Below are positions 1 through 64,000 of a DNA stretch of 64,000 nt, piece by piece. Location: the NCBI GenBank assembly GCA_021806645.1, contig JAJZQX010000006.1, positions 124,001 through 188,000 of the forward strand, given 5' to 3'. The position numbers were made by a program, and so were the translations under genes. The stretch is from Myxococcales bacterium (GTDB lineage Bacteria > Myxococcota > Myxococcia > Myxococcales > Anaeromyxobacteraceae). Under the pieces are notes generated by a model. That model was given only the letters and a program-made list of their open reading frames with translations, had not been told where the DNA came from and did no database searches. Position 1 is the first letter of the stretch; the number at the start of each line of letters is the position of its first letter.

Positions 1-2295
1 GGCCTCGACGAAGTCCTGCTGCTCCTTGCGCTTCTTCTCGTAGATGCGCCGGTAGTCGGCCTCGTCGCGGATGATGTAGGGCGTGAGGAAGAGCAGGAGG
101 TTGGTCTTCTGCTTGGTGGTCGAGGTGTCGCGGAAGAGCCAGCCGAGGATGGGGATGCTGCCGAGGAACGGCACCTTCTTCACCGAGTGGATGGTGCGCT
201 CCTGCATCAGGCCGCCGATGACGATGGTGGACTGATCCCGCGCCACGATCTCGGTCTTGATGGTCCGCTTGGACGTGGTCGGGCCCAGTACCGGGTCGGT
301 GGAGGCGATCTCCTCGGTCTGCTCGTCCACCAGCAGCTTGACGCTGTCGCCCTCGCCGATCTGCGGCTTGATCTTGACGCGCAGCTCGACCGGCTGGCGC
401 TGGATGGGCGTGGCGAAGGGGTTGAAGCCGCCGCTCAGGCCGCCGCCGAGCAGCCCACCAAGGGCGGAGCTGCTGGCGCCGGTGCCGCTGGTGAGCAGGC
501 TGGAAAGGCCGGGCGAGGTGGTCGCCGCCTGGAACGGCACGGTCTGGCCCACCGTGATCTCGGCCTCCCCGTTGTCGGCCGCCAGCAGGGTCGGCGTCGA
601 GAGCACGTTGACGTCGGACGACTTCTGCAGCGCCTGGATCATGACCCCCATGTTGGGGATGTTGAGGCCGAGGTCCTTCAAGGCCGCCGAGGTGGGGCCC
701 GCGAAGCCGGTGAGGAAGCCGCCCAGCGAGATCAGGTTCATGGCGTTGCCCATCACGCCAAGCGTGTTGACTCGCCCCGGCGAGGACGCGATGGGGATGA
801 AACCGGTCCCGTCCTTGGTCGTCACCGGCACCGCGCCGTGCATGCCGACGCCGAAGACCGAGTCGTTGGTGAGGTTCACCTCCATGATCACGGCCTCGAC
901 GAAGACCTGGCGGCGGGGGCGGTCGAGCTTCTCGATCAGCCGCCGGACGGTGACGATGTCGGCGCCGCTGGCCTGCACCACCAGCGCGTTCTGCGTCTTG
1001 TCGGCGGTGATCTTCACCTCGCCGGTGAAGAGCTCGGCGGAGGCGGCGGCCCCGCCGCCGGCAAACCCGGTCGGGCGGGCCATGCCCGGCGGGCCGGGCA
1101 GCGGGGGCGCCGCGGCGCCCGGAGCGGTCTTGCCCGGCTTGCCCTGCGACAGGTTGGACAGCGTGGTGGCGAGATCCTCGGCGCTGGAGTTCTTGAGGAA
1201 GATGACGTGGATGCCGCCGCTCTCGGCGGTCGGCACGTCGAGCTGCTGCACCACCTCCATGATCCGCTCGAAGCTCTTCTCGTCGGAGATGACGATGAGC
1301 TTGTTGGTCCGCTCGTCGGCGATCACCTTGGTGATCTGCATCTCCACGCCGGCGCCGTGGGCGGCGGCCAGGTTCTGCGCGGGGACCCCGGGCTGTGGAA
1401 CCCCCGGCGCGGGCCGGAACGGCGTCGAGATGAGGGGGCGCCGACCGGGCCTGCCGGGAGCGCCGGCGGCCTGCCCGAAGATCTGGTTCACCTTGTCGGC
1501 GATCTCCTTGACCGGCGCGTAGCGGATCTGCACCAGCTTCACCAGCTCGCCGCCGCCGGCCCTGTCGATCGACTCGATCAGCCTCTCGATCCGCCGGATG
1601 TTGACGCCCGAGTCGGTGATGAGCAGCAGGTCGGGCGGGACGGCCTGCAGGTCGGCACCCTGCGGGGAGATGAAGTTGCCCATGATGCCGCGCATCTGGT
1701 CGGCGTCGGCGTACTTGAGCCGGATGATCTTGGTGATGGGCTGCTCGGTGCCAGGCGTCGCGGCACCGTCGGTGGTGTAGGTCGGGATGGGCGTCTTCTT
1801 GGCGTCGCCGGTCCGGATCAGCTTCCAGTACCGACCGGTCTGGTAGAGGGCGATGCCGTTGGAGGAGAGCGCCGCCAGGAAGGCGGCGTAGGCCTCGTAG
1901 GCGGTGACCGGCGTCTTGGAGAGGAGGGTGATCTTCCCCTTGGCCACGTCGTCGCTGTAGATGAAGTTGCGGCACGTCCAGCGGCTGGCCTGCTCCAGGA
2001 CGTCTACGATGTCGGCCTTGGAGAAGGAGAGCATGAAGCGCCCCCGGATGGGCGTGCACTTGGTGTCGGTCCGGGGCGGCGCGACCTGTGGGCCGGCGGG
2101 CGCGGCGGCCGGGGCGGCTGGCGGCGTGGCCTGCGGCGGGGCTGGACGCGGGGGCAGGTTCTGGGCGTTGGCGCCCGGCTGGACCGCCGGCGGCGGACGC
2201 AGCCCGGGGGCAGCGCCCGGGAACGGGGGCCGGGTTGGCACCTGGGCCATCACCAGCGCGGGGCCGAGGAGGATCGTGGCGAGGAGGGTTCGCAT
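1..2295 (-). CDS. gspD: Type II secretion system secretin GspD (3' end beyond window edge)
   Basis: Outer-membrane secretin that forms the exit channel of the type II secretion system. The minus-strand reading frame is open from an ATG at 2295 to base 1 (765 codons) and lacks only a short C-terminus. An N-terminal signal peptide (MRTLLATILLGPALVMAQ) is followed by a Pro/Ala-rich linker, then N0-, N1- and N2/N3-type ring domains. The C-terminal secretin domain carries the family hallmark VPFLGSIPILGWLFR and then LLLFLTPYIIRDEADYRR. It starts 15 bases after the gspC stop, so the two genes are cotranscribed. The N1/N2 loops contain Gly/Pro-rich stretches. The upstream sigma54 promoter and the neighbouring response regulator suggest activated, conditional expression. 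Family assignment is secure; the exact C-terminus is unseen. Confidence 0.93.
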   Translation of the reverse strand, partial: MRTLLATILLGPALVMAQVPTRPPFPGAAPGLRPPPAVQPGANAQNLPPRPAPPQATPPAAPAAAPAGPQVAPPRTDTKCTPIRGRFMLSFSKADIVDVLEQASRWTCRNFIYSDDVAKGKITLLSKTPVTAYEAYAAFLAALSSNGIALYQTGRYWKLIRTGDAKKTPIPTYTTDGAATPGTEQPITKIIRLKYADADQMRGIMGNFISPQGADLQAVPPDLLLITDSGVNIRRIERLIESIDRAGGGELVKLVQIRYAPVKEIADKVNQIFGQAAGAPGRPGRRPLISTPFRPAPGVPQPGVPAQNLAAAHGAGVEMQITKVIADERTNKLIVISDEKSFERIMEVVQQLDVPTAESGGIHVIFLKNSSAEDLATTLSNLSQGKPGKTAPGAAAPPLPGPPGMARPTGFAGGGAAASAELFTGEVKITADKTQNALVVQASGADIVTVRRLIEKLDRPRRQVFVEAVIMEVNLTNDSVFGVGMHGAVPVTTKDGTGFIPIASSPGRVNTLGVMGNAMNLISLGGFLTGFAGPTSAALKDLGLNIPNMGVMIQALQKSSDVNVLSTPTLLAADNGEAEITVGQTVPFQAATTSPGLSSLLTSGTGASSSALGGLLGGGLSGGFNPFATPIQRQPVELRVKIKPQIGEGDSVKLLVDEQTEEIASTDPVLGPTTSKRTIKTEIVARDQSTIVIGGLMQERTIHSVKKVPFLGSIPILGWLFRDTSTTKQKTNLLLFLTPYIIRDEADYRRIYEKKRKEQQDFVEA

Positions 2296-2310
2296 GAAGG
2301 GGTCCACCGT

Positions 2311-3294
2311 CTACGGGGTGATGCTGTAGTCCTTCTTGATGTTCTGACCGCCGCGGTCCAGCTCCAGGGTGACGTGGCTCGCCTCGCGCAGCTTCTGGTA
2401 GATCTCGAGGGCCTTGTCCGGCGAGTTGATCTCGTAGCCGTTGATGCGGGTGATGACGTCGCCGTTCTCGATCCCGATCGACGAGTAGAGCGAGCCGGGC
2501 TGGATCTGGAACAACCTGAAGCCGTTGGCGACGCCGTTCTTGAAGCTGGGGACCAGGCGGGCCTGGGTGGCCAGCGTGTTCAGGTTGGAGAGCGACGACT
2601 CGATGACCGCCTTGTCGATCTCGTAGCGGGTGTCGTTGAGCTTGCGGACCCCGTCGAGCTGGCCGCCGGGCGGGCGCGCCATGGCGGGTCGCCCCGGCAG
2701 CTGCGCGACCCCGATGTTGAGGTTGCCCTCGGCGGCGCCGGCTCCGGCGTCGGCGTCCAGGTACTCCTTGGTGCCGCCGTTGCAGATCACCGCCACGATC
2801 TTGAAGGCGTTGCCGGTGGCGTCGCCGTCGTCGCGCAAGCGCTCGACGCCGAGCAGCGTGGCCCCGCCGAATTCCTCCCCCACGCCGAGCACGCGCGACT
2901 CCCGCGTGGAGGCGTCGGCCAGCGTCACCAGCGAGGCCGCCGGGTTCTCGGCCAGCACCGACACCACCAGCTGGAGCCGCAGGTCGCTCTTCACCGGCCG
3001 TGCGGCCTTGTCGCCGCAGGTCTGCGGGCGGGCGGGGGCGCTGGCGGCGGCGGCGAGGTCGGCGGCCTTGGGCGGCTCTACGCCGATGAGCCGGTAGAGC
3101 CGGTCCACGTCGAGGTTGGTGGCGAGGACCGGGCGCGGCGGTGGAGCCGAGAGCGCGCCCGCGTCGGCCCGCGGCCTGGGCCGGACGGCGGCGCCCACCA
3201 CCGTGTTGACGGTGCGGGCAACGACCAGGGCCCCCGCGAGGAGCAGGGCGAGGGTCGCGGTCCAGGCGTACTTGCGGAAGAAGAGGTCGAGCAT
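2311..3294 (-). CDS. gspC: Type II secretion system inner-membrane protein GspC with PDZ domain
   Basis: GspC links the inner-membrane platform to the secretin and helps select substrates. The 327-residue protein has a short cytoplasmic N-terminus, one transmembrane helix (about residues 10-30, ATLALLLAGALVVARTVN), a periplasmic homology region (about 95-190) and a C-terminal PDZ domain (about 245-327) with the typical GDVITRINGYEINSPDKALEIYQ segment. Length and order match the family. The ATG at 3294 starts just before the membrane anchor. No convincing Shine-Dalgarno precedes it, and the predicted sigma54 start point would leave a leader of only about 10 bases, so initiation may be nearly leaderless. 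It is directly followed by gspD. Confidence 0.92.
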   Translation of the reverse strand: MLDLFFRKYAWTATLALLLAGALVVARTVNTVVGAAVRPRPRADAGALSAPPPRPVLATNLDVDRLYRLIGVEPPKAADLAAAASAPARPQTCGDKAARPVKSDLRLQLVVSVLAENPAASLVTLADASTRESRVLGVGEEFGGATLLGVERLRDDGDATGNAFKIVAVICNGGTKEYLDADAGAGAAEGNLNIGVAQLPGRPAMARPPGGQLDGVRKLNDTRYEIDKAVIESSLSNLNTLATQARLVPSFKNGVANGFRLFQIQPGSLYSSIGIENGDVITRINGYEINSPDKALEIYQKLREASHVTLELDRGGQNIKKDYSITP

Positions 3295-3315
3295 GGGGTG
3301 CGAGAGCTTCGAGTG

Positions 3316-3331
3316 AGCAACCCACGTGCCA
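3316..3331 (-). promoter_or_regulatory. Sigma54 (-24/-12) promoter of gspC-gspD
   Basis: The minus strand reads TGGCACGTGGGTTGCT. This matches the sigma54 consensus TGGCACRNNNNTTGCW at every defined position. It lies 22 bases upstream of the gspC ATG, so transcription should start near 3305. Such promoters need an enhancer-binding activator, and one is encoded immediately upstream (3474-4892). Confidence 0.82.
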
Positions 3332-3424
3332 TCGAGTGGCTCGGATCGGCCGGCTCAACCAGTCGATTCCACGCCTGTTTCGCGGAGGTCCTCCGAGTCC
3401 AGCCGGCTGGTCGCGGCGGCCCTC

Positions 3425-3475
3425 GCCAAATTGGCAAAGCCGCCCCGCCTCTCCGCGGTGTGCCGCCAAATTGTC
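3425..3475. promoter_or_regulatory. Paired dyad sites, candidate enhancer for the sigma54 activator
   Basis: Two copies of CGCCAAATTG (3424-3433 and 3464-3473) lie 40 bp apart, close to four helical turns. Each is centred on a dyad: GCCAA-A-TTGGC at 3425-3435 and the near copy GCCAAATTGTC at 3465-3475. They sit about 125 and 165 bases upstream of the predicted gspC start point, the usual range for NtrC-type enhancers. The distal one overlaps the stop codon of the activator gene. The regulatory role is inferred. Confidence 0.55.
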
Positions 3476-4892
3476 AGTCCGGTTCCTCGGCACCGCCGCC
3501 GGGACGCTCGACCAGCCTGCCCGCCTCGTCGCGGTCGAGCTTCCGGTAGATGGTGCGCGGCGCGATGCCGAGGATCTGGGCTGCCAGGGTCTTGTCGCCC
3601 CGGGTCTGGCGCAGGGTCTCGCGGATGACCAGCCGCTCGACCTCGTCCATGGGCGTGCCCGGCGGGATGGTGAGCGCGGTGGGCGTACCCGTCGCCGGCC
3701 CCGGGCCCGACCAGGCGCGCCGCAGCCCCTCGGGCAGGTCCCCCACCTCCACCAGCTCGCCGCGTGCCAGGATCACCGCCCGCTCCACGGCGTGGAGCAG
3801 TTCGCGGACGTTGCCTGGCCAGGGCGCGGACTCCAGCGCCGCCAGCGCCGCGGGCGTGAAGCCGGTGACGCGCCTGTGGTTGGCCTCCGCCAGCCGGCGC
3901 AGGAACGCGGCGGCCAGCATCGGGATGTCCTCGGGCCGCTCGCGGAGGGGCGGCAGCCGCACCGTAACCACGTCGAGCCGGTAGAAGAGATCCTCGCGGA
4001 ACCGGCCGGCCTTCACGTCGGCGCTGAGCTCGCGGTTGGTGGCGGTGATGATGCGGGTGTCGACCTGCACCGGCTCGGTGCCGCCCAGCCGGTCCACGAC
4101 GCCATCCTGCAGGACCCGCAGCAGCTTCACCTGCACCGCCGCCGACAGCTCGCCGATCTCGTCGAGGAAGAGCGTGCCGCCGTGGGCGCGCTCGAAGCGT
4201 CCCTCCTTGCGGCCGGCGGCGCCGGTGAAGGCCCCCTTCTCGTGGCCGAACAGCTCCGACTCGAGCAGGCTCTCCGGGATGGCGGCGCAGTTGACGGCCA
4301 CGAACGGGCCGCGGGACCGGGCCGAGCGATCGTGGACGAGCCGGGCCGCCAGCTCCTTGCCGGTCCCGCTCTCGCCCACCAGCAGCACGAAGGCGTTGGT
4401 CGGCGCCACCTGCCGCAGCGTCTCCAGCACGGCCCGGAAGGCCGGCGCGGAGCCGAGCAGCCCACCCTCGCCGCCCGGCTCGAGCGCGGCCAGCCGCGCC
4501 CGCAGCTCGCGGTTCTCGGCCACCAGCGACGACTTCTCCAGCGCCTGCCGCACGCTCTTCACCACCGCCTGCCGCTTGAGCGGCTTGGTGATGAAGTCGT
4601 AGGCGCCCTCCTTCATGGCGGCGACCGCCGACTCGACGGTGCCGTAGGCGGTCATCAGCACCACCTCGATCTCCGGCGACACGGCCTTGAGCGCGCGCAG
4701 CAGCGCCTCGCCGCCCATCCCAGGCATCATCAGGTCGGTGACCACCACCGAGGGGTGCTCCCGCCGCGCCACCTCGAGCGCCTCGGCGCTGGAGGTGGCC
4801 TGCGCGACGCGCCAGCCCTCGCGCTCGAAGATCTTGCCGAGCGACTCGAGGTTGGGGCGCTCGTCGTCGACGATCAGGACGAGTGGCGTCAC
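3474..4892 (-). CDS. NtrC-family sigma54-dependent response regulator
   Basis: DNA-binding activator of sigma54 promoters controlled by phosphorylation. From the GTG at 4892 it has a receiver domain (phospho-acceptor D53 in VVVTDLMMPG, T81, K103), a linker coiled coil (about 115-135), a central AAA+ domain with Walker A GESGTGKE (173-180) and the sigma54-contact loop GAFTGA (220-225), and a C-terminal Fis-type helix-turn-helix ending in TLAAQILGIAPRTIYRKL. An in-frame ATG at 4907 would add five residues; the GTG gives the usual MTPLVLIVDDE beginning. No histidine kinase gene is adjacent. Its stop codon abuts the paired dyads ahead of gspC, which makes gspC-gspD its most obvious target (inference). 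Confidence 0.93.
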   Translation of the reverse strand: MTPLVLIVDDERPNLESLGKIFEREGWRVAQATSSAEALEVARREHPSVVVTDLMMPGMGGEALLRALKAVSPEIEVVLMTAYGTVESAVAAMKEGAYDFITKPLKRQAVVKSVRQALEKSSLVAENRELRARLAALEPGGEGGLLGSAPAFRAVLETLRQVAPTNAFVLLVGESGTGKELAARLVHDRSARSRGPFVAVNCAAIPESLLESELFGHEKGAFTGAAGRKEGRFERAHGGTLFLDEIGELSAAVQVKLLRVLQDGVVDRLGGTEPVQVDTRIITATNRELSADVKAGRFREDLFYRLDVVTVRLPPLRERPEDIPMLAAAFLRRLAEANHRRVTGFTPAALAALESAPWPGNVRELLHAVERAVILARGELVEVGDLPEGLRRAWSGPGPATGTPTALTIPPGTPMDEVERLVIRETLRQTRGDKTLAAQILGIAPRTIYRKLDRDEAGRLVERPGGGAEEPD

Positions 4893-4916
4893 TCGCCCAT
4901 CATACACCGCGGCTTC

Positions 4917-5108
4917 TCAGGGAGCCCGGACCGGGCCGGCGGGCGTGGCCGTGGCGGGCGGTTGGGCGCCGAAGGCCTGGCGGAGTTCCCCGCCGAAGAC
5001 CGCCACCGCGCCACCGGCGGCCAGCGCCAGGAAGCCGACCAGCAACACCAGCTCGGCGAGCCCCCGCCGGGAGGGAGGGGCGGGGGGGTCGGTGGGATCG
5101 AGCGTCAC
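4917..5108 (-). CDS. Small single-pass membrane protein, weakly Flp-pilin-like
   Basis: Short frame of 63 residues from a GTG at 5108, ending 24 bases before the response regulator and in the same direction, so possibly its operon partner. The sequence is a Pro-rich N-terminus, one hydrophobic helix (about 17-42, LAELVLLVGFLALAAGGAVAVFGGEL) and an Ala/Pro-rich tail. The run RGLAELVLLVGFLALAAGGA, then a glycine and QAFG, recalls Flp-type pilins, but the Glu is not at the standard distance after a cleavage Gly. I do not recognise the family. The gene is supported by position and by a plausible membrane segment only. Confidence 0.45.
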   Translation of the reverse strand: MTLDPTDPPAPPSRRGLAELVLLVGFLALAAGGAVAVFGGELRQAFGAQPPATATPAGPVRAP

Positions 5109-5168
5109 GGCCCGACGATGCGACGGCGGCTCAGCCTCGTCAAGGCGGGCGCGGGCCCGGAACGACGA

Positions 5169-5190
5169 ACGGCGCCCCGGGGGGCGCCGT
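5169..5190 (-). terminator. Intrinsic terminator after rpmE
   Basis: A perfect 9-bp stem (ACGGCGCCC / GGGCGCCGT, 5169-5177 with 5182-5190) with a 4-base loop lies 30 bases past the rpmE stop. On the minus strand it is followed by TCGTCGTT, a weak T-rich tail. Confidence 0.55.
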
Positions 5191-5219
5191 CCATGGCCGA
5201 CCGCGAAGCGAGGCCAGTC

Positions 5220-5606
5220 CTACTCGGCGGCCGGGGCCTCGGCGGCCGGGGTCTCGGCGGGCGCCTCGGCGGCGGCCACCGCCTTCTTCGGCTTGGTGGC
5301 GTTGACCTTGGCCCGCTTGGCGGCGCGGTTCTCGCCGGCATCGCCCTTCTTGGCCGCCGCGGCCGGCGCGGCCTTCTTGACCGGGGCCGCGCTCACCGTC
5401 GCCGAGGAGGCGTTGCCGTAGCGGTTCTTGAACTTCTCGATGCGCCCCGCGGTGTCCATGATCTTCTGCTTGCCCGTGAAGAACGGGTGGCAGGCGGCGC
5501 AGATCTCCACGTGGAAGTCGCCGCGCACGGAGCGGGTCACGATCTCGTTGCCGCAGGCGCAGAGCACCTTGGCCGGCTTGTACTCGGGGTGGATGCCTTC
5601 CTTCAT
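5220..5606 (-). CDS. rpmE: 50S ribosomal protein L31 with Ala/Lys-rich C-terminal extension
   Basis: Large-subunit ribosomal protein bL31, a bridge to the small subunit. The start [19 protein letters not shown] (ATG 5606) is preceded by AGGAG at good distance, so the upstream in-frame ATG at 5633 is rejected. Four cysteines (CAC...CAAC) show the zinc-binding C+ form. The L31 core ends near residue 70 (KFKNRYGN). It is followed by about 58 residues rich in Ala, Lys and Glu, so the protein is nearly twice the usual length (128 residues). The gene lies downstream of rho, a common pairing, but has its own promoter at 5681-5709 and its own terminator. Confidence 0.93.
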
Positions 5607-5680
5607 GACGTCCTTCTCCTGGGCCGCTTGCACCGCGCCGATGGGCGGCGGTGGTCCGGGCCCGGCTATGGGAACCGCGG

Positions 5681-5709
5681 GATCTAGTCGGATCGGGTGC
5701 TTGCGTCAA
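5681..5709 (-). promoter_or_regulatory. Sigma70-type promoter of rpmE
   Basis: The minus strand has TTGACG (5709-5704), a 17-base spacer and TAGATC (5686-5681). A start near 5674 would give a leader of about 68 bases before the rpmE ATG. Spacing is ideal, with 5/6 and 3/6 matches to consensus. Confidence 0.55.
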
Positions 5710-5742
5710 CCCCCGGCACCCCCGGCGGGGTCCGCGGCGACC

Positions 5743-7056
5743 CTACTTGTTGCCGCCGCCCGCCACCATCATCCGGAAGAACTCGTCGTGGTTCTTCACC
5801 TGGCGGAACTTGTCGAGCATGAACTTCATGGCCTCGACATTGTCGAGCCCGTTCAGGATGGTCTGGCGCAGGATGTAGATCTTGGAGAGCCAGTCGGGCG
5901 GCAGCAGCAGCTCCTCCTTGCGCGTGCCGCTCTTGCCGATGTCCATGCAGGGGAAGATCCGCTTCTCCATCAGCTTCCGATCCAGCACGATCTCGGAGTT
6001 GCCGGTCCCCTTGAACTCCTCGAAGATCACCTCGTCCATGCGGCTGCCGGTGTCCACCAGCGCGGTGCCGATGATGGTGAGCGACCCTCCCTCCTCGATG
6101 TTGCGGGCGGCCCCGAAGAAGCGCTTGGGCTTGTGGAGCGCGTTGGAGTCCACGCCGCCGGAGAGGATCTTGCCCGAAGGGGGCACGGTGGAGTTGTAGG
6201 CGCGGGCCAGCCGGGTGATCGAGTCGAGCAGGATCACCACGTCGCGCTTGTGCTCCACCAGCCGCCGCGCCTTCTCGATAACCATCTCGGCCACCTGGAC
6301 GTGGCGGGTGGCCGGCTCGTCGAAGGTGGAGGCGACCACCTCGCCCTTCACCGTCCGCTCCATGTCGGTCACCTCCTCGGGCCGCTCGTCGATGAGCAGC
6401 ACGATGAGCGTGACCTCGGGGTGGTTGGCGGTGATGGCGTGGGCCATGTGCTGCAGCAGCACCGTCTTGCCGGCGCGCGGCGGCGAGACCACCAGGCAGC
6501 GCTGCCCCTTGCCGATGGGCGAGAAGAGGTCCACCACGCGGGTGGTCATCTCGTTCGGGTCGTGCTCCAGCCGGAGCCGCTCCGTCGGGTAGAGCGGCGT
6601 CAGGTTGTCGAAGAGGACCTTGGCCTGGTTCTCCTCGGGCGGCGCGCCGTTGATGGTGTCGACCCGCAGCAGGGCGAAGTAGCGCTCGCCCTCCTTGGGC
6701 TGGCGGACGGTCCCGCGCAGCGTGTCGCCGGTGCGCAGGTTGAAGCGGCGGATCTGCGACGGCGAGACGTAGATGTCGTCGGGGCCGGGCAGGTAGCTGA
6801 AGTCCGGGCTGCGCAGGAAGCCGAAGCCGTCGGGCAGCACCTCCAGCGTCCCCTCGCCGCCGACCTCCATCTCCTCCTTCTTCTCCTCGGCCACCCTGGA
6901 GCGGGCGGTCAGGATCGCGAAGATCAGGTCCTGCTTCTTCAGCGAGCCGGCCCCCTCGACGTTGAGCTCGCGCGCCACGGCGGCCAGCTCGGCCACCTTC
7001 ATGTGCTTCAGGTCGGGGATGGAGGCGGAGGCGGGCGCGGCGGCTTCGGAAGACAT
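5743..7056 (-). CDS. rho: Transcription termination factor Rho
   Basis: Hexameric RNA helicase/ATPase that ends transcription. The 437-residue protein from the ATG at 7056 has a short Ser/Ala-rich lead, the Rho N-terminal helical domain (about 14-50, [19 protein letters not shown]), the RNA-binding cold-shock-like domain (about 58-130, [11 protein letters not shown]) and the RecA-type ATPase. The ATPase has Walker A SPPRAGKT and Walker [17 protein letters not shown], with the Q/R-loop region [25 protein letters not shown] split between them. The C-terminal segment [19 protein letters not shown] is typical. There is no long insertion of the kind seen in actinobacterial or some other GC-rich Rho proteins. 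The frame is open far upstream, but the conserved N-terminus fixes the start at 7056. Confidence 0.96.
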
Positions 7057-7143
7057 GTCGATGTCCGGAGGTGAAGCCAGGCGACTGGAAGCGCGGCGCT
7101 GGCTGGAGGATCGTCGCTCGGGAAGCGAGGAGGAGAGGGCTCG

Positions 7144-7172
7144 AACGTACGGCGGGGGACCGAAGGTGTCAA
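7144..7172 (-). promoter_or_regulatory. Sigma70-type promoter of rho
   Basis: On the minus strand a perfect -35 box TTGACA (7172-7167) is separated by 17 bases from TACGTT (7149-7144). The predicted start near 7137 leaves a leader of about 80 bases. Just upstream lie three 7-base tandem copies (cgcacct, cgcacct, cgcaccc; 7179-7199). Confidence 0.55.
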
Positions 7173-7275
7173 CGAGCCGCACCTCGCACCTCGCACCCAA
7201 CGTATGCATCAGGTGGCGTCCATGGCCACGTCGCGTGAATGGGGGACACGGGCCGGGTGGCTGGAAGGGAGTAAC

Positions 7276-8714
7276 ATGCGAACGAGCGCACCAAAGGGGG
7301 CGCAAGCGCCAATGGCCGGACCAACCGACGTCGTCATCGCTGGAACCAGGCCGTTCGCCCTCGCGCTCTTCGCGCCGGTCACCGAACGTGCGGGGAGCCG
7401 GCCACGCATCGCCCCCGAACCGTCGATGGCGATGACGCTCTGCGCGGACTCGAGCGGCGTCCTGGTGGTCGAGTACGAGCCGCGCTGGCTGCCGGCGCTC
7501 ACGCAGCTCCGCCGGGAGCAGCCCGGGCTCCGCGTGGTGGCGGCGCTCCCCCGTGGGCAGGAAGCGGCCGCGCTGTCGCTCGGTCCCCTCCAGATCGACG
7601 CCGTGCCCTGGGATGGACGGGCGGTGTCTGTGCTGCCGGCCATCGAGCGGGCCATCGGCGGGCCGAGCGTCGCCCCCACGGCGTCGCCGGCCGCGAAACC
7701 ACCGCCCCGGGGCAGCCCTCCACCAGAAGTGGCCGCCCCGGCCGCGCCGCGGCCCGAGGCCACGCCGACGCTCGATCTCTTCCACGATCTGGGCGGCACC
7801 GCCGCGACGCCGATCCCGGCCACCCTGGACGCCATCCCGGCCATGGCCCCGCCGGCGCGGGCGGGCGTCCCGGCCTGGCCCGCCACCGGCCCGAGCGCCG
7901 CCGAGGCCGAGCGGTCGCTGCGCGGCGCCATGGCCGGCGCCGTCGAGCTCACGTCGCTCCGCGCGGTGATCGAGCAGACGGTGGCGGGGCTCTCCCCCAT
8001 CGAGCGCGAGGTCTTCACCGGCGGCACCCTGGCCGTTGACGCCGAGTTGATCCGCCACGCCGCCGTGCTGCGCCTCCGCGTGGCGGCGGCGCTGGCCAGC
8101 CGCCCTCCGCCGGGCACCGCCATCGACGGCGAGGCCGTGGCCGAGCTGCTGTCGGAGATCGACGGGCTGCTCGGCGCCGTCAAGGGACTGCTGGAGGGCG
8201 CGCCGCCCGAGGCCAGGGTCTCGCTGGAGGCCATCCGGAACGCCATGGTGAAGGAGGCCGTCGACTTCTCGGAGGCCTGCCACGAGGTGGGCACGGCCGA
8301 GTTGCCGCTGGCGCCGGCCCCGGCCCGCCCCACCGGCCGCGCCGCCGCCGCCCGGGTGCTCTCGGTCCACGCGGGGCTCGGCGTCGAGGATCGCCCGGGG
8401 GAGCGGAGGCGGCGGGTGGTGCCGGTGGTCATCCTGGTGATGGTGCTGGCGCTCGGAGCCGGGTACCACGCCTGGAACTTCTACAGCGCGCCACCCAAGC
8501 AGCAGCCGGCCACCTTCGATGGGGCGCCGGCCGGGACCATGGCGGTGCAGAACGGCAAGGCCTACTTCCTGGTGGCGCTGCCGGGACAGACGGTGAACGC
8601 CGCCGAGCTGGAGGCCTACCGGCAGCGCGAGGCGCGGCGCGGGAACCAGGTGAGGGAGGTCGGCCCGGGAACCTGGATCATCGAACCGGCCCAGCCCGGC
8701 GGAGGAAGGAAACC

Positions 8715-8718
<4 letters not shown>
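7276..8718 (+). CDS. Uncharacterised single-pass membrane protein coupled to a pilin gene
   Basis: I do not recognise the family. The start at 7276 is chosen because GGAAGGGAG precedes the ATG; upstream in-frame ATGs lack this. The protein (480 residues) has an N-terminal part (about 50-140) with a mixed alpha/beta pattern reminiscent of a degenerate receiver-like fold ([22 protein letters not shown]). A Pro/Ala-rich linker (about 145-210) and a helical region (about 215-350) follow. One transmembrane helix comes after four arginines ([20 protein letters not shown], about 375-395), and the tail of about 85 residues is probably periplasmic. The stop overlaps the start of the pilin-like gene (ATGA), so the two are translationally coupled; a role with pilin assembly or regulation is an inference. 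Confidence 0.72.
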
Positions 8719-11717
<2,999 letters not shown>

Positions 11718-11905
11718 CGGACGCTTGCGCCCGGCGCCTCGTCGCGGCGGCTGGCGCGCGTCCCGTGACCCCCGGCCCGCCGCGGCGAAGTTGCGACCCG
11801 CGCGCCGCGCGTGGTACGCCCGCAGCCCTGCACGCCAGCCGCGACCCGCGGCCGGCGCCTCCCACGGCGGGTACCTGGCGGTTCGACTCCGCCGCCCGAC
11901 GGGCC

Positions 11906-14611
11906 ATGACCGACGCTTCCCGGCGCGCCGCGCCGCCCCCCACCGCCTCGCTCGACGACCTCATCCTCCTGGCCGAGAAGCCGACCCGCTACGTCGGCTG
12001 CGAGTTCGGGGCGGTCAAGAAGGACCTGGCCGCGGCGCGCGTCCGCATCGCGCTCGGCTTCCCGGACACCTACGAGGTCGGCATGTCGAACCTCGGGTTC
12101 CGGCTCCTCTACCACCTGCTCAACGATCAGCCCGGGATCGCCTGCGAGCGGGTCTTCCTGCCGTGGCCCGATCTCGAGGCCATGCTGCGCGAGCGCGGCC
12201 TGCCGCTCTTCACGCTCGAGTCGCGCGCCCCGGTCCGCGACTTCGACGTGCTCGGCCTCACCCTCCAGTTCGAGCTCTGCTACACCAGCGTGCTGGCGGT
12301 GCTCGACCTCTCGGGGATCCCGCTGCTGGCCGCCGAGCGGGGGGAGCAGGACCCCATCGTCCTGGGCGGCGGCCCCTGCGCCTACAACCCCGAGCCCGTC
12401 GCCGACTTCTTCGACGCCTTCGCCGTGGGCGAGGGCGAGGAGGTGGCGGTGGAGATCGCCGAGGCCGTCGCCGCCTCCGGCTTCCGCCGCGGCGGTGCCA
12501 CCCGGCGCGAGCTGCTGGAGCGGCTGGCCCGCATCCCCGGCGTCTACGTGCCGGCCTTCTTCGCCCCCCGCTACGACCCGGCCAGCCGGACCCTGGCCGC
12601 CATCGACGCGCTGCGCCCCGGCTACGAGCGGATCGAGCGGCGGGTCATGCCCGACCTCGACGCCCTCCCGACCAGCGCCTACACCAACCCCATGGTGCCG
12701 TTCATGGCGACGGTCCACGACCGGCTGCCGGTCGAGCTGCAGCGCGGCTGCACGCGCGGCTGCCGCTTCTGCCAGGTGGGGATGATCACCCGGCCCACGC
12801 GCCAGCGCAGCCCGGCCCGGGTGCTGGAGCTGGCCGAGACCGGCCTGCGCGCCTCCGGCTACGAGGAGGTCGGGCTGCTCTCGCTCTCCTCCGGCGACTA
12901 CGCCTGCCTCGATCCGCTGCTCGACGACTTCATCGGCCGCTACCAGGGCGAGAAGATCGCCATGTCGCTGCCGTCGCTCCGCACCGAGACCATGTCCGAC
13001 TCGCTGGCCGAGAAGATCGGCCGCGTCCGCAAGACCGGCTTCACGCTGGCACCGGAGGCGGCCACCGAGCGGATGCGGGCGGTCATCAACAAGGGGAACC
13101 ACGAGGAGGACCTGCTCCGGGCCGTCGAGTCGATCTTCAAGAACGGCTGGTCGCTGCTCAAGCTCTACTTCATGATTGGCCTGCCGGAGGAGCGCGACGA
13201 GGACGTGGTGGCGATCGCCACGCTGGCGCAGAAGTCGCTGGCCGCCGCGCGCCGCGCGCTGCCCAAGGGGCAGGGCTCGGCCGCCATCCACCTGGGCGCC
13301 TCCACCTTCGTGCCCAAGCCCTTCACGCCCTTCCAGTGGGAGCCGATGATCCGGCCGGAGGAGACGCGGCGGCGCCAGGCGCTCATCACCGCGGCGCTGG
13401 GCGGCCGCCACGGCGCCATCCAGTTCAAGCCGCACGACTCGCGCCAGTCCTCCATCGAGGGGGCGCTGGCGCTGGGCGACCGGCGGGTCGGCACCGCGGT
13501 GCTCCACGCCTTCCGGGCCGGGCAGCGGCTCGACGGCTGGTCCGAGTGGTTCGACGAGGGGCGCTGGCTGGCGGCTTTCGCCGAGTGCGAGCGGGTGCAC
13601 GGCGTCGGCCTCGACTTCTTCGCCCACCGCCGGCGCCCGTTCGACGAGGTGCTGCCGTGGGACCGGATCGACTGCGGCGTAACCAAGGCCTACCTGCGGG
13701 AGCAGATGGAGGCGGCGCTCCGCCAGGCCGAGGTGCCCGACTGCGTCCTGGCGCCGTGCACCGCCTGCGGCGCCTGCGACTTCAAGGTGGTGAAGAACCG
13801 GGTCCACGAGCTGGAGGACTACGTGAAGGCGCCGCCGGCGCCGCCGCGCCCGCCCGAGTCCCCGCTGCGGAGCCGCGTGCGCATCCGCTACGCCAAGCTC
13901 GGCCGCCTGGTGGCGCTCTCGCACCTCGAGACCATGCACTCGCTCCTGCGCGCCTTCCGCCGCGCCGGCCTGCGGATGGCCTACTCGCAGGGCTACCACC
14001 CGAAGCCGAAGATCTCCTTCGGTCCGGCCCTGTCGGTCGGGATCGAGAGCCGCGCGGAGCTGCTCGACCTGGAGCTGGTCGGGACGGCCGATCCGGGCGA
14101 TATCGCTTCGCGGCTCACCAGGGCCTTGCCGGAGGGGCTGGAGTTGACCTCGGTCGAGCCCATCGAGCTGGGGGCCCCTTCGATCGGCGAGGTCCTGCGC
14201 GCCGTGCACTATATCGCTGAATTCACGGACGATTCATGGTCGGAAACCGAGCTGGCGGAGCGGGTCGAGGAGTTCCTCGCCGCCGAGTCGTCGGTGATCC
14301 AGCGGGTCAAGCCCCCCAGGAACAAGGACCGCCGCCGCCACCAGCAGGTTGCGGGGAGCAAGCAAAGAGAGATAAACCTGAAAGAAATCGTGACCCACCT
14401 CGGCGTCGAAGGGCCGAATCGGGTCGCGTTCAGTCTGCGGGCGGATCCCTCCGGAAGCGCGCGTCCAGCCGAGGTGCTGGCGGCGGTCTTCGGGACAGCG
14501 GGAATCCCGCCCACGGGGGTACGACTTCTGAAGGAGGGCGTGAGCCTGGCGAAGACCGAGCGGACCGGGCCCACGGGCCAGCCGCGCGCTCCTCGCTACC
14601 TCGACGCCTGA
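11906..14611 (+). CDS. TIGR03960-type radical SAM protein fused to a TIGR03936/DUF2344 domain
   Basis: 901 residues from the ATG at 11906. The N-terminal part (about 20-210) is B12-binding-like (FPDTYEVGMSNLGFRLLYHLL). The radical SAM core follows, with the cluster motif CTRGCRFCQ and the Gly-rich strand LSSGDYACL. A small Cys-rich segment (CTACGACDF, about residue 615) sits at the junction to the C-terminal domain (about 650-901, SRVRIRYAKLGRLVALSHLETM), matching TIGR03936/DUF2344. In many bacteria these parts are encoded next to RNase E/G, as here (the rne-like gene follows). The function is not established; RNA modification or maturation is a guess from that linkage. The 188 bases between acyP and this gene show no clear signal. 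Confidence 0.88.
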   Translation: MTDASRRAAPPPTASLDDLILLAEKPTRYVGCEFGAVKKDLAAARVRIALGFPDTYEVGMSNLGFRLLYHLLNDQPGIACERVFLPWPDLEAMLRERGLPLFTLESRAPVRDFDVLGLTLQFELCYTSVLAVLDLSGIPLLAAERGEQDPIVLGGGPCAYNPEPVADFFDAFAVGEGEEVAVEIAEAVAASGFRRGGATRRELLERLARIPGVYVPAFFAPRYDPASRTLAAIDALRPGYERIERRVMPDLDALPTSAYTNPMVPFMATVHDRLPVELQRGCTRGCRFCQVGMITRPTRQRSPARVLELAETGLRASGYEEVGLLSLSSGDYACLDPLLDDFIGRYQGEKIAMSLPSLRTETMSDSLAEKIGRVRKTGFTLAPEAATERMRAVINKGNHEEDLLRAVESIFKNGWSLLKLYFMIGLPEERDEDVVAIATLAQKSLAAARRALPKGQGSAAIHLGASTFVPKPFTPFQWEPMIRPEETRRRQALITAALGGRHGAIQFKPHDSRQSSIEGALALGDRRVGTAVLHAFRAGQRLDGWSEWFDEGRWLAAFAECERVHGVGLDFFAHRRRPFDEVLPWDRIDCGVTKAYLREQMEAALRQAEVPDCVLAPCTACGACDFKVVKNRVHELEDYVKAPPAPPRPPESPLRSRVRIRYAKLGRLVALSHLETMHSLLRAFRRAGLRMAYSQGYHPKPKISFGPALSVGIESRAELLDLELVGTADPGDIASRLTRALPEGLELTSVEPIELGAPSIGEVLRAVHYIAEFTDDSWSETELAERVEEFLAAESSVIQRVKPPRNKDRRRHQQVAGSKQREINLKEIVTHLGVEGPNRVAFSLRADPSGSARPAEVLAAVFGTAGIPPTGVRLLKEGVSLAKTERTGPTGQPRAPRYLDA

Positions 14612-14727
14612 GGGATTCGAGTTTCTTCCAGCGATTCATGCCCCGGGACCATGGCCGCGGAACGCGCGGCCGCCCGGCGCGAAGGGTGGCGAATTCGTGA
14701 GCTTCCGCTCCGAACAAGATCCGAAGG

Positions 14728-14744
14728 CCCCGGCACCGCCGGGG
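14728..14744 (+). promoter_or_regulatory. Hairpin in the leader of the RNase E/G gene
   Basis: CCCCGGC-ACC-GCCGGGG forms a 7-bp perfect stem 78 bases before the start codon, in a 210-base gap. RNase E is known in enteric bacteria to control its own message through leader hairpins, so this is a candidate site; a simple chance GC hairpin is equally possible. Confidence 0.3.
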
Positions 14745-14821
14745 ACGCTTCGATCGTGGTTGGCCGATCCGGCCGACCTCGCTCTCCCCGCGCCACCGGC
14801 CCGGGCGGAGAGGGGTCCGTC

Positions 14822-17356
14822 ATGGCCGAGAACAAGAGCAGCCTGGTAATCAACGCCGCGGGCGCGGAGACGCGCGTCGCGCTGATCGAGAACGGGACGA
14901 TCCACGAGTACTACCTCGAGCGAAAGCGCGAGAAGGGGATCGTCGGGAACATCTACAAGGGGCGCGTGGTCCGGGTCCTCCCGGGCATGCAGGCCGCCTT
15001 CGTGGACATCGGCCTGGAGAAGGCGGCGTTCCTCTACGTCGGCGACGTCTACGGCGATCCCGACTTCTCCGAGGAGTTCGAGCTGACCGAGGGCGAGCAC
15101 GCCCCCGGCGTCTCGGAGGTCCCGACCGAGGAGGAGGCGGAGCAGCAGGAGCTGCGCGCCCAGGCCGAGGCCGTCGCGCCTCCGGCCGACGGACCGGCGC
15201 TGACGCCGACCGAGCCGCTGCTCGCGGTGGAGCCCGGAGCCGAGCCGCTGGCCGCCGAAGCCGCGCCGCCGGTCGAGCGGACGCTGGTCGCCGAGGGAAC
15301 GCCGGCGGGCGAGCTGGTCTCTCCGCCGGTTCCCGCCGCGCCCATCGGCGAAGCGGCGCCGGTCATCGAGCAGGTCATCGAGCAGGTCATCGAGCTGCCC
15401 CCGCCGCTGCCTCTGCTTCCGCTGGCCGCGACCCCAGCGACCCCGCCGCCCCTGCCGCCGCTCTCGGCGGACGAGCTGGCGCTGATCGGCGTGCCGATCC
15501 CGGGGCCCGAGGCCGCGCCGCCGGCCGAGACCGCCACCGCGCCCATCGAGGCCGCGGCCGCCGAGGCGACGCCGGACCAGCCGGTGGCCGTCTTCGCCGA
15601 GCCGCCGCCGGTGCCGGGCGACGCCCCTGCCGCCGGCCAGATCGCCGCGCCCGCCCGCGAGGCGGCGCGCGAGGCGCGTGAGGCGCGTGAGCCGAAGGCC
15701 GACCGCGAGGGGAAGGGCGACCGGAAGGGCCGGGACCGCGAGCGCGAGCGGAACGGCAAGGATCGCCCCCGCGGCGGCCATGGCCACGGCGGCCACCGCG
15801 AGGAGCGCAAGCCCAGGGAGTTCAAGAACATCCAGGACCTGCTCAAGGAAGGGCAGGAGGTGATCGTCCAGGTCGCCAAGGATCCCATCGGCACCAAGGG
15901 CGCCCGGATCACCAGCCACATCTCGCTGCCGGGCCGGCACCTGGTCTTCATGCCGACGGTGGACCACATCGGCATCTCCCGCCGCATCGAGCGCGACGGC
16001 GAGCGGCGCCGCCTGCGCGAGATCGTCGATCGGATGCGCCCGGAGGGGACCGGCTTCATCGTCCGCACGGTGGCCGACGGCGTCGAGGCCGAGAAGCTCG
16101 AGGCCGACATCCGCTTCCTCATCCAGGTCTGGAACGAGATCATCCGGACCAAGGACAAGGTGGGCGCGCCGGCGCTGCTGCACGGCGACCTCGACCTGAT
16201 CCTCCGCGCCACCCGCGACCTCTTCACCTCCGAGGTCGGCAAGATGGTGATCGACGACCGGGACGAGTACGAGCGGATCCTGCGCTTCGTGCACGAGCAG
16301 GCGCCGCACCTCGAGTCGTCGATCGAGCTCTACGCCGGCGAGGAGCCGGTGCTCGACGCCTTCGGGATCGAGCAGGAGCTGAAGCGGGCCGCCCAGCGCA
16401 AGGTCTGGCTGAAGAGCGGCGGCTACATCGTCATCGACCAGGCCGAGGCGCTCACCGCGGTGGACGTCAACTCGGGCCGCTACGTCGGCAAGAAGAGCCT
16501 CGAGGAGACCATCACCAAGATCAACGTCGAGGCGGCCAAGGAGATCGTCTACCAGCTCCGGCTCCGCAACATCGGCGGCATCATCATCATCGACTTCATC
16601 GACATGGACAAACCCCAGAACCGCGACAAGGTCTTCAAGGCCTTGCAGGAGGCGCTGGGGCGCGACAAGGCCAAGACCAACGTCCTCAAGATCTCGGAGC
16701 TGGGGCTGGTCGAGATGACCCGCAAGCGCGTCCGCGAGTCGACGACGCGGATGATGAACGAGCCGTGCGGCTACTGCGACGGCAAGGGGCACCTCAAGTC
16801 CAAGATCACCGTGGCCTACGAGGTCTTCCGCGAGATCCGGCGCGAGTCGCCGCACTTCCCGGACCCGGTGCTGGTGGTCAACTGCCACCCCGAGGTGGCC
16901 AACATCCTCCAGGGCGCGGAGCGCGACGAGCTGCGCTACCTGATGGACCGCTACAACAAGACCATCCAGGTGAAGTCGCAGGGGAGCTACCACCAGGAGC
17001 AGTTCGACATCTACGGCCGCCACGAACGGATGGACCAGGGGCGCGAGGGCGGCGCGGCCGGCACGGGCGCCGGCGGGGCTGGTGGCGGGGAGCGCCAGGA
17101 CCGCGGTGGCGAGCGCGGTGGCGAGCGGCATGACCGCGGCGACCGCGGTGGTGATCGTGGCGGTCGCGATCGCGGCGGCCGGGGTCGGGGGCGCGGTGGC
17201 CGTGGAGGCGGCGGCGCAAGCGCCGGAGGTGGCGGTGGCCCGGGTGGCGGCGGTGGTGGTCAGCGCGGCGAGAACCGCGGCGAGAGCCGTGGCGACCCGA
17301 AGCCGCCGGTAGCTCCGGCCATTCCCGCGGTTCCGGAGGGCGGCGAGAAGCCGTAG
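14822..17356 (+). CDS. rne: Ribonuclease E/G with split S1 domain and RG-rich tail
   Basis: Endoribonuclease for RNA processing and decay. Start MAENKSSLVINAAGAETRVAL (ATG 14822); 844 residues. The S1 domain begins at about 35 (GNIYKGRVVRVLPGMQAAFVDIG) and is interrupted near residue 80 by about 250 residues rich in Ala, Pro and Glu, ending with a basic patch (about 290-325). It resumes at GQEVIVQVAKDPIGTKGA. The 5'-sensor/DNase-like region keeps the catalytic aspartates D548 (AVDVNSGRYVG) and D591 (IIIIDFIDMD) and the zinc-link CGYC (649-652). The last 110 residues are Gly/Arg-rich (many RGG and GGDRGG units), suited to RNA binding. Insertions at this S1 position are known in some high-GC RNase E/G proteins. 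It follows the radical SAM gene in the same direction. Confidence 0.93.
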   Translation: MAENKSSLVINAAGAETRVALIENGTIHEYYLERKREKGIVGNIYKGRVVRVLPGMQAAFVDIGLEKAAFLYVGDVYGDPDFSEEFELTEGEHAPGVSEVPTEEEAEQQELRAQAEAVAPPADGPALTPTEPLLAVEPGAEPLAAEAAPPVERTLVAEGTPAGELVSPPVPAAPIGEAAPVIEQVIEQVIELPPPLPLLPLAATPATPPPLPPLSADELALIGVPIPGPEAAPPAETATAPIEAAAAEATPDQPVAVFAEPPPVPGDAPAAGQIAAPAREAAREAREAREPKADREGKGDRKGRDRERERNGKDRPRGGHGHGGHREERKPREFKNIQDLLKEGQEVIVQVAKDPIGTKGARITSHISLPGRHLVFMPTVDHIGISRRIERDGERRRLREIVDRMRPEGTGFIVRTVADGVEAEKLEADIRFLIQVWNEIIRTKDKVGAPALLHGDLDLILRATRDLFTSEVGKMVIDDRDEYERILRFVHEQAPHLESSIELYAGEEPVLDAFGIEQELKRAAQRKVWLKSGGYIVIDQAEALTAVDVNSGRYVGKKSLEETITKINVEAAKEIVYQLRLRNIGGIIIIDFIDMDKPQNRDKVFKALQEALGRDKAKTNVLKISELGLVEMTRKRVRESTTRMMNEPCGYCDGKGHLKSKITVAYEVFREIRRESPHFPDPVLVVNCHPEVANILQGAERDELRYLMDRYNKTIQVKSQGSYHQEQFDIYGRHERMDQGREGGAAGTGAGGAGGGERQDRGGERGGERHDRGDRGGDRGGRDRGGRGRGRGGRGGGGASAGGGGGPGGGGGGQRGENRGESRGDPKPPVAPAIPAVPEGGEKP

Positions 17357-17368
17357 CCGGAGCGGACC

Positions 17369-18655
17369 ATGGCCGGCGCCGGCGACGCCAAGGTGGAGCG
17401 GCTGCGTGTTCGGGCCCGCCGGCTCGGGCGAGCCACCATCGAGGCGGTGAGCCGAGCCTTCGCCGGCGAGAGCGTCCGCCTGCGGGCCATGGCGCTCACC
17501 TACCTCTCCATCTTCGCGGTGGTGCCGGCGCTGGTGGTGGTCTTCTGGGTGGTGCAGGCGGTCACCGGGATGGAGCGGGTCACCGCCCAGCTCAACGCCG
17601 TCATCCTCGACAACCTGGCCGTCGGCGCACGCACCTCGCTGGAGCCATACCTCGAGCGTTTCACCAGCAACGCCCACGCGGCCTCGGCCGGCCTGGTCGG
17701 CGGCGCGCTGCTGGTCTGGTCGGCGGTGTCGCTCTTCTCCAACGTCGAGCGGGCCATCAACGACCTGTGGGGCATCCGCCGACGCCGCTCGCTCGGCCGG
17801 CAGGCGGTCATCTACTGGGTGGGGCTCACGCTCGGGCCGCTGCTGCTGGCCGGGTCGATGGTGCTCGGTCTCGGCGCCCGCGCCTGGCTGGCCGGCACGG
17901 GCCTCGGCTGGCTCGCCGTGATCGGCAGCGTGCTGCTCACCTGCCTCTTCTTCGCGATCCTCTACTGGCTGGTGCCGGTCACCAGGGTCCGGCTCAGCGC
18001 CGCGCTGGGCGCGGGGCTGGTGGCCGGCCTGGCGTGGGAGGCGGCCAAGTGGGGGTACGCCGCGGCGGTCCGCAACTTCTTCCACTACAGCGCCATCTAC
18101 GGCTCGGTGGCGGTGCTCCCCACCTTCCTGCTCTGGCTCTTCGTCTCCTGGGTCATCGTGCTCTCCGGCGCCCGCATCGCCTACGTGGTGCAGTTCGCGC
18201 CGGCGCTCTGGCGCGGCGGTTCGCTGGCCGACCACCCGGCCACGCGCGAGACGCTGGCCGGCGAGGTGCTCCTCTCGGTGGCGCTGGCCCACCGGCGGCC
18301 AGGCGGCGAGGCGCCGGACGAGGGCACGCTGGCCCGTTCACTTCGCGTGATGCACGAGGAGGTGGCCGAGGTGGTCGAGGCGCTCCTGGTCGCCGGCCTG
18401 CTCAAGCCGCTCGAAGGTGGAGGCCTGGTCCCGGGGCGCCCCGAGGACCGGATCTCGCTCCTGGACGTCCGGCGCGCCATGACCGGGCCGGCCCCGGCGC
18501 GCGCCGGCGGGGCGCTCGAAGTGGTGGAGCGGACGCTGGCCGGCGTCGAGGACGACGGGGCGCGGCAGCTGCAGCGCACCACCTTGCGGCAGCTCTGCGA
18601 CGCCGCCGAGGAGCGCGGCGAGACGGCCGGAGCGGACGGTTCGCCGCCGGCCTGA
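17369..18655 (+). CDS. YihY/BrkB-family inner-membrane protein
   Basis: 428 residues with about six transmembrane helices in the first 290 residues. Family features are the early segment LRAMALTYLSIFAVVPALVVVF, the charged stretch NVERAINDLWGIRRRRSLGRQ, and the final pair of helices with YGSVAVLPTFLLWLFVSWVIVLSGARIAYV. The remaining about 140 residues are soluble and contain a winged-helix-like region (RSLRVMHEEVAEVVEALLVAGLLKPL), seen in longer family members. Historically annotated as ribonuclease BN, which is not supported for this family; the function is unknown. It starts 12 bases after the RNase E/G gene, so it is probably cotranscribed. Confidence 0.85.
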   Translation: MAGAGDAKVERLRVRARRLGRATIEAVSRAFAGESVRLRAMALTYLSIFAVVPALVVVFWVVQAVTGMERVTAQLNAVILDNLAVGARTSLEPYLERFTSNAHAASAGLVGGALLVWSAVSLFSNVERAINDLWGIRRRRSLGRQAVIYWVGLTLGPLLLAGSMVLGLGARAWLAGTGLGWLAVIGSVLLTCLFFAILYWLVPVTRVRLSAALGAGLVAGLAWEAAKWGYAAAVRNFFHYSAIYGSVAVLPTFLLWLFVSWVIVLSGARIAYVVQFAPALWRGGSLADHPATRETLAGEVLLSVALAHRRPGGEAPDEGTLARSLRVMHEEVAEVVEALLVAGLLKPLEGGGLVPGRPEDRISLLDVRRAMTGPAPARAGGALEVVERTLAGVEDDGARQLQRTTLRQLCDAAEERGETAGADGSPPA

Positions 18656-18731
18656 GCAGGCGAATTGGCCGTGTCAGTGTGAGCCTCCCCGAGGTGCCGG
18701 GCGACCCCGATGAGTTATGCCCGTGGAACCC

Positions 18732-18760
18732 TTGCTGATTTCAGATCCTTCGGCTAGGCT
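18732..18760 (+). promoter_or_regulatory. Candidate promoter of the IHF gene
   Basis: TTGCTG (18732-18737), 17-base spacer, TAGGCT (18755-18760), in the 156-base gap before the IHF start. Spacing is ideal but both boxes are only partial matches. Confidence 0.38.
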
Positions 18761-18811
18761 CCCTTCACCCTAAAGCGGTCTCCAGAGAGTGATCGCCAAC
18801 GCGGAGCGCCG

Positions 18812-19144
18812 ATGCTGAAGTCGGATCTCATCAACATCCTGGTCGTGAAGCGCGGTGTGACCCAGAAGCAGGCGGAGTCCACCATCGAGACCATCTTCGA
18901 CTCGATGAAGGACGCCCTCTGTCGCGGCGAGAACATCGAAATCCGCGGACTTGGCGCCTTCCACGTGAAGCACTACGAGGGCTACCAGGGGCGCAACCCG
19001 AAGACCGGCGAGGTCATTCCGGTCAAGCCGAAGCGCGGGATCCTCTTCCGGACCGGCAAGGAGCTGCGCGATCGGGTCAACCAGACCGAGGAGCCAGGCT
19101 CAGGCTCCGGACCCGGCCCCGGCTCGCCGGCGCCCAGCGCCTAG
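18812..19144 (+). CDS. ihfA: Integration host factor (HU/IHF family) subunit
   Basis: DNA-bending nucleoid protein acting as a dimer in recombination and transcription, including sigma54 promoters. The 110-residue protein begins MLKSDLINILVVKRGVTQKQAE. The family DNA-binding arm is GRNPKTGEVIPVKPKRGILFRTGKEL. After residue 92 there is an unusual flexible tail rich in Gly, Ser and Pro. The alpha-versus-beta assignment is uncertain. It has its own upstream gap with a candidate promoter and is followed by a hairpin terminator shared with the convergent secretion operon. Confidence 0.93.
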   Translation: MLKSDLINILVVKRGVTQKQAESTIETIFDSMKDALCRGENIEIRGLGAFHVKHYEGYQGRNPKTGEVIPVKPKRGILFRTGKELRDRVNQTEEPGSGSGPGPGSPAPSA

Positions 19145-19170
19145 TCGCTGCTCCGCGCTCCCGCTCCACG

Positions 19171-19193
19171 AAGCGCCCGAGAACCGGGCGCTT
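19171..19193. terminator. Hairpin between the convergent IHF and sctV genes
   Basis: A perfect 9-bp stem AAGCGCCCG / CGGGCGCTT (19171-19179 with 19185-19193) with a 5-base loop. It lies 27 bases after the IHF stop and 22 bases from the sctV stop. The plus-strand tail is TTCGTCGATT, so termination is more convincing for IHF; it may work in both directions. Confidence 0.6.
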
Positions 19194-19214
19194 TCGTCGA
19201 TTCGAGGGGCGCGG

Positions 19215-21278
19215 TCAGGCGGCCAGCTCGAGCCGCCCCACCGGCCGGATCGGCTGCTCGGGCGGTAGCTCGTCATAGGCCAGCACCTGCAGCCGCGGCC
19301 AGCGCGGCGCCACCAGCAGCCGGACCGCGCGCCGCACGTCGCCGCTCGCCAGCAGCACCGGGGTCCCGCCGGCGGCCTGCATGGCCCGCTCCAGCGCCTC
19401 GAGCAGCCGCGCCGCCTGTACCGGATCGAGCGCCGGCCACTCCCCGAGCAGCGACTCGCGGACGGTCTGCTCCGCGCCGGGGTCGAGCAGCACCGCGTGG
19501 AGCGCGTCGCCACCGCCGGCGCGATGGCCGATCTGGCGGCGAAGCGCCCGCCGCGCCGCGGCCGCCAGGAGCGCCGGGCCGCGGGCCCCTCCGCCGGCCT
19601 CCAGCAGCGCCTCGAGGATGGTTCGCAGCGGCCGGATCGAGACCCCCTCCTCGAGCAGCCGCCGCATGACCTCGGCCAGCAGGGCCGGCGCCACCTGGCG
19701 GGCCACCTCGCGCACCAGGGCCGGTGCCTGGGGCTCCAGGCGATCGAGCTGGGCCTGCGCCTCCTGCACGCCCAGCAGCAGGCCGGCGTTCCGCTCCAGC
19801 TCGGCGGCGCAGGCGGCGGCGACCCGCTCCAGGGGGCCGAGCACCGGCCCGAGCGCCGCGGCCCGCGTCGCGTCCCGCTCCGACACCACCGCCGCGCGCC
19901 GCCCGCTCGACGGCTCCAGCTCCGGCCGCAGCGCGATCCCGGCCAGGGCGAGGTCGTCGAGCGGGGCGAGCGAGAGCCGCTCGTCGAGCGAGACCCGGCC
20001 GCGCGCCGCCGGGACCTCGTCGACGAGCAGGGCCCAGTGACCGGGCCCGAGCGGCGCCTCGCGGACCAGGAGCGGCGGCGCGTCCACCCCCAGTTCGCGC
20101 CAGAGCCGCTCGCGCAGCGCCGGGACCAGCTCGCGAAGGAAGGCGTCGTCGCCGGCCCGGGCCAGCGCCAGCAGGTCGCCGGCCAGCTCCAGCACCACGG
20201 CGCCGGCTCCGTCGTCGCCACGCACGCCGTCGTCCGCGGCGGACGCGAGACCGTCCGCCGGGCGAAGGCACGCCGGCTCCGCCTCCCCGCGGCCGGCCCC
20301 CGCCACCCCGGCGCGCCGCAGCCCGCGCCACGCCAGCACCCCGGCGGCCGAGGCGACGAGGAAGAAGGGCGCCGCCGGCAGCCCCGGCGCCAGCGCGATG
20401 GCCCCGAGCAGCAGCGCCACCGCCGCCAGCGCCCTCGGCTCGCCGAAGAGCTGCCGCGCCACCTCGGTGCCGAGCCGCTCGCCGTCCTCGGCCGCGGCGA
20501 CGCGCGTCACCGCCACACCGGCCGCCACCGCCACCAGCAGCGCCGGAAGCTGCGAGGTGAGCCCATCGCCCACCGCCAGCAGCACCGCCCGCTCGGCGGC
20601 GGCGGCGAGCGGGCGGCCTCGCAGCGAGAGGGCGACGAGCCCGCCCACGGCGTTGACCAGCACGATGGCCACGCCGGCGATGGCGTCTCCCTTGACGAAC
20701 TTGAGCGCACCGTCCATGGCGCCGTAGAGCTGGCTCTCCCGCTCCAGCGCCCGGCGGCGCCGCGCCGCCCCGGCGGCGTCCACGAGGCCGGCCCGCAGGT
20801 CGGCGTCGATGGCCATCTGCTTGCCGGGGAGGGCGTCGAGCGTGAAGCGCGCCGCCACCTCGGCCACCCGCTCGGCCCCCTTGGCCACCACCAGCAGCTG
20901 GACCAGCGTGAGGATGGCGAAGACCACCGCCCCGGCCACCGGGCTCCCCTGGACCACCACCCGGCCGAAGGCCTCGATGACGCGCCCCGCTTCACCACGG
21001 GTCAGGACGAGGCGGGTCGAGGAGACCGAGAGCGCCAGCCGGAAGAGCGTGGTGAGGAGCAGCAGCGACGGGAAGGTGGCGAAGGCCAGCGCGTCGCGGG
21101 CCAGCAGCGTCACCACCAGCACGGTGGCGGCCAGCGCCAGCGAGAGGGCCAGGCCGGCGTCGAGCAGCGCGGGCGGCACCGGCGCCACCAGCAGCACCAC
21201 CAGCGCCAGGACCGCCAGCGCGAAGCCGGCGTCGCCGGCGCCGCGGAGGCTGGAGAGGAGGGCGTGAAGCCTTGTCAT
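19215..21278 (-). CDS. sctV: Type III secretion export gate protein SctV (FlhA homologue)
   Basis: Major inner-membrane export gate. 687 residues from the ATG at 21278, which overlaps the sctU stop by ATGA. The N-terminal half has about eight transmembrane helices and the FHIPEP-family signature RFTLDALPGKQMAIDADL with the following basic loop. The C-terminal half is the cytoplasmic ring domain (about 330-687) with the segment VLLASGDVRRAVRLLVAPRWPRLQVLAYDEL near the end, as in SctV/FlhA. Length is typical. It is the last gene of the operon. Composition is extremely GC-rich, like the other genes of this unit. Confidence 0.94.
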   Translation of the reverse strand: MTRLHALLSSLRGAGDAGFALAVLALVVLLVAPVPPALLDAGLALSLALAATVLVVTLLARDALAFATFPSLLLLTTLFRLALSVSSTRLVLTRGEAGRVIEAFGRVVVQGSPVAGAVVFAILTLVQLLVVAKGAERVAEVAARFTLDALPGKQMAIDADLRAGLVDAAGAARRRRALERESQLYGAMDGALKFVKGDAIAGVAIVLVNAVGGLVALSLRGRPLAAAAERAVLLAVGDGLTSQLPALLVAVAAGVAVTRVAAAEDGERLGTEVARQLFGEPRALAAVALLLGAIALAPGLPAAPFFLVASAAGVLAWRGLRRAGVAGAGRGEAEPACLRPADGLASAADDGVRGDDGAGAVVLELAGDLLALARAGDDAFLRELVPALRERLWRELGVDAPPLLVREAPLGPGHWALLVDEVPAARGRVSLDERLSLAPLDDLALAGIALRPELEPSSGRRAAVVSERDATRAAALGPVLGPLERVAAACAAELERNAGLLLGVQEAQAQLDRLEPQAPALVREVARQVAPALLAEVMRRLLEEGVSIRPLRTILEALLEAGGGARGPALLAAAARRALRRQIGHRAGGGDALHAVLLDPGAEQTVRESLLGEWPALDPVQAARLLEALERAMQAAGGTPVLLASGDVRRAVRLLVAPRWPRLQVLAYDELPPEQPIRPVGRLELAA

Positions 21279-22309
21279 GGGGTCTCCGGGCCTCGGGTGC
21301 CGTGCAGGTGAGCCAGCACCGCGGCGGCGGCGTCGTAGAGTTCCTCGGGGATCTCGTCGCCGACCTCGGCCAGCCGGTGGAGGGCCCGGGCCAGCGGCGG
21401 GTCGCGGACGATGGGGACACCGGCCCTGCGGGCCTGCGAGCGGAGCCGCGCCGCGGCCTCGCCGGTTCCCTTGGCCAGCACGCGCGGGGCCTGGCCCGAA
21501 CCGCGCTGGTGGTGGAGCGCCACCGCCACGTGGGTCGGGTTGACGACCAGGCAGGTGGCCCTGGCCACCGGGGCCGCCTCGGCGAGGGCGCGATGGACGC
21601 GCCTCCGCTCCGCCTTGTGGCGCGGATCGCCCTCCTCCTCCCTCGCCTCGCGCCGGAGCTCGTCGCGCGACATGCGCAGCTGCCGGCGGTGGCGCCAGCG
21701 GACCAGCAGCAGGTCGGCGCCGCCGAGCAGGAGCAGCACGCCGGCGAGGCGCCACGCCAGCGGCCAGAGCATGGCGGCCAGCGTGCCGCCGGGCGACCCG
21801 GCCCGGGGGAGCTGGGCCAGCGTCGCGGCGGTGGCGCGCCAGCCGTGGAGCACGACGGCCACCACCAGCGCCGCCTTGAGCAGCCCGAGCCCGAGGGCGG
21901 CCAGCCGGGCCGGCGAGAGGAGCCGGGCCAGGCCGCGAAAGGGATCGAGCCGCTCGAGCTTCGGCGCCAGCTGCGCCAGCGTGACGAGGCCGCCGGTCTG
22001 GAGCGCGCCGGCGGCGACCGCGGCGGCCAGGGCGGCCAGCGCCGGGAGGGCCGAGAGGCGCAGCACCGTCACCGCCGCCGAGAGGAGCGCGCCGCCCTGT
22101 GCGCGGTCGGCCCTGAGCGCGGCCAGCAGGCCGCCTCGGACCTCGCTGGCCAGCGCGCCGAACCACCACGGTCCGCAGGCGGCCAGCGCCGCCAGGCCGG
22201 CGAGCAGCGAGACCGCGCCGGTCAGCTCGCGCGAGACCGCCACCTCGCCGCGGCGGCGCGCCTCCGCCAGCCGCCGGGGCGTCGGCCGCTCGGTCCGCGA
22301 GCCGCTCAC
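21275..22309 (-). CDS. sctU: Type III secretion switch protein SctU (FlhB homologue)
   Basis: Controls substrate switching by self-cleavage. 344 residues: the N-terminal RTERPTPRRLAEARRRGEVAVSRE typical of SctU/FlhB, four transmembrane helices (about 30-205), then the cytoplasmic domain with the autocleavage motif NPTH (257-260). The intact NPTH and the following HVAVAL strand suggest a working switch. Starts with GTG overlapping the sctT stop; ends overlapping the sctV start. Confidence 0.94.
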   Translation of the reverse strand: MSGSRTERPTPRRLAEARRRGEVAVSRELTGAVSLLAGLAALAACGPWWFGALASEVRGGLLAALRADRAQGGALLSAAVTVLRLSALPALAALAAAVAAGALQTGGLVTLAQLAPKLERLDPFRGLARLLSPARLAALGLGLLKAALVVAVVLHGWRATAATLAQLPRAGSPGGTLAAMLWPLAWRLAGVLLLLGGADLLLVRWRHRRQLRMSRDELRREAREEEGDPRHKAERRRVHRALAEAAPVARATCLVVNPTHVAVALHHQRGSGQAPRVLAKGTGEAAARLRSQARRAGVPIVRDPPLARALHRLAEVGDEIPEELYDAAAAVLAHLHGTRGPETP

Positions 22310-23094
22310 GGCACGGACCCCGGCCGCGCCAGGCCGTGGAGCAACGTGGGGAGGTCCCCGGTCGAGGCCGCCAGCTCCACCAGCCTGCCCGCGCCGGCCG
22401 AGGCGGCCAGCGCCATGGCCAGCAGGCCGAGCGAGGCGCGCGCCGGCTGGGTCAGCGCCGGGAGGAGGAGACCCGGGGCGACTCGCAGCACGGCGGCGAC
22501 CGCGAGCTCCGCGGCGAGGACGCCGGCCACCGCCGGGCCCGCGACCGCGATCGCGCTGGCGAGCGCAGCCGCCGACGCCCGCAGCGCCAGCTCGGCCGCC
22601 GGCATGGCGGCGAACGGCGCGCCGGCCGGGATGGTGGCGAAGGAGAGCAGGAGGCCGCGCAGCACCAGCCGCAGCCCCCCGCCGACGGCCGCCAGCACGA
22701 TCAGCTGCTGAACCAGCAGGTCGCCGAGCGCCGTCTCGCGCTGGCGCAGCGGGGCGACGTGGAGCTCGGCCAGGGTGGCGCCCCGCGCCGTGTCGGCCAG
22801 CCGCCCGGCGGCGCGAGCCGCTTCGAGCGGGGCGGCCACCACCACCGCCAGCCCGGCGCCGAGCGCCAGCTCGCGCAGGCCCAGCACCGCCAGCGCCAGC
22901 CCCTCCGCCGGGATCGGCGGTGCGCCCCGGAGCAGCCAGGCCGCCGTCCCCAGCCCGAAGGCCAGCAGCAGCCGCAGCGGCGCCGGGACCAGCGGTCCGC
23001 CCAGGAACGGTGAGAGGACCGCCACCGGGACGAGCCGCAGCGCGTGGAGCAGTGGCGCGACCAGCACGGCGGCGTCGAGCGGAAGGGCGGTCAC
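22306..23094 (-). CDS. sctT: Type III secretion export apparatus protein SctT (FliR homologue)
   Basis: Component of the export gate with SctR and SctS. 262 residues starting at GTG 23094, which overlaps the sctS stop (GTGA); a longer open frame upstream runs through sctS and is not coding. At least six hydrophobic segments and a conserved-looking middle (LRELALGAGLAVVVAAPLEAARAAGRLAD) match the FliR/SctT family in length and pattern. Overlaps sctU downstream. Confidence 0.9.
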   Translation of the reverse strand: MTALPLDAAVLVAPLLHALRLVPVAVLSPFLGGPLVPAPLRLLLAFGLGTAAWLLRGAPPIPAEGLALAVLGLRELALGAGLAVVVAAPLEAARAAGRLADTARGATLAELHVAPLRQRETALGDLLVQQLIVLAAVGGGLRLVLRGLLLSFATIPAGAPFAAMPAAELALRASAAALASAIAVAGPAVAGVLAAELAVAAVLRVAPGLLLPALTQPARASLGLLAMALAASAGAGRLVELAASTGDLPTLLHGLARPGSVP

Positions 23095-23357
23095 GGGACC
23101 CCTCCGGCCGCCAGCGCCAGCACCTCGGCGGCGAAGCGAGCCAGGCGGCCGCCGATCCAGGGCCCGGTCACGATGAGCGCGGCGATCACCGCGGCGATGC
23201 GTGGGACGGCGCCGATGGCGTGCTCCTGCAGCTGCGTGGCGGCCTGGAGCAGCCCGGTGAGCAGCCCGACCAGCAGCGCGGCGCCGAGCGGCGGCGCCGA
23301 GAGGAGGAGCGCCAGCAGCAGCGCCTCGCGCCCGAGGTGGAGGACGGTGGCGGTCAT
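23091..23357 (-). CDS. sctS: Type III secretion export apparatus protein SctS (FliQ homologue)
   Basis: 88 residues with two hydrophobic helical hairpins (about 10-45 and 50-75), the normal size and build of SctS/FliQ: LLALLLSAPPLGAALLVGLLTGLLQAATQLQEHAI. The Q-L-Q-E-H run is characteristic. Its start overlaps the end of sctR (ATGA). Confidence 0.92.
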   Translation of the reverse strand: MTATVLHLGREALLLALLLSAPPLGAALLVGLLTGLLQAATQLQEHAIGAVPRIAAVIAALIVTGPWIGGRLARFAAEVLALAAGGVP

Positions 23358-24037
23358 GGCACGTGCTCCGGCGCATAGGCCAGCGCCAGGCCGCGCGCCA
23401 GGAGCCGCCAGCCGTCGACCGCCACCAGCAGCAGGAGCTTGAGGGGCAGCGAGACCGAGGTGGGCGAGAGCTGGGTCAGGCCGAGCGCCAGCAGCACGTT
23501 GGCGACCACCAGGTCCACCACCAGGAAGGGCAGGAAGACGAGGAAGCCGATGGTGAAGGCGCGGCGAAGCTCCGAGACCATGAAGGCCGGCGCCAGCACG
23601 GCCAGGTCGTCACCGCCCACCTCGCCTTCGGGGGCGCGCGGCCGGAGCCGGTGGGCCAGGTCGAGGAAGGCCTCGCGATCGTCGGGCCGGGCGAAGCGCG
23701 AGAGGAAGTCCTTCAACGGCACCAGGGCGCGAGCCCCGGCGGCCAGCCCGCCGGCGTCACCGCCCGGAGGGACGCTGCGCGCCGCGGCCCAGGCGGCCTC
23801 GCCAACCGGCGCCATCACCGCCAGCGTGAGGGCCAGGGCCAGGCCGGTGACGGCGGTGGTGGGGGGCACCTGCGGCGCGCCCAGCGCCGACCGGAGCACC
23901 GATAGGACCACCGAGATCTTGAGGAAGGAGGTGAGCGTGACCAGCAGGACCGGGACCAGCGCGGTGGCGCCGAGCAGGAGAAGCCAGTCGGCGGGGCGGG
24001 TCGCCAGCGGGCCGGGGGCCGGGAGCGCCGGGATCAC
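23354..24037 (-). CDS. sctR: Type III secretion export apparatus protein SctR (FliP homologue)
   Basis: 227 residues. Family hallmarks are the first membrane region with TSFLKISVVLSVLRSALGAPQVPP and the C-terminal region with FLPFLVVDLVVANVLLALGLTQLSPTSVSLPLKLLLLVAVDGW. Length is typical of SctR; unlike most FliP proteins there is no obvious cleaved signal peptide. Starts with GTG overlapping the stop of the FliO-like gene. Confidence 0.94.
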   Translation of the reverse strand: MIPALPAPGPLATRPADWLLLLGATALVPVLLVTLTSFLKISVVLSVLRSALGAPQVPPTTAVTGLALALTLAVMAPVGEAAWAAARSVPPGGDAGGLAAGARALVPLKDFLSRFARPDDREAFLDLAHRLRPRAPEGEVGGDDLAVLAPAFMVSELRRAFTIGFLVFLPFLVVDLVVANVLLALGLTQLSPTSVSLPLKLLLLVAVDGWRLLARGLALAYAPEHVP

Positions 24038-24378
24038 GGCTCCACCTCGGGCCCCGTCCAGCCGGTCTCGGCCAGCAACCGCACGCCGTCGCGCCCCACG
24101 CCGAGCAGCATGGGCCGGCCGTCCAGCTCCACCAGCACGGCCGAGGCGTCGCGGGCCAGCGCGGCCCGGGCCACCACGCGCAGCCGCGGCGGCGGCGCCG
24201 CGCCGGTCCGGCGGCGGACCAGCAGCGCGGCCGCCCCGAGTCCAAGCGTGCCCAGCCCGGCACGGGCGGCCACCGGGCCCGCCTCGCCGGGCAGGAGCGC
24301 CAGCGCCCCGCAGGCCAGCGCCCCCACGCCGGCGAGGGCCAGGGTCGCGCCACGAGGTCCGAACCCAGGGGGGTTCAC
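24034..24378 (-). CDS. FliO-like membrane protein in the type III secretion operon
   Basis: 114 residues. Two hydrophobic stretches (about 12-30 and 38-54) are followed by a basic RRR and a small beta-rich domain, RLRVVARAALARDASAVLVELDGRPMLLGVGRDGVRLLAE. This matches the FliO pattern of a membrane anchor followed by a short domain with lVelnGr.lLlGv..dgv.lL. It sits between sctQ and sctR with 4-base overlaps on both sides, exactly where fliO sits between fliN and fliP in flagellar operons. FliO stabilises the FliP complex in flagella and is normally absent from non-flagellar systems. The identification rests on pattern and position, not a search. Confidence 0.68.
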   Translation of the reverse strand: MNPPGFGPRGATLALAGVGALACGALALLPGEAGPVAARAGLGTLGLGAAALLVRRRTGAAPPPRLRVVARAALARDASAVLVELDGRPMLLGVGRDGVRLLAETGWTGPEVEP

Positions 24379-25358
24379 GGCTGCACCTCGAGCGAGAGCA
24401 CGCGCACGCCGACCGCGCCGTCGATCTCCACCAGCTCGCCGCGTCCGATTGGCCGCTCGCCCACTCGCAGCGTCACCAGCCCGCGCTTGTCGAGCTGGAC
24501 CGGCAGCGTGGCGCCCGGGGTGAGGCGGGAGAGATCGCTCAGCGTCAGCGGCACGCGCGCCAGCTCCACGTCCACCAGGATCGGCACCTGCGCCAGGGGA
24601 GTCTCCATCGAAGTCGCCTCCAGGAAGAAGGAACCGTCGGACACCGTGCCGGTGGCGGTGAAGCCGCCGGGGAAGACGAGGCGATGACGCCCCTCCAGCG
24701 GTGGATCGGCCAGCACCACGTCACCGGGAGCCAGCGCCCGCAGCTCACCGGGGAGGAGCGGCGCCGTACCGCCGCGGAGCGACGCGAAGAGCGGGAAGGC
24801 CAGCAGCGGCTCGGCCAGCTCGGGCGGGCCGGCCAGCGCCGCCACCGCGGCGGGCGGAAGGAGCAGCCGGGCCCGGCCGCGAACTCCCCCCGCGCTCAGC
24901 TCGAGGTCGACGGCCAGCGGCGAGTGGGGCGGCGGCGCGCCGCGAACGAGGCGCGGGGCCAGCCGCTCGGCGATCGGCTCGAGCTCGGAGGCGCCGTCGA
25001 TGGCCGCCAGCACCAGCAGCTCCAGCGCCGACTCCTCCAGCGGTGTCAGCGCCGCGGCCCCGACCACCGGCTCCCCGCCACCAGAGACCAGCGAGACCAG
25101 CCGGGCCACCAGCGCCGGCTCGACCTCCAGCAGCGCGGAGCCCGGGAGCGCGCCCAGCTCGATGGCCAGCTGGACCAGCGGCCGGGCCGGAGCGGCGGCG
25201 ACCGGGCGGGCGGAACCGACCAGCACGACCTCGACGCCGAGCACCTCGGCCATGGCCCGCGCGGCGACGGCGGCCGCCTCGGCACCGGTGGCACGGGCGC
25301 CACGGTCGAGAGCGGCAAAGCCTCGCGAGAGGGGCGGGAGGTCGAAGGGGAGCGCCAT
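24375..25358 (-). CDS. sctQ: Type III secretion C-ring protein SctQ
   Basis: Cytoplasmic sorting-platform component related to FliM/FliN. 327 residues from the ATG at 25358 (MALPFDLPPLSRGFAAL). The C-terminal third (about 255-327) is a SpoA domain, LTPGATLPVQLDKRGLVTLRVGERPIGRGELVEIDGAVGVRVLSL; a degenerate first SpoA-like domain probably lies at about 185-245. The N-terminal part resembles a FliM middle-type region only weakly. A longer open frame upstream lacks family support. It is 47 bases after the small upstream gene. Confidence 0.87.
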   Translation of the reverse strand: MALPFDLPPLSRGFAALDRGARATGAEAAAVAARAMAEVLGVEVVLVGSARPVAAAPARPLVQLAIELGALPGSALLEVEPALVARLVSLVSGGGEPVVGAAALTPLEESALELLVLAAIDGASELEPIAERLAPRLVRGAPPPHSPLAVDLELSAGGVRGRARLLLPPAAVAALAGPPELAEPLLAFPLFASLRGGTAPLLPGELRALAPGDVVLADPPLEGRHRLVFPGGFTATGTVSDGSFFLEATSMETPLAQVPILVDVELARVPLTLSDLSRLTPGATLPVQLDKRGLVTLRVGERPIGRGELVEIDGAVGVRVLSLEVQP

Positions 25359-25405
25359 GAAGCCGGAGGACTTCACGGGGCGTGCCGCCCCAAGCGACCG
25401 GGATC

Positions 25406-25729
25406 TCACGGACGCGGGCGCGACGAGCCGGTCGCGGCGCGGACCAGCGTCCGTTCCGCGACCGGTCGGCCCCGCCACTCGCGCTCGATCCGCCGGAGCA
25501 GCGGGTGGGAGGGGAGCGGGCCGGCGCGGGGCGCGGTCGCCGGTCCCTCGCACGGGAGCGATGACGCCAGCGCCGCCAGGCGGGCTCGCCGCGGCGCCGT
25601 GGCCAGCGCCTCGGCCAGCCGGACCGCCTCCTCACCACCGGGGTCGCCCAGCCGCCGGAGCAGCCGGGCCGACCGCGCCGGCGCCAGCGTCGCCGCCAGC
25701 GCCACCAGCCGTCGCAGCGCGCTCCTCAC
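25406..25729 (-). CDS. Small protein between SctJ and SctQ, possibly FliG-N or SctK-like
   Basis: 107 residues from a GTG at 25729 overlapping the sctJ stop (GTGA). Not confidently recognised. The first 60 residues, LRRLVALAATLAPARSARLLRRLGDPGGEEAVRLAEALA, follow the helical pattern of the FliG N-terminal domain (l..L....aa.lLr.l...e...la.ama). That is the part of FliG that binds the FliF ring. The tail is Pro/Arg-rich. The place directly after SctJ (FliF homologue) is where fliG lies in flagellar operons and where sctK or sctL lie in other type III systems. The coding status is supported by coupling and codon structure; the function is inference. Confidence 0.6.
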   Translation of the reverse strand: MRSALRRLVALAATLAPARSARLLRRLGDPGGEEAVRLAEALATAPRRARLAALASSLPCEGPATAPRAGPLPSHPLLRRIEREWRGRPVAERTLVRAATGSSRPRP

Positions 25730-26457
25730 GTCGCCTTCCCGGCGCTCCGCCACTCGCGCCACGCCAGCGCCCCCACGGCGCAGGCCGCCAGCGCCGACAG
25801 CCCGGCCAGCCACGGGGCGAGACGCCACGGCCTCGCGGCCGCCGCCGCCGGCACGGTCGCCGACGCCTCGGCGATCACCACCGCCACCGCCTCGGGCGCC
25901 AGCCCCTCGGCCGCGCCGGCCACCAGCGACCGCAGGCCCGGCTCCAGCTCGCGGAGCGACGCGCAGGCGGCCGGACGGCACTTGACCAGCACCGCCGCCC
26001 GCGGAGCGGGCCGGATCCCCGGGCGGAGGGGATCCTCCGCGGGCAGGCCCAGGTGGACTCGCGCCTCGACCACGCCGTCGAGCGCCTCGACGCTCCGGGC
26101 CAGCTCGCCGGAGAGAGCCAGGAGCCAGCGGGCCCGCTCCTCGACCGGGGTCGGGACCAGGCCGCCTTGCGCGAAGACATCCCCCAGCCCCTGAGGGCGC
26201 GCGCGCGGCAGCTGGCGGGCCGCCAGCAGGCGGTGGGCCTTGCCCCCCTCGCCGCGCCCGACGGAGACCGTCCAGGCCGCCTCGGTCCCCTCCTGTCGGG
26301 TCTTGGTGGCCGCCACGCCCTCCTCGTCCAGCGCCACCAGGACCTCGTTGGCCTGCCTCTCGCCCAGGTCGTGGAGCAACGGCTCGTCGCCGCAGCCGGC
26401 CAGCAGGGCGACGAGGGCGAGAGGGACGGTGACGCGAGTCGCAAGCAAGGTGCTCAC
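25726..26457 (-). CDS. sctJ: Type III secretion inner-ring lipoprotein SctJ
   Basis: Forms the inner-membrane ring. 243 residues from a GTG, with lipobox LAGC (Cys22), two ring-building domains (about 28-80, ANEVLVALDEEGVAATKTRQEG; about 100-190, LVPTPVEERARWLLALSGELARSVEALDGVVEARVHLGLP) and a C-terminal transmembrane helix (about 212-232). This is the standard SctJ/PrgK build rather than full-length FliF, so the system belongs to the non-flagellar type. It starts two bases after the sctI stop. Confidence 0.93.
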   Translation of the reverse strand: MSTLLATRVTVPLALVALLAGCGDEPLLHDLGERQANEVLVALDEEGVAATKTRQEGTEAAWTVSVGRGEGGKAHRLLAARQLPRARPQGLGDVFAQGGLVPTPVEERARWLLALSGELARSVEALDGVVEARVHLGLPAEDPLRPGIRPAPRAAVLVKCRPAACASLRELEPGLRSLVAGAAEGLAPEAVAVVIAEASATVPAAAAARPWRLAPWLAGLSALAACAVGALAWREWRSAGKAT

Positions 26458-26459
26458 CG

Positions 26460-26801
26460 CTAGACCTGCGCGTTGACCGCCTGCTTCACCGACTGCACGC
26501 CGTGCTCCACCAGCTTCGAGGCCACGTCGAGCGTCTGCGTGAACCGGTAGGCGTCGGACTGGAGCGCCAGCAGCTCACCCGCGGTGAAGGTCCGGCCTCC
26601 CCGAGCCGCCTGCAGGACGCGGTCGAGCCGGGCCTGCGAGGCCTCCAGCGAGCGCAAGGCCTGGGCCAGCTGCGCGGCGGGTCGGGGCGGCTCGGGTGGC
26701 GCCGAATGGGCGGCGAGCCGGGCCTCGAAGCGGGCGCCCGCGGCGGCTGGGGTGGGGCAGGGCGCGGCCACGGCGGCCGGCGCCACGGGGATGATGGGCA
26801 C
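26460..26801 (-). CDS. sctI: Type III secretion inner rod protein SctI
   Basis: 113 residues from a GTG at 26801 with GGAG six bases upstream. The C-terminal 45 residues, GRTFTAGELLALQSDAYRFTQTLDVASKLVEHGVQSVKQAVNAQV, match the rod-protein pattern (t..eLl.lQ......s..vdl.sKlve...qsvk..lnaQ). The N-terminal half is Ala/Pro-rich. It lies immediately before sctJ, the order seen in many type III systems. Confidence 0.85.
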   Translation of the reverse strand: MPIIPVAPAAVAAPCPTPAAAGARFEARLAAHSAPPEPPRPAAQLAQALRSLEASQARLDRVLQAARGGRTFTAGELLALQSDAYRFTQTLDVASKLVEHGVQSVKQAVNAQV

Positions 26802-26810
26802 GGGCGACTC

Positions 26811-27287
26811 CTAGTGGATGTTGCCGATGGCGGCGCGGGCGGTGTCGTGCTTCACGCGCATGACGTTGGAGAGGGTGGTGAACTCGCGGCTCTCCTGCTG
26901 CATCCGCTCCTGCAGCTGCAGGTACTGCAGGTTCATGGCCTGCGCCTCCTGCTGCATGGCGCGCGTGGCCTCCAGCAGGTCGCCCTGTGAACCGACGCCC
27001 CCGGTCGCGGTCGAGGTGGCGGCGCCGGCCGCGCTGGCGCCGGAGAGGCGGGCCCCGCCAACGCCGCCCACCATGCCGCCGTAGGGGGTGGCGCCGCCCT
27101 GGAGGCCGGCGCGCACCGCGCCGGCCAGGACGTTGCCGAAGGGGACGGCCGGGGCGGCCAGCTCGACGGCGCCGACTACGCCGGAGGCGAGCGCGCGGGT
27201 GGCCCCCTGCAGCGCCGCCTCGAAGCGGCCGGGGACGGTCTTGCGCTCGGTGGTGGGGGCGACGGTGATCGACTCGATTCGGCTCAT
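26811..27287 (-). CDS. Probable needle/rod-type or early secreted type III protein
   Basis: 158 residues from the ATG at 27287, preceded by GGAGGAGCC. The middle (about 50-100) is Gly/Ala-rich. The last 60 residues form long helices, EATRAMQQEAQAMNLQYLQLQERMQQESREFTTLSNVMRVKHDTARAAIGNIH. The end (sNvm..k.d.a.aaI.NI) resembles C-termini of needle and rod proteins, but the protein is about twice needle length. It is the first gene of the operon, so probably an early extracellular component or substrate. An upstream in-frame extension to 27422 lacks a ribosome site. No promoter was recognised in the 201 bases upstream. Confidence 0.68.
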   Translation of the reverse strand: MSRIESITVAPTTERKTVPGRFEAALQGATRALASGVVGAVELAAPAVPFGNVLAGAVRAGLQGGATPYGGMVGGVGGARLSGASAAGAATSTATGGVGSQGDLLEATRAMQQEAQAMNLQYLQLQERMQQESREFTTLSNVMRVKHDTARAAIGNIH

Positions 27288-27488
27288 GGTGGCTCCTCCG
27301 GGCCGGGGAGAGAGCAACCGGCGTGCCTCGGCAGGAGCCGCGGAATCACTCGGGAACGGCGCCCGGAGCGACGACGGGTATGGCCGCGGAAAGGCCCACC
27401 GGTCCGCGCCACGGACCAGCACGGCACGGGCGGGGCGGTGGTGGCGGACGCGCCAGCTCCTCCTGGACGCGGGGGTCGGCGGGTCGCC

Positions 27489-29165
27489 TCAGGGAATCGC
27501 CGGCGCCCCCTCGAAGCGCGGCTCGCTGGCCGCCTGGCGCAGGCCGGTCTTCCAGTCGATGGCCGCCGCCTGCGGATTGCCGAAGGGGCGGGCCAGGTAC
27601 CGGAGCTGGTGGCCGCGGGCCCGCAGCGCGCCGGCGGTGGCGGCGTCGAGGCCGAACGGCTCCACCGTCACCACGTCCGGCTGCCACTGGTGGTGGATGC
27701 GCGGCGCGCCGAGCGCCTGGTCGAGCGGCATGCCGTCGCCGTAGAGGTGCATGATCACCTGCGCCACGGTGGAGGGGATGGTCGAGCCGCCCGGCGCCCC
27801 CACCGCCAGCACCGCCCGCCCCTCGGCGTCGAAGACCAGCGTCGGCGCCATCGAGGAGAGCGGACGCTTCCCGGGCTCCACGCCGTTGACGCCGGTGCCG
27901 ACCAGCCCGAACTCGTTGGGGACGCCCGGCGCCGCGTCGAAGTCGTCCATCTGGTCGTTGAGCAGCAACCCGGTGCCTGGCACCACCACGCAGGCGCCGA
28001 ACCAGCCGTTGACAGTGGTGGTGAGGGCCACGGCGTTGCCGTCGGCGTCCACCACCGAGACCTGGGAGGTCTGGTCGCCGCCCCCGCCCCCCGGCGCCGG
28101 CGGCGCCAGCTCCGACGAGGGCGTGGCCCGCTCCCCGACCTCGGCCCGCACCCGCTTCGCGAAGGCGGTGCTCACCAGATCGGCGGCGGCGTCGCCGGCG
28201 GATGGGAGGAAGGCCGGATCGGCGAAGCGGCCGGCCCGCTGGGCGTAGAGCCGCTTCTCCACCTCGACGAAGGCGTGGAGCTGCGCCACCGGCCGGTAGC
28301 CTTGACCCGGCGTGAAGTCACCCTCGAGCGCCTGCAGCAGGCCGAGCACGATGGCGCCTCCGGCCGACGGCGGCGGGTAGGTGACGACGCGGTGGCCCCG
28401 GAAGCTCCCCGCCAGCGGCGTGCGCTCCACGGTCCGGTAGGCGGCGAGATCCGCGGCGGTCAGCAACCCGCCCCGGGCCCGGACCGCCGCCGCCACCTTC
28501 CCGGCCAGCGGGCCACGGTAGAACGCCTCGGGGTCGCGCCCCAGCAGCCGGAGGGTGCGGGCCAGGTCCGGGCGGCGGAGCAGGTCGCCGGGGCGCCGCG
28601 CCACCCGGGCGCCCGCGGGCCCTGCCGCCAGGAACTCGGCGGCGGCGGCCGGGTCGGCGCGCAGGCACTCGAGCCGGTCCTCGGCGGCCAGCGCGTGGTA
28701 CGGGCCGACCTGGAACCCCCGCTCGGCGAGCTTCGCGGCCGGCTCGGCCAGCCGGGCGAAGGGGAGCTTGCCGAAGCGGCGCGCCAGCTCGGCGTACCCC
28801 TTGACCGCGCCCGGCACCGCCACCGAGAGGCCGCCCTGCGTCGAGCGCTTCGGCTCGGGCTTGCCGCCGACCAGGAACATGTCGCGCGTCGCCGCCGCGG
28901 GGGCCACCTCTCGGAAGTCGAGCGCCACCAGCCGCCGCTCCCGGGCCAGCCAGACCAGCGCGAAGCCGCCGCCGCCGAGGCCGGAGCTCTCGCCCTGGAC
29001 CACCGAGAGGGCGAGCGCGGCCGCCACCGCCGCGTCCACGGCGTTGCCACCCGCGGCGAGTGCCTCGGCCCCGGCGGTGCTGGCCAGCGGGTGGGCGGTG
29101 GCGATGGCGCCGCGCGGCGAGGCGACGGTTCCGGAGAGGAGGAGGGCGAGCAGGCAGACGGTCAT
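27489..29165 (-). CDS. ggt: Gamma-glutamyltransferase
   Basis: Cleaves glutathione and other gamma-glutamyl compounds, usually in the periplasm, after self-processing. 558 residues with an N-terminal hydrophobic signal (MTVCLLALLLSGTVAS). Family motifs: HPLASTAGAEALAAGGNAVDAAVAAALALSVV at the start, the substrate region GLGGGGFALVW, and the autocleavage site with nucleophile T366 in DQTSQVSVVDADGNAVALTTTVN. The later SSMAPTLVFD and GAPGGSTIP motifs are also present. The catalytic set looks complete. The gene is transcribed away from the plsC-like gene. Confidence 0.93.
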   Translation of the reverse strand: MTVCLLALLLSGTVASPRGAIATAHPLASTAGAEALAAGGNAVDAAVAAALALSVVQGESSGLGGGGFALVWLARERRLVALDFREVAPAAATRDMFLVGGKPEPKRSTQGGLSVAVPGAVKGYAELARRFGKLPFARLAEPAAKLAERGFQVGPYHALAAEDRLECLRADPAAAAEFLAAGPAGARVARRPGDLLRRPDLARTLRLLGRDPEAFYRGPLAGKVAAAVRARGGLLTAADLAAYRTVERTPLAGSFRGHRVVTYPPPSAGGAIVLGLLQALEGDFTPGQGYRPVAQLHAFVEVEKRLYAQRAGRFADPAFLPSAGDAAADLVSTAFAKRVRAEVGERATPSSELAPPAPGGGGGDQTSQVSVVDADGNAVALTTTVNGWFGACVVVPGTGLLLNDQMDDFDAAPGVPNEFGLVGTGVNGVEPGKRPLSSMAPTLVFDAEGRAVLAVGAPGGSTIPSTVAQVIMHLYGDGMPLDQALGAPRIHHQWQPDVVTVEPFGLDAATAGALRARGHQLRYLARPFGNPQAAAIDWKTGLRQAASEPRFEGAPAIP

Positions 29166-29248
29166 GGACCGAAGCCTGCCGCGAGCTGGAGAGGAGCGCG
29201 AGTCATTTTGAGGTGTGCGCTCCGGGGGCGCGGCCCCATGATGGCCCG

Positions 29249-29968
29249 GTGAGCGTGCTCATCGCCTTCGTCTCCTACGGCCTCGCCGCCCTGGTCCTCT
29301 TCCTCACCTTCCCGGCGGCGCTGGTGCTGCGCCTGCTCACCTTCCCGTTCGACCGCCACCGGATGCTGGTGAGCGCGTCGCTGGTCTGGCTGGGGCGGTT
29401 CGTCATCCGCACCTCCCCGCTCTGGCACGTGACGGTCGAGGGGTCGCTGCCGGCGCCGCCGCGGACCTACGTGGTGGTCCCCAACCACCAGTCGCTGGTG
29501 GACGCGCTGGCGGTGGCCTGCCTGCCGGCCAACCTGAAGTGGATCGGAAAGCGCTCGGCCTTCCAGCTGCCGTGGCTCGGCTGGGCCTTCCGCCTGGCCG
29601 GCTACGTGCCGGTGCTGCGCGGCGAGAGGGCCGACGGCCGGCGGGCGCTGGCCACGCTGCGCCGCTACCTCGCTTCAGGGATCCCGGTCGGCCTCTTCGC
29701 CGAGGGGACGCGCAGCCGCGACGGGCAGCTCAAGGACTTCAAGGCCGGGCCGTTCAAGCTGGCCATCGAGGCCGGGGTGCCGGTCATCCCGGTGGCCATC
29801 TCCGGCGCCGGCACCGCCATGCCGGCCGACCAGGCCTGGATCCGGCCGTCGCGGATCACCGTCCGGATCCTCGAGCCCATCGAGACCCGCGGGATGTCGC
29901 TGGAGAACGTGGAGCCGCTGCGGGCCACGGTGCGGCAGCGGCTACTCGACGCGGTGGAGAGTGGGTGA
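29249..29968 (+). CDS. plsC: 1-acyl-sn-glycerol-3-phosphate acyltransferase (PlsC family)
   Basis: Adds the second acyl chain in phosphatidic acid synthesis at the inner membrane. 239 residues from a GTG at 29249 (VSVLIAFVSYGLAALVLFLTF). A hydrophobic N-terminal anchor is followed by the catalytic motif NHQSLVD (H and D conserved), the GER motif region (GYVPVLRGERADG), the phosphate-binding FAEGTRSRDGQLKDFKAG and the final VIPVAISG. All four acyltransferase motifs are present. GTG is chosen because it directly precedes the anchor; a second in-frame GTG lies six bases on. Confidence 0.9.
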   Translation: MSVLIAFVSYGLAALVLFLTFPAALVLRLLTFPFDRHRMLVSASLVWLGRFVIRTSPLWHVTVEGSLPAPPRTYVVVPNHQSLVDALAVACLPANLKWIGKRSAFQLPWLGWAFRLAGYVPVLRGERADGRRALATLRRYLASGIPVGLFAEGTRSRDGQLKDFKAGPFKLAIEAGVPVIPVAISGAGTAMPADQAWIRPSRITVRILEPIETRGMSLENVEPLRATVRQRLLDAVESG

Positions 29969-30003
29969 AAGGTGGCTTCACCCGTCGTTCGCGGCTGCGC
30001 GGG

Positions 30004-31044
30004 CTAGGGACTCGTCTCCATCGTGACGCCGAACCACGGGTAGAACACTCCCTTGGAGGAGGCGGCGACCCCGGCATCGAACGCGAACTGGTCCCATCCG
30101 ACTCGAACCGCCAGCGCCTGGAAGGACTGGTCGAAGCCGTAGTTGGTCCAGTTCTCGAAAATGAGGTCGAGTCCAGAGGTGGAGCGCCAGGTGAAGGCCA
30201 GCGCCGCGCCGACATCCTGCTGGAACGGAACGGCCATGCTCAGCGAGCGGAACTTCGGTCCCGCATGCAGTGAGAGGTCCCAACTGGCAGTGGACCAGGT
30301 CACGGTCACCGAGGCAGCACCAGTCGAAGCGCCGCTGGTGCTGCCCCAGGCACGGAGCCCGCCCTTGAGGTGCAGCGCCCCGCCGAAGTTCATCCCGATG
30401 TCCACCCCGGCCTCCCAATTCACGGGCATGTCTCGGGCATAGAGGACGGGGAGCGCGGTCCCTGCCGAGGCGGATAGCCACGGCAGGATCCCCAAAGTGC
30501 CCAGCAGGTGAGAGTCGCCGCTGAGCGCTAGGTGGAGGAGGCCGGCCCGGATCATCCTCCCCGACGGTGCTTCCAGGTGACGCTCCACCAGCTCGATGGG
30601 CCGGGGCCGTTCCACGACCGGGATCACCAGGGCGACCTCGGACCGCGGCAGCTCCCGGCTCTGGCCCGCGACCTCGAGCACGAGGCCATCGGCCTCGTCG
30701 CCAAGGACCCATCCGGTCAGCGCTGCTCCGTTCAGCAGGATGGCCCGGACGGCCTGCCCCGATCCCGCGCCCAGGGCCCCGAAGGGAGCCCGCCGATCCA
30801 GGCAGTCGGCCGGGACCACGCCATGGAGGCGGTCGCGGGCGACGTCGATCCAGTCGTCGCTCCCACGATCGACGGTGGCCACGTCCCTCGTCAGCGAGAC
30901 GATCTTCCCCTCGACCTTGTTTCCAGACATCAGGAGCAGGGTGCCCCGCAGGCCGACGGTCGGCGGGACCACGCAGGTCCCGGGTCCCGTCGAGGAGCCG
31001 GGCACCGCGGTGAGCGCGAGGATGAGGAGGAGGGCCGCGGGCAT
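30004..31044 (-). CDS. Secreted protein with Sm-like N-terminal and beta-rich C-terminal part
   Basis: Family not recognised. 346 residues from the ATG at 31044, with AGGAG at good spacing; a further upstream ATG (31101) is in frame but would bury the signal peptide. Signal peptide about 1-20 (MPAALLLILALTAVPGSS). Residues about 30-160 contain two strands-and-turn modules (LLLMSGNKVEGKIVSLTRDVATVD; RAILLNGAALTGWVLGDEADGLVLEV) with the look of small beta barrels. Residues about 190-346 are alternating hydrophobic strands (VNWEAGVDIGMNFGGALHLKGGL; WDLSLHAGPKFRSLSMAVPF), suggesting an outer-membrane barrel. Codon use is less GC-biased than in neighbours. Confidence 0.72.
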   Translation of the reverse strand: MPAALLLILALTAVPGSSTGPGTCVVPPTVGLRGTLLLMSGNKVEGKIVSLTRDVATVDRGSDDWIDVARDRLHGVVPADCLDRRAPFGALGAGSGQAVRAILLNGAALTGWVLGDEADGLVLEVAGQSRELPRSEVALVIPVVERPRPIELVERHLEAPSGRMIRAGLLHLALSGDSHLLGTLGILPWLSASAGTALPVLYARDMPVNWEAGVDIGMNFGGALHLKGGLRAWGSTSGASTGAASVTVTWSTASWDLSLHAGPKFRSLSMAVPFQQDVGAALAFTWRSTSGLDLIFENWTNYGFDQSFQALAVRVGWDQFAFDAGVAASSKGVFYPWFGVTMETSP

Positions 31045-31072
31045 CTTGGAGGCTCCTGGGGCAGAGCCCGTT

Positions 31073-31101
31073 TCGGTAGCGTCTCCTGAACCTAGAGTCA
31101 A
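31073..31101 (-). promoter_or_regulatory. Candidate promoter of the 30004-31044 gene
   Basis: Minus strand: TTGACT (31101-31096), 17-base spacer, TACCGA (31078-31073). The -35 match is good and the -10 weak. It would place the start about 20-25 bases before the start codon. Confidence 0.35.
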
Positions 31102-31154
31102 GGGAGCTTTTCACCGGCAGCTTCGCCGGGCCGCTGGCGGGCCTGCACCCGACC

Positions 31155-31190
31155 CCGGACGGTCGATATTTCGGTTGACAGACCGTCCGG
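31155..31190. repeat. Perfect 10-bp inverted repeat in the divergent intergenic region
   Basis: CCGGACGGTC (31155-31164) and GACCGTCCGG (31181-31190) are exact reverse complements separated by 16 bases that include TTGACA (31175-31180). The centre is about 65 bases before the plus-strand gene at 31238 and about 128 from the minus-strand gene. The arms are two helical turns plus a little apart centre to centre (26 bp), as expected for a protein dimer site, though an RNA hairpin is also possible. Confidence 0.6.
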
Positions 31191-31237
31191 ATCCTTGGGA
31201 CCGTCAGGGACCTCCTTGCTTGCCGAAGGCCTGTCGC

Positions 31238-33463
31238 ATGCCCCGCCGTTTCTCAGCACTCTTGCTCCTGGCGCTTTGCTCCTGCGCGGTCGACCTGACC
31301 GCGCAGGACGCCATCTGGTTCGAGCCCGCGGGCCACCTCTGGACCGAAGGCGTGCTGGTCTTCAGCGTGGGGAGCCGGGGCGTGAGCGAGGGAGATCTGC
31401 TAGTCGACGGAAGCTACCGAGGCCGCTGGAGGAGCGGTGCGGGCGTTCGCCTCAAGATGGACCCGGGCGAGCATCGGCTGGAGGCTCGCGGCTCAGGATT
31501 CAAGGGACCTGTGAGCACTTCGGTCGACGTCTCGGTGGCGCTCCTGTCGATAGTGTCCATCACGCCGCCGCTAGGAAAGGTCCCGGTCGGAACGCCACCC
31601 GAGTTCACCATCCAGTTCTCGGCACCGGTGTCGAGGGCACTGGTCGAGACCAGCCGCCTGGCACAACACAGCCCGGACACCACGCTGGCCGACCTGCCGC
31701 ACGTCTGGATCGACGACCAGACTGTTCGCTTCCAGGTCGCCGGTGGCTTTGGCTTGGCGGCTGGCGTGAATCTGGACCTCAGGGCAGGTCCCCGCGGCGG
31801 GGAGCCCCGGGCGTTCGGGACCCTCGCCTGGGCGGAGCTCGCCGCGGACATCTCCTTCGTCGAGGTGGCCACCGCGGGCCCTCCATGTGCCGGGGTCCAC
31901 CGATGGACGGTGACGCCCTCAGGCGACGTACCACCCAGCGGGACGGTGACTTGTGGCGGCGGCACCGTGGCGACAGTCAGCGGTCCCGCCCCGTGGACGA
32001 TCGACGTGGACCTCGATGCCCTTCCAGAGGGGACCTGCGAGCTCGGCTTCGACGCGCCAGGAACTCGCATCAATGTCCTGCAGAACTTCCCCGGTCCTTT
32101 CCAGCCGGCGCTCACGGTCGACCGGACCAGGCCACGCCTGATCGCAGTCGACGTGTCACCCTTGACCACCAGGGCTGGTCAACTCGGGAACTTTCCGGCC
32201 ATCTCGCTGAGATTCCCCGAGTACGTGAACGGGATTGCCTCGGTGTCATTCAACGGGGTGCCGGTCGCGATCTATGGCACTGGCGTGGAGTTTCGCGTCC
32301 CGACCATCACGTACGGGCGCATCGAGATCGGCCCAGGTACGCTCTCGGATCTTTGCCAGAATCCAGTCGAGCCGTTCAACGAGGTCCTGGAATACGGGAA
32401 GTGGTTCGCGCCCTACGGGGCAGGACCGCTCCTTGGCGGAGTGAAAGTTGCGGCCGGGGCCGCATGGCTCGAAGACAACCCACTCCAGGCAACGCCGTAC
32501 GGCCGGGTGCCCGATGGCTACGTCGCCTGGATCCCGGCGCCCGGTGAGCCTGCAGAGGGCTCACTCCAGGTGAGCGTCGTCTCCGGTGGGAACACGTTCC
32601 GGAGCCAGCTCTCGAGCGGGGTGTCCGTCTCCGGGTTCGACCTGTCCGACGCGGTAATCGCCTGGCGTGAGCCGACCTCGGCGACGCTCATCAAGCTCGC
32701 CTTCTGGGACATGGTCGGACTCCAGTGGATTCGGCCGAGCGTGCCGTCGAGCAGGGTCGATGCCGCACCTCCCAGCGTCCGGTTCACCTGGTTTTCGCCC
32801 GTCTCCCCCGGTCCGGCGTTACACACCGGTGGCGACATCCAGCTGACCTGGACCGAACCCGATTCCGTCGGAGGTCAGGCTGGAATGCTGGCCCGGGGGA
32901 CCACGTCCGGGATGGGGCCGGGACTGCCGAAGACACCGGCCGCGCCCGGGGCGACCCTCAGATCCTTCAGGTACGTCGATTGCGGCATGTCGTCGGCGAG
33001 CACGGCTTGGCTTCAGGATGACGGGACCGGTCCTCGCGTTCATGCCGTCGGGTACAATGCCAACACGGCCTTCGATGGACCCATCGACCTGGTCGGCCCA
33101 TCGTCGGGCCTGTCGCTTACCTGCAGCAGGGCGCTCTGGTCGGAAGGCGGCCGGGTGTACGTATCGAACCTGGACTCCGTTGCCGGGGCCTGGGGTCTCC
33201 CGGTCGAGGTGCAGATCCCCGCGGGAAGCACGGCCGACTCGCCGACCTGGTTCTCACTTGGTGGGGTGGCCATGGTGGTGAGGACCCCGAGCGCCGATGA
33301 GATCCGGATCGTCTACATCGGTCCGGATGGAACACAGAGCCTGTGGTCGGATGTCGTCAATCAGGGCGTGGCGGGCCGGGTGCGATCACTGACCGTCAGC
33401 GGTTGGACGTTCAGTTGGGTCGATGACACCGGCCAGCTCTGGGCCAGGACCTTCAACTTCTAG
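31238..33463 (+). CDS. Large secreted lipoprotein with Ig-like and repeat domains
   Basis: 741 residues from the ATG at 31238. Lipoprotein signal with Cys in LLALCSCAVD. Residues about 100-200 resemble a bacterial Ig-like (Big_5-type) domain, ITPPLGKVPVGTPPEFTIQFSAPVSRALVETSRL; a second such part follows at about 300-390. The C-terminal 350 residues contain spaced units such as LWSEGGRVYVSNLD, LWSDVVNQG and SWVDDTGQLWARTF, suggestive of a beta-propeller or lectin-like repeat. No enzyme motif was seen. It lies on its own between the inverted repeat and a convergent lipoprotein gene. Base use is visibly less GC-skewed than in the type III operon. Confidence 0.75.
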   Translation: MPRRFSALLLLALCSCAVDLTAQDAIWFEPAGHLWTEGVLVFSVGSRGVSEGDLLVDGSYRGRWRSGAGVRLKMDPGEHRLEARGSGFKGPVSTSVDVSVALLSIVSITPPLGKVPVGTPPEFTIQFSAPVSRALVETSRLAQHSPDTTLADLPHVWIDDQTVRFQVAGGFGLAAGVNLDLRAGPRGGEPRAFGTLAWAELAADISFVEVATAGPPCAGVHRWTVTPSGDVPPSGTVTCGGGTVATVSGPAPWTIDVDLDALPEGTCELGFDAPGTRINVLQNFPGPFQPALTVDRTRPRLIAVDVSPLTTRAGQLGNFPAISLRFPEYVNGIASVSFNGVPVAIYGTGVEFRVPTITYGRIEIGPGTLSDLCQNPVEPFNEVLEYGKWFAPYGAGPLLGGVKVAAGAAWLEDNPLQATPYGRVPDGYVAWIPAPGEPAEGSLQVSVVSGGNTFRSQLSSGVSVSGFDLSDAVIAWREPTSATLIKLAFWDMVGLQWIRPSVPSSRVDAAPPSVRFTWFSPVSPGPALHTGGDIQLTWTEPDSVGGQAGMLARGTTSGMGPGLPKTPAAPGATLRSFRYVDCGMSSASTAWLQDDGTGPRVHAVGYNANTAFDGPIDLVGPSSGLSLTCSRALWSEGGRVYVSNLDSVAGAWGLPVEVQIPAGSTADSPTWFSLGGVAMVVRTPSADEIRIVYIGPDGTQSLWSDVVNQGVAGRVRSLTVSGWTFSWVDDTGQLWARTFNF

Positions 33464-33516
33464 ACTTCCGACCGGATCGCCCCCCGTGACGTCTGACGGG
33501 CAGGCCTCGGCGCCGC

Positions 33517-34092
33517 TCAACCCGGCGGGCCGACCGTGGAAGGGGCCGGCGCCGTGGCCGGTGGCGCGGCCGGGGCGGGAGGCTTCCCCTCCTCGATCCG
33601 CTCCGCCGCCTCCGGGTCGACGCGCTGGAGCAGGTCGAACTCCATGTCGAAGTCGCGCAGCGTCACGCCGTCCGACCCGACCTCCTGCTGGTTCAGCTCG
33701 ATCCTGGTGAGGACCACGCGCAGCCCGGCGGCATCCGGCTCGGCCTCGGCGCGCCAGCGCGAGCCGTACTGGTTCCAGGCCGTCTCGAGCAGCAGGCCGC
33801 CGCCCGGGGTCGAGCGGGTCTCCTTGGCGGCCGACGAGAACCGGGACAAGGGACCGGACTTCTGGCCGACCGCCTCCGCGTCCTTCCCGGCCAGCGCCAG
33901 CCCGCGGTCGGCGAGCAGCCGCTGCACCACCGGCCAGACCTGCTCCACCGGCTGGCGATAGCGGAAGGTCCCCAGCCCCGCCCGCACCAGCTTCCCGCGG
34001 GCGCGGTACTCGGAGAGCGAGGCGCAGCCCGGTCCGGCGAGGGCCAGGGCGGCGAGGGCGAAGGCAGGGAGCAATCGGGCGGCGCGGGTCAT
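33517..34092 (-). CDS. Lipoprotein, distantly BamC-like
   Basis: 191 residues from the ATG at 34092. Signal and lipobox AGPGCAS. The body (RYRQPVEQVWPVVQRLLADRGLALAGKDAEAVGQKSG..., then TAWNQYGSRWRAEAEPD) has the alternation seen in helix-grip domains of BamC/NlpB-type lipoproteins: a vW..v...L...gl helix, followed by a strand ending in a trypsin-like T.W and an R.RyraE segment. The tail is Pro/Ala-rich. A role at the cell envelope is likely; BamC relationship is a guess from pattern only. A longer upstream in-frame ATG would overlap the plus-strand gene at 34096. Confidence 0.75.
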   Translation of the reverse strand: MTRAARLLPAFALAALALAGPGCASLSEYRARGKLVRAGLGTFRYRQPVEQVWPVVQRLLADRGLALAGKDAEAVGQKSGPLSRFSSAAKETRSTPGGGLLLETAWNQYGSRWRAEAEPDAAGLRVVLTRIELNQQEVGSDGVTLRDFDMEFDLLQRVDPEAAERIEEGKPPAPAAPPATAPAPSTVGPPG

Positions 34093-34095
34093 CAG

Positions 34096-34716
34096 GTGGT
34101 TCCCTCTCCAGGTCACCGGCACCGGCATCCTACCGCGCCACGAGACGCAGCCGTGCGGCGACATGTCGGCGGAAACCTCCTTGGAGTGCCCTTCGTTCCG
34201 GTCGACGCGACCGGCATCCCAATCGAGTCGGCGGCCTGCCCGTTCTTCGGTCAGGGCATGCACGCCGTCGCCGAGGCCCAGTTCTCGACGGTGGGCGGCA
34301 TCTGCGTCCACGCGGAGACCAACGGCTTCTGCACCGAGCAGCCCAACGCCGTCAGCGTCCACGTGACGATCGACCGGTGGGACGCGGCCGGGAATACCGT
34401 GGCGCTACTCGCGGGGACCTACGACACCAGCACGAACGGGGTGGCCGACGCCAGCGGCGTGGTGACCCGCTTCTGGGCCTACGCTGCTCGCACCGGCCCG
34501 GCCTGCTCCTCGCTGAGCAACCCCAAGGAGTGGATCGTCGATAGGTACGTCCTCGACGAGGTCGGCCCTGCGCGGATTCGCGGCTCGGCCAGCGCCCATG
34601 CCACAAACGGCAGCACGCTGGCGGGGTCGTTCGACGTGCCGGTCTGCGGCGCCTCCGACGCCGCCTTCTGCGCCTCCCTGAAGGGCGGGTGCGCGGCGAC
34701 CACCTGCGTCCCCTGA
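34096..34716 (+). pseudogene. 5'-truncated gene for a Cys-rich secreted protein
   Basis: The frame encodes about 180 residues of ordered protein (GVPFVPVDATGIPIESAACPF...GRF ending CASLKGGCAATTCVP). Its pattern is typical of secreted myxobacterial proteins: paired cysteines, an AETNGFCTEQPNAVSVHVTI core and a final SFDVPVCG strand. It lacks any signal peptide or lipobox: the 25 residues before GGNLLGVPF are His/Arg/Pro-rich and unlike a leader. The nominal start at 34096 lies only three bases from the start codon of the divergent lipoprotein gene, leaving no room for a promoter or ribosome site. The best reading is a gene that lost its 5' end, or one starting at an internal GTG and not exported. 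Confidence 0.5.
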
Positions 34717-34722
34717 CGCCGG

Positions 34723-35838
34723 CTACCCGACCGTCGCCCCAAACGCGCGCCCCACCGCGTAGGTGACGCCGGCGGCCAGCGCCGCCAGCCCCACCATCCG
34801 CCCCGCCGAGCGCCAGACGCTGGTGCCGGAGAGGAAGCCGATGAAGCCACCCACCCCGGCGAGCGCCACGAGGCTGAACGCGGTGGCCGCCACCATGGCC
34901 GGGTTGCCGGAGGTGAGCAGGAAGGGGATGAGCGGCACGGTGGCCCCGACCGCGAACATGACGAAGGAGGAGCCGGCGGCGCCGATCGGCGAGCCCAGGT
35001 CGTTGGGGTCGAGCCCGAGCTCCTCGCGCACCAGCGTGTCGGCCGCCTGCTCCGGGTTCTTCAGGATCTCGGCGGCGACGCGCGAGGCCTGCTCGGTGGA
35101 GAGCCCCTTCTGCTTGAAGATGAGCGCCAGCTCGGCCGCCTCCTCCTCGGGCGCCTCCTCGATCTCGCGCTTCTCCAGCTCCACCTGCCGGGTCAGCAGG
35201 TCGCGCTGGCTGGCCACCGAGGAGTACTCGCCGGCTGCCATGGAGAAGGCGCCGGCCAGCAATCCCGCGAAGCCGGTCACCACCACCGTGTGCGGCTCGG
35301 CCCCGGCGCCGGCCACGCCGAGGATGAGCGAGAGGTTGGAGACCAGGCCGTCGTTCATGCCGAAGATGGCGGCCCGGACCGAGCCGGCCCGCCCGCTGCT
35401 GCCGTGCCAGCGCTCGCGCACGGCGATGAGGGCGCGGGCGTCGCGCACCTGCCCGTCGCCCATGCCGGCCAGCACCACCCGGTGGGCCCGCTCCTCGTCG
35501 GCTATGGCCGAGGCGTCTCCCCCCTGGGCGTCGTACTTGTCGGCGTCGCCCGCCTCGGCGTCGAGGATCATCGGCACCACCGCCTCGCTGCCGAGCCGGC
35601 GCGCCAGCCAGACGAGGGCGCGGATGCGCGAGGAGGGGCGGTCGGGCGGGATGGCGACCGACTCCTTCTCCAGCTTCCGGGCCCAGACCTCGGCGTGGCG
35701 CCGCTCGGCGGCGGCCAGCTCGGTGAAGCTTCTCGCCTTGGCGGCGTCCTTCTCGTACCGGGCCAGCCCCTCGTAGAGGGCGGCGCCGTCGCGCTCGTCA
35801 ACGAGGTTCTGCAGCCAGAGATCGGTGCGTGGGTTCAT
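34723..35838 (-). CDS. Ferritin-like domain fused to a VIT1/CCC1-family transporter
   Basis: 371 residues. Residues 1-140 form a ferritin-like helical bundle with diiron-type motifs ([35 protein letters not shown]). The rest is a VIT1/CCC1 iron/manganese transporter: first helix [26 protein letters not shown], the cytoplasmic metal-binding stretch [22 protein letters not shown], and three C-terminal helices. This is the layout of MbfA-type iron exporters; moving Fe or Mn out of the cytosol is the likely role. The -10-like TAGATT just before the ATG (35850-35845) would give an almost leaderless message. Confidence 0.9.
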
Positions 35839-36008
35839 GGAGGGAATCTAGCTTGACGCTGGTCGGACCTGCGCGCAAATGTCCTGTATCCACGGTCGGG
35901 TCCGCCACGTCGGCCCACCCACAGGAGGCCATGGCCCGGGCCGCTCGGGCCACCCGTAGGATGCAGGCAACCAGGGCGGGCGCCGCGTCGGCGCGACGGA
36001 GTCGGCTG

Positions 36009-37103
<1,095 letters not shown>

Positions 37104-37123
37104 CCCTCACGGAGACCTCCCAC

Positions 37124-38335
37124 ATGCGCAAGCTCACGCTCCTCGTCCTCACCGCCGCGCTGGCCCTGCCCGGGCTGGCCGCGGCGCAAGGCGCCCGGCT
37201 GGTGGTCTGGCACGCCTACCGCGGCGGCGAGAAGCTCGCCTTCGAGAAGGTGATCGCCAGCTACAACGCCCGCCCCACCACCAAGGTGAAGGTGGACCCG
37301 CTGGCCGTCCCCTTCGACGCCTTCGCCGACAAGGTCTCGGCCGCGGTGCCGCGCGGCAAGGGGCCCGACGTCTTCATCTACGCGCAGGACCGGATGGGCG
37401 GCTGGATCGAGGCCGGCCACACCGTCGAGCCGATCGACTTCTTCGTCGATGACGCGCTCAAGAAGAGGTACATCCCGACCACCATCGAGGCGCTCACCTA
37501 CCGGGGCAGCCTCTGGGGCCTGCCGCTCGACTTCAAGGTCATCACGCTCATCTACAACAAGAAGCTGCTGGCCAATCCCCCCAGGACCACCGCCGAGCTG
37601 GTCAAGGTCGGCCAGGGGCTCACCAACAAGGCGGCCGGCAAGTTCGGCCTGGCCTGGGCCTACAACGACTTCTACTACGTGGCCTCGCTCCTCAACGGCA
37701 ACGGCGGCGCCGTCTTCGGCCCCGGCACCAGGCCGACGCTCAACGCCCCGGCCAACGTGAAGGGGATGCAGCAGCTGCAGGCCTGGAACCGGGCCGGCTT
37801 CATGCCAGCCGAGCCGTCGGTGGCGCTCATCACCTCGCTCTTCAACGAGGGGAAGGCGGCCATGGTCTTCTCCGGCCCCTGGTTCCTCGGCGAGATCGCG
37901 CCGGGCCTCGACTACGGGCTGGCGCCGCTGCCGGCCATCAGCGAGGCGGGCGGCCAGCCCATGCGGCCGTGGATGACGGTGGAGGGGGTCTTCATCGCCG
38001 CGCCCTCGAAGCAGAAGGAGGCGGCCTTCGAGTTCGTGAAGTACCTGACCGGCGTCGAGTCGGCCAGGGTGCTGGCGCTGGAGGGACGGTTCACCCCGGC
38101 CGTGAAGGCGGTCTACGACGACCCGGCCGTGGCCCGGGACGCGCAGATCTCCGCCTTCAAGAAGCAGGTCGAGGTGGCGGTGCCCATGCCCAACGTGCCG
38201 GAGATGACCATGGTCTGGTCGCCGGCCACCACCGCCCTCAACAAGATCAACTCGGGCGCCTCCCCCAGGGACGCCCTCGACGTCGCCCAGCGGGCGGTCG
38301 AGAAGGACGTCGCCGGCCTGCGCAAGGGCAAGTGA
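37124..38335 (+). CDS. malE: Maltodextrin-binding protein MalE
   Basis: Periplasmic solute-binding protein of the importer. 403 residues with a signal peptide (MRKLTLLVLTAALALPGLAAAQ, no lipobox). The mature protein shows family segments: LVVWHAYRGGEKLAFEKVIASYNA at the start, the hinge-side GLPLDFKVITLIYNKKLL, GKAAMVFSGPWFLGEI and the C-terminal helix region. Aromatic residues at sugar-contact regions (AWAYNDFYYV, SGPWFL) suit an oligosaccharide ligand. It lies 20 bases after malK. Ligand identity is inferred from the enzymes downstream. Confidence 0.92.
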   Translation: MRKLTLLVLTAALALPGLAAAQGARLVVWHAYRGGEKLAFEKVIASYNARPTTKVKVDPLAVPFDAFADKVSAAVPRGKGPDVFIYAQDRMGGWIEAGHTVEPIDFFVDDALKKRYIPTTIEALTYRGSLWGLPLDFKVITLIYNKKLLANPPRTTAELVKVGQGLTNKAAGKFGLAWAYNDFYYVASLLNGNGGAVFGPGTRPTLNAPANVKGMQQLQAWNRAGFMPAEPSVALITSLFNEGKAAMVFSGPWFLGEIAPGLDYGLAPLPAISEAGGQPMRPWMTVEGVFIAAPSKQKEAAFEFVKYLTGVESARVLALEGRFTPAVKAVYDDPAVARDAQISAFKKQVEVAVPMPNVPEMTMVWSPATTALNKINSGASPRDALDVAQRAVEKDVAGLRKGK

Positions 38336-38336
38336 C

Positions 38337-40292
38337 GTGAGCGACGCCCCCGCCCTCCGCCGCCGCTTCACCGCCGGGCTGGCGCTGGCCGTGGCCGCCG
38401 GCCTGGGCGGGAGCTGGGCGGCCATGCGCGGCGAGTGGGTCAACCAGCGGGACGACCTGGCGCTGCGCCGGGGCGCGGTCACGGCCATGGCGCTCGACCA
38501 GCTGGTCGGGCGGGCCGGGGGAACGGGCGAGCCGCTGCGCGCGGCGCTGGCGGCGTGGCAGGCGGAGCAGCCGGCCGGGACCGAGGCGCGGGTGGTCCGG
38601 CTCTCCGGGGCGCGGCTCGAGGCCTCCACCGCTAAGGTGGACGTGGGCGACCAGGCCGCGCCACGGCGGCTGGCGCGTAGCTCGCCGGAGGACAAGGTGC
38701 TCTACGACCGCGGCCAGCGGCTCCGCGGCGCGGTCGAGGGGAACCGCGAGGGTGGCGCCGTCAAGCCCGAGGTCGAGGTGGAGCGGCTGGCGGGTGGCCG
38801 GATGCGGCTGGCCGGACCCCTGGAGGAGGACGGCGCCGTGGTCGGGCTGGTGCAGGTGGACCTGGCGCCGGCGCCGGCCAGGCGGCCGCCCGCGCCGTGG
38901 CCCATGCTGGCCGTGGCCGGGGGGCTGCTGGTGCTCTTCTGGTTCCTGGCGCCCCGGCTCGGCGGGCGCGCCTGGGCCCACGGGTTGCTGGCGGGCGCGC
39001 TCTTCCTCGGCGGGCTCCTGGCGCTCGGCGCCCACGACATCCGGCGGCTGGAGCGGGATCACCGCGAGGCGCAGCGCGAGCTCTCGGACCACGCCCGCGA
39101 GGTGAGGGCGGGCACGGCGAAGCTGCTGGCGGCCCGGGGGCTGGCGGCCGCGCCGGCGCTCGACGCGGGGCGCTGGGACGTGGACCGGATGCGGCGGCCG
39201 CGCGGGCTGCTCGACGAGCGGGGCGAGCTCGATCTGGCGCGGGCCGAGGCCGAGGTGAGGAAGGCGCGCGGCGACGCGGTCGGGGCGGTGGTGGCGGCGG
39301 CGCTGCTGGGGCTGCTCGGGCTGGCGCTGGTCGGCTCCGGGCTGCTCTGGCGGTTCGGCCGGGCGCTGGTGGTCCACCGGCAGGCCTACCGCTACATCGC
39401 GCCGGCCATGCTCGGCACCCTGGTGCTGGTCTTCTTCCCGTTCATCTACGGCATCGCGCTCAGCTTCACGTCGTCCAACATCTACAACACCTCGGCGCCG
39501 CTCCCGGAGCTCTGGGTCGGACTGCGCAACTACTGGACCATCCTCTCCGACTTCGGCATCGCCCGGCGCGGCGCCGACGGCGCGCTGATCTGGAACTACC
39601 TCAACTTCTACTGGACCTTCCTCTTCACGGTGATCTGGACCGTCACCAACGTCACCTTCGGCGTCACCTTCGGCCTGCTCCTGGCGCTGGTGCTCAACAC
39701 CCGGGGGCTGGCCTTCCGCCCCGTCTACCGGGTGCTGCTGATCCTGCCCTGGGCCATGCCCAACTACATCACCGCGCTGATCTGGAAGGGGATGTTCCAC
39801 CGCCAGTTCGGCGTGGTGAACCAGGTGCTGGCCATGGTGGGGATCGAGCCCATCTCCTGGTTCGACACCCCCTTCACCTCGTTCCTGACGGCCTTCGCCA
39901 CCAACGCCTGGCTCAGCTTCCCGTTCATGATGGTGGTCTCGCTGGGGGCGCTCCAGTCGATCCCGGCCGACCTCTACGAGGCGGCCCGCGTGGACGGCGC
40001 CACCCGCTGGCAGCAGTTCACCGCCATCACCCTGCCGTCGCTCAAGCCGGCGCTGGTCCCCGCCGTGATCCTCTCGGTGGTCTGGACCTTCAACATGTTC
40101 AACATCATCTTCCTGGTGACCGGCGGCGAGCCCAACGGCGCCACCGAGATCCTGATCACGCAGGCCTACAAGTTCGCCTTCCAGAAGTACCAGTACGGCT
40201 ACGCCGCGGCCTACGCGACCATCATCTTCGGCATCCTGCTGGTCTACGGGAACGTGCAGAACCGGGTCACCCGCGCCACCGAGGGCGTCTAG
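38337..40292 (+). CDS. malF: Maltodextrin ABC permease MalF with a long sensor-like N-terminal extension
   Basis: Transmembrane subunit of the importer. The core (about 345-651) has six helices and the EAA loop YEAARVDGATRWQQFTAITLP that docks MalK. Unusually, about 345 residues precede it. They comprise a membrane helix at about 11-30, a soluble segment of about 155 residues (31-185) with a small alpha/beta pattern like a single-Cache/PAS-type sensor, two more helices (about 187-206 and 213-232), a charged helical stretch (235-310) and a fourth helix (314-335). E. coli MalF has an extra periplasmic loop, but not this layout. Starts with GTG one base after the malE stop. Confidence 0.9.
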   Translation: MSDAPALRRRFTAGLALAVAAGLGGSWAAMRGEWVNQRDDLALRRGAVTAMALDQLVGRAGGTGEPLRAALAAWQAEQPAGTEARVVRLSGARLEASTAKVDVGDQAAPRRLARSSPEDKVLYDRGQRLRGAVEGNREGGAVKPEVEVERLAGGRMRLAGPLEEDGAVVGLVQVDLAPAPARRPPAPWPMLAVAGGLLVLFWFLAPRLGGRAWAHGLLAGALFLGGLLALGAHDIRRLERDHREAQRELSDHAREVRAGTAKLLAARGLAAAPALDAGRWDVDRMRRPRGLLDERGELDLARAEAEVRKARGDAVGAVVAAALLGLLGLALVGSGLLWRFGRALVVHRQAYRYIAPAMLGTLVLVFFPFIYGIALSFTSSNIYNTSAPLPELWVGLRNYWTILSDFGIARRGADGALIWNYLNFYWTFLFTVIWTVTNVTFGVTFGLLLALVLNTRGLAFRPVYRVLLILPWAMPNYITALIWKGMFHRQFGVVNQVLAMVGIEPISWFDTPFTSFLTAFATNAWLSFPFMMVVSLGALQSIPADLYEAARVDGATRWQQFTAITLPSLKPALVPAVILSVVWTFNMFNIIFLVTGGEPNGATEILITQAYKFAFQKYQYGYAAAYATIIFGILLVYGNVQNRVTRATEGV

Positions 40293-40294
40293 CC

Positions 40295-41176
40295 ATGGCT
40301 GGCGCTCGCGAGGAGAAGGTGCCGCACGGGCTGCTCCACGCCTTCCTGGCGCTGGTGGTGCTCTACACCGTCTACCCGGTGCTCTGGGTCATCACCATCG
40401 CCTTCTCGGGCAAGCAGAGCCTGGCCATCGCCGACCTGCCGGCCGAGCCCGGCTTCCTGGATCGGCTGCGGGCGGTGACCCCGTGGCCGGCCCAGTGGTC
40501 GGTGGCCAACTTCGTCTCGGTCTTCGGCGATCAGCCCTTCGCCCGCTGGGTCCTGAACAGCCTGGTGGTCGCGGTGGCCACCACGCTGGTGGGGGTCTTC
40601 CTCTCCTGCACCGCGGCCTACGCCTTCTCCCGCTTCAAGTTCCCGGGGCGGCGGGCCGGCATGATGGCGTTCCTGGTGTCGCAGATGTTCCCGGGCGTGC
40701 TCACCCTCATCCCGCTCTACATCATCATCGTGCAGTGGCTGGGCCTGGGCTCGACGAGGCTCGGCCTGATCATCGTCTACGCCACCACCTCGATCCCCTT
40801 CTCGGTCTGGATGCTGAAGGGCTACTTCGACACCATCCCCAGGGAGCTGGAGGAGGCGGCCATCATCGAGGGGGCCGGGCCGGGGATGATCTTCTGGCGC
40901 ATCGTGTTGCCGCTGGCGCTGCCGGCCATCGCCATCACCGCGCTCTTCTCCTTCATGACCGCCTGGAACGAGTTCATCCTGGCCGCCACCTTCATGGACC
41001 AGGAGGAGATGTACACGGCGCCGGTGGCCCTGCGCTTCTTCGTGGGCGGCTTCCAGCAGCAGTGGGGCTACTTCGCGGCCGGCTCGATCGTCGTCTCGAT
41101 CCCGGTGGTGGTGCTCTTCCTCTACCTGCAGAAGTACCTGGTGAGCGGCCTCACCGCCGGCAGCGTCAAGGGTTGA
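40295..41176 (+). CDS. malG: Maltodextrin ABC permease MalG
   Basis: Second membrane subunit, 293 residues from the ATG at 40295, two bases after the malF stop. Six predicted helices and the EAA loop ELEEAAIIEGAGPGMIFWRIVLPLALP are present; the YPVLWVITIAFSGKQSL beginning and the final SGLTAGSVKG are typical of MalG. Its last 11 bases overlap the end of the convergent minus-strand gene at 41166. Confidence 0.94.
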   Translation: MAGAREEKVPHGLLHAFLALVVLYTVYPVLWVITIAFSGKQSLAIADLPAEPGFLDRLRAVTPWPAQWSVANFVSVFGDQPFARWVLNSLVVAVATTLVGVFLSCTAAYAFSRFKFPGRRAGMMAFLVSQMFPGVLTLIPLYIIIVQWLGLGSTRLGLIIVYATTSIPFSVWMLKGYFDTIPRELEEAAIIEGAGPGMIFWRIVLPLALPAIAITALFSFMTAWNEFILAATFMDQEEMYTAPVALRFFVGGFQQQWGYFAAGSIVVSIPVVVLFLYLQKYLVSGLTAGSVKG

Positions 41177-42362
41177 CCGGGGCCGGCCCGCCCATGGTGG
41201 GCCCCGGCATGGCCCGGAAGACGACGCGGGCTCCCGCCGAGATCGGCCCGCCGCCCGGCACCAGGCTGGCCACCGCCCCCTTCTCCAGCACCTGCACCAC
41301 CACCAGGCGGGCCACCGGCTCGCCCTTCGGCCCGAGCACCTGGCCGAGCTGCATGGGCTTCAGCTCCTTCACTGGGCCGGCGATGGTGACCATGGCGTCG
41401 GAGACGTCCACCACGGTGAAGGGCGTCCTGGGGGTCGCGGTAGCGGGGGCTTCGGGCGCGGAGACGAGCACGGGCGCCGGGCCCGGCGGCCGGGCGTAGA
41501 CGAAGGGGACCCTGGCCCACGCCCCGCTCGCCGTCTGGTAGGAGCCGAGCACCTCGCGCTGGTCCAGGCCGGGCGGCAGGAGCACGTCCACCACGCGCGG
41601 GAAGGCGTCGCCCGGGGGCGCGCCGCCGAAGGCGAAGGCCTCGCGGAGGGGGAGGACCGGCATGGTGAAGGCGTCGGCCTCGACGGCGCCGGTGAGCCGG
41701 TCGATCGCCCTGAGGTTCCGCTCCCAGGTGGCGCCGGAGACGTGGACCGAGTAGCCCCAGGCGGCCGAAGGCGGGCCGCCCAGCTGGTCGGCCGGCACCC
41801 GGGCGATGAGGGTCCGGCCCCGCAGCTGGAGCCGCTCGGGGAAGATCATCCAGCGGGCGGCGGCCGGGAGCGCCTCGGCGGTCACCGCCCTCGCCGGGCC
41901 GGGCTGCGGCGTGAGGATCACCGCCCGCTTCCAGGTCCGCCCCCGCTCGAAGGCGACGCGCCGCCCCGGGACGCAGGCGGTGTGGCCGGCGGGCGACGTC
42001 GGCTCGGTGTCGATGTAGACGTCGATGTTCTGCAGGTAGAGGTTGTTGGTGAGGTCCGCCGGCGTGCCGCTGGTCCGGTAGAGGTCCTGCGGGACGCGGA
42101 TGTCGGCTCCCAGCGTCACCTCGAAGAGGACGTCGTCGCCGTCCACGCGCACGGCGAAGCGGCGCAGGTCGAAGTCGCCGTGCTTGAACTGGGTGTCGCC
42201 GGGCGGCACGTAGCCGCCGGGGCCGCTGGCGTCGTCGCGGGCGTCCTCGAAGGCGGCCACCAGGCGGGGCGCGGCGCGGCCGGAGTCCCCGGCGGGGCCG
42301 GGGATGGCGGCGGCGGCGCAGCCGAGCGCGGCGGCCAGCGGGAGGAGGGCGACATGACGCAT
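41166..42362 (-). CDS. Lipoprotein with glucodextranase-C-like (DOMON-related) module
   Basis: 398 residues from the ATG at 42362; lipobox region ALGCAAA. Residues about 35-250 carry the module FEDARDDASGPGGYVPP...FDLRRFAVRVDGDDVLFEVTLGAD, then an aromatic strand region with YIDTEP and FPERLQLRGRTLIARVP. The same pattern occurs in the proteins at 46820 and 55321. It matches the C-terminal sugar-binding module of glucodextranase (PF09985-like). The last about 100 residues hold an SH3-like or ribosomal-KOW-like beta module (PKGEPVARLVVVQVLEKGAVASLVPGG). Probably a surface glucan-binding protein; last gene of the minus-strand operon. Confidence 0.8.
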   Translation of the reverse strand: MRHVALLPLAAALGCAAAAIPGPAGDSGRAAPRLVAAFEDARDDASGPGGYVPPGDTQFKHGDFDLRRFAVRVDGDDVLFEVTLGADIRVPQDLYRTSGTPADLTNNLYLQNIDVYIDTEPTSPAGHTACVPGRRVAFERGRTWKRAVILTPQPGPARAVTAEALPAAARWMIFPERLQLRGRTLIARVPADQLGGPPSAAWGYSVHVSGATWERNLRAIDRLTGAVEADAFTMPVLPLREAFAFGGAPPGDAFPRVVDVLLPPGLDQREVLGSYQTASGAWARVPFVYARPPGPAPVLVSAPEAPATATPRTPFTVVDVSDAMVTIAGPVKELKPMQLGQVLGPKGEPVARLVVVQVLEKGAVASLVPGGGPISAGARVVFRAMPGPTMGGPAPVNP

Positions 42363-42383
42363 GGTGAACTCCGGACAAGAGAA

Positions 42384-42413
42384 GGGCCGGCGGGAGGACG
42401 TCCCCGCCAGCCC
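42384..42413 (-). terminator. Intrinsic terminator or attenuator inside the glucan operon
   Basis: In the minus-strand RNA an 11-bp stem GGGCUGGCGGG / CCCGCCGGCCC (one U-G pair) with an 8-base loop is followed by UUCUCUUGU. It lies 19 bases after the 42433 gene stop and 21 before the next start, so it should reduce expression of the last gene. Confidence 0.6.
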
Positions 42414-42432
42414 AGGATACGGCAGAAGCGGA

Positions 42433-43335
42433 CTACGGGACGGTGATGAAGGTGTTGTTGTTGCCGGCGATGGCGACGGTCTGCTCGGCGAAGGTCCCGC
42501 CGGACGGCTTGGTGTAGGCCTTCACCCCTCCGGTGGCGGCCACGCCCGCGGCCTTGTACTCGACGCCGTTCAGCACCCAGACCCACTCGGGCTTGTCGCC
42601 GGTCTTGAGCAGGCCGGAGTGGTAGAAGGTCTTGCCGGCGCCGACGTAGTTGGCGAGGTCCATGGTGTAGACGCCCCCCACATCGGTGGACTTCACGTCG
42701 ACCTCGGCCCAGGTGGTGGCGGTCCCCTTCACCGCGACCGTGGTGAGGCTCCAGGTGCCGCCGCCGTCCGGCGCGGTGAGCGCGTTGGTGTCGAGCGTGA
42801 GCTTGAAGTCGACGGTGCCGAAGGCCGGGAGGATGGCGCCCGCGGCGGTGATGTCGGCGGTCTGGCCGGCAAAGACGACGAACTCGTCGTTGGCGCGCGG
42901 CCAGTTCCAGCCGTTGCCGTACTTGGTCTGGTAGACGTTGTCGATCAGGCCGTAGGCGATGGTGGTGTTGGTGCCGGCCGCGGAGGGCGGCTTCACGAAG
43001 ACCGTGGCGCTGAGCTTGTGGTCCCCGGCGACCTGGCCGGCCGGCTCATGGCCGCCGACGTCCCACGGGCCGTCGTCGTAGAGGTTGGCGAACGGGCCGG
43101 TCCAGGTGTCGTCCTTGACGACGATCCGGTTGGTCTCGGCGAACGACATCGCGCCCTTCCACCCCAGCTCGTTGTTGGCGAACACCTTGTTGGCGGTGTC
43201 GTCGATGGTGAAGCCGACCGCGATGTAGCCGGCCGGGCGGGGGAAGGGCGTGCCGGCAGGGGTGGTGCTGCTGCTGCCGCAGGCCGTCAACGACAGCGAG
43301 GTCGCGGCGGCGACGAGGACGAAGAGACGCTTCAT
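42433..43335 (-). CDS. Putative glucan-binding lipoprotein
   Basis: 300 residues from the ATG at 43335 with AAAGGAG upstream. Lipobox SLTACGSSS. The mature protein has an aromatic, Asp-rich module (NNELGWKGAMSFAETNRIVVKDDTW...LYDDGPWDVGGHEPAGQVAGDH), then NVYQTKYGNGWNWPRANDEFVV, and a beta-rich rest. Exposed Trp clusters suit carbohydrate stacking. A similar YDDG...AGD pattern appears in the upstream gene's product. No enzyme motif is present. Position between barrel, amylase and binding proteins suggests glucan capture, comparable in role (not sequence) to SusE/SusF. Confidence 0.72.
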   Translation of the reverse strand: MKRLFVLVAAATSLSLTACGSSSTTPAGTPFPRPAGYIAVGFTIDDTANKVFANNELGWKGAMSFAETNRIVVKDDTWTGPFANLYDDGPWDVGGHEPAGQVAGDHKLSATVFVKPPSAAGTNTTIAYGLIDNVYQTKYGNGWNWPRANDEFVVFAGQTADITAAGAILPAFGTVDFKLTLDTNALTAPDGGGTWSLTTVAVKGTATTWAEVDVKSTDVGGVYTMDLANYVGAGKTFYHSGLLKTGDKPEWVWVLNGVEYKAAGVAATGGVKAYTKPSGGTFAEQTVAIAGNNNTFITVP

Positions 43336-43398
43336 GGCGCTACTCCTTTGGTTGTCCGCGCCCGGGTTGCGCCGGGCACGGGTGCGGCGGGGACTGCT

Positions 43399-44871
43399 TC
43401 ACTTACAGGCGACGTTGATGGTGGCGAGGTTGGGCGGTGTGTAGAAGTGGGTGCCGCAGGTGCACATGTTGCCGGGGCTGGGAATGCCCGGGTCCGTTGG
43501 GCTGACGCGCTCGACCATCTGCTCGCGCGCCTCCGGGATGCCGCAGCCGCGCAGGTCGGTGTCCCAGCCGAGCGTGCCGTTCCCCTTGGGGTTCAGGTTG
43601 GAGAGGTCCTTGTTGCTGGCCTCGTCCTGGTAGACGTCACGCCGGTAGACGAAGCCGTCACCCTTCCCGGTGATCGGATCGATCGGCCCCATGTCGTCGA
43701 CCTGGATGATCCGGCTGTTGCCCGGCCACTCCTCCGAACCGGTCCACTGCTGCCCCTTGAACCCCCACGTGTACTTGTAGCCAATGCGGAGCTTCTCGAC
43801 GCCGGTGGGGTCGCGCGGCACGTCGAAGTAGATGGTGTAGACGCCGTCGCCGGCGACCTCGTCGCCGTTGGTCCCGTCGTCGTACATCTGCAGCTGGTTG
43901 GGGACGCTGTTGCCCAGCATGGCGCCGATGGCCGGGTCCTGGATGTCGGAGTCCTTGTGGACCCAGCCCACGAAGAACATCTGCTTGCCCGGCTTGTCGG
44001 TGGTCCAGAGGAACCGGTTGAGCGGGCCGCAGGAGCCGCTGAGGCAGCCCTGGTTGAAGTCGACGGTGAAGACCAGCCGGATGCGCGAGTCGTCCGGGCA
44101 GCCCTCGGGCTTGTAGAGCCCGGCCACCTGGCCGAGCAGGGTGTCGAAGGCGGTGGTGGTGAGGTCGGTGACGCCGTCACCGGTGTAGTCGACGCCATTG
44201 CCGACGGCGTCCTGCTTGACCAGCCAGGCGACGGAGACCGGGCTGGCCGTGACGTTGAAGCCGGCGTCGAGCGCCGGCGCTAAGAAGAAGCCCGGGTCGG
44301 CGTCGCCGGAGAGCGGGTCGCCCTTGGCGATGATCCGCTCGACCATCCTGAGCAGGTCCTGGGTCGGCCCGGCCACGTCGAAGTCGGCCCGGATCTTCTT
44401 GCGGGTGCCGTCGCCGGTGGCCGGGTCGTCGTAGGCGCTGGCGTTGAGCAGCGCCAGCTTGTGGCCGGTGGCGCTCAGGTTGGCCTCGACGATCAGGGTC
44501 TCGGTCATGCCGCGGGCGTCGAGGTTGACGCCGGTCACGGACGACTCGGGACCGACGAACGGCACCAGCGCCCGGAGCAGCAGGTGGCCGGCGCGGGCCT
44601 GGGCCCGGACCATCGAGTAGTTGCTCGACGGGAGCTGGACCAGGTAGCTCTCACCGCTCACGGTGAGCGAGAAGGGCTCGAGCGCCTTGCCGTTCCCGTC
44701 CACCACCTGGAACTGGTACGGGGCCGCGCCCTGCCAGGCGGCGGTGCCGCTGATCTTCGAGGCCGGGCGGGGATAGGCCTGGTGGCCCAGGTTGAAGAGG
44801 CTCTCGAGCCCGCAGCCGGTGAGGGCGGCGAGCGTGACGATCCCGATGGGAAGGAGCTTGCGCATCACCAT
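43399..44871 (-). CDS. Putative glucan-binding lipoprotein with YDDG/AGD module
   Basis: 490 residues. Lipobox ALTGCGLES. The start may be the ATG at 44871 or the one at 44865, which shares its first base with the stop codon of the barrel gene (TGATG); GAGGTGG lies just upstream of both. The N-terminal part (about 40-130) is a carboxypeptidase-regulatory-like beta domain. Residues about 300-400 contain QMYDDGTNGDEVAGDGVYTIYFDVPRD and GQQWTGSEEWPGNSRIIQVDD, a module like that of the 42433 product. Several Cys pairs lie in the C-terminus. Likely surface exposed. Family not confidently named. Confidence 0.72.
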   Translation of the reverse strand: MVMRKLLPIGIVTLAALTGCGLESLFNLGHQAYPRPASKISGTAAWQGAAPYQFQVVDGNGKALEPFSLTVSGESYLVQLPSSNYSMVRAQARAGHLLLRALVPFVGPESSVTGVNLDARGMTETLIVEANLSATGHKLALLNASAYDDPATGDGTRKKIRADFDVAGPTQDLLRMVERIIAKGDPLSGDADPGFFLAPALDAGFNVTASPVSVAWLVKQDAVGNGVDYTGDGVTDLTTTAFDTLLGQVAGLYKPEGCPDDSRIRLVFTVDFNQGCLSGSCGPLNRFLWTTDKPGKQMFFVGWVHKDSDIQDPAIGAMLGNSVPNQLQMYDDGTNGDEVAGDGVYTIYFDVPRDPTGVEKLRIGYKYTWGFKGQQWTGSEEWPGNSRIIQVDDMGPIDPITGKGDGFVYRRDVYQDEASNKDLSNLNPKGNGTLGWDTDLRGCGIPEAREQMVERVSPTDPGIPSPGNMCTCGTHFYTPPNLATINVACK

Positions 44872-46811
44872 GCCACCTCGAAGGTCGCCTTGGACCGCCA
44901 GACGTTCCAGACCTGGTTGTAGTTGGCCGTCTGGTCGCGGAGCAGGTCCTTGTGGAAGTACTCGACCAGGTAGCTGAGGTTCGCGCCGCCGAAGAGGTAG
45001 GTGAGCCCGGCGCGGGCCGTGTGGCGGCGGGTGTTGTCGTCGTAGTAGCCGCCGGTCTGCGAGCCGACGCGCCTGGCCTCGGTCCAGTAGGTGAACTCGT
45101 AGCCGAGCGTGGTCTTGAGCTCGTTGGTCGGCTGCAGCGAGAGCGAGACGAAGCCGAGGTAGGACCGGCCCAGGTAGTTGTCGTCGGGGTTGGCCCTGTT
45201 CCGCTTGTCCTGGTCGTGGACGTACTTGAGCTTGCCGTTCACGGTGGCCCCCGCCACGAAGGGCAGCGCGTACTGGGCGTTGATCACGCCCAGGTAGGTG
45301 GCGCGGTTCTGGAACTCGGCGTAGACGCTGCGCGGGTCCTTGCCGCGGGCGTAGACGTTGGCGTAGTCGGACGCGGCGCTGAAGGCGGTCGTGTCGGTGA
45401 ACCCGTTGGTGTAGAGGAAGTCCGGGTACTGGTTCTTGACGTCACGCCCCTGGGCGTTGGTGTTGTAGCCGATGATGGTCCCCTCGCCGGTGACCTTGAG
45501 CGAGCCGGAGACGAACTCGAGCAGCGCGGTGGCGCCGTTCCAGCCGATACAGGACTCGTACCAGGGCTCGTCCCAGTCCTGGAACTCGTTGGCGATGTTG
45601 AGGGTGGGCAGCTGGCCGCCGCGGGTGAAGCCGCCGGTGATGATGCCGTCGGTCAGCAGCACGTCGGCCTCGCGCCGCGCGCCCATCACGGCGTTGTACT
45701 CGGAGCCGATGTCGAAGTACTCGAACTTGGCCGAGAGCCCCATCTGCAGCGGGTCCATCAGCTCCACCAGCAGCTTGCCGGCGGCGCTGTTGGAGGCGAC
45801 CGGGTTGCCGGCCGCGTCGGTCTTGAAGACCACCGGGGAGAAGCCCTGGCCGTTGCGGACCATGTTGGTGGCGTACTCCGGGTTGACGTTGTTGGAGGAG
45901 TAGGCCACCAGCCCGGTCACCGCCAGCCAGTCGAGCGAGGACGGGCTCCAGGCGCCGTCGAGCGTGGCGTTGATGCCGCGGAAGCGCGAGGCGAGCGCCA
46001 CCGAGTGGTCGGCGCCGCGGGCCGCCGAGGGGGCTCCGGTGAGCATGGGGCTGTACTTGTCGGCCTCCCAGTCCTGCAGCAGGCTGCCGATCAGCTTGAA
46101 GCGCAGGTCGTCGGTCGGCCTGGTCTCGAGCTTGGCCGCGAAGGCCCAGTCGGTGCCGTAGAGGGCCGCCTTCGGGTCGTTGCCCGAGACGCCGGTCTGC
46201 CAGCCCGGACCGGCCCAGAGCTTGGGCAGCGCCATGGCGCCGGTGGCGTAGCTCAGCTTCCCTCCCGGCAGCGCCTCGCCCTCGACGAAGACGCCGGTGC
46301 CATTGTCGCGGTCGATGTAGCGCGCCTTGCCGATGGTCCACTCGTTCCACATCGAGTAGTCGGTGGACCCGATGGTGACCCACTTCACCGTGGGGATGGG
46401 GGGCGCCATCCGAACCCAGGCGCCGCGCAGCTTGATGTAGGAGGCGTGGTTCATGCCCAGGCTCTCGCCCGAGGTGTCGATGATGCCGGGCTTGAGATCG
46501 CCGTTCTCCCACCAGTCCTGCCACATGAAGCCCCAGCGGCTCTGCAGCCGGACGCCGGCCTGGACCCTGGGGCTGATCTTCCCCTTGATCTGCAGCTCGA
46601 ACTCCGTGCAGGCGCCGTTGTGGCCGCCGATGTTGTCCACCCAGAACGGGTTGGACATCGAGAGGCAGCCCTGGGTGTTGTCGTTCTGGTACATGTACTT
46701 CGTGTAGATCTTGCCGCTCAGGTCGAAGTTGCCGAGGTCGGCGCGCGCCGCCGGCGCCGCGACCATGAGCAAGGCCGCGACCGTCGCCCTCGGGAGTGGT
46801 GACCTCGTCAT
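44865..46811 (-). CDS. Outer-membrane beta-barrel protein of the glucan locus
   Basis: 648 residues from the ATG at 46811; a GTG at 46823 overlapping the previous stop is an alternative start. Signal peptide ending AARAD. The body is many alternating-hydrophobicity strands (DLSGKIYTKYMYQ; ELQIKGKISPRVQAGVRLQSRWGFMW; TYLFGGANLSYLVEYFHKDL) and ends in an aromatic residue (FEVAW), the usual barrel-assembly signal. About 20 or more strands are possible. There is no TonB box or plug domain, so it is not a SusC-type receptor; a porin-like passive channel for maltodextrins is the best guess. The four cysteines near the N-terminus are unusual for a porin. Confidence 0.8.
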   Translation of the reverse strand: MTRSPLPRATVAALLMVAAPAARADLGNFDLSGKIYTKYMYQNDNTQGCLSMSNPFWVDNIGGHNGACTEFELQIKGKISPRVQAGVRLQSRWGFMWQDWWENGDLKPGIIDTSGESLGMNHASYIKLRGAWVRMAPPIPTVKWVTIGSTDYSMWNEWTIGKARYIDRDNGTGVFVEGEALPGGKLSYATGAMALPKLWAGPGWQTGVSGNDPKAALYGTDWAFAAKLETRPTDDLRFKLIGSLLQDWEADKYSPMLTGAPSAARGADHSVALASRFRGINATLDGAWSPSSLDWLAVTGLVAYSSNNVNPEYATNMVRNGQGFSPVVFKTDAAGNPVASNSAAGKLLVELMDPLQMGLSAKFEYFDIGSEYNAVMGARREADVLLTDGIITGGFTRGGQLPTLNIANEFQDWDEPWYESCIGWNGATALLEFVSGSLKVTGEGTIIGYNTNAQGRDVKNQYPDFLYTNGFTDTTAFSAASDYANVYARGKDPRSVYAEFQNRATYLGVINAQYALPFVAGATVNGKLKYVHDQDKRNRANPDDNYLGRSYLGFVSLSLQPTNELKTTLGYEFTYWTEARRVGSQTGGYYDDNTRRHTARAGLTYLFGGANLSYLVEYFHKDLLRDQTANYNQVWNVWRSKATFEVAW

Positions 46812-46819
46812 GGGGACCT

Positions 46820-47689
46820 TCACCTGGCGCAGGGGTAGACCATCGGGACCACGGCCAGGTCCTCGGGCTTCACCACCGTGGTCGCGGCCTTGTTGTACTT
46901 GCCGAGGAGTTCGTACTGCTTCTTGACCGGATCGCCGCCCGGCGGGACCAGGATGTCGATGACCTGCGGGTCGTTGTCGTAGTCGGTGCCGCCACCGAAG
47001 CGGTGCTGCCCCTCGAACTCGTTCACCTTGCGGGTGAGCAGGTCGGTCTTGTCGGGGAAGCCCTCGTTCGACTGCATGAGCACCTGGTAGCCCCAGCCGG
47101 CCTGCGGCGGGCCGCCCAGGGCCTTGGTGTCCACCACCGCGGTGAGCGTGCGCCCCTGGGCGCGCGTCAGCTTAGGGACGATGATCCGGTCCTTCCACTG
47201 CGGGCACTTGGAGTCGATCTCGGAGTTGACCCGGGTCGGCCCCTGCGGCGAGATGATGACCACCTTGTCCCAGGCCTCGTCCTCGGCGAAGCGGACGTTG
47301 GTGCCGGGCAGGCCGTCGCGGACGCCGCTCCCCTTCACGTGGTCGGTGTCGATGTGGATGAAGGCCATCTGGACCGAGAAGCCGTTGCCGCCCCAGGCGG
47401 CGCTGTCCCACGGGTCCTCGATGCGCGACTTGACGGTCACCTTGAACTCGACCGTGTCGCCCTTCGGCACCACCTCGAACTCGGTGATGTCGAAGGAGCC
47501 TGGCTTGTAGACGGCGTCGGTCGGGTAGATGTAGGTGCCGGGCCCCTTGTCGTCGCCGGCCGGGTCGGGGAACTTGAAGCCATGCTTGGCGTTGCAGGTC
47601 ACCGCTGGATCGGCGGCAAGGGCGGCCAGTGGCGTCAGGGAGGCGACCAGCGCGGCGGCGAGGGACCAGCGGGCGAGGGACCTGGACAT
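46820..47689 (-). CDS. Secreted glucodextranase-C-like binding protein
   Basis: 289 residues from the ATG at 47689 with GGAG upstream. Signal peptide (MSRSLARWSLAAALVASLTPLAALA). Nearly the whole mature protein is one module: FPDPAGDDKGPGTYIYPTD..., FDITEFEVVPKGDTVEFKVTVKS, MAFIHIDTDHV, EAWDKVVIISPQGP, ending in a strand with DILVPPGGDPVKKQYELLGKY. This is the PF09985-like (glucodextranase C-terminal, DOMON-related) fold as a stand-alone protein. It probably binds alpha-glucans in the periplasm or at the surface. It ends overlapping the barrel gene, implying a shared message and perhaps partnership. Confidence 0.82.
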   Translation of the reverse strand: MSRSLARWSLAAALVASLTPLAALAADPAVTCNAKHGFKFPDPAGDDKGPGTYIYPTDAVYKPGSFDITEFEVVPKGDTVEFKVTVKSRIEDPWDSAAWGGNGFSVQMAFIHIDTDHVKGSGVRDGLPGTNVRFAEDEAWDKVVIISPQGPTRVNSEIDSKCPQWKDRIIVPKLTRAQGRTLTAVVDTKALGGPPQAGWGYQVLMQSNEGFPDKTDLLTRKVNEFEGQHRFGGGTDYDNDPQVIDILVPPGGDPVKKQYELLGKYNKAATTVVKPEDLAVVPMVYPCAR

Positions 47690-47715
47690 GAGGTGTTCTC
47701 CGGGTGGAGGCGGAA

Positions 47716-49389
47716 TCAGTCCAACGAGACGAAGGCGAAGCCGCGAGGCTGCAGGTTGGCGAACGAAAGCGTAGCCGAGTTGACGGCGGGCGGCGTGCCG
47801 AGCCCCTCTCCCAGAAGGATGCTGGGCGGGCTTGCAGCAGGGGCGGGCAGGGGGAGGGTCACGCTGAACGCTCCGGATGGGGATGTGGCGAAGTTGGCCA
47901 CGAAGAGGATTCGCTTGCCGGCCGCGCTCCGCAGCAGCGCGATCGGCGACGAAGCGGTCGCGGTCGCTTGCACGGCGGTGAGTCGCGCGAAACCGACCTC
48001 GTGGAGCGCCGGCCATGCGTGACGCAGCGCGACAAGCGACCGGTAGAGGTTCCAGAGCGAGGTTGGATCGGCCCGCTGGGCCGCCAGGTCGGTGCCAGCC
48101 GCCTCGGACGTGCTGGCGCTGTACCAGGGGACGCCGCTGGTGAAGCCGGCGTTCTGCAGCGCCGCGTTCCAGCGGTACGGGGTCCGCTTGTCCTTGTCGT
48201 CGGCGGTGGGGCCGCCCTGCATGCCGAGCTCCTCGCCGTAGTAGATGAACGGCGTGCCGGCCATGGCGAAGAGGGCGGCGGCGGCGGTCCGCGCGGCGGC
48301 CGGATCGGCGCGGAGCTGGCGCATCACCCGGACCTGGTCGTGGTTGGTGAGGAACGGGGCCTGGAAGCCGCGGTCGATCCCGCCCAGCGCCGCCTCGGCG
48401 TCGTCGATGGCGTTCATCAGGTCACCGTTGTTGCCGCTCGCCGCCGCGCCCACCAGCCTGGCGGCGAGGTCGAAGGTGAAGGCCAGCTGCACCTCGTCGC
48501 CGGCGCCGTAGTAAGTGGCCACGGTCGGGGCGGACTGCCAGGCCTCGGCCACCAGCAGCGTCCGCGGGTACTCGGCCTGCAGCGCGGCGCGGATCCGCTT
48601 GAGGAAGGCGTGGGTCGCGGGCTGGTTGCGCTGCCCGGCGCCCGGTCCGGTCTCGACGTAGTAGGGGACGGCGTCGAGCCGGAAGCCGTCGACGCCGCGC
48701 TTCAGCCAGAACTTCATGGCCGCCACCAGCTCGGCCTCGACGGCCGGGTTGGTGAGGTCGAGATCGGGCATAGCCGGAGAGAAGGCCGCGTAGTACCAGG
48801 CGCCGTTGTTCCAGAACCAGGCGGCGCCGCCGCCGCCGGTCGGGCTGCTCCAGCCCGGGCTGGCCAACGTGTCGCTCCAGACGTACCAGCCGCGGTGGGC
48901 GGCGGCCGGATCCGACGCCGAGTCGATGAACCACGGGTGCTGGCTGGAGCTATGGTTGAGCACCATGTCGAGCACGATCTTCAGGTCGCAGGCGTGGGCG
49001 GAGGAGACCAGCGAGTCGAAGTCGGGCAGCGTGCCGTACTTCGGGTTGATGGCGGCGTAGTCGGTCACGTCGTAGCCGTGGTAGCTCGGCGACGGGAAGA
49101 TCGGCATCAGCCAGAGGGCGTCGACGCCCAGCGAGTTGGTGGCGGCGACGCCGGCGCACCGGCCCAAGTCGGGGAGCCTGGCCGTGAGCCCCTTCAGGTC
49201 GCCGACGCCGTCGCCGTCCGAGTCGGCGTAGCTGCGCACGAAGACCTCGTAGACGACCTTGTCTCGCCACCACCCGGAGGTGTTGGACGGGAGCGTCGGA
49301 CCGGCGGGCGCGCCGGCGCAGCCGCATGCGAACGCGAGGGCTGCGGACAGGACCATGCCTGCCACGCTCGCGGAGGGCCGCCAGATCAT
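47716..49389 (-). CDS. Secreted lipoprotein alpha-amylase (GH13)
   Basis: Hydrolyses alpha-1,4-glucans. 557 residues from the ATG at 49389; lipobox region FACGCAG. The GH13 barrel has region I DMVLNHSSSQHPWF, region II GFRLDAVPYY with nucleophile D239, region III LLVAEAWQ with acid/base E282 and region IV FLTNHDQV with D351; the N-terminal VVYEVFVRSYADSDGDGVGDLKGL includes a DSDGDGVGD calcium-type loop. This start resembles oligo-1,6-glucosidase/trehalulose-type or amylosucrase-related subfamilies more than classic amylases, so the exact bond is open. First gene of the minus-strand operon, diverging from the ROK gene. Upstream in-frame starts lack a leader. Confidence 0.92.
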   Translation of the reverse strand: MIWRPSASVAGMVLSAALAFACGCAGAPAGPTLPSNTSGWWRDKVVYEVFVRSYADSDGDGVGDLKGLTARLPDLGRCAGVAATNSLGVDALWLMPIFPSPSYHGYDVTDYAAINPKYGTLPDFDSLVSSAHACDLKIVLDMVLNHSSSQHPWFIDSASDPAAAHRGWYVWSDTLASPGWSSPTGGGGAAWFWNNGAWYYAAFSPAMPDLDLTNPAVEAELVAAMKFWLKRGVDGFRLDAVPYYVETGPGAGQRNQPATHAFLKRIRAALQAEYPRTLLVAEAWQSAPTVATYYGAGDEVQLAFTFDLAARLVGAAASGNNGDLMNAIDDAEAALGGIDRGFQAPFLTNHDQVRVMRQLRADPAAARTAAAALFAMAGTPFIYYGEELGMQGGPTADDKDKRTPYRWNAALQNAGFTSGVPWYSASTSEAAGTDLAAQRADPTSLWNLYRSLVALRHAWPALHEVGFARLTAVQATATASSPIALLRSAAGKRILFVANFATSPSGAFSVTLPLPAPAASPPSILLGEGLGTPPAVNSATLSFANLQPRGFAFVSLD

Positions 49390-49786
49390 CGACGGTCGCC
49401 CCCGATGGTGCCTTTCGACCCATGCGCCTGACCAAGACCCTCGATCTCTCGGGTCTCGCCGAAGCACCTGGTCACACCGTTCAGGACGACAGCTGCCATG
49501 CGCCTCCCGTCATCACGGCCAGAGCTCCGCTCGGGCCGGTTGCAGCTTTCCGGTGTAGATAATTCGGAGTATGGTCGAATTTATCGACTCCGGCCAGATC
49601 AAATGTTGGCCTCCGTCGGGTTCCGGTACGCGTTCCAGGATGTCATTGCCCCAAGAGAAGCGTGGTGGACCCAGCGGTTCAGGTGATACTTTGCGGTGCA
49701 GTCTCGGATGCTTACCTCCCGTGCTGCGCGGGACGACGAGCCCTCCGAGGCCCACCGGCTCGTGCCGGTAGGGAGGTTCGATAGCG
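49390..49786. other. 397-base divergent regulatory region between amylase and ROK genes
   Basis: The longest gene-free stretch of the window. It holds the start regions of both divergent units. A visibly less GC-rich island (about 49540-49600) contains the compound dyad listed separately. An extended -10-like TGATACT lies at 49683-49689 on the plus strand without a matching -35. No complete sigma70 or sigma54 promoter could be assigned. No convincing small gene was seen. Confidence 0.6.
49565..49592. promoter_or_regulatory. Compound dyad, candidate ROK operator
   Basis: Outer arms CGGAGT (49565-49570) and ACTCCG (49587-49592) enclose inner arms GTCGA (49574-49578) and TCGAC (49584-49588) around ATTTA. 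It lies about 195 bases before the ROK start and about 175 before the amylase start. A dimeric regulator such as the adjacent ROK protein could bind it; the link is inferred. Confidence 0.42.
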
Positions 49787-51109
49787 ATGGCCGGCTCACA
49801 GCGCATGCTGAAGAGGCTCAACCGGATGGCCATCGTGCGGCACGTCAAGGCCCGGTCAGGACTGGTCCGCGGCGAGCTGGCCGGCCTCGTCGGCCTCGCC
49901 GATTCGACGGTGTCGGTGCTCGTCAACGAGCTGATCGCCGAGGGGTGGCTCCGTCAGGCCGGCTCGCGCGGCAACGGCGCGCCGGGCCGCCGCCCCCGCC
50001 ACCTCGAACTCGATCCAACCCGGCTCGCGCTGCTCGGTGCCGAGGTGGGCGACGACTACCTCAACGTGGTCGCCTGCGGGCTGCAGGGAGAGCTCCTCTT
50101 CTCCCGGATGCTCGACTACCGGCACACCGACCTCGGCGCCTCGGTCCGCGAAGTAGCCGGCCTCATCGTCGAGGCGCGCGCCGCGGTGGCGGCCGGCAAG
50201 CGTCGGGCGCTCGGCGTCGGCGTCGGACTGCCCGGCATGGTTGGCACCGATGGACTGTTGCGGCTCGCCCCCAACATCGGCTGGCGCGACGTCCCGTTTG
50301 GCCAGCGGCTGGTGGCCGCGCTCCGCGATCGGCGCTGCATCGACCTGCCAGTCACGGTGCTCAACGACGCCAACGCCGCGGCGCTGAGCGAGCACGTCTT
50401 CGGCGCCGGCCCCGCCGTCGGCTCGCTGGTCTTTCTCAGCCTGGGTTACGGCGTCGGCGCCGGCATCGTGCTCGACGACCGGCTCCACCTCGGGCACGAC
50501 GGCCTGGCCGGCGAGGTGGGTCACACCATCCTGAAACCGGGAGGGGAGCGATGCGCCTGCGGCCGGCGGGGCTGCGCCGAGACGCTCCTCTCCCAGAAGG
50601 TCATCAGTCGGCTGGCGACTGGCCGCGAGGAGCCGGTGCTTCACGTGGCGGAGCTGGTGGAGCGGCTCGAGCAGGGCGACGCCACGCTGCGTCAGGTGGT
50701 GCGCGAGGCCGGCGAGCACCTCGGCCTCGTGCTGCAGAACCTGGTGGTGACGGTAAACCCCGAGGTGCTGATCCTGGGCGGGCCGCTCAGCCGGCTGCAA
50801 GGGCTGGTGGACGCCGCCGTCGAGAGCCTGGCCCGGCTCTCCGGCGAGCTTCCCTACCACCACGCCGAGGTCCGGGTCTGCCGCTTCGGCCTCGACGCCG
50901 CCGCGGTCGGGGCCGCTGGCAGCGTGCTGCACCAGGCCCTGCACCCGCTGGCGCAATCCCAGGCGGGCGGCGACACGGGAGGACCGTTGGACCGGCGTGA
51001 AGAGGGCGAGTCCGCCGAGACGAAGGCCGCGCTCGAAGTGGCGAACGCGATGCAGGAAGCCGGGTCATCGCAGCACCGGGGAGCGGGTCACGGACGAACC
51101 ATCCGTTGA
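49787..51109 (+). CDS. ROK-family transcriptional regulator
   Basis: Sugar-responsive repressor of the NagC/Mlc/XylR type. 440 residues: N-terminal helix-turn-helix (about 15-62, MAIVRHVKARSGLVRGELAGLVGLADSTVSVLVNELI) and the ROK fold with nucleotide-binding-like VGVGLPGMVG, the GEVGHTIL segment and the zinc cluster HTIL...CACGRRGCAE. The glycolytic kinase residues are partly kept, as usual in ROK repressors. The last about 45 residues (QAGGDTGGPLDRREEG onward) extend beyond typical family length. Its place between the two halves of the locus makes it the likely local regulator. It ends 56 bases before the pullulanase gene and may be cotranscribed with it. Confidence 0.93.
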   Translation: MAGSQRMLKRLNRMAIVRHVKARSGLVRGELAGLVGLADSTVSVLVNELIAEGWLRQAGSRGNGAPGRRPRHLELDPTRLALLGAEVGDDYLNVVACGLQGELLFSRMLDYRHTDLGASVREVAGLIVEARAAVAAGKRRALGVGVGLPGMVGTDGLLRLAPNIGWRDVPFGQRLVAALRDRRCIDLPVTVLNDANAAALSEHVFGAGPAVGSLVFLSLGYGVGAGIVLDDRLHLGHDGLAGEVGHTILKPGGERCACGRRGCAETLLSQKVISRLATGREEPVLHVAELVERLEQGDATLRQVVREAGEHLGLVLQNLVVTVNPEVLILGGPLSRLQGLVDAAVESLARLSGELPYHHAEVRVCRFGLDAAAVGAAGSVLHQALHPLAQSQAGGDTGGPLDRREEGESAETKAALEVANAMQEAGSSQHRGAGHGRTIR

Positions 51110-51165
51110 GCCGCCCGGACCGGGAACCGTTGCAGCCATCCAGGAAAGGCAAGAGGCGATCCACC

Positions 51166-54100
51166 ATGTCCAATGTCATTTCTTCGCTTACCTCGGCGAC
51201 GCGCCGCGTCGCCGCGACCTTGTCGCTGGCGCTCCTCGCCGCCTGTGGCTCCTCGAGCCCGACCCCACCTCCAGCCCTGACCCTCGGCAACGGGAGCGAC
51301 CCGGCCAGCAGCTCGGTTCCGGGCGGCCAGGCCGGGCCGATCGACGGCTTCTCGCTCTCCGCCGGCGCTGCCGCCACGGTCACCACGGTGACGGTGACGC
51401 TCACGGCCGGAAGCGCCGCGCTCTCGGACCTCTTCATCAACGGCGCGGCCGACTGCGCCGGCACCAGCTACGGCGCGCTCGTCGGTCCGGCCGGCGGCGC
51501 CAACGTCATCACCGTGACCGGCCTCACCGCCGGCGCCACCGCGTCCAACCTCTACGTCTGCGGCACCGGCGCCTCGGTGCTCGCCAACACGGCCGTGACC
51601 GGCACCGTCACCAGCGCGGCCGCCGCCGGCTTCGTACTGGCCGGCTCCGACCCGGCCGGCGCCACGCTCACCATCACGCCGGTCCCCTCCGGCTTCACGC
51701 TCCACTTCCATCGCGCGCTGTCCGACTACGCGGGCTGGACGGTGGAGACCACGGCGGGCGCCGTCGAGCCCTCGGTGACGTCGTCCGGCACCGACGGCTT
51801 CGGCGCCATCTACACCTTCAACGTGGTGGCCGGGGAGCCCAGCCTCGCCTTCACGCTCAAGAACGCCGGCGTGGCCGACGGCTCGGGGCCGCTCACCGTG
51901 GTGGTCTCGGGCACCATCCGCGAGGCCTGGGTCTTCTCGGGCTTCGCCGAGGCCATCACCCGCAGGCTGCCGGCCCTCCCCACCACCACGCAGTTCGCGG
52001 TCTACTACGGTGGCCGCGCCGACGGCCTTTACGCCGGCTGGGGCCTGCACACCTGGGGCGATCAGGTGCAGGGGACCGACTGGGGCTCCCCGCTACCGCC
52101 CACGGGGATCGACCCCGAATTCGGGGCCGGCTTCCTCATCGACCTGAAGCCGAACTCCGCCCCAGGCAACTGCATCCCCGGGCAGGTCTGCATCATCGCC
52201 CACAAGGGCGACCTGAAGGACCCGGGCGCGGACATGGGCTGGGATCCGAAGGTGCTCGGCAACATCGTCTTCCTCACCAGCGGGTCCGCCACCATCTCGC
52301 CGAAGCCGCGCAGGCCGGGCGCGGTCTCGATCGACGGCGCCGGGGCGCACCTCCTCAGCCGCGCCGTCCTGGCCTGGAACGTGGCCGGCGCCGCCACGGT
52401 CGAGCTGCGCGCCTCGCCGACCGCCGCGATCGCCGCCACCGACACCGACGTGGTGGGCGGCACGGTGATGCCGCTCACGCCGAACGCCGCCGGCCTCGAC
52501 CCCGCCTTCCTCACCAAGAACCCGCAGTTCAACGGCTACACCCGCTACGACCTCGCCGTGTCCGATCAGGCCGGCGTCCCGGCCGCGCTGCAGGGGCAGC
52601 TGGTGGCGGTGGCGCGCAAGGCCGACGGCTCGGTCCTGGCGGCGACCCTGGTGCAGCGGGCGCTGGCCATCGACGACGTCTACGCCTACGCCGGGCCGCT
52701 CGGCGTCACCTTCGCCACCGTGGCCGGCACGCCCACCTTCAACCTCTGGGCGCCCACCGCGCAGTCGGTGAAGCTGCACGTCCACGACGCCGACGTGGCG
52801 CGCACCGAGGTGGCCGGCAGCCCGTTCACCATGACCCGCGGGGCGGCCGGGACGGCCACCGCCGGGGTCTGGACCTGGGGCGGTGACGCCGGCTGGTACG
52901 GCAAGCTCTACCGGTACGAGCTGGTCGTCTACCACCCGGCCACCGACCACGTCGAGACGCTCTTCTCCACCGACCCCTACGCCGTCGGCCTCGCCACCAA
53001 CGGCGCCTACGCGCAGATCGTCGACCTCGCAGACCCGGCGCTCAAGCCGGCCGGCTGGGACGCGCTGGCGAAGCCGGCGCTCGCCGCGCCCGAGGACATC
53101 GTGATCTACGAGAGCCACGTCCGCGACTTCAGCGCGCTAGACCCGACCACGCCCGCCGACCGGCGCGGCAAGTACCTCGGCTTCGTCACCCCGGCCGCCG
53201 GCACGCCGTCGGACGGGCTGGCGCACCTGGCGGCGCTGGCCAGCGCCGGCCTGACCCACGTCCACCTGCTCCCGGCCTTCGACTTCGCCACCGTCGACGA
53301 GGACCCGGCCAACCGGGTCGACCTGGGGAACCAGTTCGCCGACCTCTGCGCCAAGAACTCGGCCGTCCCGGTGGCCACCTGCGTCCAGTTCGCGGGCAAG
53401 ACCATCCTCGAGGCCATCGAGAGCTACCCGGGCGACTCGGACCAGCAGCAGCAGATCGCCGCCTGGATGCAGCGCTACGACTCCTTCAACTGGGGATATG
53501 ACCCGCTCCACTACGGCGCGCCGGAGGGTAGCTACGCCTCGACCGCCGAGGGGACGGCCAAGATCCTGGAGTTCCGCCAGATGGTGCAGGGGCTGGCCTC
53601 GATCGGCCTGCGGGTGGTGATGGACGTGGTCTACAACCACACCAACGCCGCCGGCATCACGGACAAGGCCGTGCTCGACAAGCTGGTGCCGGGCTACTAC
53701 CACCGGCTCACCATCGACGGCGGGATGGTCGAATCGTCGAGCTGCTGCGCCAACACCGCCACCGAGCACGTGATGATGGGGCGGCTGATGACCGACACCA
53801 TGGTCCGCTGGGCCCGCGACTACAAGGTGGACGGCTTCCGCTGGGACCTGATGGGCCTGCACAAGAAGGACGACATCCTCCGCACCCAGGCGGCGCTGGC
53901 GGCGCTGACGCCGGCGACGGACGGCGTCGACGGCTCCAGGATCTACCTCTACGGCGAGGGGTGGGACATGGGCGAGCTGGGTGGCTACAAGCAGGGCGTC
54001 GCCGCCACCCAGATCAACATGTCCGGGACCGGCATCGGGACCTTCAACGACCGGATCCGTGACGCCACCCGCGGCGGCAGCGCCTTCGACTCGAGCTGGG

Positions 54101-55134
54101 ACCTCCGGAAGAACCAGGGGTTCGCCACCGGCCTGATCTACGCGCCCAACGAGCGGGCGGTGACGCCCACCGCCGCGCAGAACAGCTACGCCGACTGGAT
54201 CAAGATCGGCATGGCCGGGAACATGCGCGACTTCCGGCTCATCGACGTCAACGGGGTGGCCGTGGCCGGGATGAACGTCGGCTACAACGGCGCGCGGGCC
54301 GGCTACACGCAGGACCCGCAGGAGGCGATCAACTACGTCTCGGCCCATGACAACCAGGTGCTCTTCGACATCGTGCAGGCCAAGCTGCCGACCGGCACGC
54401 CCATGGCCGACCGCGTCCGCGCCGTGAACGTGGCGCTCGACGTGGCGGTGCTCGGGCAGGGGATCCCGTTCATCCACATGGGCGACGACCTGCTCCGCTC
54501 CAAGTCGATGGAGCGCGACAGCTACGACTCGGGCGACTGGTTCAACCGGGTGTCGTGGACCGGGACCGGCATGGCCGGCTGGACCGGCCCGCCCAACGGC
54601 TGGAAGAGCGGCCTCCCCAACGCCTCAAAGGACGCCGGCAACTGGCCGCTGGTGACGCAGCTCTTCGGCGACGCCACCATCGCCCCCACCACGGCTGACG
54701 TCACCGCGGCCTCCACGCACCTCCAGGAGATGCTGGCCGTCCGCAAGAGTTCGCGCCTCTTCCGGCTCACCACCGGAGCCGAGGTCATGAAGCGGGTCGA
54801 CTTCCTCAACTACGGCCCGTCCCAGTTGCCCGGCGTCATCGTCATGACCGTCACCGACGGCTCCTGCGCCGGCACGGACCTCGACCCGGCCTGGGACGCG
54901 GTGGTGGTGGTGGTCAACGCCGACGTGGCGGCCCACGACATGGTGGTGCCGACGGCGAGCGGCTTCCAGCTCCACCCGACGCTGGCCGGCTCGGCCGACC
55001 CGGTGGTCAAGACCTCCACGGTCACCACCGTCGGAGCGGACCAGTCGTTCCACGTGCCGGCGCGGACCAGCGCCGTCTTCGTGCAGCCGCAGGGGGCGAG
55101 CCAGGGCGCCGGGCTGCCCTGCAACGCGCGGTAG
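51166..55134 (+). CDS. pulA: Lipoprotein pullulanase (GH13, alpha-1,6-glucosidase type)
   Basis: Debranching enzyme cutting alpha-1,6 links in starch and pullulan. 1322 residues from the ATG at 51166. Lipobox LALLAACGSSS. After a variable N-terminal beta part (about 30-180) comes a CBM41-type starch-binding domain (about 265-385, TTQFAVYYGGRADGLYAGWGLHTWGD), preceded by a PUD-like relative (FTLHFHRALSDYAGWTV). A CBM48 domain follows (about 525-640, FNLWAPTAQSVKLHVHDAD). The catalytic barrel has the pullulanase YNWGYDP-like FNWGYDPLHYGAPEGSYAS, DVVYNHT, nucleophile D894 (DGFRWDLMG), acid/base E931 (YLYGEGWDMG) and D1062 (YVSAHDN). C-terminal beta domain as usual. Domain order matches the Klebsiella/pullulanase-type alpha-1,6-glucosidase family. 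Cys anchoring fits an outer-membrane or surface lipoprotein, a known type II secretion substrate class. Confidence 0.95.
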   Translation: MSNVISSLTSATRRVAATLSLALLAACGSSSPTPPPALTLGNGSDPASSSVPGGQAGPIDGFSLSAGAAATVTTVTVTLTAGSAALSDLFINGAADCAGTSYGALVGPAGGANVITVTGLTAGATASNLYVCGTGASVLANTAVTGTVTSAAAAGFVLAGSDPAGATLTITPVPSGFTLHFHRALSDYAGWTVETTAGAVEPSVTSSGTDGFGAIYTFNVVAGEPSLAFTLKNAGVADGSGPLTVVVSGTIREAWVFSGFAEAITRRLPALPTTTQFAVYYGGRADGLYAGWGLHTWGDQVQGTDWGSPLPPTGIDPEFGAGFLIDLKPNSAPGNCIPGQVCIIAHKGDLKDPGADMGWDPKVLGNIVFLTSGSATISPKPRRPGAVSIDGAGAHLLSRAVLAWNVAGAATVELRASPTAAIAATDTDVVGGTVMPLTPNAAGLDPAFLTKNPQFNGYTRYDLAVSDQAGVPAALQGQLVAVARKADGSVLAATLVQRALAIDDVYAYAGPLGVTFATVAGTPTFNLWAPTAQSVKLHVHDADVARTEVAGSPFTMTRGAAGTATAGVWTWGGDAGWYGKLYRYELVVYHPATDHVETLFSTDPYAVGLATNGAYAQIVDLADPALKPAGWDALAKPALAAPEDIVIYESHVRDFSALDPTTPADRRGKYLGFVTPAAGTPSDGLAHLAALASAGLTHVHLLPAFDFATVDEDPANRVDLGNQFADLCAKNSAVPVATCVQFAGKTILEAIESYPGDSDQQQQIAAWMQRYDSFNWGYDPLHYGAPEGSYASTAEGTAKILEFRQMVQGLASIGLRVVMDVVYNHTNAAGITDKAVLDKLVPGYYHRLTIDGGMVESSSCCANTATEHVMMGRLMTDTMVRWARDYKVDGFRWDLMGLHKKDDILRTQAALAALTPATDGVDGSRIYLYGEGWDMGELGGYKQGVAATQINMSGTGIGTFNDRIRDATRGGSAFDSSWDLRKNQGFATGLIYAPNERAVTPTAAQNSYADWIKIGMAGNMRDFRLIDVNGVAVAGMNVGYNGARAGYTQDPQEAINYVSAHDNQVLFDIVQAKLPTGTPMADRVRAVNVALDVAVLGQGIPFIHMGDDLLRSKSMERDSYDSGDWFNRVSWTGTGMAGWTGPPNGWKSGLPNASKDAGNWPLVTQLFGDATIAPTTADVTAASTHLQEMLAVRKSSRLFRLTTGAEVMKRVDFLNYGPSQLPGVIVMTVTDGSCAGTDLDPAWDAVVVVVNADVAAHDMVVPTASGFQLHPTLAGSADPVVKTSTVTTVGADQSFHVPARTSAVFVQPQGASQGAGLPCNAR

Positions 55135-55162
55135 CGGCGCCGCCCGGCCGGGAGCGTCGCGC

Positions 55163-55181
55163 CCGGGCCCCTCCGGCCCGG
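55163..55181. terminator. Hairpin between convergent pullulanase and amylase genes
   Basis: CCGGGCC (55163-55169) and GGCCCGG (55175-55181) form a 7-bp stem with a CCTCC loop, 28 bases past the pullulanase stop. There is no T-run, so a factor-independent terminator is uncertain. The rest of the 186-base gap is GC-rich with other short inverted repeats. Confidence 0.3.
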
Positions 55182-55320
55182 AGTGCTCGTCGCGCCTGCG
55201 GCGCGCCCTCTCGCCTGAAGCGTGGCCGAGCCGGCGAGCGCTGAGGGGGCTGCGAGGCTCGCATTCGGGCCGGTGGGGCCCAGGCGCTCGGCAGGCCGGA
55301 TCTCGGGGCCGCGGTCCGCT

Positions 55321-57960
55321 CTACGGGATCGCGACCGGCCCGAGCGAGTCCATGATCTTCGGGTACGGGGCGCCGCCGGTGACGCCGCTCTCGTAGGTCC
55401 ACTGGCCGCCCAGGTCGTCGATGGGCCGGTAGATGTTCTGGATGCCGTCGATGTCCCAGGTGGTGACGTAGAGGCGGACCCCCGACCAGCCGGCGAGGCC
55501 GAGGTCGCGCTTGTTGTAGGTGAAGATCACCGACCTGTTGAGCGGGTCGACGGCCAGCCTGGGCGAGATGGCCGGCGTTCCCTGGCTGGTGGCGCTGGAG
55601 CCGGTGGAGGTGAAGACGTTGTGGCCCCAGCCGTAGGTCTTCTGGTCGAAGCGCCAGGTGAAGCCGGCCGGCGTCGAGGCGTCGAGCAGCGGCAGCACCG
55701 TGGCGCCGGTCACCCCGGGCACCTCGAAGAAGAGGTTGAAGGCCACGTGGTCGAAGCCGTTGGCCGGGTTCCAGACGCTCGACCAGTCGGCCATGGTGAC
55801 GGTGAGCCGCAGGTGGGTGGCGTCGGCCTCCACCTTCAGCTGCGTCAGGTCCTGCTGGTGGCCGAAGGTCGAGTCGGTCGGGTAGAGGTAGGTGCCGGCC
55901 GGCCCCTTGTCGTCGTCCACCGGATCGCCGAAGAGGGTGGTGACCGGGGTGAAGGCGACGTTGGAGGTGAAGGTCCAGATGGGCGTGGCCACGCTGGAGG
56001 GGACCGAGTAGAAGGCCAGCGTGTGCTTGGCGATCCCGAGGTCGAAGTCGGTGATGGGCAGGTTCACGCTGAAGGCGCCGGTCGCGTCGGGATTGACCGG
56101 GTAGCGCAGGTCGGCCTGGCCGTCGATGATCATGGCGACCTTGGTGGTGGGCGGGTTCACCGACCCGGTCACGGTGACGTCGGTGGTGAAGGTCTGCCCG
56201 TCGATGGGCGTGGTGACGGTGATGGTGGCCGCCGGCGGCGGCGGCGGCACCGTCCTGGCGGTCGCGCGCACCACCTGGATGGAGCGGCCAGGGAGCACCG
56301 TCATCACCTTGCCGGCCAGGCCGACCGGCGGCACATGCGTGGTCCCCTCGGCGTAGAGCGACTCGAGCACGGTGCCGTCCGGCAGGCCGGTGGCCATGTC
56401 GCTCACCAGCGCGCTCCCCTCGCCGGTGTTGAGGAAGACCAGCACCCGGTCGGTGGGGAGCGTGCGCTGGAAGACGAAGGCGCCGGCGCCGCCCGGGTTG
56501 TCGAAGAGCACCTGTGTGTCACCAGTCGTGAGGACCGGGCTGTCCTTGCGAAGCTTCGCCAGCACCTTGATCCGCTGGTAGCCCGCCGCCGTGGTGTCGA
56601 AGTGGTCGGCGCCGCCCGACAGGTAGCCCCCCTTGAACATGGCGGCGCGGGTCTCGGTGAAGCCCTGCTCGGTCCCCTGGTAGACGACCGGGATGCCCGG
56701 CATGGTGAAGATGAAGGCCAGCGCCTGGGCCAGCCCCTTGTCGGTGCCGGTCGCCAGGAAGCGCGCCACGTCGTGGTTGTCCACGAAGGTCGGGATCAGC
56801 GTCGGGTCGGGATAGAGCGTCTTGTCGAGGAACCGGCCGACCCGGTAGGTGAGCGTGGCGGTGGGGGCCGCGGCGCTGCCGAAGACGTTGGTGATCTCCT
56901 GGTAGAGCGGGAACTGGAGCACCGACGGGAGCTCGGGCAGGGCGCTGGTGCCGAGGTAGCTGGCCACGTCCCTGTCGGCGGTGTCGTCGAACGGAGTCGA
57001 GGGGTCGAAGACCTCGCCGAAGGCCAGGAAGCTGGCCCGGCCGGTCGCGGCCGCCGTGGCCAGGACGCCGTCGGTGGCGTGGAAGAAGTCGTTCCAGAAG
57101 GGATGCTCGACGTACTTCACGGTGTCGACGCGGAAGGCGTCCACGCCCACCTCCTTGATCCAGTAGCCGTACGACTCCTTGAGCGCCGCGCGGACCACCG
57201 GGCTGGAGGTGTCGAGGTCGTCGAGGTCGGAGATCTGGTACGTGTACTGCTGGGCCGGGTCGTTGTAGTCGGTGATGGGCGGCGTCCAGTGGTAGATGCC
57301 GGCCGCCAGCTGGGCCGGGTCGGTGGCTTCGCACTGGTCGAAGGGGGGCTGGGTCGGCCTGTCGGTGGGCCTGGCCCCGAGGTTGCGGGTGAAGCCCACC
57401 AGGACGTTGCCCGCCGTGTAGCTGGAGACCGGGTCGTAGGTGAAGAAGTTGCCCATGTGGTTCGGCACCACGTCCTGGACCAGGTACATGCCGCGGTGGT
57501 GGAGCGCGCTGCTCAACGCCTTGTAGGTGTCGAGCGTGCCGAGGTGCTCGTCGACCTTCTTGAGATCCCGCGCCCAGTAGCCGTGGTAACCGGCCGAGCC
57601 GGCCAGCGGGTCCCACCACAGGTTGGCGACCGGCGGCGTGATCCAGACCGCGGTGGCGCCGAGCCCCTGGATGTAGTCGAGGCGGCTGGTGACACCGGCC
57701 AGGTCGCCGCCCGAGTACTTGTCCTTGTCGGCCGGGTCGAACTCGCCGGCGTGCTGGTCGTCGTTGGTCGGGTCGCCGTTGGCGAACCGATCGGTCATGA
57801 CGAAGTAGATCACCTGGCCCCGCCAGTCGGGCGAGGCGACGTGGAGCAGCGGCGGCGGCGGTGGTGACGAGGACTTCGAGCAGCCGGAGAGGACGGCCAG
57901 CGCGCCGGCGAAGGTCAGGGCGATGGTAAGGGCGCGGCGGGAGAGGCGATGTGCCGACAT
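55321..57960 (-). CDS. Lipoprotein alpha-amylase (GH13) with C-terminal glucodextranase-C-like module
   Basis: 879 residues from the ATG at 57960 with GAGGAG upstream. Lipobox VLSGCSKSS. The GH13 barrel (about 45-480) has DRFANGD, region I DVVPNHMGNF, region II nucleophile D279 (DAFRVDTVKYV), region III E316 (FLAFGEVFD) and region IV D397 (FVDNHDVAR), closest in layout to CGTase/maltogenic-amylase-like GH13 enzymes. After the barrel's C-domain lies an Ig-like part (about 560-650, ITVTTPIDGQTFTTDVTVTGSV). The last 220 residues are a PF09985-like module starting FGDPVDDDKGPAGTYLYPTD. That module is shared with two binding proteins of the locus. Product specificity cannot be read from sequence. 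Confidence 0.93.
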   Translation of the reverse strand: MSAHRLSRRALTIALTFAGALAVLSGCSKSSSPPPPPLLHVASPDWRGQVIYFVMTDRFANGDPTNDDQHAGEFDPADKDKYSGGDLAGVTSRLDYIQGLGATAVWITPPVANLWWDPLAGSAGYHGYWARDLKKVDEHLGTLDTYKALSSALHHRGMYLVQDVVPNHMGNFFTYDPVSSYTAGNVLVGFTRNLGARPTDRPTQPPFDQCEATDPAQLAAGIYHWTPPITDYNDPAQQYTYQISDLDDLDTSSPVVRAALKESYGYWIKEVGVDAFRVDTVKYVEHPFWNDFFHATDGVLATAAATGRASFLAFGEVFDPSTPFDDTADRDVASYLGTSALPELPSVLQFPLYQEITNVFGSAAAPTATLTYRVGRFLDKTLYPDPTLIPTFVDNHDVARFLATGTDKGLAQALAFIFTMPGIPVVYQGTEQGFTETRAAMFKGGYLSGGADHFDTTAAGYQRIKVLAKLRKDSPVLTTGDTQVLFDNPGGAGAFVFQRTLPTDRVLVFLNTGEGSALVSDMATGLPDGTVLESLYAEGTTHVPPVGLAGKVMTVLPGRSIQVVRATARTVPPPPPAATITVTTPIDGQTFTTDVTVTGSVNPPTTKVAMIIDGQADLRYPVNPDATGAFSVNLPITDFDLGIAKHTLAFYSVPSSVATPIWTFTSNVAFTPVTTLFGDPVDDDKGPAGTYLYPTDSTFGHQQDLTQLKVEADATHLRLTVTMADWSSVWNPANGFDHVAFNLFFEVPGVTGATVLPLLDASTPAGFTWRFDQKTYGWGHNVFTSTGSSATSQGTPAISPRLAVDPLNRSVIFTYNKRDLGLAGWSGVRLYVTTWDIDGIQNIYRPIDDLGGQWTYESGVTGGAPYPKIMDSLGPVAIP

Positions 57961-58011
57961 GGTGGCTCCTCGGATGGGGCTCGGTTGCGGCCACTCTATC
58001 CAACCGCCTCC

Positions 58012-58029
58012 CCGGGTGCTCGCACCCGG
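58012..58029. promoter_or_regulatory. 18-bp palindrome between divergent amylase genes
   Basis: CCGGGTGC-TC-GCACCCGG has 8-bp perfect arms and a 2-base centre, lying 52 bases before one amylase start and 45 before the other. Size and near-absent loop suit a dimeric regulator site. Flanking -10-like boxes are TAGAGT (minus) and TAGGCT (58052-58057, plus). Confidence 0.45.
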
Positions 58030-58073
58030 CACCGGACACGGCTAGGCTCCCCCGTCGAGGAGACCTCCGAACC

Positions 58074-59882
58074 ATGACGCGTACCCTGCCGCTCGCCCGC
58101 CTCGCCCCGATCATCTTCGCCCTCGCGCTGGCCGCCTGCGGCTCCTCCGGGACGCCCCCGCCGCCGCCCTACCAGCCCGGGCAGCCGGTCACCGTCGATG
58201 TGACCGGCTACTTCACGCCCGGCTCGACGGTCCTGGACGCCTACTCCGGCACCAACGCGCTGGTCAGCTCGACGGGCACCGTGACGGTGACGCCGGGGGC
58301 GGAGGGGCTGGTGCTGCTCGAGGCGGCCGGCGCCACGCCGACCGCCTTCACCTGGAAGAACGCCACGGTCTACTACGCCATCACCGATCGGTACGCGGAC
58401 GGCAACGTGCTGAACAACGACAGCTACGGCCGCACCGCGGGCACGACCGCCGCCGGCGACGTGGGCGGCTGGCACGGTGGCGACTGGACCGGGTTGAAGG
58501 CGAAGCTGCCGGAGCTTAAGGCGCTCGGCGTCACCGCCCTCTGGATCTCGCCCATCGTCGAGCAGGTGCACGGCTGGGTGGCTGGCGGCAACGGGGCCTT
58601 CCAGCACTTCGCCTACGCCGGCTACTGGGCGCTCGACTTCACCGAACTCGACCAGAACTTCGGGACCGAGGCGGACCTGAAGGCGCTCGTAGACGAGGCG
58701 CACGCTCAGGGGATCCGGGTGCTGGTGGACGTGGTGCTCAACCACCCGGGCTACGCCACCGGCGACGACCTGCTCCACTACCTACCCAGCGTCTTCAAGG
58801 ACGGGACCGGCGCGGCCTACACCGCCTGGCTGGCGACCAACCCGACCAACTGGAACGACTTCAACAGCTTCGTCGACTACACCAAGGGGCTCGAGTGGGC
58901 GCACTGGTGGGGCCCGAACTGGATCAGGGCCGGCTTCGGCTACCCGTTCCAGACCGGTGGCAGCACCAACGAGACCATGCAGCTCACCTTCCTCCCCGAC
59001 TTCAAGACCGAGACGGCCGGCGAGGCCGGCCTCCCCGATCTCTTCAACCCGTCCTGGACCCACCCCAAGACGCCGACCAACGCCGTCACCATGGCTGGGG
59101 CGTCGGTGCGCGACTACCTGGTGAAGTGGCAGACCGACTGGGTCCGGAAGCTCGGCATCGACGGCTTCCGCTGCGACACCGCCCTCAACGTCGAGAAGGC
59201 GAGCTGGGCGGCGCTCAAGGTGGCCGGGACCAACGCGCTGGCCGACTGGAAGCTGGCCAACCCGGCCAAGGCCATCGACGCCGCCCCGTTCTGGATGACC
59301 GGCGAGGTCTACGGCCACGGGGTCGGCAAGGACGGCTACTACACGCTGGGCGGCTTCGACTCGCTCATCAACTTCGACTTCCAGCTGGCGGTTCGCGACC
59401 TGCTGATCTACTCGCCCACCTCGACGCTGGCGGCGGGCGCGGCCACGCTCGACCCCCTCTACCAGCGCTACGCCGACGCGCTCTCGGTCGATCCCGCCTT
59501 CGACGCGCTCTCCTACCTCTCCTCGCACGACACCCGGCTCTTCTACTCGCTGGTGGCCAACGACCCGGTCCGCCAGCGCCAGGCGCTCACCGCGCTCCTG
59601 CTGGTGCCGGGCGGGGCCCAGCTCTTCTACGGCGACGAGAGCGGGCGGCGGCTCGGCCCGGACGGCGGCGACGCCACGCAGGGGACGCGCTCCGACATGA
59701 ACTGGACCTCCATCGACACCACCATCCAGGGCCACGCCGCCAGGCTCGCCAACTTCCGCAAGCGCCACGCCGCCATCGGCGCCGGCACGCACGCCCGGCT
59801 CTCTTCGCCCGCCGGCACCTGGGCCTTCGGCCGCAAGCAGGGGAGCGACGCCGTGGTGGTGATCCTGACCGCGCCGAGGTAA
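58074..59882 (+). CDS. Lipoprotein MalS-like alpha-amylase (GH13)
   Basis: 602 residues from the ATG at 58074 with GAGGAG upstream. Lipobox ALAACGSSG. A short beta domain (about 38-95) is followed by the barrel with the MalS-type TVYYAITDRYADGN, DVVLNHPGYAT, D368 (GIDGFRCDTA), E411 (MTGEVYGHG) and D486 (YLSSHDTRLF). E. coli MalS is a periplasmic amylase with the same MTGE.wGHG signature. A Cys replaces the usual Val next to the nucleophile. It probably shortens maltodextrins for the importer. Divergent from the 55321 amylase; eight bases before the epimerase-like gene. Confidence 0.92.
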   Translation: MTRTLPLARLAPIIFALALAACGSSGTPPPPPYQPGQPVTVDVTGYFTPGSTVLDAYSGTNALVSSTGTVTVTPGAEGLVLLEAAGATPTAFTWKNATVYYAITDRYADGNVLNNDSYGRTAGTTAAGDVGGWHGGDWTGLKAKLPELKALGVTALWISPIVEQVHGWVAGGNGAFQHFAYAGYWALDFTELDQNFGTEADLKALVDEAHAQGIRVLVDVVLNHPGYATGDDLLHYLPSVFKDGTGAAYTAWLATNPTNWNDFNSFVDYTKGLEWAHWWGPNWIRAGFGYPFQTGGSTNETMQLTFLPDFKTETAGEAGLPDLFNPSWTHPKTPTNAVTMAGASVRDYLVKWQTDWVRKLGIDGFRCDTALNVEKASWAALKVAGTNALADWKLANPAKAIDAAPFWMTGEVYGHGVGKDGYYTLGGFDSLINFDFQLAVRDLLIYSPTSTLAAGAATLDPLYQRYADALSVDPAFDALSYLSSHDTRLFYSLVANDPVRQRQALTALLLVPGGAQLFYGDESGRRLGPDGGDATQGTRSDMNWTSIDTTIQGHAARLANFRKRHAAIGAGTHARLSSPAGTWAFGRKQGSDAVVVILTAPR

Positions 59883-59890
59883 GCCCTCCC

Positions 59891-61390
59891 ATGCGTCACC
59901 TCCGCTCGCTGCTCGCCGTCGCGCTGTCCGCCCTCTGGCTGGCCGGCTGCGGCCCGTCGAAGTCCCCGGCACCAGTTGACCCGTACCTCTACACGCCACC
60001 GCCTGCCGCGGCGCCCGCGGCCAACCTGGCGGCGAGCACCTGGGTGACGCACCACCACGACGACCTCTTGCCGTTCTGGACCACCAGCGAGGCGCTGGGC
60101 GCGCCGCTCGGCAACTTCCCCACCTGGCGCCAGATGGACGGCTCGCTCGCCGCCACCACCGCTCGCAAGCCACGGATGATGGGGCGGCAGGTCTTCGCCT
60201 ACGCCGCGGGCTTCATGCTGACCGGCGACGAGACCCTGCTCGATCACGCCCGCGCCGGAAACCGCTGGCTGCTCGACCACGCCCGCGACCCCAGCAACGG
60301 GGGCTGGCACGCCGACCTCAACCAGGACGGCACGCCGCTGGGCGCCGGCACCCGCTGGTCGCAGGACCTCGACTACGACGTGATGGGGCCGGCGGCCTAC
60401 TTCTTCGTGACCCGCGACGCCGAGGCCGAGGCGGCGGTGCTGGCCGCTCGCGACGCCCTCTTCGACCCGGCCCGCTTCTGGGACACCACCAACGGCCGCA
60501 TCAAGGACGGCCTCGACGCCACCATGACCACCGAGCAGTGGATGGGGGCGGCCGGGAGCTGGCAGCTGGTGGCGCAGCTCGATCCCATCACCGCCTTCGA
60601 GCTGCTGGTCCAGCCGGTGCTCACCGACCCGGCCCGACGCACCCAGGCGCTCGGCGACCTGCGCACCCTGGCGACGCGGGTGCGCGACTCCTTCTGGAAG
60701 GACGGGATCTTCTGGGGTGCCACAGGGAGCATCGGCATCCTGCCGAGCGATCACACCGACTACGGCCACATCCTCAAGGCCTACTGGGCGCTGCTGCTCA
60801 TCGACAAGCGGCTCGACGACCGGCCCTTCGCCGGCTTCCTGGCCGCCAACGCCGGGGCCACGCTGGGCCGATCCTACGACTCCATGTACGGTCGATGGGC
60901 CAAGAAGCCCAACGCCGCGGGGGGCAACGACTTCGGTTCCGACTGGTGGGCCTATGCCGAGGCCGATCAGCTGGCCGCCACGCTGGCGCTCCACAACCCC
61001 GGTTGGCTCCCGACGCTCGACATGACCACCTACCACTTCCTCAACGACTATGTGGACACGACGCGGGCCGTGCGCGAGCTGGTCCCGTCGATCCAGCGGA
61101 ACGGCAGCTGGTACAGCTGGGCCACCACCGACACCGCCAAGTGCAACGAATGGAAGAACGGCTTCCACTCGACCGAGCACGCGCTGGTGATGTTCCTGTT
61201 CGGCCACTACCTGGCCGGCACGCCGGCGCCGCTCTACTTCGCCTTCCCGGCCGCCCAGGTGGACGCGCTGGCCAAGGCGGCGCGCCCCTACACGTTACAG
61301 GGGCGCGTGGTGAGCTACGTGGACCACGGGCCCCTGGCCTCGGACCCCTCCCGCAACAAGGTAGAGGTCCTCTTCGACCAGCTGAGGTAG
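59891..61390 (+). CDS. AGE-family (N-acylglucosamine 2-epimerase/cellobiose epimerase-like) lipoprotein
   Basis: 499 residues from the ATG at 59891. Lipobox LWLAGCGPS. The body is all-helical in the (alpha/alpha)6 pattern. Features of the AGE superfamily include FWTTSEALGAPLGNFPTWRQMDGS near the start, ARAGNRWLLDHARDPSNGGWHADLNQDG, EQWMGAAGSWQLVAQLD, and the C-terminal His motif KNGFHSTEHALVMFLFGHY. Such enzymes epimerise sugars at C2 or isomerise aldoses; being lipid-anchored is unusual. Coupling to the MalS-like amylase (eight-base gap) suggests a maltose or maltodextrin substrate, but a mannose-type or unrelated sugar substrate is possible. No terminator was recognised after it. Confidence 0.72.
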   Translation: MRHLRSLLAVALSALWLAGCGPSKSPAPVDPYLYTPPPAAAPAANLAASTWVTHHHDDLLPFWTTSEALGAPLGNFPTWRQMDGSLAATTARKPRMMGRQVFAYAAGFMLTGDETLLDHARAGNRWLLDHARDPSNGGWHADLNQDGTPLGAGTRWSQDLDYDVMGPAAYFFVTRDAEAEAAVLAARDALFDPARFWDTTNGRIKDGLDATMTTEQWMGAAGSWQLVAQLDPITAFELLVQPVLTDPARRTQALGDLRTLATRVRDSFWKDGIFWGATGSIGILPSDHTDYGHILKAYWALLLIDKRLDDRPFAGFLAANAGATLGRSYDSMYGRWAKKPNAAGGNDFGSDWWAYAEADQLAATLALHNPGWLPTLDMTTYHFLNDYVDTTRAVRELVPSIQRNGSWYSWATTDTAKCNEWKNGFHSTEHALVMFLFGHYLAGTPAPLYFAFPAAQVDALAKAARPYTLQGRVVSYVDHGPLASDPSRNKVEVLFDQLR

Positions 61391-61481
61391 GGCTTGTCCC
61401 CGGGACGCCGCGGCTAGGCCGCCCCGCTCGCCTCGCACCGCCCTCTTGCGGTATGAAAACGGGCTCCCCGCGAGGACGCTC

Positions 61482-62900
61482 GTGAAGACGCTCGACACCA
61501 CCGCCCCCACCTTCGCCGAAGCCTGGCGCGCCCTCTGCGCGCGCGGCTCCGACGAGGACGAGGCGCCGGTGCGGGAGGCGGCCGCACGGGTGGTGGCCGA
61601 CGTCCGGAGCCGCGGCGACGCGGCGCTGCTCGAGTACACCGCCCGCTGGGACCGCTGGGCGCCGGCCTCGGCCGCCGACCTCGCGCTCGGGCCGGCCGAC
61701 TTCGCCGCCGCCTGGCGCGAGCTGCCCGACGCCGGCCGCAAGGCGCTGAAGCTGGCCGCCGACCGGGTCCGCGCCTTCCACCAACGAGAGCGCGACGCCG
61801 AGGTGCCGGCCTTCACCGACAGGCTGGGCGCCCGGCTGGCGCAGCTCACCCACCCCCTGCGGCGCGTCGGCCTCTACGTCCCCGGCGGCACCGCCCGCTA
61901 CCCCTCCTCGGTGCTGATGACCGCCATCCCGGCCCGCGTGGCCGGCGTGAACGAGGTGGTGGTGACCACGCCCGGCCTCCAGGCCACCGGCGCGGTGGAC
62001 GGCTGGACGCTGGCCGCCTGCCACGTCAGCCGGGTCTCGCGCCTCTTCAGGGTGGGCGGCGCGCAGGCGGTGGCGGCGCTGGCCTGGGGCACCGCCACCG
62101 TGCCGGCCGTGGACAAGATCTGCGGCCCCGGCAACGCCTACGTGGCCGCGGCCAAGCGGCTGGTCTTCGGCCAGGTGGACATCGACATGATCGCCGGCCC
62201 CAGCGAGATCCTGGTGCTGGCCGACGGCAAGGCCGACGCCGCCGAGGTGGCGAGCGACCTGCTGGCGCAGGCCGAGCACGACGTCCGGGCCGTGCCGGTG
62301 CTGGTGACGCCGTCGAGGGCGCTGGCCGCCGCCGTGACCGCCGAGGTGGCGCGCCAGCTCGGCGACCTGCCGCGCCGTGAGATCGCCGGCCGCTCCATCG
62401 CCGAGCGCGGTGCGGTGGTGGTGACGCGCGACCTGGCCGAGGCGGTACGGCTCGCCGATCAGTTCGCTCCCGAGCACCTCGCCGTCCACGCCGCCAATGC
62501 GCGCCGGCTGGTGCCGAGGCTGGGCCGGGCCGGGGCCATCTTCGTCGGCGCCGCGACGCCGGAGGCGGTGGGCGACTACCTGGCCGGTCCCAGCCACGTG
62601 CTGCCCACGGCCGGCACCGCCCGCTTCGCCTCGCCGCTGTCGGTGGCCACCTTCCGGCGGCGCCAGAGCGTGCTCGAGTTCACGCCGCGGGCGCTGGCCG
62701 CGGTGGCTCCGGCGGTCGAGGCGCTGGCTGGGGCCGAAGGGCTGCTCGGTCACTGGCGCGCGGTCCAGGTGCGGGTCGAGAAGACGAAGGCGCTGGCCAA
62801 CCGGGCTGCGGCGAAGCAGGCGGCGCCAGCGAAGCGGTCGCAGCCGGTGAAGCGGTCGAAATCGAAGCAGTCGAGGTCGAAGAGCCGGGGGAGGACCTGA
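61482..62900 (+). CDS. hisD: Histidinol dehydrogenase HisD
   Basis: Last two steps of histidine synthesis. 472 residues from a GTG at 61482 with GAGGA five bases upstream; a TTG-initiated frame 36 bases earlier is less likely. Family motifs: VGLYVPGGTARYPSSVLM, GGAQAVAALAWGT, KICGPGNAYVAAAKR, QAEHD and FAPEHLAVHA with the catalytic/zinc residues intact. An unusual basic tail of about 30 residues (KALANRAAAKQAAPAKRSQ... with KSKQSRSKSRGRT) extends past the normal end. The stop codon shares its last base with the hisB start. Confidence 0.95.
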   Translation: MKTLDTTAPTFAEAWRALCARGSDEDEAPVREAAARVVADVRSRGDAALLEYTARWDRWAPASAADLALGPADFAAAWRELPDAGRKALKLAADRVRAFHQRERDAEVPAFTDRLGARLAQLTHPLRRVGLYVPGGTARYPSSVLMTAIPARVAGVNEVVVTTPGLQATGAVDGWTLAACHVSRVSRLFRVGGAQAVAALAWGTATVPAVDKICGPGNAYVAAAKRLVFGQVDIDMIAGPSEILVLADGKADAAEVASDLLAQAEHDVRAVPVLVTPSRALAAAVTAEVARQLGDLPRREIAGRSIAERGAVVVTRDLAEAVRLADQFAPEHLAVHAANARRLVPRLGRAGAIFVGAATPEAVGDYLAGPSHVLPTAGTARFASPLSVATFRRRQSVLEFTPRALAAVAPAVEALAGAEGLLGHWRAVQVRVEKTKALANRAAAKQAAPAKRSQPVKRSKSKQSRSKSRGRT

Positions 62901-63514
62901 TGGCGGCGAAGCAGGCGAAGGGGAAGGCGAAGCCGGGGCGGGGGCGGATCGCGCGCAAGACCCGGGAGACCGACATCGCGGTGGCGCTGGCCCTCGGCGG
63001 CGGCGCCTGCCGCACCGACACCGGCCTGCCCTTCTTCGACCACATGCTGGCGCAGCTCTCCCGTCACGGCGGGCTGGCCCTCGACGTCAAGGCGCGCGGC
63101 GATCTCGAGGTGGACGCCCACCACACCGTCGAGGACGTCGGCATCGCCATCGGCGAGGCGCTGCGCGAGGCGCTGGGCGACAAGGCCGGCCTGGCCCGCT
63201 ACGGCCACGCCGTGGTGCCGCTCGACGAGGCGCTGGTGGAGGCGGTCATCGACCTCTCCGGCCGGCCGCACCTCACCTTCAACGCCAAGCTCCCCAGCGG
63301 CAAGAAGTTCATCGGCGGCTACGACGTGGACCTCACCCAGGACTTCCTGCAGGCGCTCTGCAACCACGCCCGGGTCTGCGTCCACGTCAACGTCCGCTAC
63401 GGGCGCAACCTGCACCACATCGTCGAGGCCACCTTCAAGGCGGTGGCCCGCGCGCTGCGCGCCGCCACGGTGCGCGAGGGGACGGCCCTGCCGTCCACCA
63501 AGGGCGTCCTGTGA
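62900..63514 (+). CDS. hisB: Imidazoleglycerol-phosphate dehydratase HisB
   Basis: 204 residues, dehydratase-only form without the phosphatase half. Metal-binding and catalytic motifs: DTGLPFFDHMLAQLSRHGG, DAHHTVEDVGIAIGEAL, CNHARVCVHVNVRYGRNLHHIVEATFKA. The first about 20 residues (MAAKQAKGKAKPGRGRIARK) are very basic and longer than usual; they resemble the basic tail of HisD encoded just upstream. TGATG overlap with hisD and GTGA overlap with hisH show coupling. Confidence 0.96.
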   Translation: MAAKQAKGKAKPGRGRIARKTRETDIAVALALGGGACRTDTGLPFFDHMLAQLSRHGGLALDVKARGDLEVDAHHTVEDVGIAIGEALREALGDKAGLARYGHAVVPLDEALVEAVIDLSGRPHLTFNAKLPSGKKFIGGYDVDLTQDFLQALCNHARVCVHVNVRYGRNLHHIVEATFKAVARALRAATVREGTALPSTKGVL

Positions 63515-64000
63515 CCGCTGGGCCGACCGTCGCGCTGGTAGACTACGGCGCCGGCAACCTGCGCTCGGTCGAGAACGCGCTGCGCGAGGTGGGCGCGCGG
63601 GTGGTGGTGACCCGCGACCCGGCCGCGGTGCGCGCCGCCGACCGGGTGGTGGTGCCGGGCCAGGGGGCCATGCCGGCCTGCGCCGAGGCGATGCGCGGCA
63701 GCGGCGTCGAGGCGGCGCTGCGCGAGGCGATCGCCCGCGGCACGCCGGTGCTCGGCATCTGCGTCGGCCTGCAGATCCTCTTCACCGACGGCGAGGAGGC
63801 GGGCGGGGCGCATGGGCTCGGGCTGGTGCCGGGGACGGTGCGCAAGCTCCCGGCCGGCGTGCGGCTGCCCCACATCGGCTGGTCGAAGGTGAGCGGCCCG
63901 CCGCCGCTCCACCCGCTCTTCGCGCCGCTCGACGGGCAGTACGTCTACTTCGCCCACAGCTACGCCGCCCCGGCCGACGCCCCCGGCACGCAGCTCACCG
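63511..64000 (+). CDS. hisH: Imidazole glycerol phosphate synthase glutaminase subunit HisH (cut by window edge)
   Basis: Releases ammonia from glutamine for HisF. From the GTG at 63511, 163 codons are visible. VALVDYGAGNLRSVENALREVGA opens the protein; the oxyanion region is VVPGQGAMPACAEAM; the nucleophile Cys lies in LGICVGLQILF; then GLGLVPGTVRKL, PHIGWSKV and the YFAHSYA segment containing the catalytic His. The final Glu region is beyond the edge. Fourth or later his genes probably follow outside the window. Confidence 0.95.
   Translation, partial: MTAGPTVALVDYGAGNLRSVENALREVGARVVVTRDPAAVRAADRVVVPGQGAMPACAEAMRGSGVEAALREAIARGTPVLGICVGLQILFTDGEEAGGAHGLGLVPGTVRKLPAGVRLPHIGWSKVSGPPPLHPLFAPLDGQYVYFAHSYAAPADAPGTQLT

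What the first reader, a model, noticed from the sequence alone, without database searches (positions are those of the whole stretch)
19215..27287. Minimal non-flagellar type III secretion operon with flagellar-like gene order
Eleven tightly packed genes encode needle/rod-like protein, SctI, SctJ, a small protein, SctQ, a FliO-like protein, then SctR-S-T-U-V. The stretch Q-O-R-S-T-U-V is the same order as fliM/N-fliO-P-Q-R-flhB-flhA, and seven junctions are 4-base overlaps. No SctN ATPase, SctL, SctD, SctC secretin, SctO or SctP lies here, and both flanks are unrelated genes. Deep-branching, secretin-lacking type III systems have been described in Myxococcales; this may be such a form retaining ancestral flagellar traits.
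Basis: partly seen in the sequence, partly recalled or inferred. Interest (0 to 1): 0.75.

Follow-up and report, generated by a model that had tools for sequence, protein, structure and literature searches.

The report
Myxobacterial type III export operon
The operon is the "short" protein-export system that related soil bacteria are already known to carry; its ATPase genes turn out to lie elsewhere on the chromosome, and its first gene looks like the needle subunit that these systems were said to have lost.

Summary
Eleven co-directional genes (27287-19215, minus strand) encode P1, SctI, SctJ, a 107-aa protein, SctQ, FliO, SctR, S, T, U and V, with seven 4-base overlaps. It is the known secretin-lacking "Myxo short" non-flagellar T3SS (Abby & Rocha 2012), syntenic across its family, in Myxococcaceae including M. 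xanthus, and in another order. It is not minimal: sctL-sctN-sctO sit elsewhere in the genome beside rpoB-rpoC, conserved in all six genera sampled. The genome has one FlhA/SctV, no flagellum, no detectable SctD, and two secretins (GspD, PilQ).

New or sharper: (1) P1 belongs to the T3SS needle superfamily: its profile picks the annotated SctF of Nitratidesulfovibrio out of 4,197 unrelated frames. P1 occurs in the short loci and in the "long" T3SS* called needleless. (2) The 107-aa protein is probably a FliG-N/SctK-like remnant. (3) P1 has a conserved sigma-54-type promoter. FliO in Myxococcota T3SSs was reported in 2025.

Likely function (inferred): export of P1 and SctI across the inner membrane to build a short rod or filament inside the SctJ ring. 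P1's C-terminal helix also occurs on Sec-exported proteins in genomes without T3SS, which is unexplained.

The parts
26811..27287 (-). P1, 158 aa: needle/pilin-like (SctF-superfamily) protein with a disordered N-terminus and a 57-residue C-terminal helix
26460..26801 (-). sctI, inner rod protein, 113 aa
   Evidence: T3SS_basalb_I 0.01; conserved family between P1 and sctJ
25726..26457 (-). sctJ, inner-ring lipoprotein, 243 aa
   Evidence: TIGR02544 1.7e-43; lipobox LLAGC and C-terminal hydrophobic segment
25406..25729 (-). orf107: probable FliG-N/SctK-like adaptor in the fliG position after sctJ/fliF
24375..25358 (-). sctQ, cytoplasmic ring protein, 327 aa
   Evidence: TIGR02551 1.1e-23, FliMN_C 8.7e-17
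24034..24378 (-). fliO-like gene, 114 aa
   Evidence: PF04347 2.8e-8; all 12 family members hit FliO
23354..24037 (-). sctR
   Evidence: PF00813 1.5e-59; PRK12797 1.4e-69
23091..23357 (-). sctS
   Evidence: PF01313 2e-24
22306..23094 (-). sctT
   Evidence: PF01311 9.4e-25; TIGR01401 7e-24
21275..22309 (-). sctU with NPTH autocleavage motif
   Evidence: TIGR01404 1.2e-76; NPTH at residue 257
19215..21278 (-). sctV, the only FlhA/SctV in the genome
   Evidence: PF00771 2.4e-177; TIGR01399 5.5e-172; single genome hit
27313..27327 (-). sigma-54-type -24/-12 promoter element GGCACGCCGGTTGCT upstream of P1
   Evidence: conserved in position and sequence across the family; 10 copies in 4.14 Mb, 0 for the reversed control; RpoN present
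25372..25387 (-). conserved GGCACG-N4-GTGAA element upstream of sctQ, possible second (degenerate) sigma-54-type promoter
   Evidence: the -12 half departs from consensus, so a weak call

Best explanation
It is the Myxococcia 'short' non-flagellar type III export system. Shown here: a complete inner-membrane export gate (SctRSTUV plus the assembly chaperone FliO), an inner ring lipoprotein (SctJ), a cytoplasmic ring (SctQ), a probable FliG-N/SctK-like adaptor (orf107), a rod protein (SctI), a needle-superfamily protein (P1), and a detached sctL-sctN-sctO ATPase module beside rpoB-rpoC. Inferred: under a sigma-54 promoter and its enhancer-binding protein, the gate, driven by proton motive force and SctN, exports SctI and then P1, which polymerises on the SctI rod inside the SctJ ring as a short periplasmic rod or filament. 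With no secretin and no detectable SctD, it either stays periplasmic or meets the outer envelope through another system (T2SS or T4P). FliO and the FliG-like adaptor are traits kept from the flagellar ancestor.
For: Gene identities. One SctN and one SctV in a 99% complete genome, so the two loci belong to one machine. The sctL-N-O module follows rpoC and a sigma factor in all six genera of the family sampled. Synteny with the M. xanthus/Myxococcaceae short locus. SctV tree. P1 as needle kin: of 24,736 Pfam models, the families most often hit by its members are T3SS ones (HrpF, T3SS_needle_F, HrpA_pilin). A P1 profile finds the annotated Nitratidesulfovibrio SctF as the only significant one of 4,197 ORFs (E 3.8e-5; best of 5,000 shuffles 12.4 bits against 23.1). 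Profile-profile 98.6% against PF09392-positive Myxococcota proteins, column-shuffled controls at most 1.8%. P1 sits directly before sctI-sctJ, the usual sctF place, and accompanies the short locus across the class. orf107: profile P 2e-4 against the long-locus FliG relative while 13 other families give P at least 0.2. FliG proteins rank 1 and 6 of 4,197 ORFs. FliF-FliG complexes rank 1 and 2, and full-length FliG 6, in Foldseek, though with non-significant E. Sigma-54 element.
Against: No experiment. P1 does not match any solved needle structure by sequence and has no helix-loop-helix hairpin in its model. Its C-terminal helix also occurs on Sec-exported proteins in genomes without any FlhA/SctV, so the helix alone does not prove a T3SS needle. 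P1 could be another export substrate. No SctD and no exit through the outer membrane were found. The only function data found are for M. xanthus: its short system was reported not to be involved in prey killing (PMC12403147).
Confidence: 0.6

Rival explanations
1. It is a degenerate relic of an injectisome, losing genes and function.
For: Secretin and SctD are missing; M. xanthus loci were once annotated as relics (reported in PMC3459982).
Against: All genes are open, overlap tightly, and are conserved in order across families and in another order of the class. The detached sctLNO module, FliO and the promoter are conserved too.
Confidence: 0.07
2. P1 is not a structural needle but a soluble substrate; the system is a substrate-delivery pump that hands P1 to the periplasm or to another exit such as T2SS or T4P.
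For: P1 has a 100-residue disordered N-terminus of variable length. Its helix occurs on Sec-exported proteins elsewhere. Several longer needle-like proteins occur in some Myxococcota genomes, some of them beside the long locus.
Against: P1 sits in the sctF position before sctI-sctJ, is a single copy per locus, and is as conserved as the rod protein.
Confidence: 0.25
3. The gate serves another envelope job (for example membrane-protein insertion or tubule formation) and exports nothing.
For: FlhA-type gates have been tied to non-secretory structures (abstract of PMC9380563).
Against: Export-specific parts are kept: SctI, P1, SctU with its NPTH switch, and the SctLNO ATPase.
Confidence: 0.05

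Closest known systems
Myxo 'short' non-flagellar T3SS (Abby & Rocha 2012, PMC3459982), incl. the M. xanthus short locus
   Same: Gene content, gene order, neighbouring HU and yihY genes, no secretin, basal place among NF-T3SSs. They report the short locus in all sequenced Cystobacterineae, Anaeromyxobacter among them.
   Different: They state that SctF and FliG are absent; here a needle-superfamily gene heads the operon and a probable FliG-N-like gene follows sctJ. The ATPase module is unlinked here; their text lists the ATPase among the core genes.
Myxo 'long' NF-T3SS / M. xanthus 'needleless' T3SS* (PMC12075869)
   Same: Export gate, FliO, SctI, SctJ, SctQ, SctL, SctN, and a P1 paralogue before sctI.
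   Different: Long locus with SctL-N-O on site and a full FliG relative. Its SctV groups with secretin-bearing systems. It acts in prey lysis; the short system was reported not to act in prey killing.
Flagellar fliF-fliG ... fliMN-fliO-P-Q-R-flhB-flhA cluster
   Same: Order Q-O-R-S-T-U-V and a probable FliG-like gene after the FliF homologue.
   Different: No rod, hook or filament genes and no full-length FliG; SctV falls on the non-flagellar side of the tree.
Canonical injectisomes (Ysc, Hrp, Desulfovibrio)
   Same: SctF-like, SctI, SctJ, SctL, SctN, SctQ, SctRSTUV.
   Different: No SctC secretin, no detectable SctD, no translocon genes at either locus; FliO present.

Membership tests
Myxo short NF-T3SS | SctV on the non-flagellar side, in a clade with Myxococcaceae short loci | tested here: met
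   clade of 15 short loci with 99% SH-aLRT; quick tree, few outgroups
Myxo short NF-T3SS | conserved locus order and neighbourhood | tested here: met
   same order, HU and yihY next to sctV, in Anaeromyxobacteraceae, Myxococcaceae and (order and HU gene) a second order
Myxo short NF-T3SS | no T3SS secretin in the genome | tested here: met
   only GspD (508 bits, cut-off 351) and PilQ (447 bits, cut-off 284)
Myxo short NF-T3SS | no SctD | tested here: met
   best TIGR02500 match E 0.014, 15 bits, cut-off 86; a highly diverged SctD is not excluded
Myxo short NF-T3SS | ATPase present | tested here: met
   one SctN, unlinked, in sctL-sctN-sctO beside rpoBC
Myxo short NF-T3SS | absence of SctF needle (as published) | tested here: not met
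   P1 is SctF-superfamily. All short loci read have P1, so this reads as a correction of the published description, not as exclusion from the family
SctF/HrpA needle or pilin family | sequence homology of the C-terminal helix to known needles | tested here: met
   (E 3.8e-5 to an annotated SctF); below Pfam cut-offs for single members
SctF/HrpA needle or pilin family | match to solved needle structures | tested here: not met
   no needle chain up to E 10 by sequence; no Foldseek match of the low-confidence model. I therefore say needle-superfamily, not SctF proper
SctF/HrpA needle or pilin family | export by the T3SS and polymerisation | not testable with these tools
   needs the bench
FliG/SctK | orf107 homologous to the FliG N-terminal domain | tested here: inconclusive
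   consistent ranking of FliG as nearest kin, but no single significant E-value
Flagellar T3SS | flagellar FlhA or FliG genes in the genome | tested here: not met
   one FHIPEP, which is SctV; no FliG_C above cut-off
Hrp or Ysc injectisome | SctV nested within these families | tested here: not met
   for Hrp-type and Desulfovibrio; Ysc not sampled

The most novel reading that the evidence does not exclude
The Myxococcota 'needleless' type III systems are not needleless. Both the short and the long loci encode a conserved SctF-superfamily subunit (P1) before sctI-sctJ, and a FliG-type adaptor, so the ancestral non-flagellar T3SS kept a needle or filament and a FliG-based ring and simply had no secretin. 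P1 would form a secretin-independent periplasmic or envelope-spanning filament.
Probability: 0.5. Interest if true: 0.72.

Novelty: new member of a known kind. Interest (0 to 1): 0.52.

Why it matters
The Myxo systems are the key witness in the argument that injectisomes came from flagella. That argument says the needle was lost and FliG was absent in them. A conserved needle-superfamily gene in both loci and a FliG relative would change the reconstruction and give a protein that can be tagged and imaged in M. xanthus, where the long system takes part in prey lysis. The detached sctLNO module also raises the question of which ATPase serves the Myxococcaceae short system, whose sampled genomes have one close SctN, at the long locus.

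Tried and rejected
A flagellum in this genome: rejected. SctD by TIGR02500: nothing. P1 or SctI against PDB sequences: chance hits only. Pfam on orf107 and its short-locus relatives: no FliG match. Fold search of P1: empty. Sec-exported carriers of the P1 helix do not match any T3SS family in Pfam. The hit L159 (Cupriavidus) was first taken as NF-T3SS, but its FlhA falls with flagella. Shuffle control for orf107: 60 column shuffles were started; at least two runs failed with a format error and the rest gave prob at most 0.2. The needle-like set used was picked from PF09392 hits with a C-terminal motif filter, so it is partly circular; one search is the independent test.
Full report
OBSERVATION. 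The minus strand of 19215-27287 holds eleven co-directional genes: P1 (158 aa), sctI, sctJ, orf107, sctQ, fliO, sctR, sctS, sctT, sctU, sctV. Seven junctions are 4-base overlaps. SctU has the NPTH motif and SctJ a lipobox. Upstream lies a gamma-glutamyltransferase-like gene (27489-29165); downstream, after 70 bp, a convergent HU/IHF gene.

WHOLE GENOME. The window lies in a 4.14 Mb, 33-contig assembly, 99% complete. It has exactly one FHIPEP gene, the SctV of this operon, so there is no flagellum. FliG_C gives nothing above cut-off. One SctN-type ATPase exists, at C29:178741-180036, in sctL (FliH/SctL family), sctN (TIGR02546 580 bits) and a FliJ/SctO-like gene, directly after rpoB, rpoC and a sigma factor. 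The same rpoC-sigma-sctL-sctN arrangement is kept in every genus of the family that I read. The system is therefore split over two loci, not minimal. Only two secretins exist, GspD (at the start of this window) and PilQ. No SctD was found. In Myxococcaceae genomes checked (G086, G100, G003, G112) the only close SctN sits within 14 kb of the long-locus sctV, so their short locus must share it or do without.

DISTRIBUTION AND KIN. Relatives come from the same genus, family, order and a second order of the class. The operon keeps its order and its HU and yihY neighbours in Anaeromyxobacteraceae and Myxococcaceae, and P1-I-J-x-Q-O-R-S-T-U-V beside an HU gene also in a second order. Named genomes include Anaeromyxobacter oryzisoli, A. 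terrae, A. soli, A. oryzae and Myxococcus xanthus. A quick tree of SctV puts the window in the short clade with M. xanthus; the long Myxo loci group with secretin-bearing Desulfovibrio and Hrp-type systems (96% SH-aLRT); all these are separated from flagella (99%). L134 is a long branch and the outgroups are few, so the relative order of short and long should be read with care. This is the "short" Myxo system of Abby & Rocha (PMC3459982). FliO in Myxococcota non-flagellar T3SSs, both M. xanthus systems included, was reported in 2025 (PMC12403147).

P1 IS NEEDLE KIN. P1 is found in 122 of 147 genomes of the class. The better-assembled genomes without P1 that I can cross-check have no non-flagellar SctV. 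A paralogue stands before sctI-sctJ at the long locus. Single members score below Pfam cut-offs, but the families hit most often are HrpF, T3SS_needle_F and HrpA_pilin. Arg_decarb_HB, a helical family, also appears, which shows the background level. The needle model PF09392 run over genomes finds long-locus P1 directly (E down to 0.0012), and finds other Myxococcota proteins above its cut-off that share the P1 motif SN-(I/V)-M-K-x-x-H-D. The P1 C-terminal profile aligns with these at 98.6%. The independent test is: against 4,197 six-frame ORFs of ten plasmid T3SS and flagellar regions, the only significant hit is the ORF annotated as needle major subunit in Nitratidesulfovibrio vulgaris (E 3.8e-5; next 0.033), and no shuffle of that needle among 5,000 exceeds 12.4 bits against 23.1. 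The AlphaFold model has a disordered N-terminus and one confident helix, residues 101-157. Abby & Rocha wrote that SctF was lost in Myxo systems; PMC12075869 calls the long system needleless. I found no held paper that names a needle in these systems.

ORF107. It lies where fliG follows fliF. Its family profile is nearest to a long-locus protein that Pfam recognises as FliG (FliG_C 3e-9): P 2e-4 against P of at least 0.2 for 13 other families. In the blind ORF scan two annotated FliG proteins rank 1 and 6. In Foldseek the first two hits of its model are FliF-FliG complexes and the sixth is full-length FliG, all with non-significant E. I conclude "probable". Abby & Rocha state that FliG is absent from Myxo systems.

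PROMOTER. GGCACG-N4-TTGCT, the sigma-54 -24/-12 form, lies 40-45 bp before the P1 start in all Anaeromyxobacteraceae read, some with a weaker -12 half. Only ten exact copies occur in the genome and none of the reversed pattern. RpoN is present. Myxococcaceae have TGGCACG-N4-CTGAA or a similar form at a like distance, which departs from the -12 consensus.

MECHANISM. Shown: parts, linkage, conservation, homology. Inferred: gate export of SctI and P1, polymerisation inside the SctJ ring, periplasmic or envelope end point, sigma-54 control. Unknown: cargo beyond P1, exit through the outer membrane, phenotype.

PUZZLE. The P1 C-terminal helix is also the C-terminal domain of small proteins with apparent Sec signal peptides in Chitinophagaceae, Terriglobia, Geothrix, Chlorobiaceae, Hyphomonadaceae and Eremiobacterota. 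Five of these genomes (two Chitinophagaceae, one each of Geothrix, Terriglobia and Chlorobiaceae) have no FHIPEP at all (some are incomplete drafts). Either the helix is a general assembly module or it was borrowed from a T3SS needle.

Noticed in passing
L237, L247, L253, L240, L266, L261, L233 (P1-like ORF at about 10000; L266 at about 6700): The P1 C-terminal helix occurs on stand-alone proteins with apparent Sec signal peptides in bacteria of several other phyla, some of whose genomes have no FlhA/SctV at all.
   Followed up: partly
L138:11201-12574 (-): A FliG relative (FliG_C 3e-9) sits between sctJ and sctL in the long Myxococcota T3SS locus, although FliG was reported absent from these systems.
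   Followed up: partly
L124:4696-4920 (+) and L124:7090-7314 (+): Two identical 74-aa needle-sized ORFs with a needle-like C-terminus lie opposite to the long-locus operon in the genome nearest M. xanthus.
   Followed up: no
L160, L163 and G110 contigs C4, C8, C14, C459: Several Myxococcota genomes carry multiple 230-330-aa proteins ending in a needle-like helix, some in tandem and some beside the long locus: possible substrates or filament variants.
   Followed up: no
window 3316-3330 (-): A second exact sigma-54-type element lies just before the gspC gene of the type II secretion cluster.
   Followed up: no
L264, L265: Thorarchaeota MAG contigs carry a P1-like C-terminal helix; contamination is possible.
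   Followed up: no
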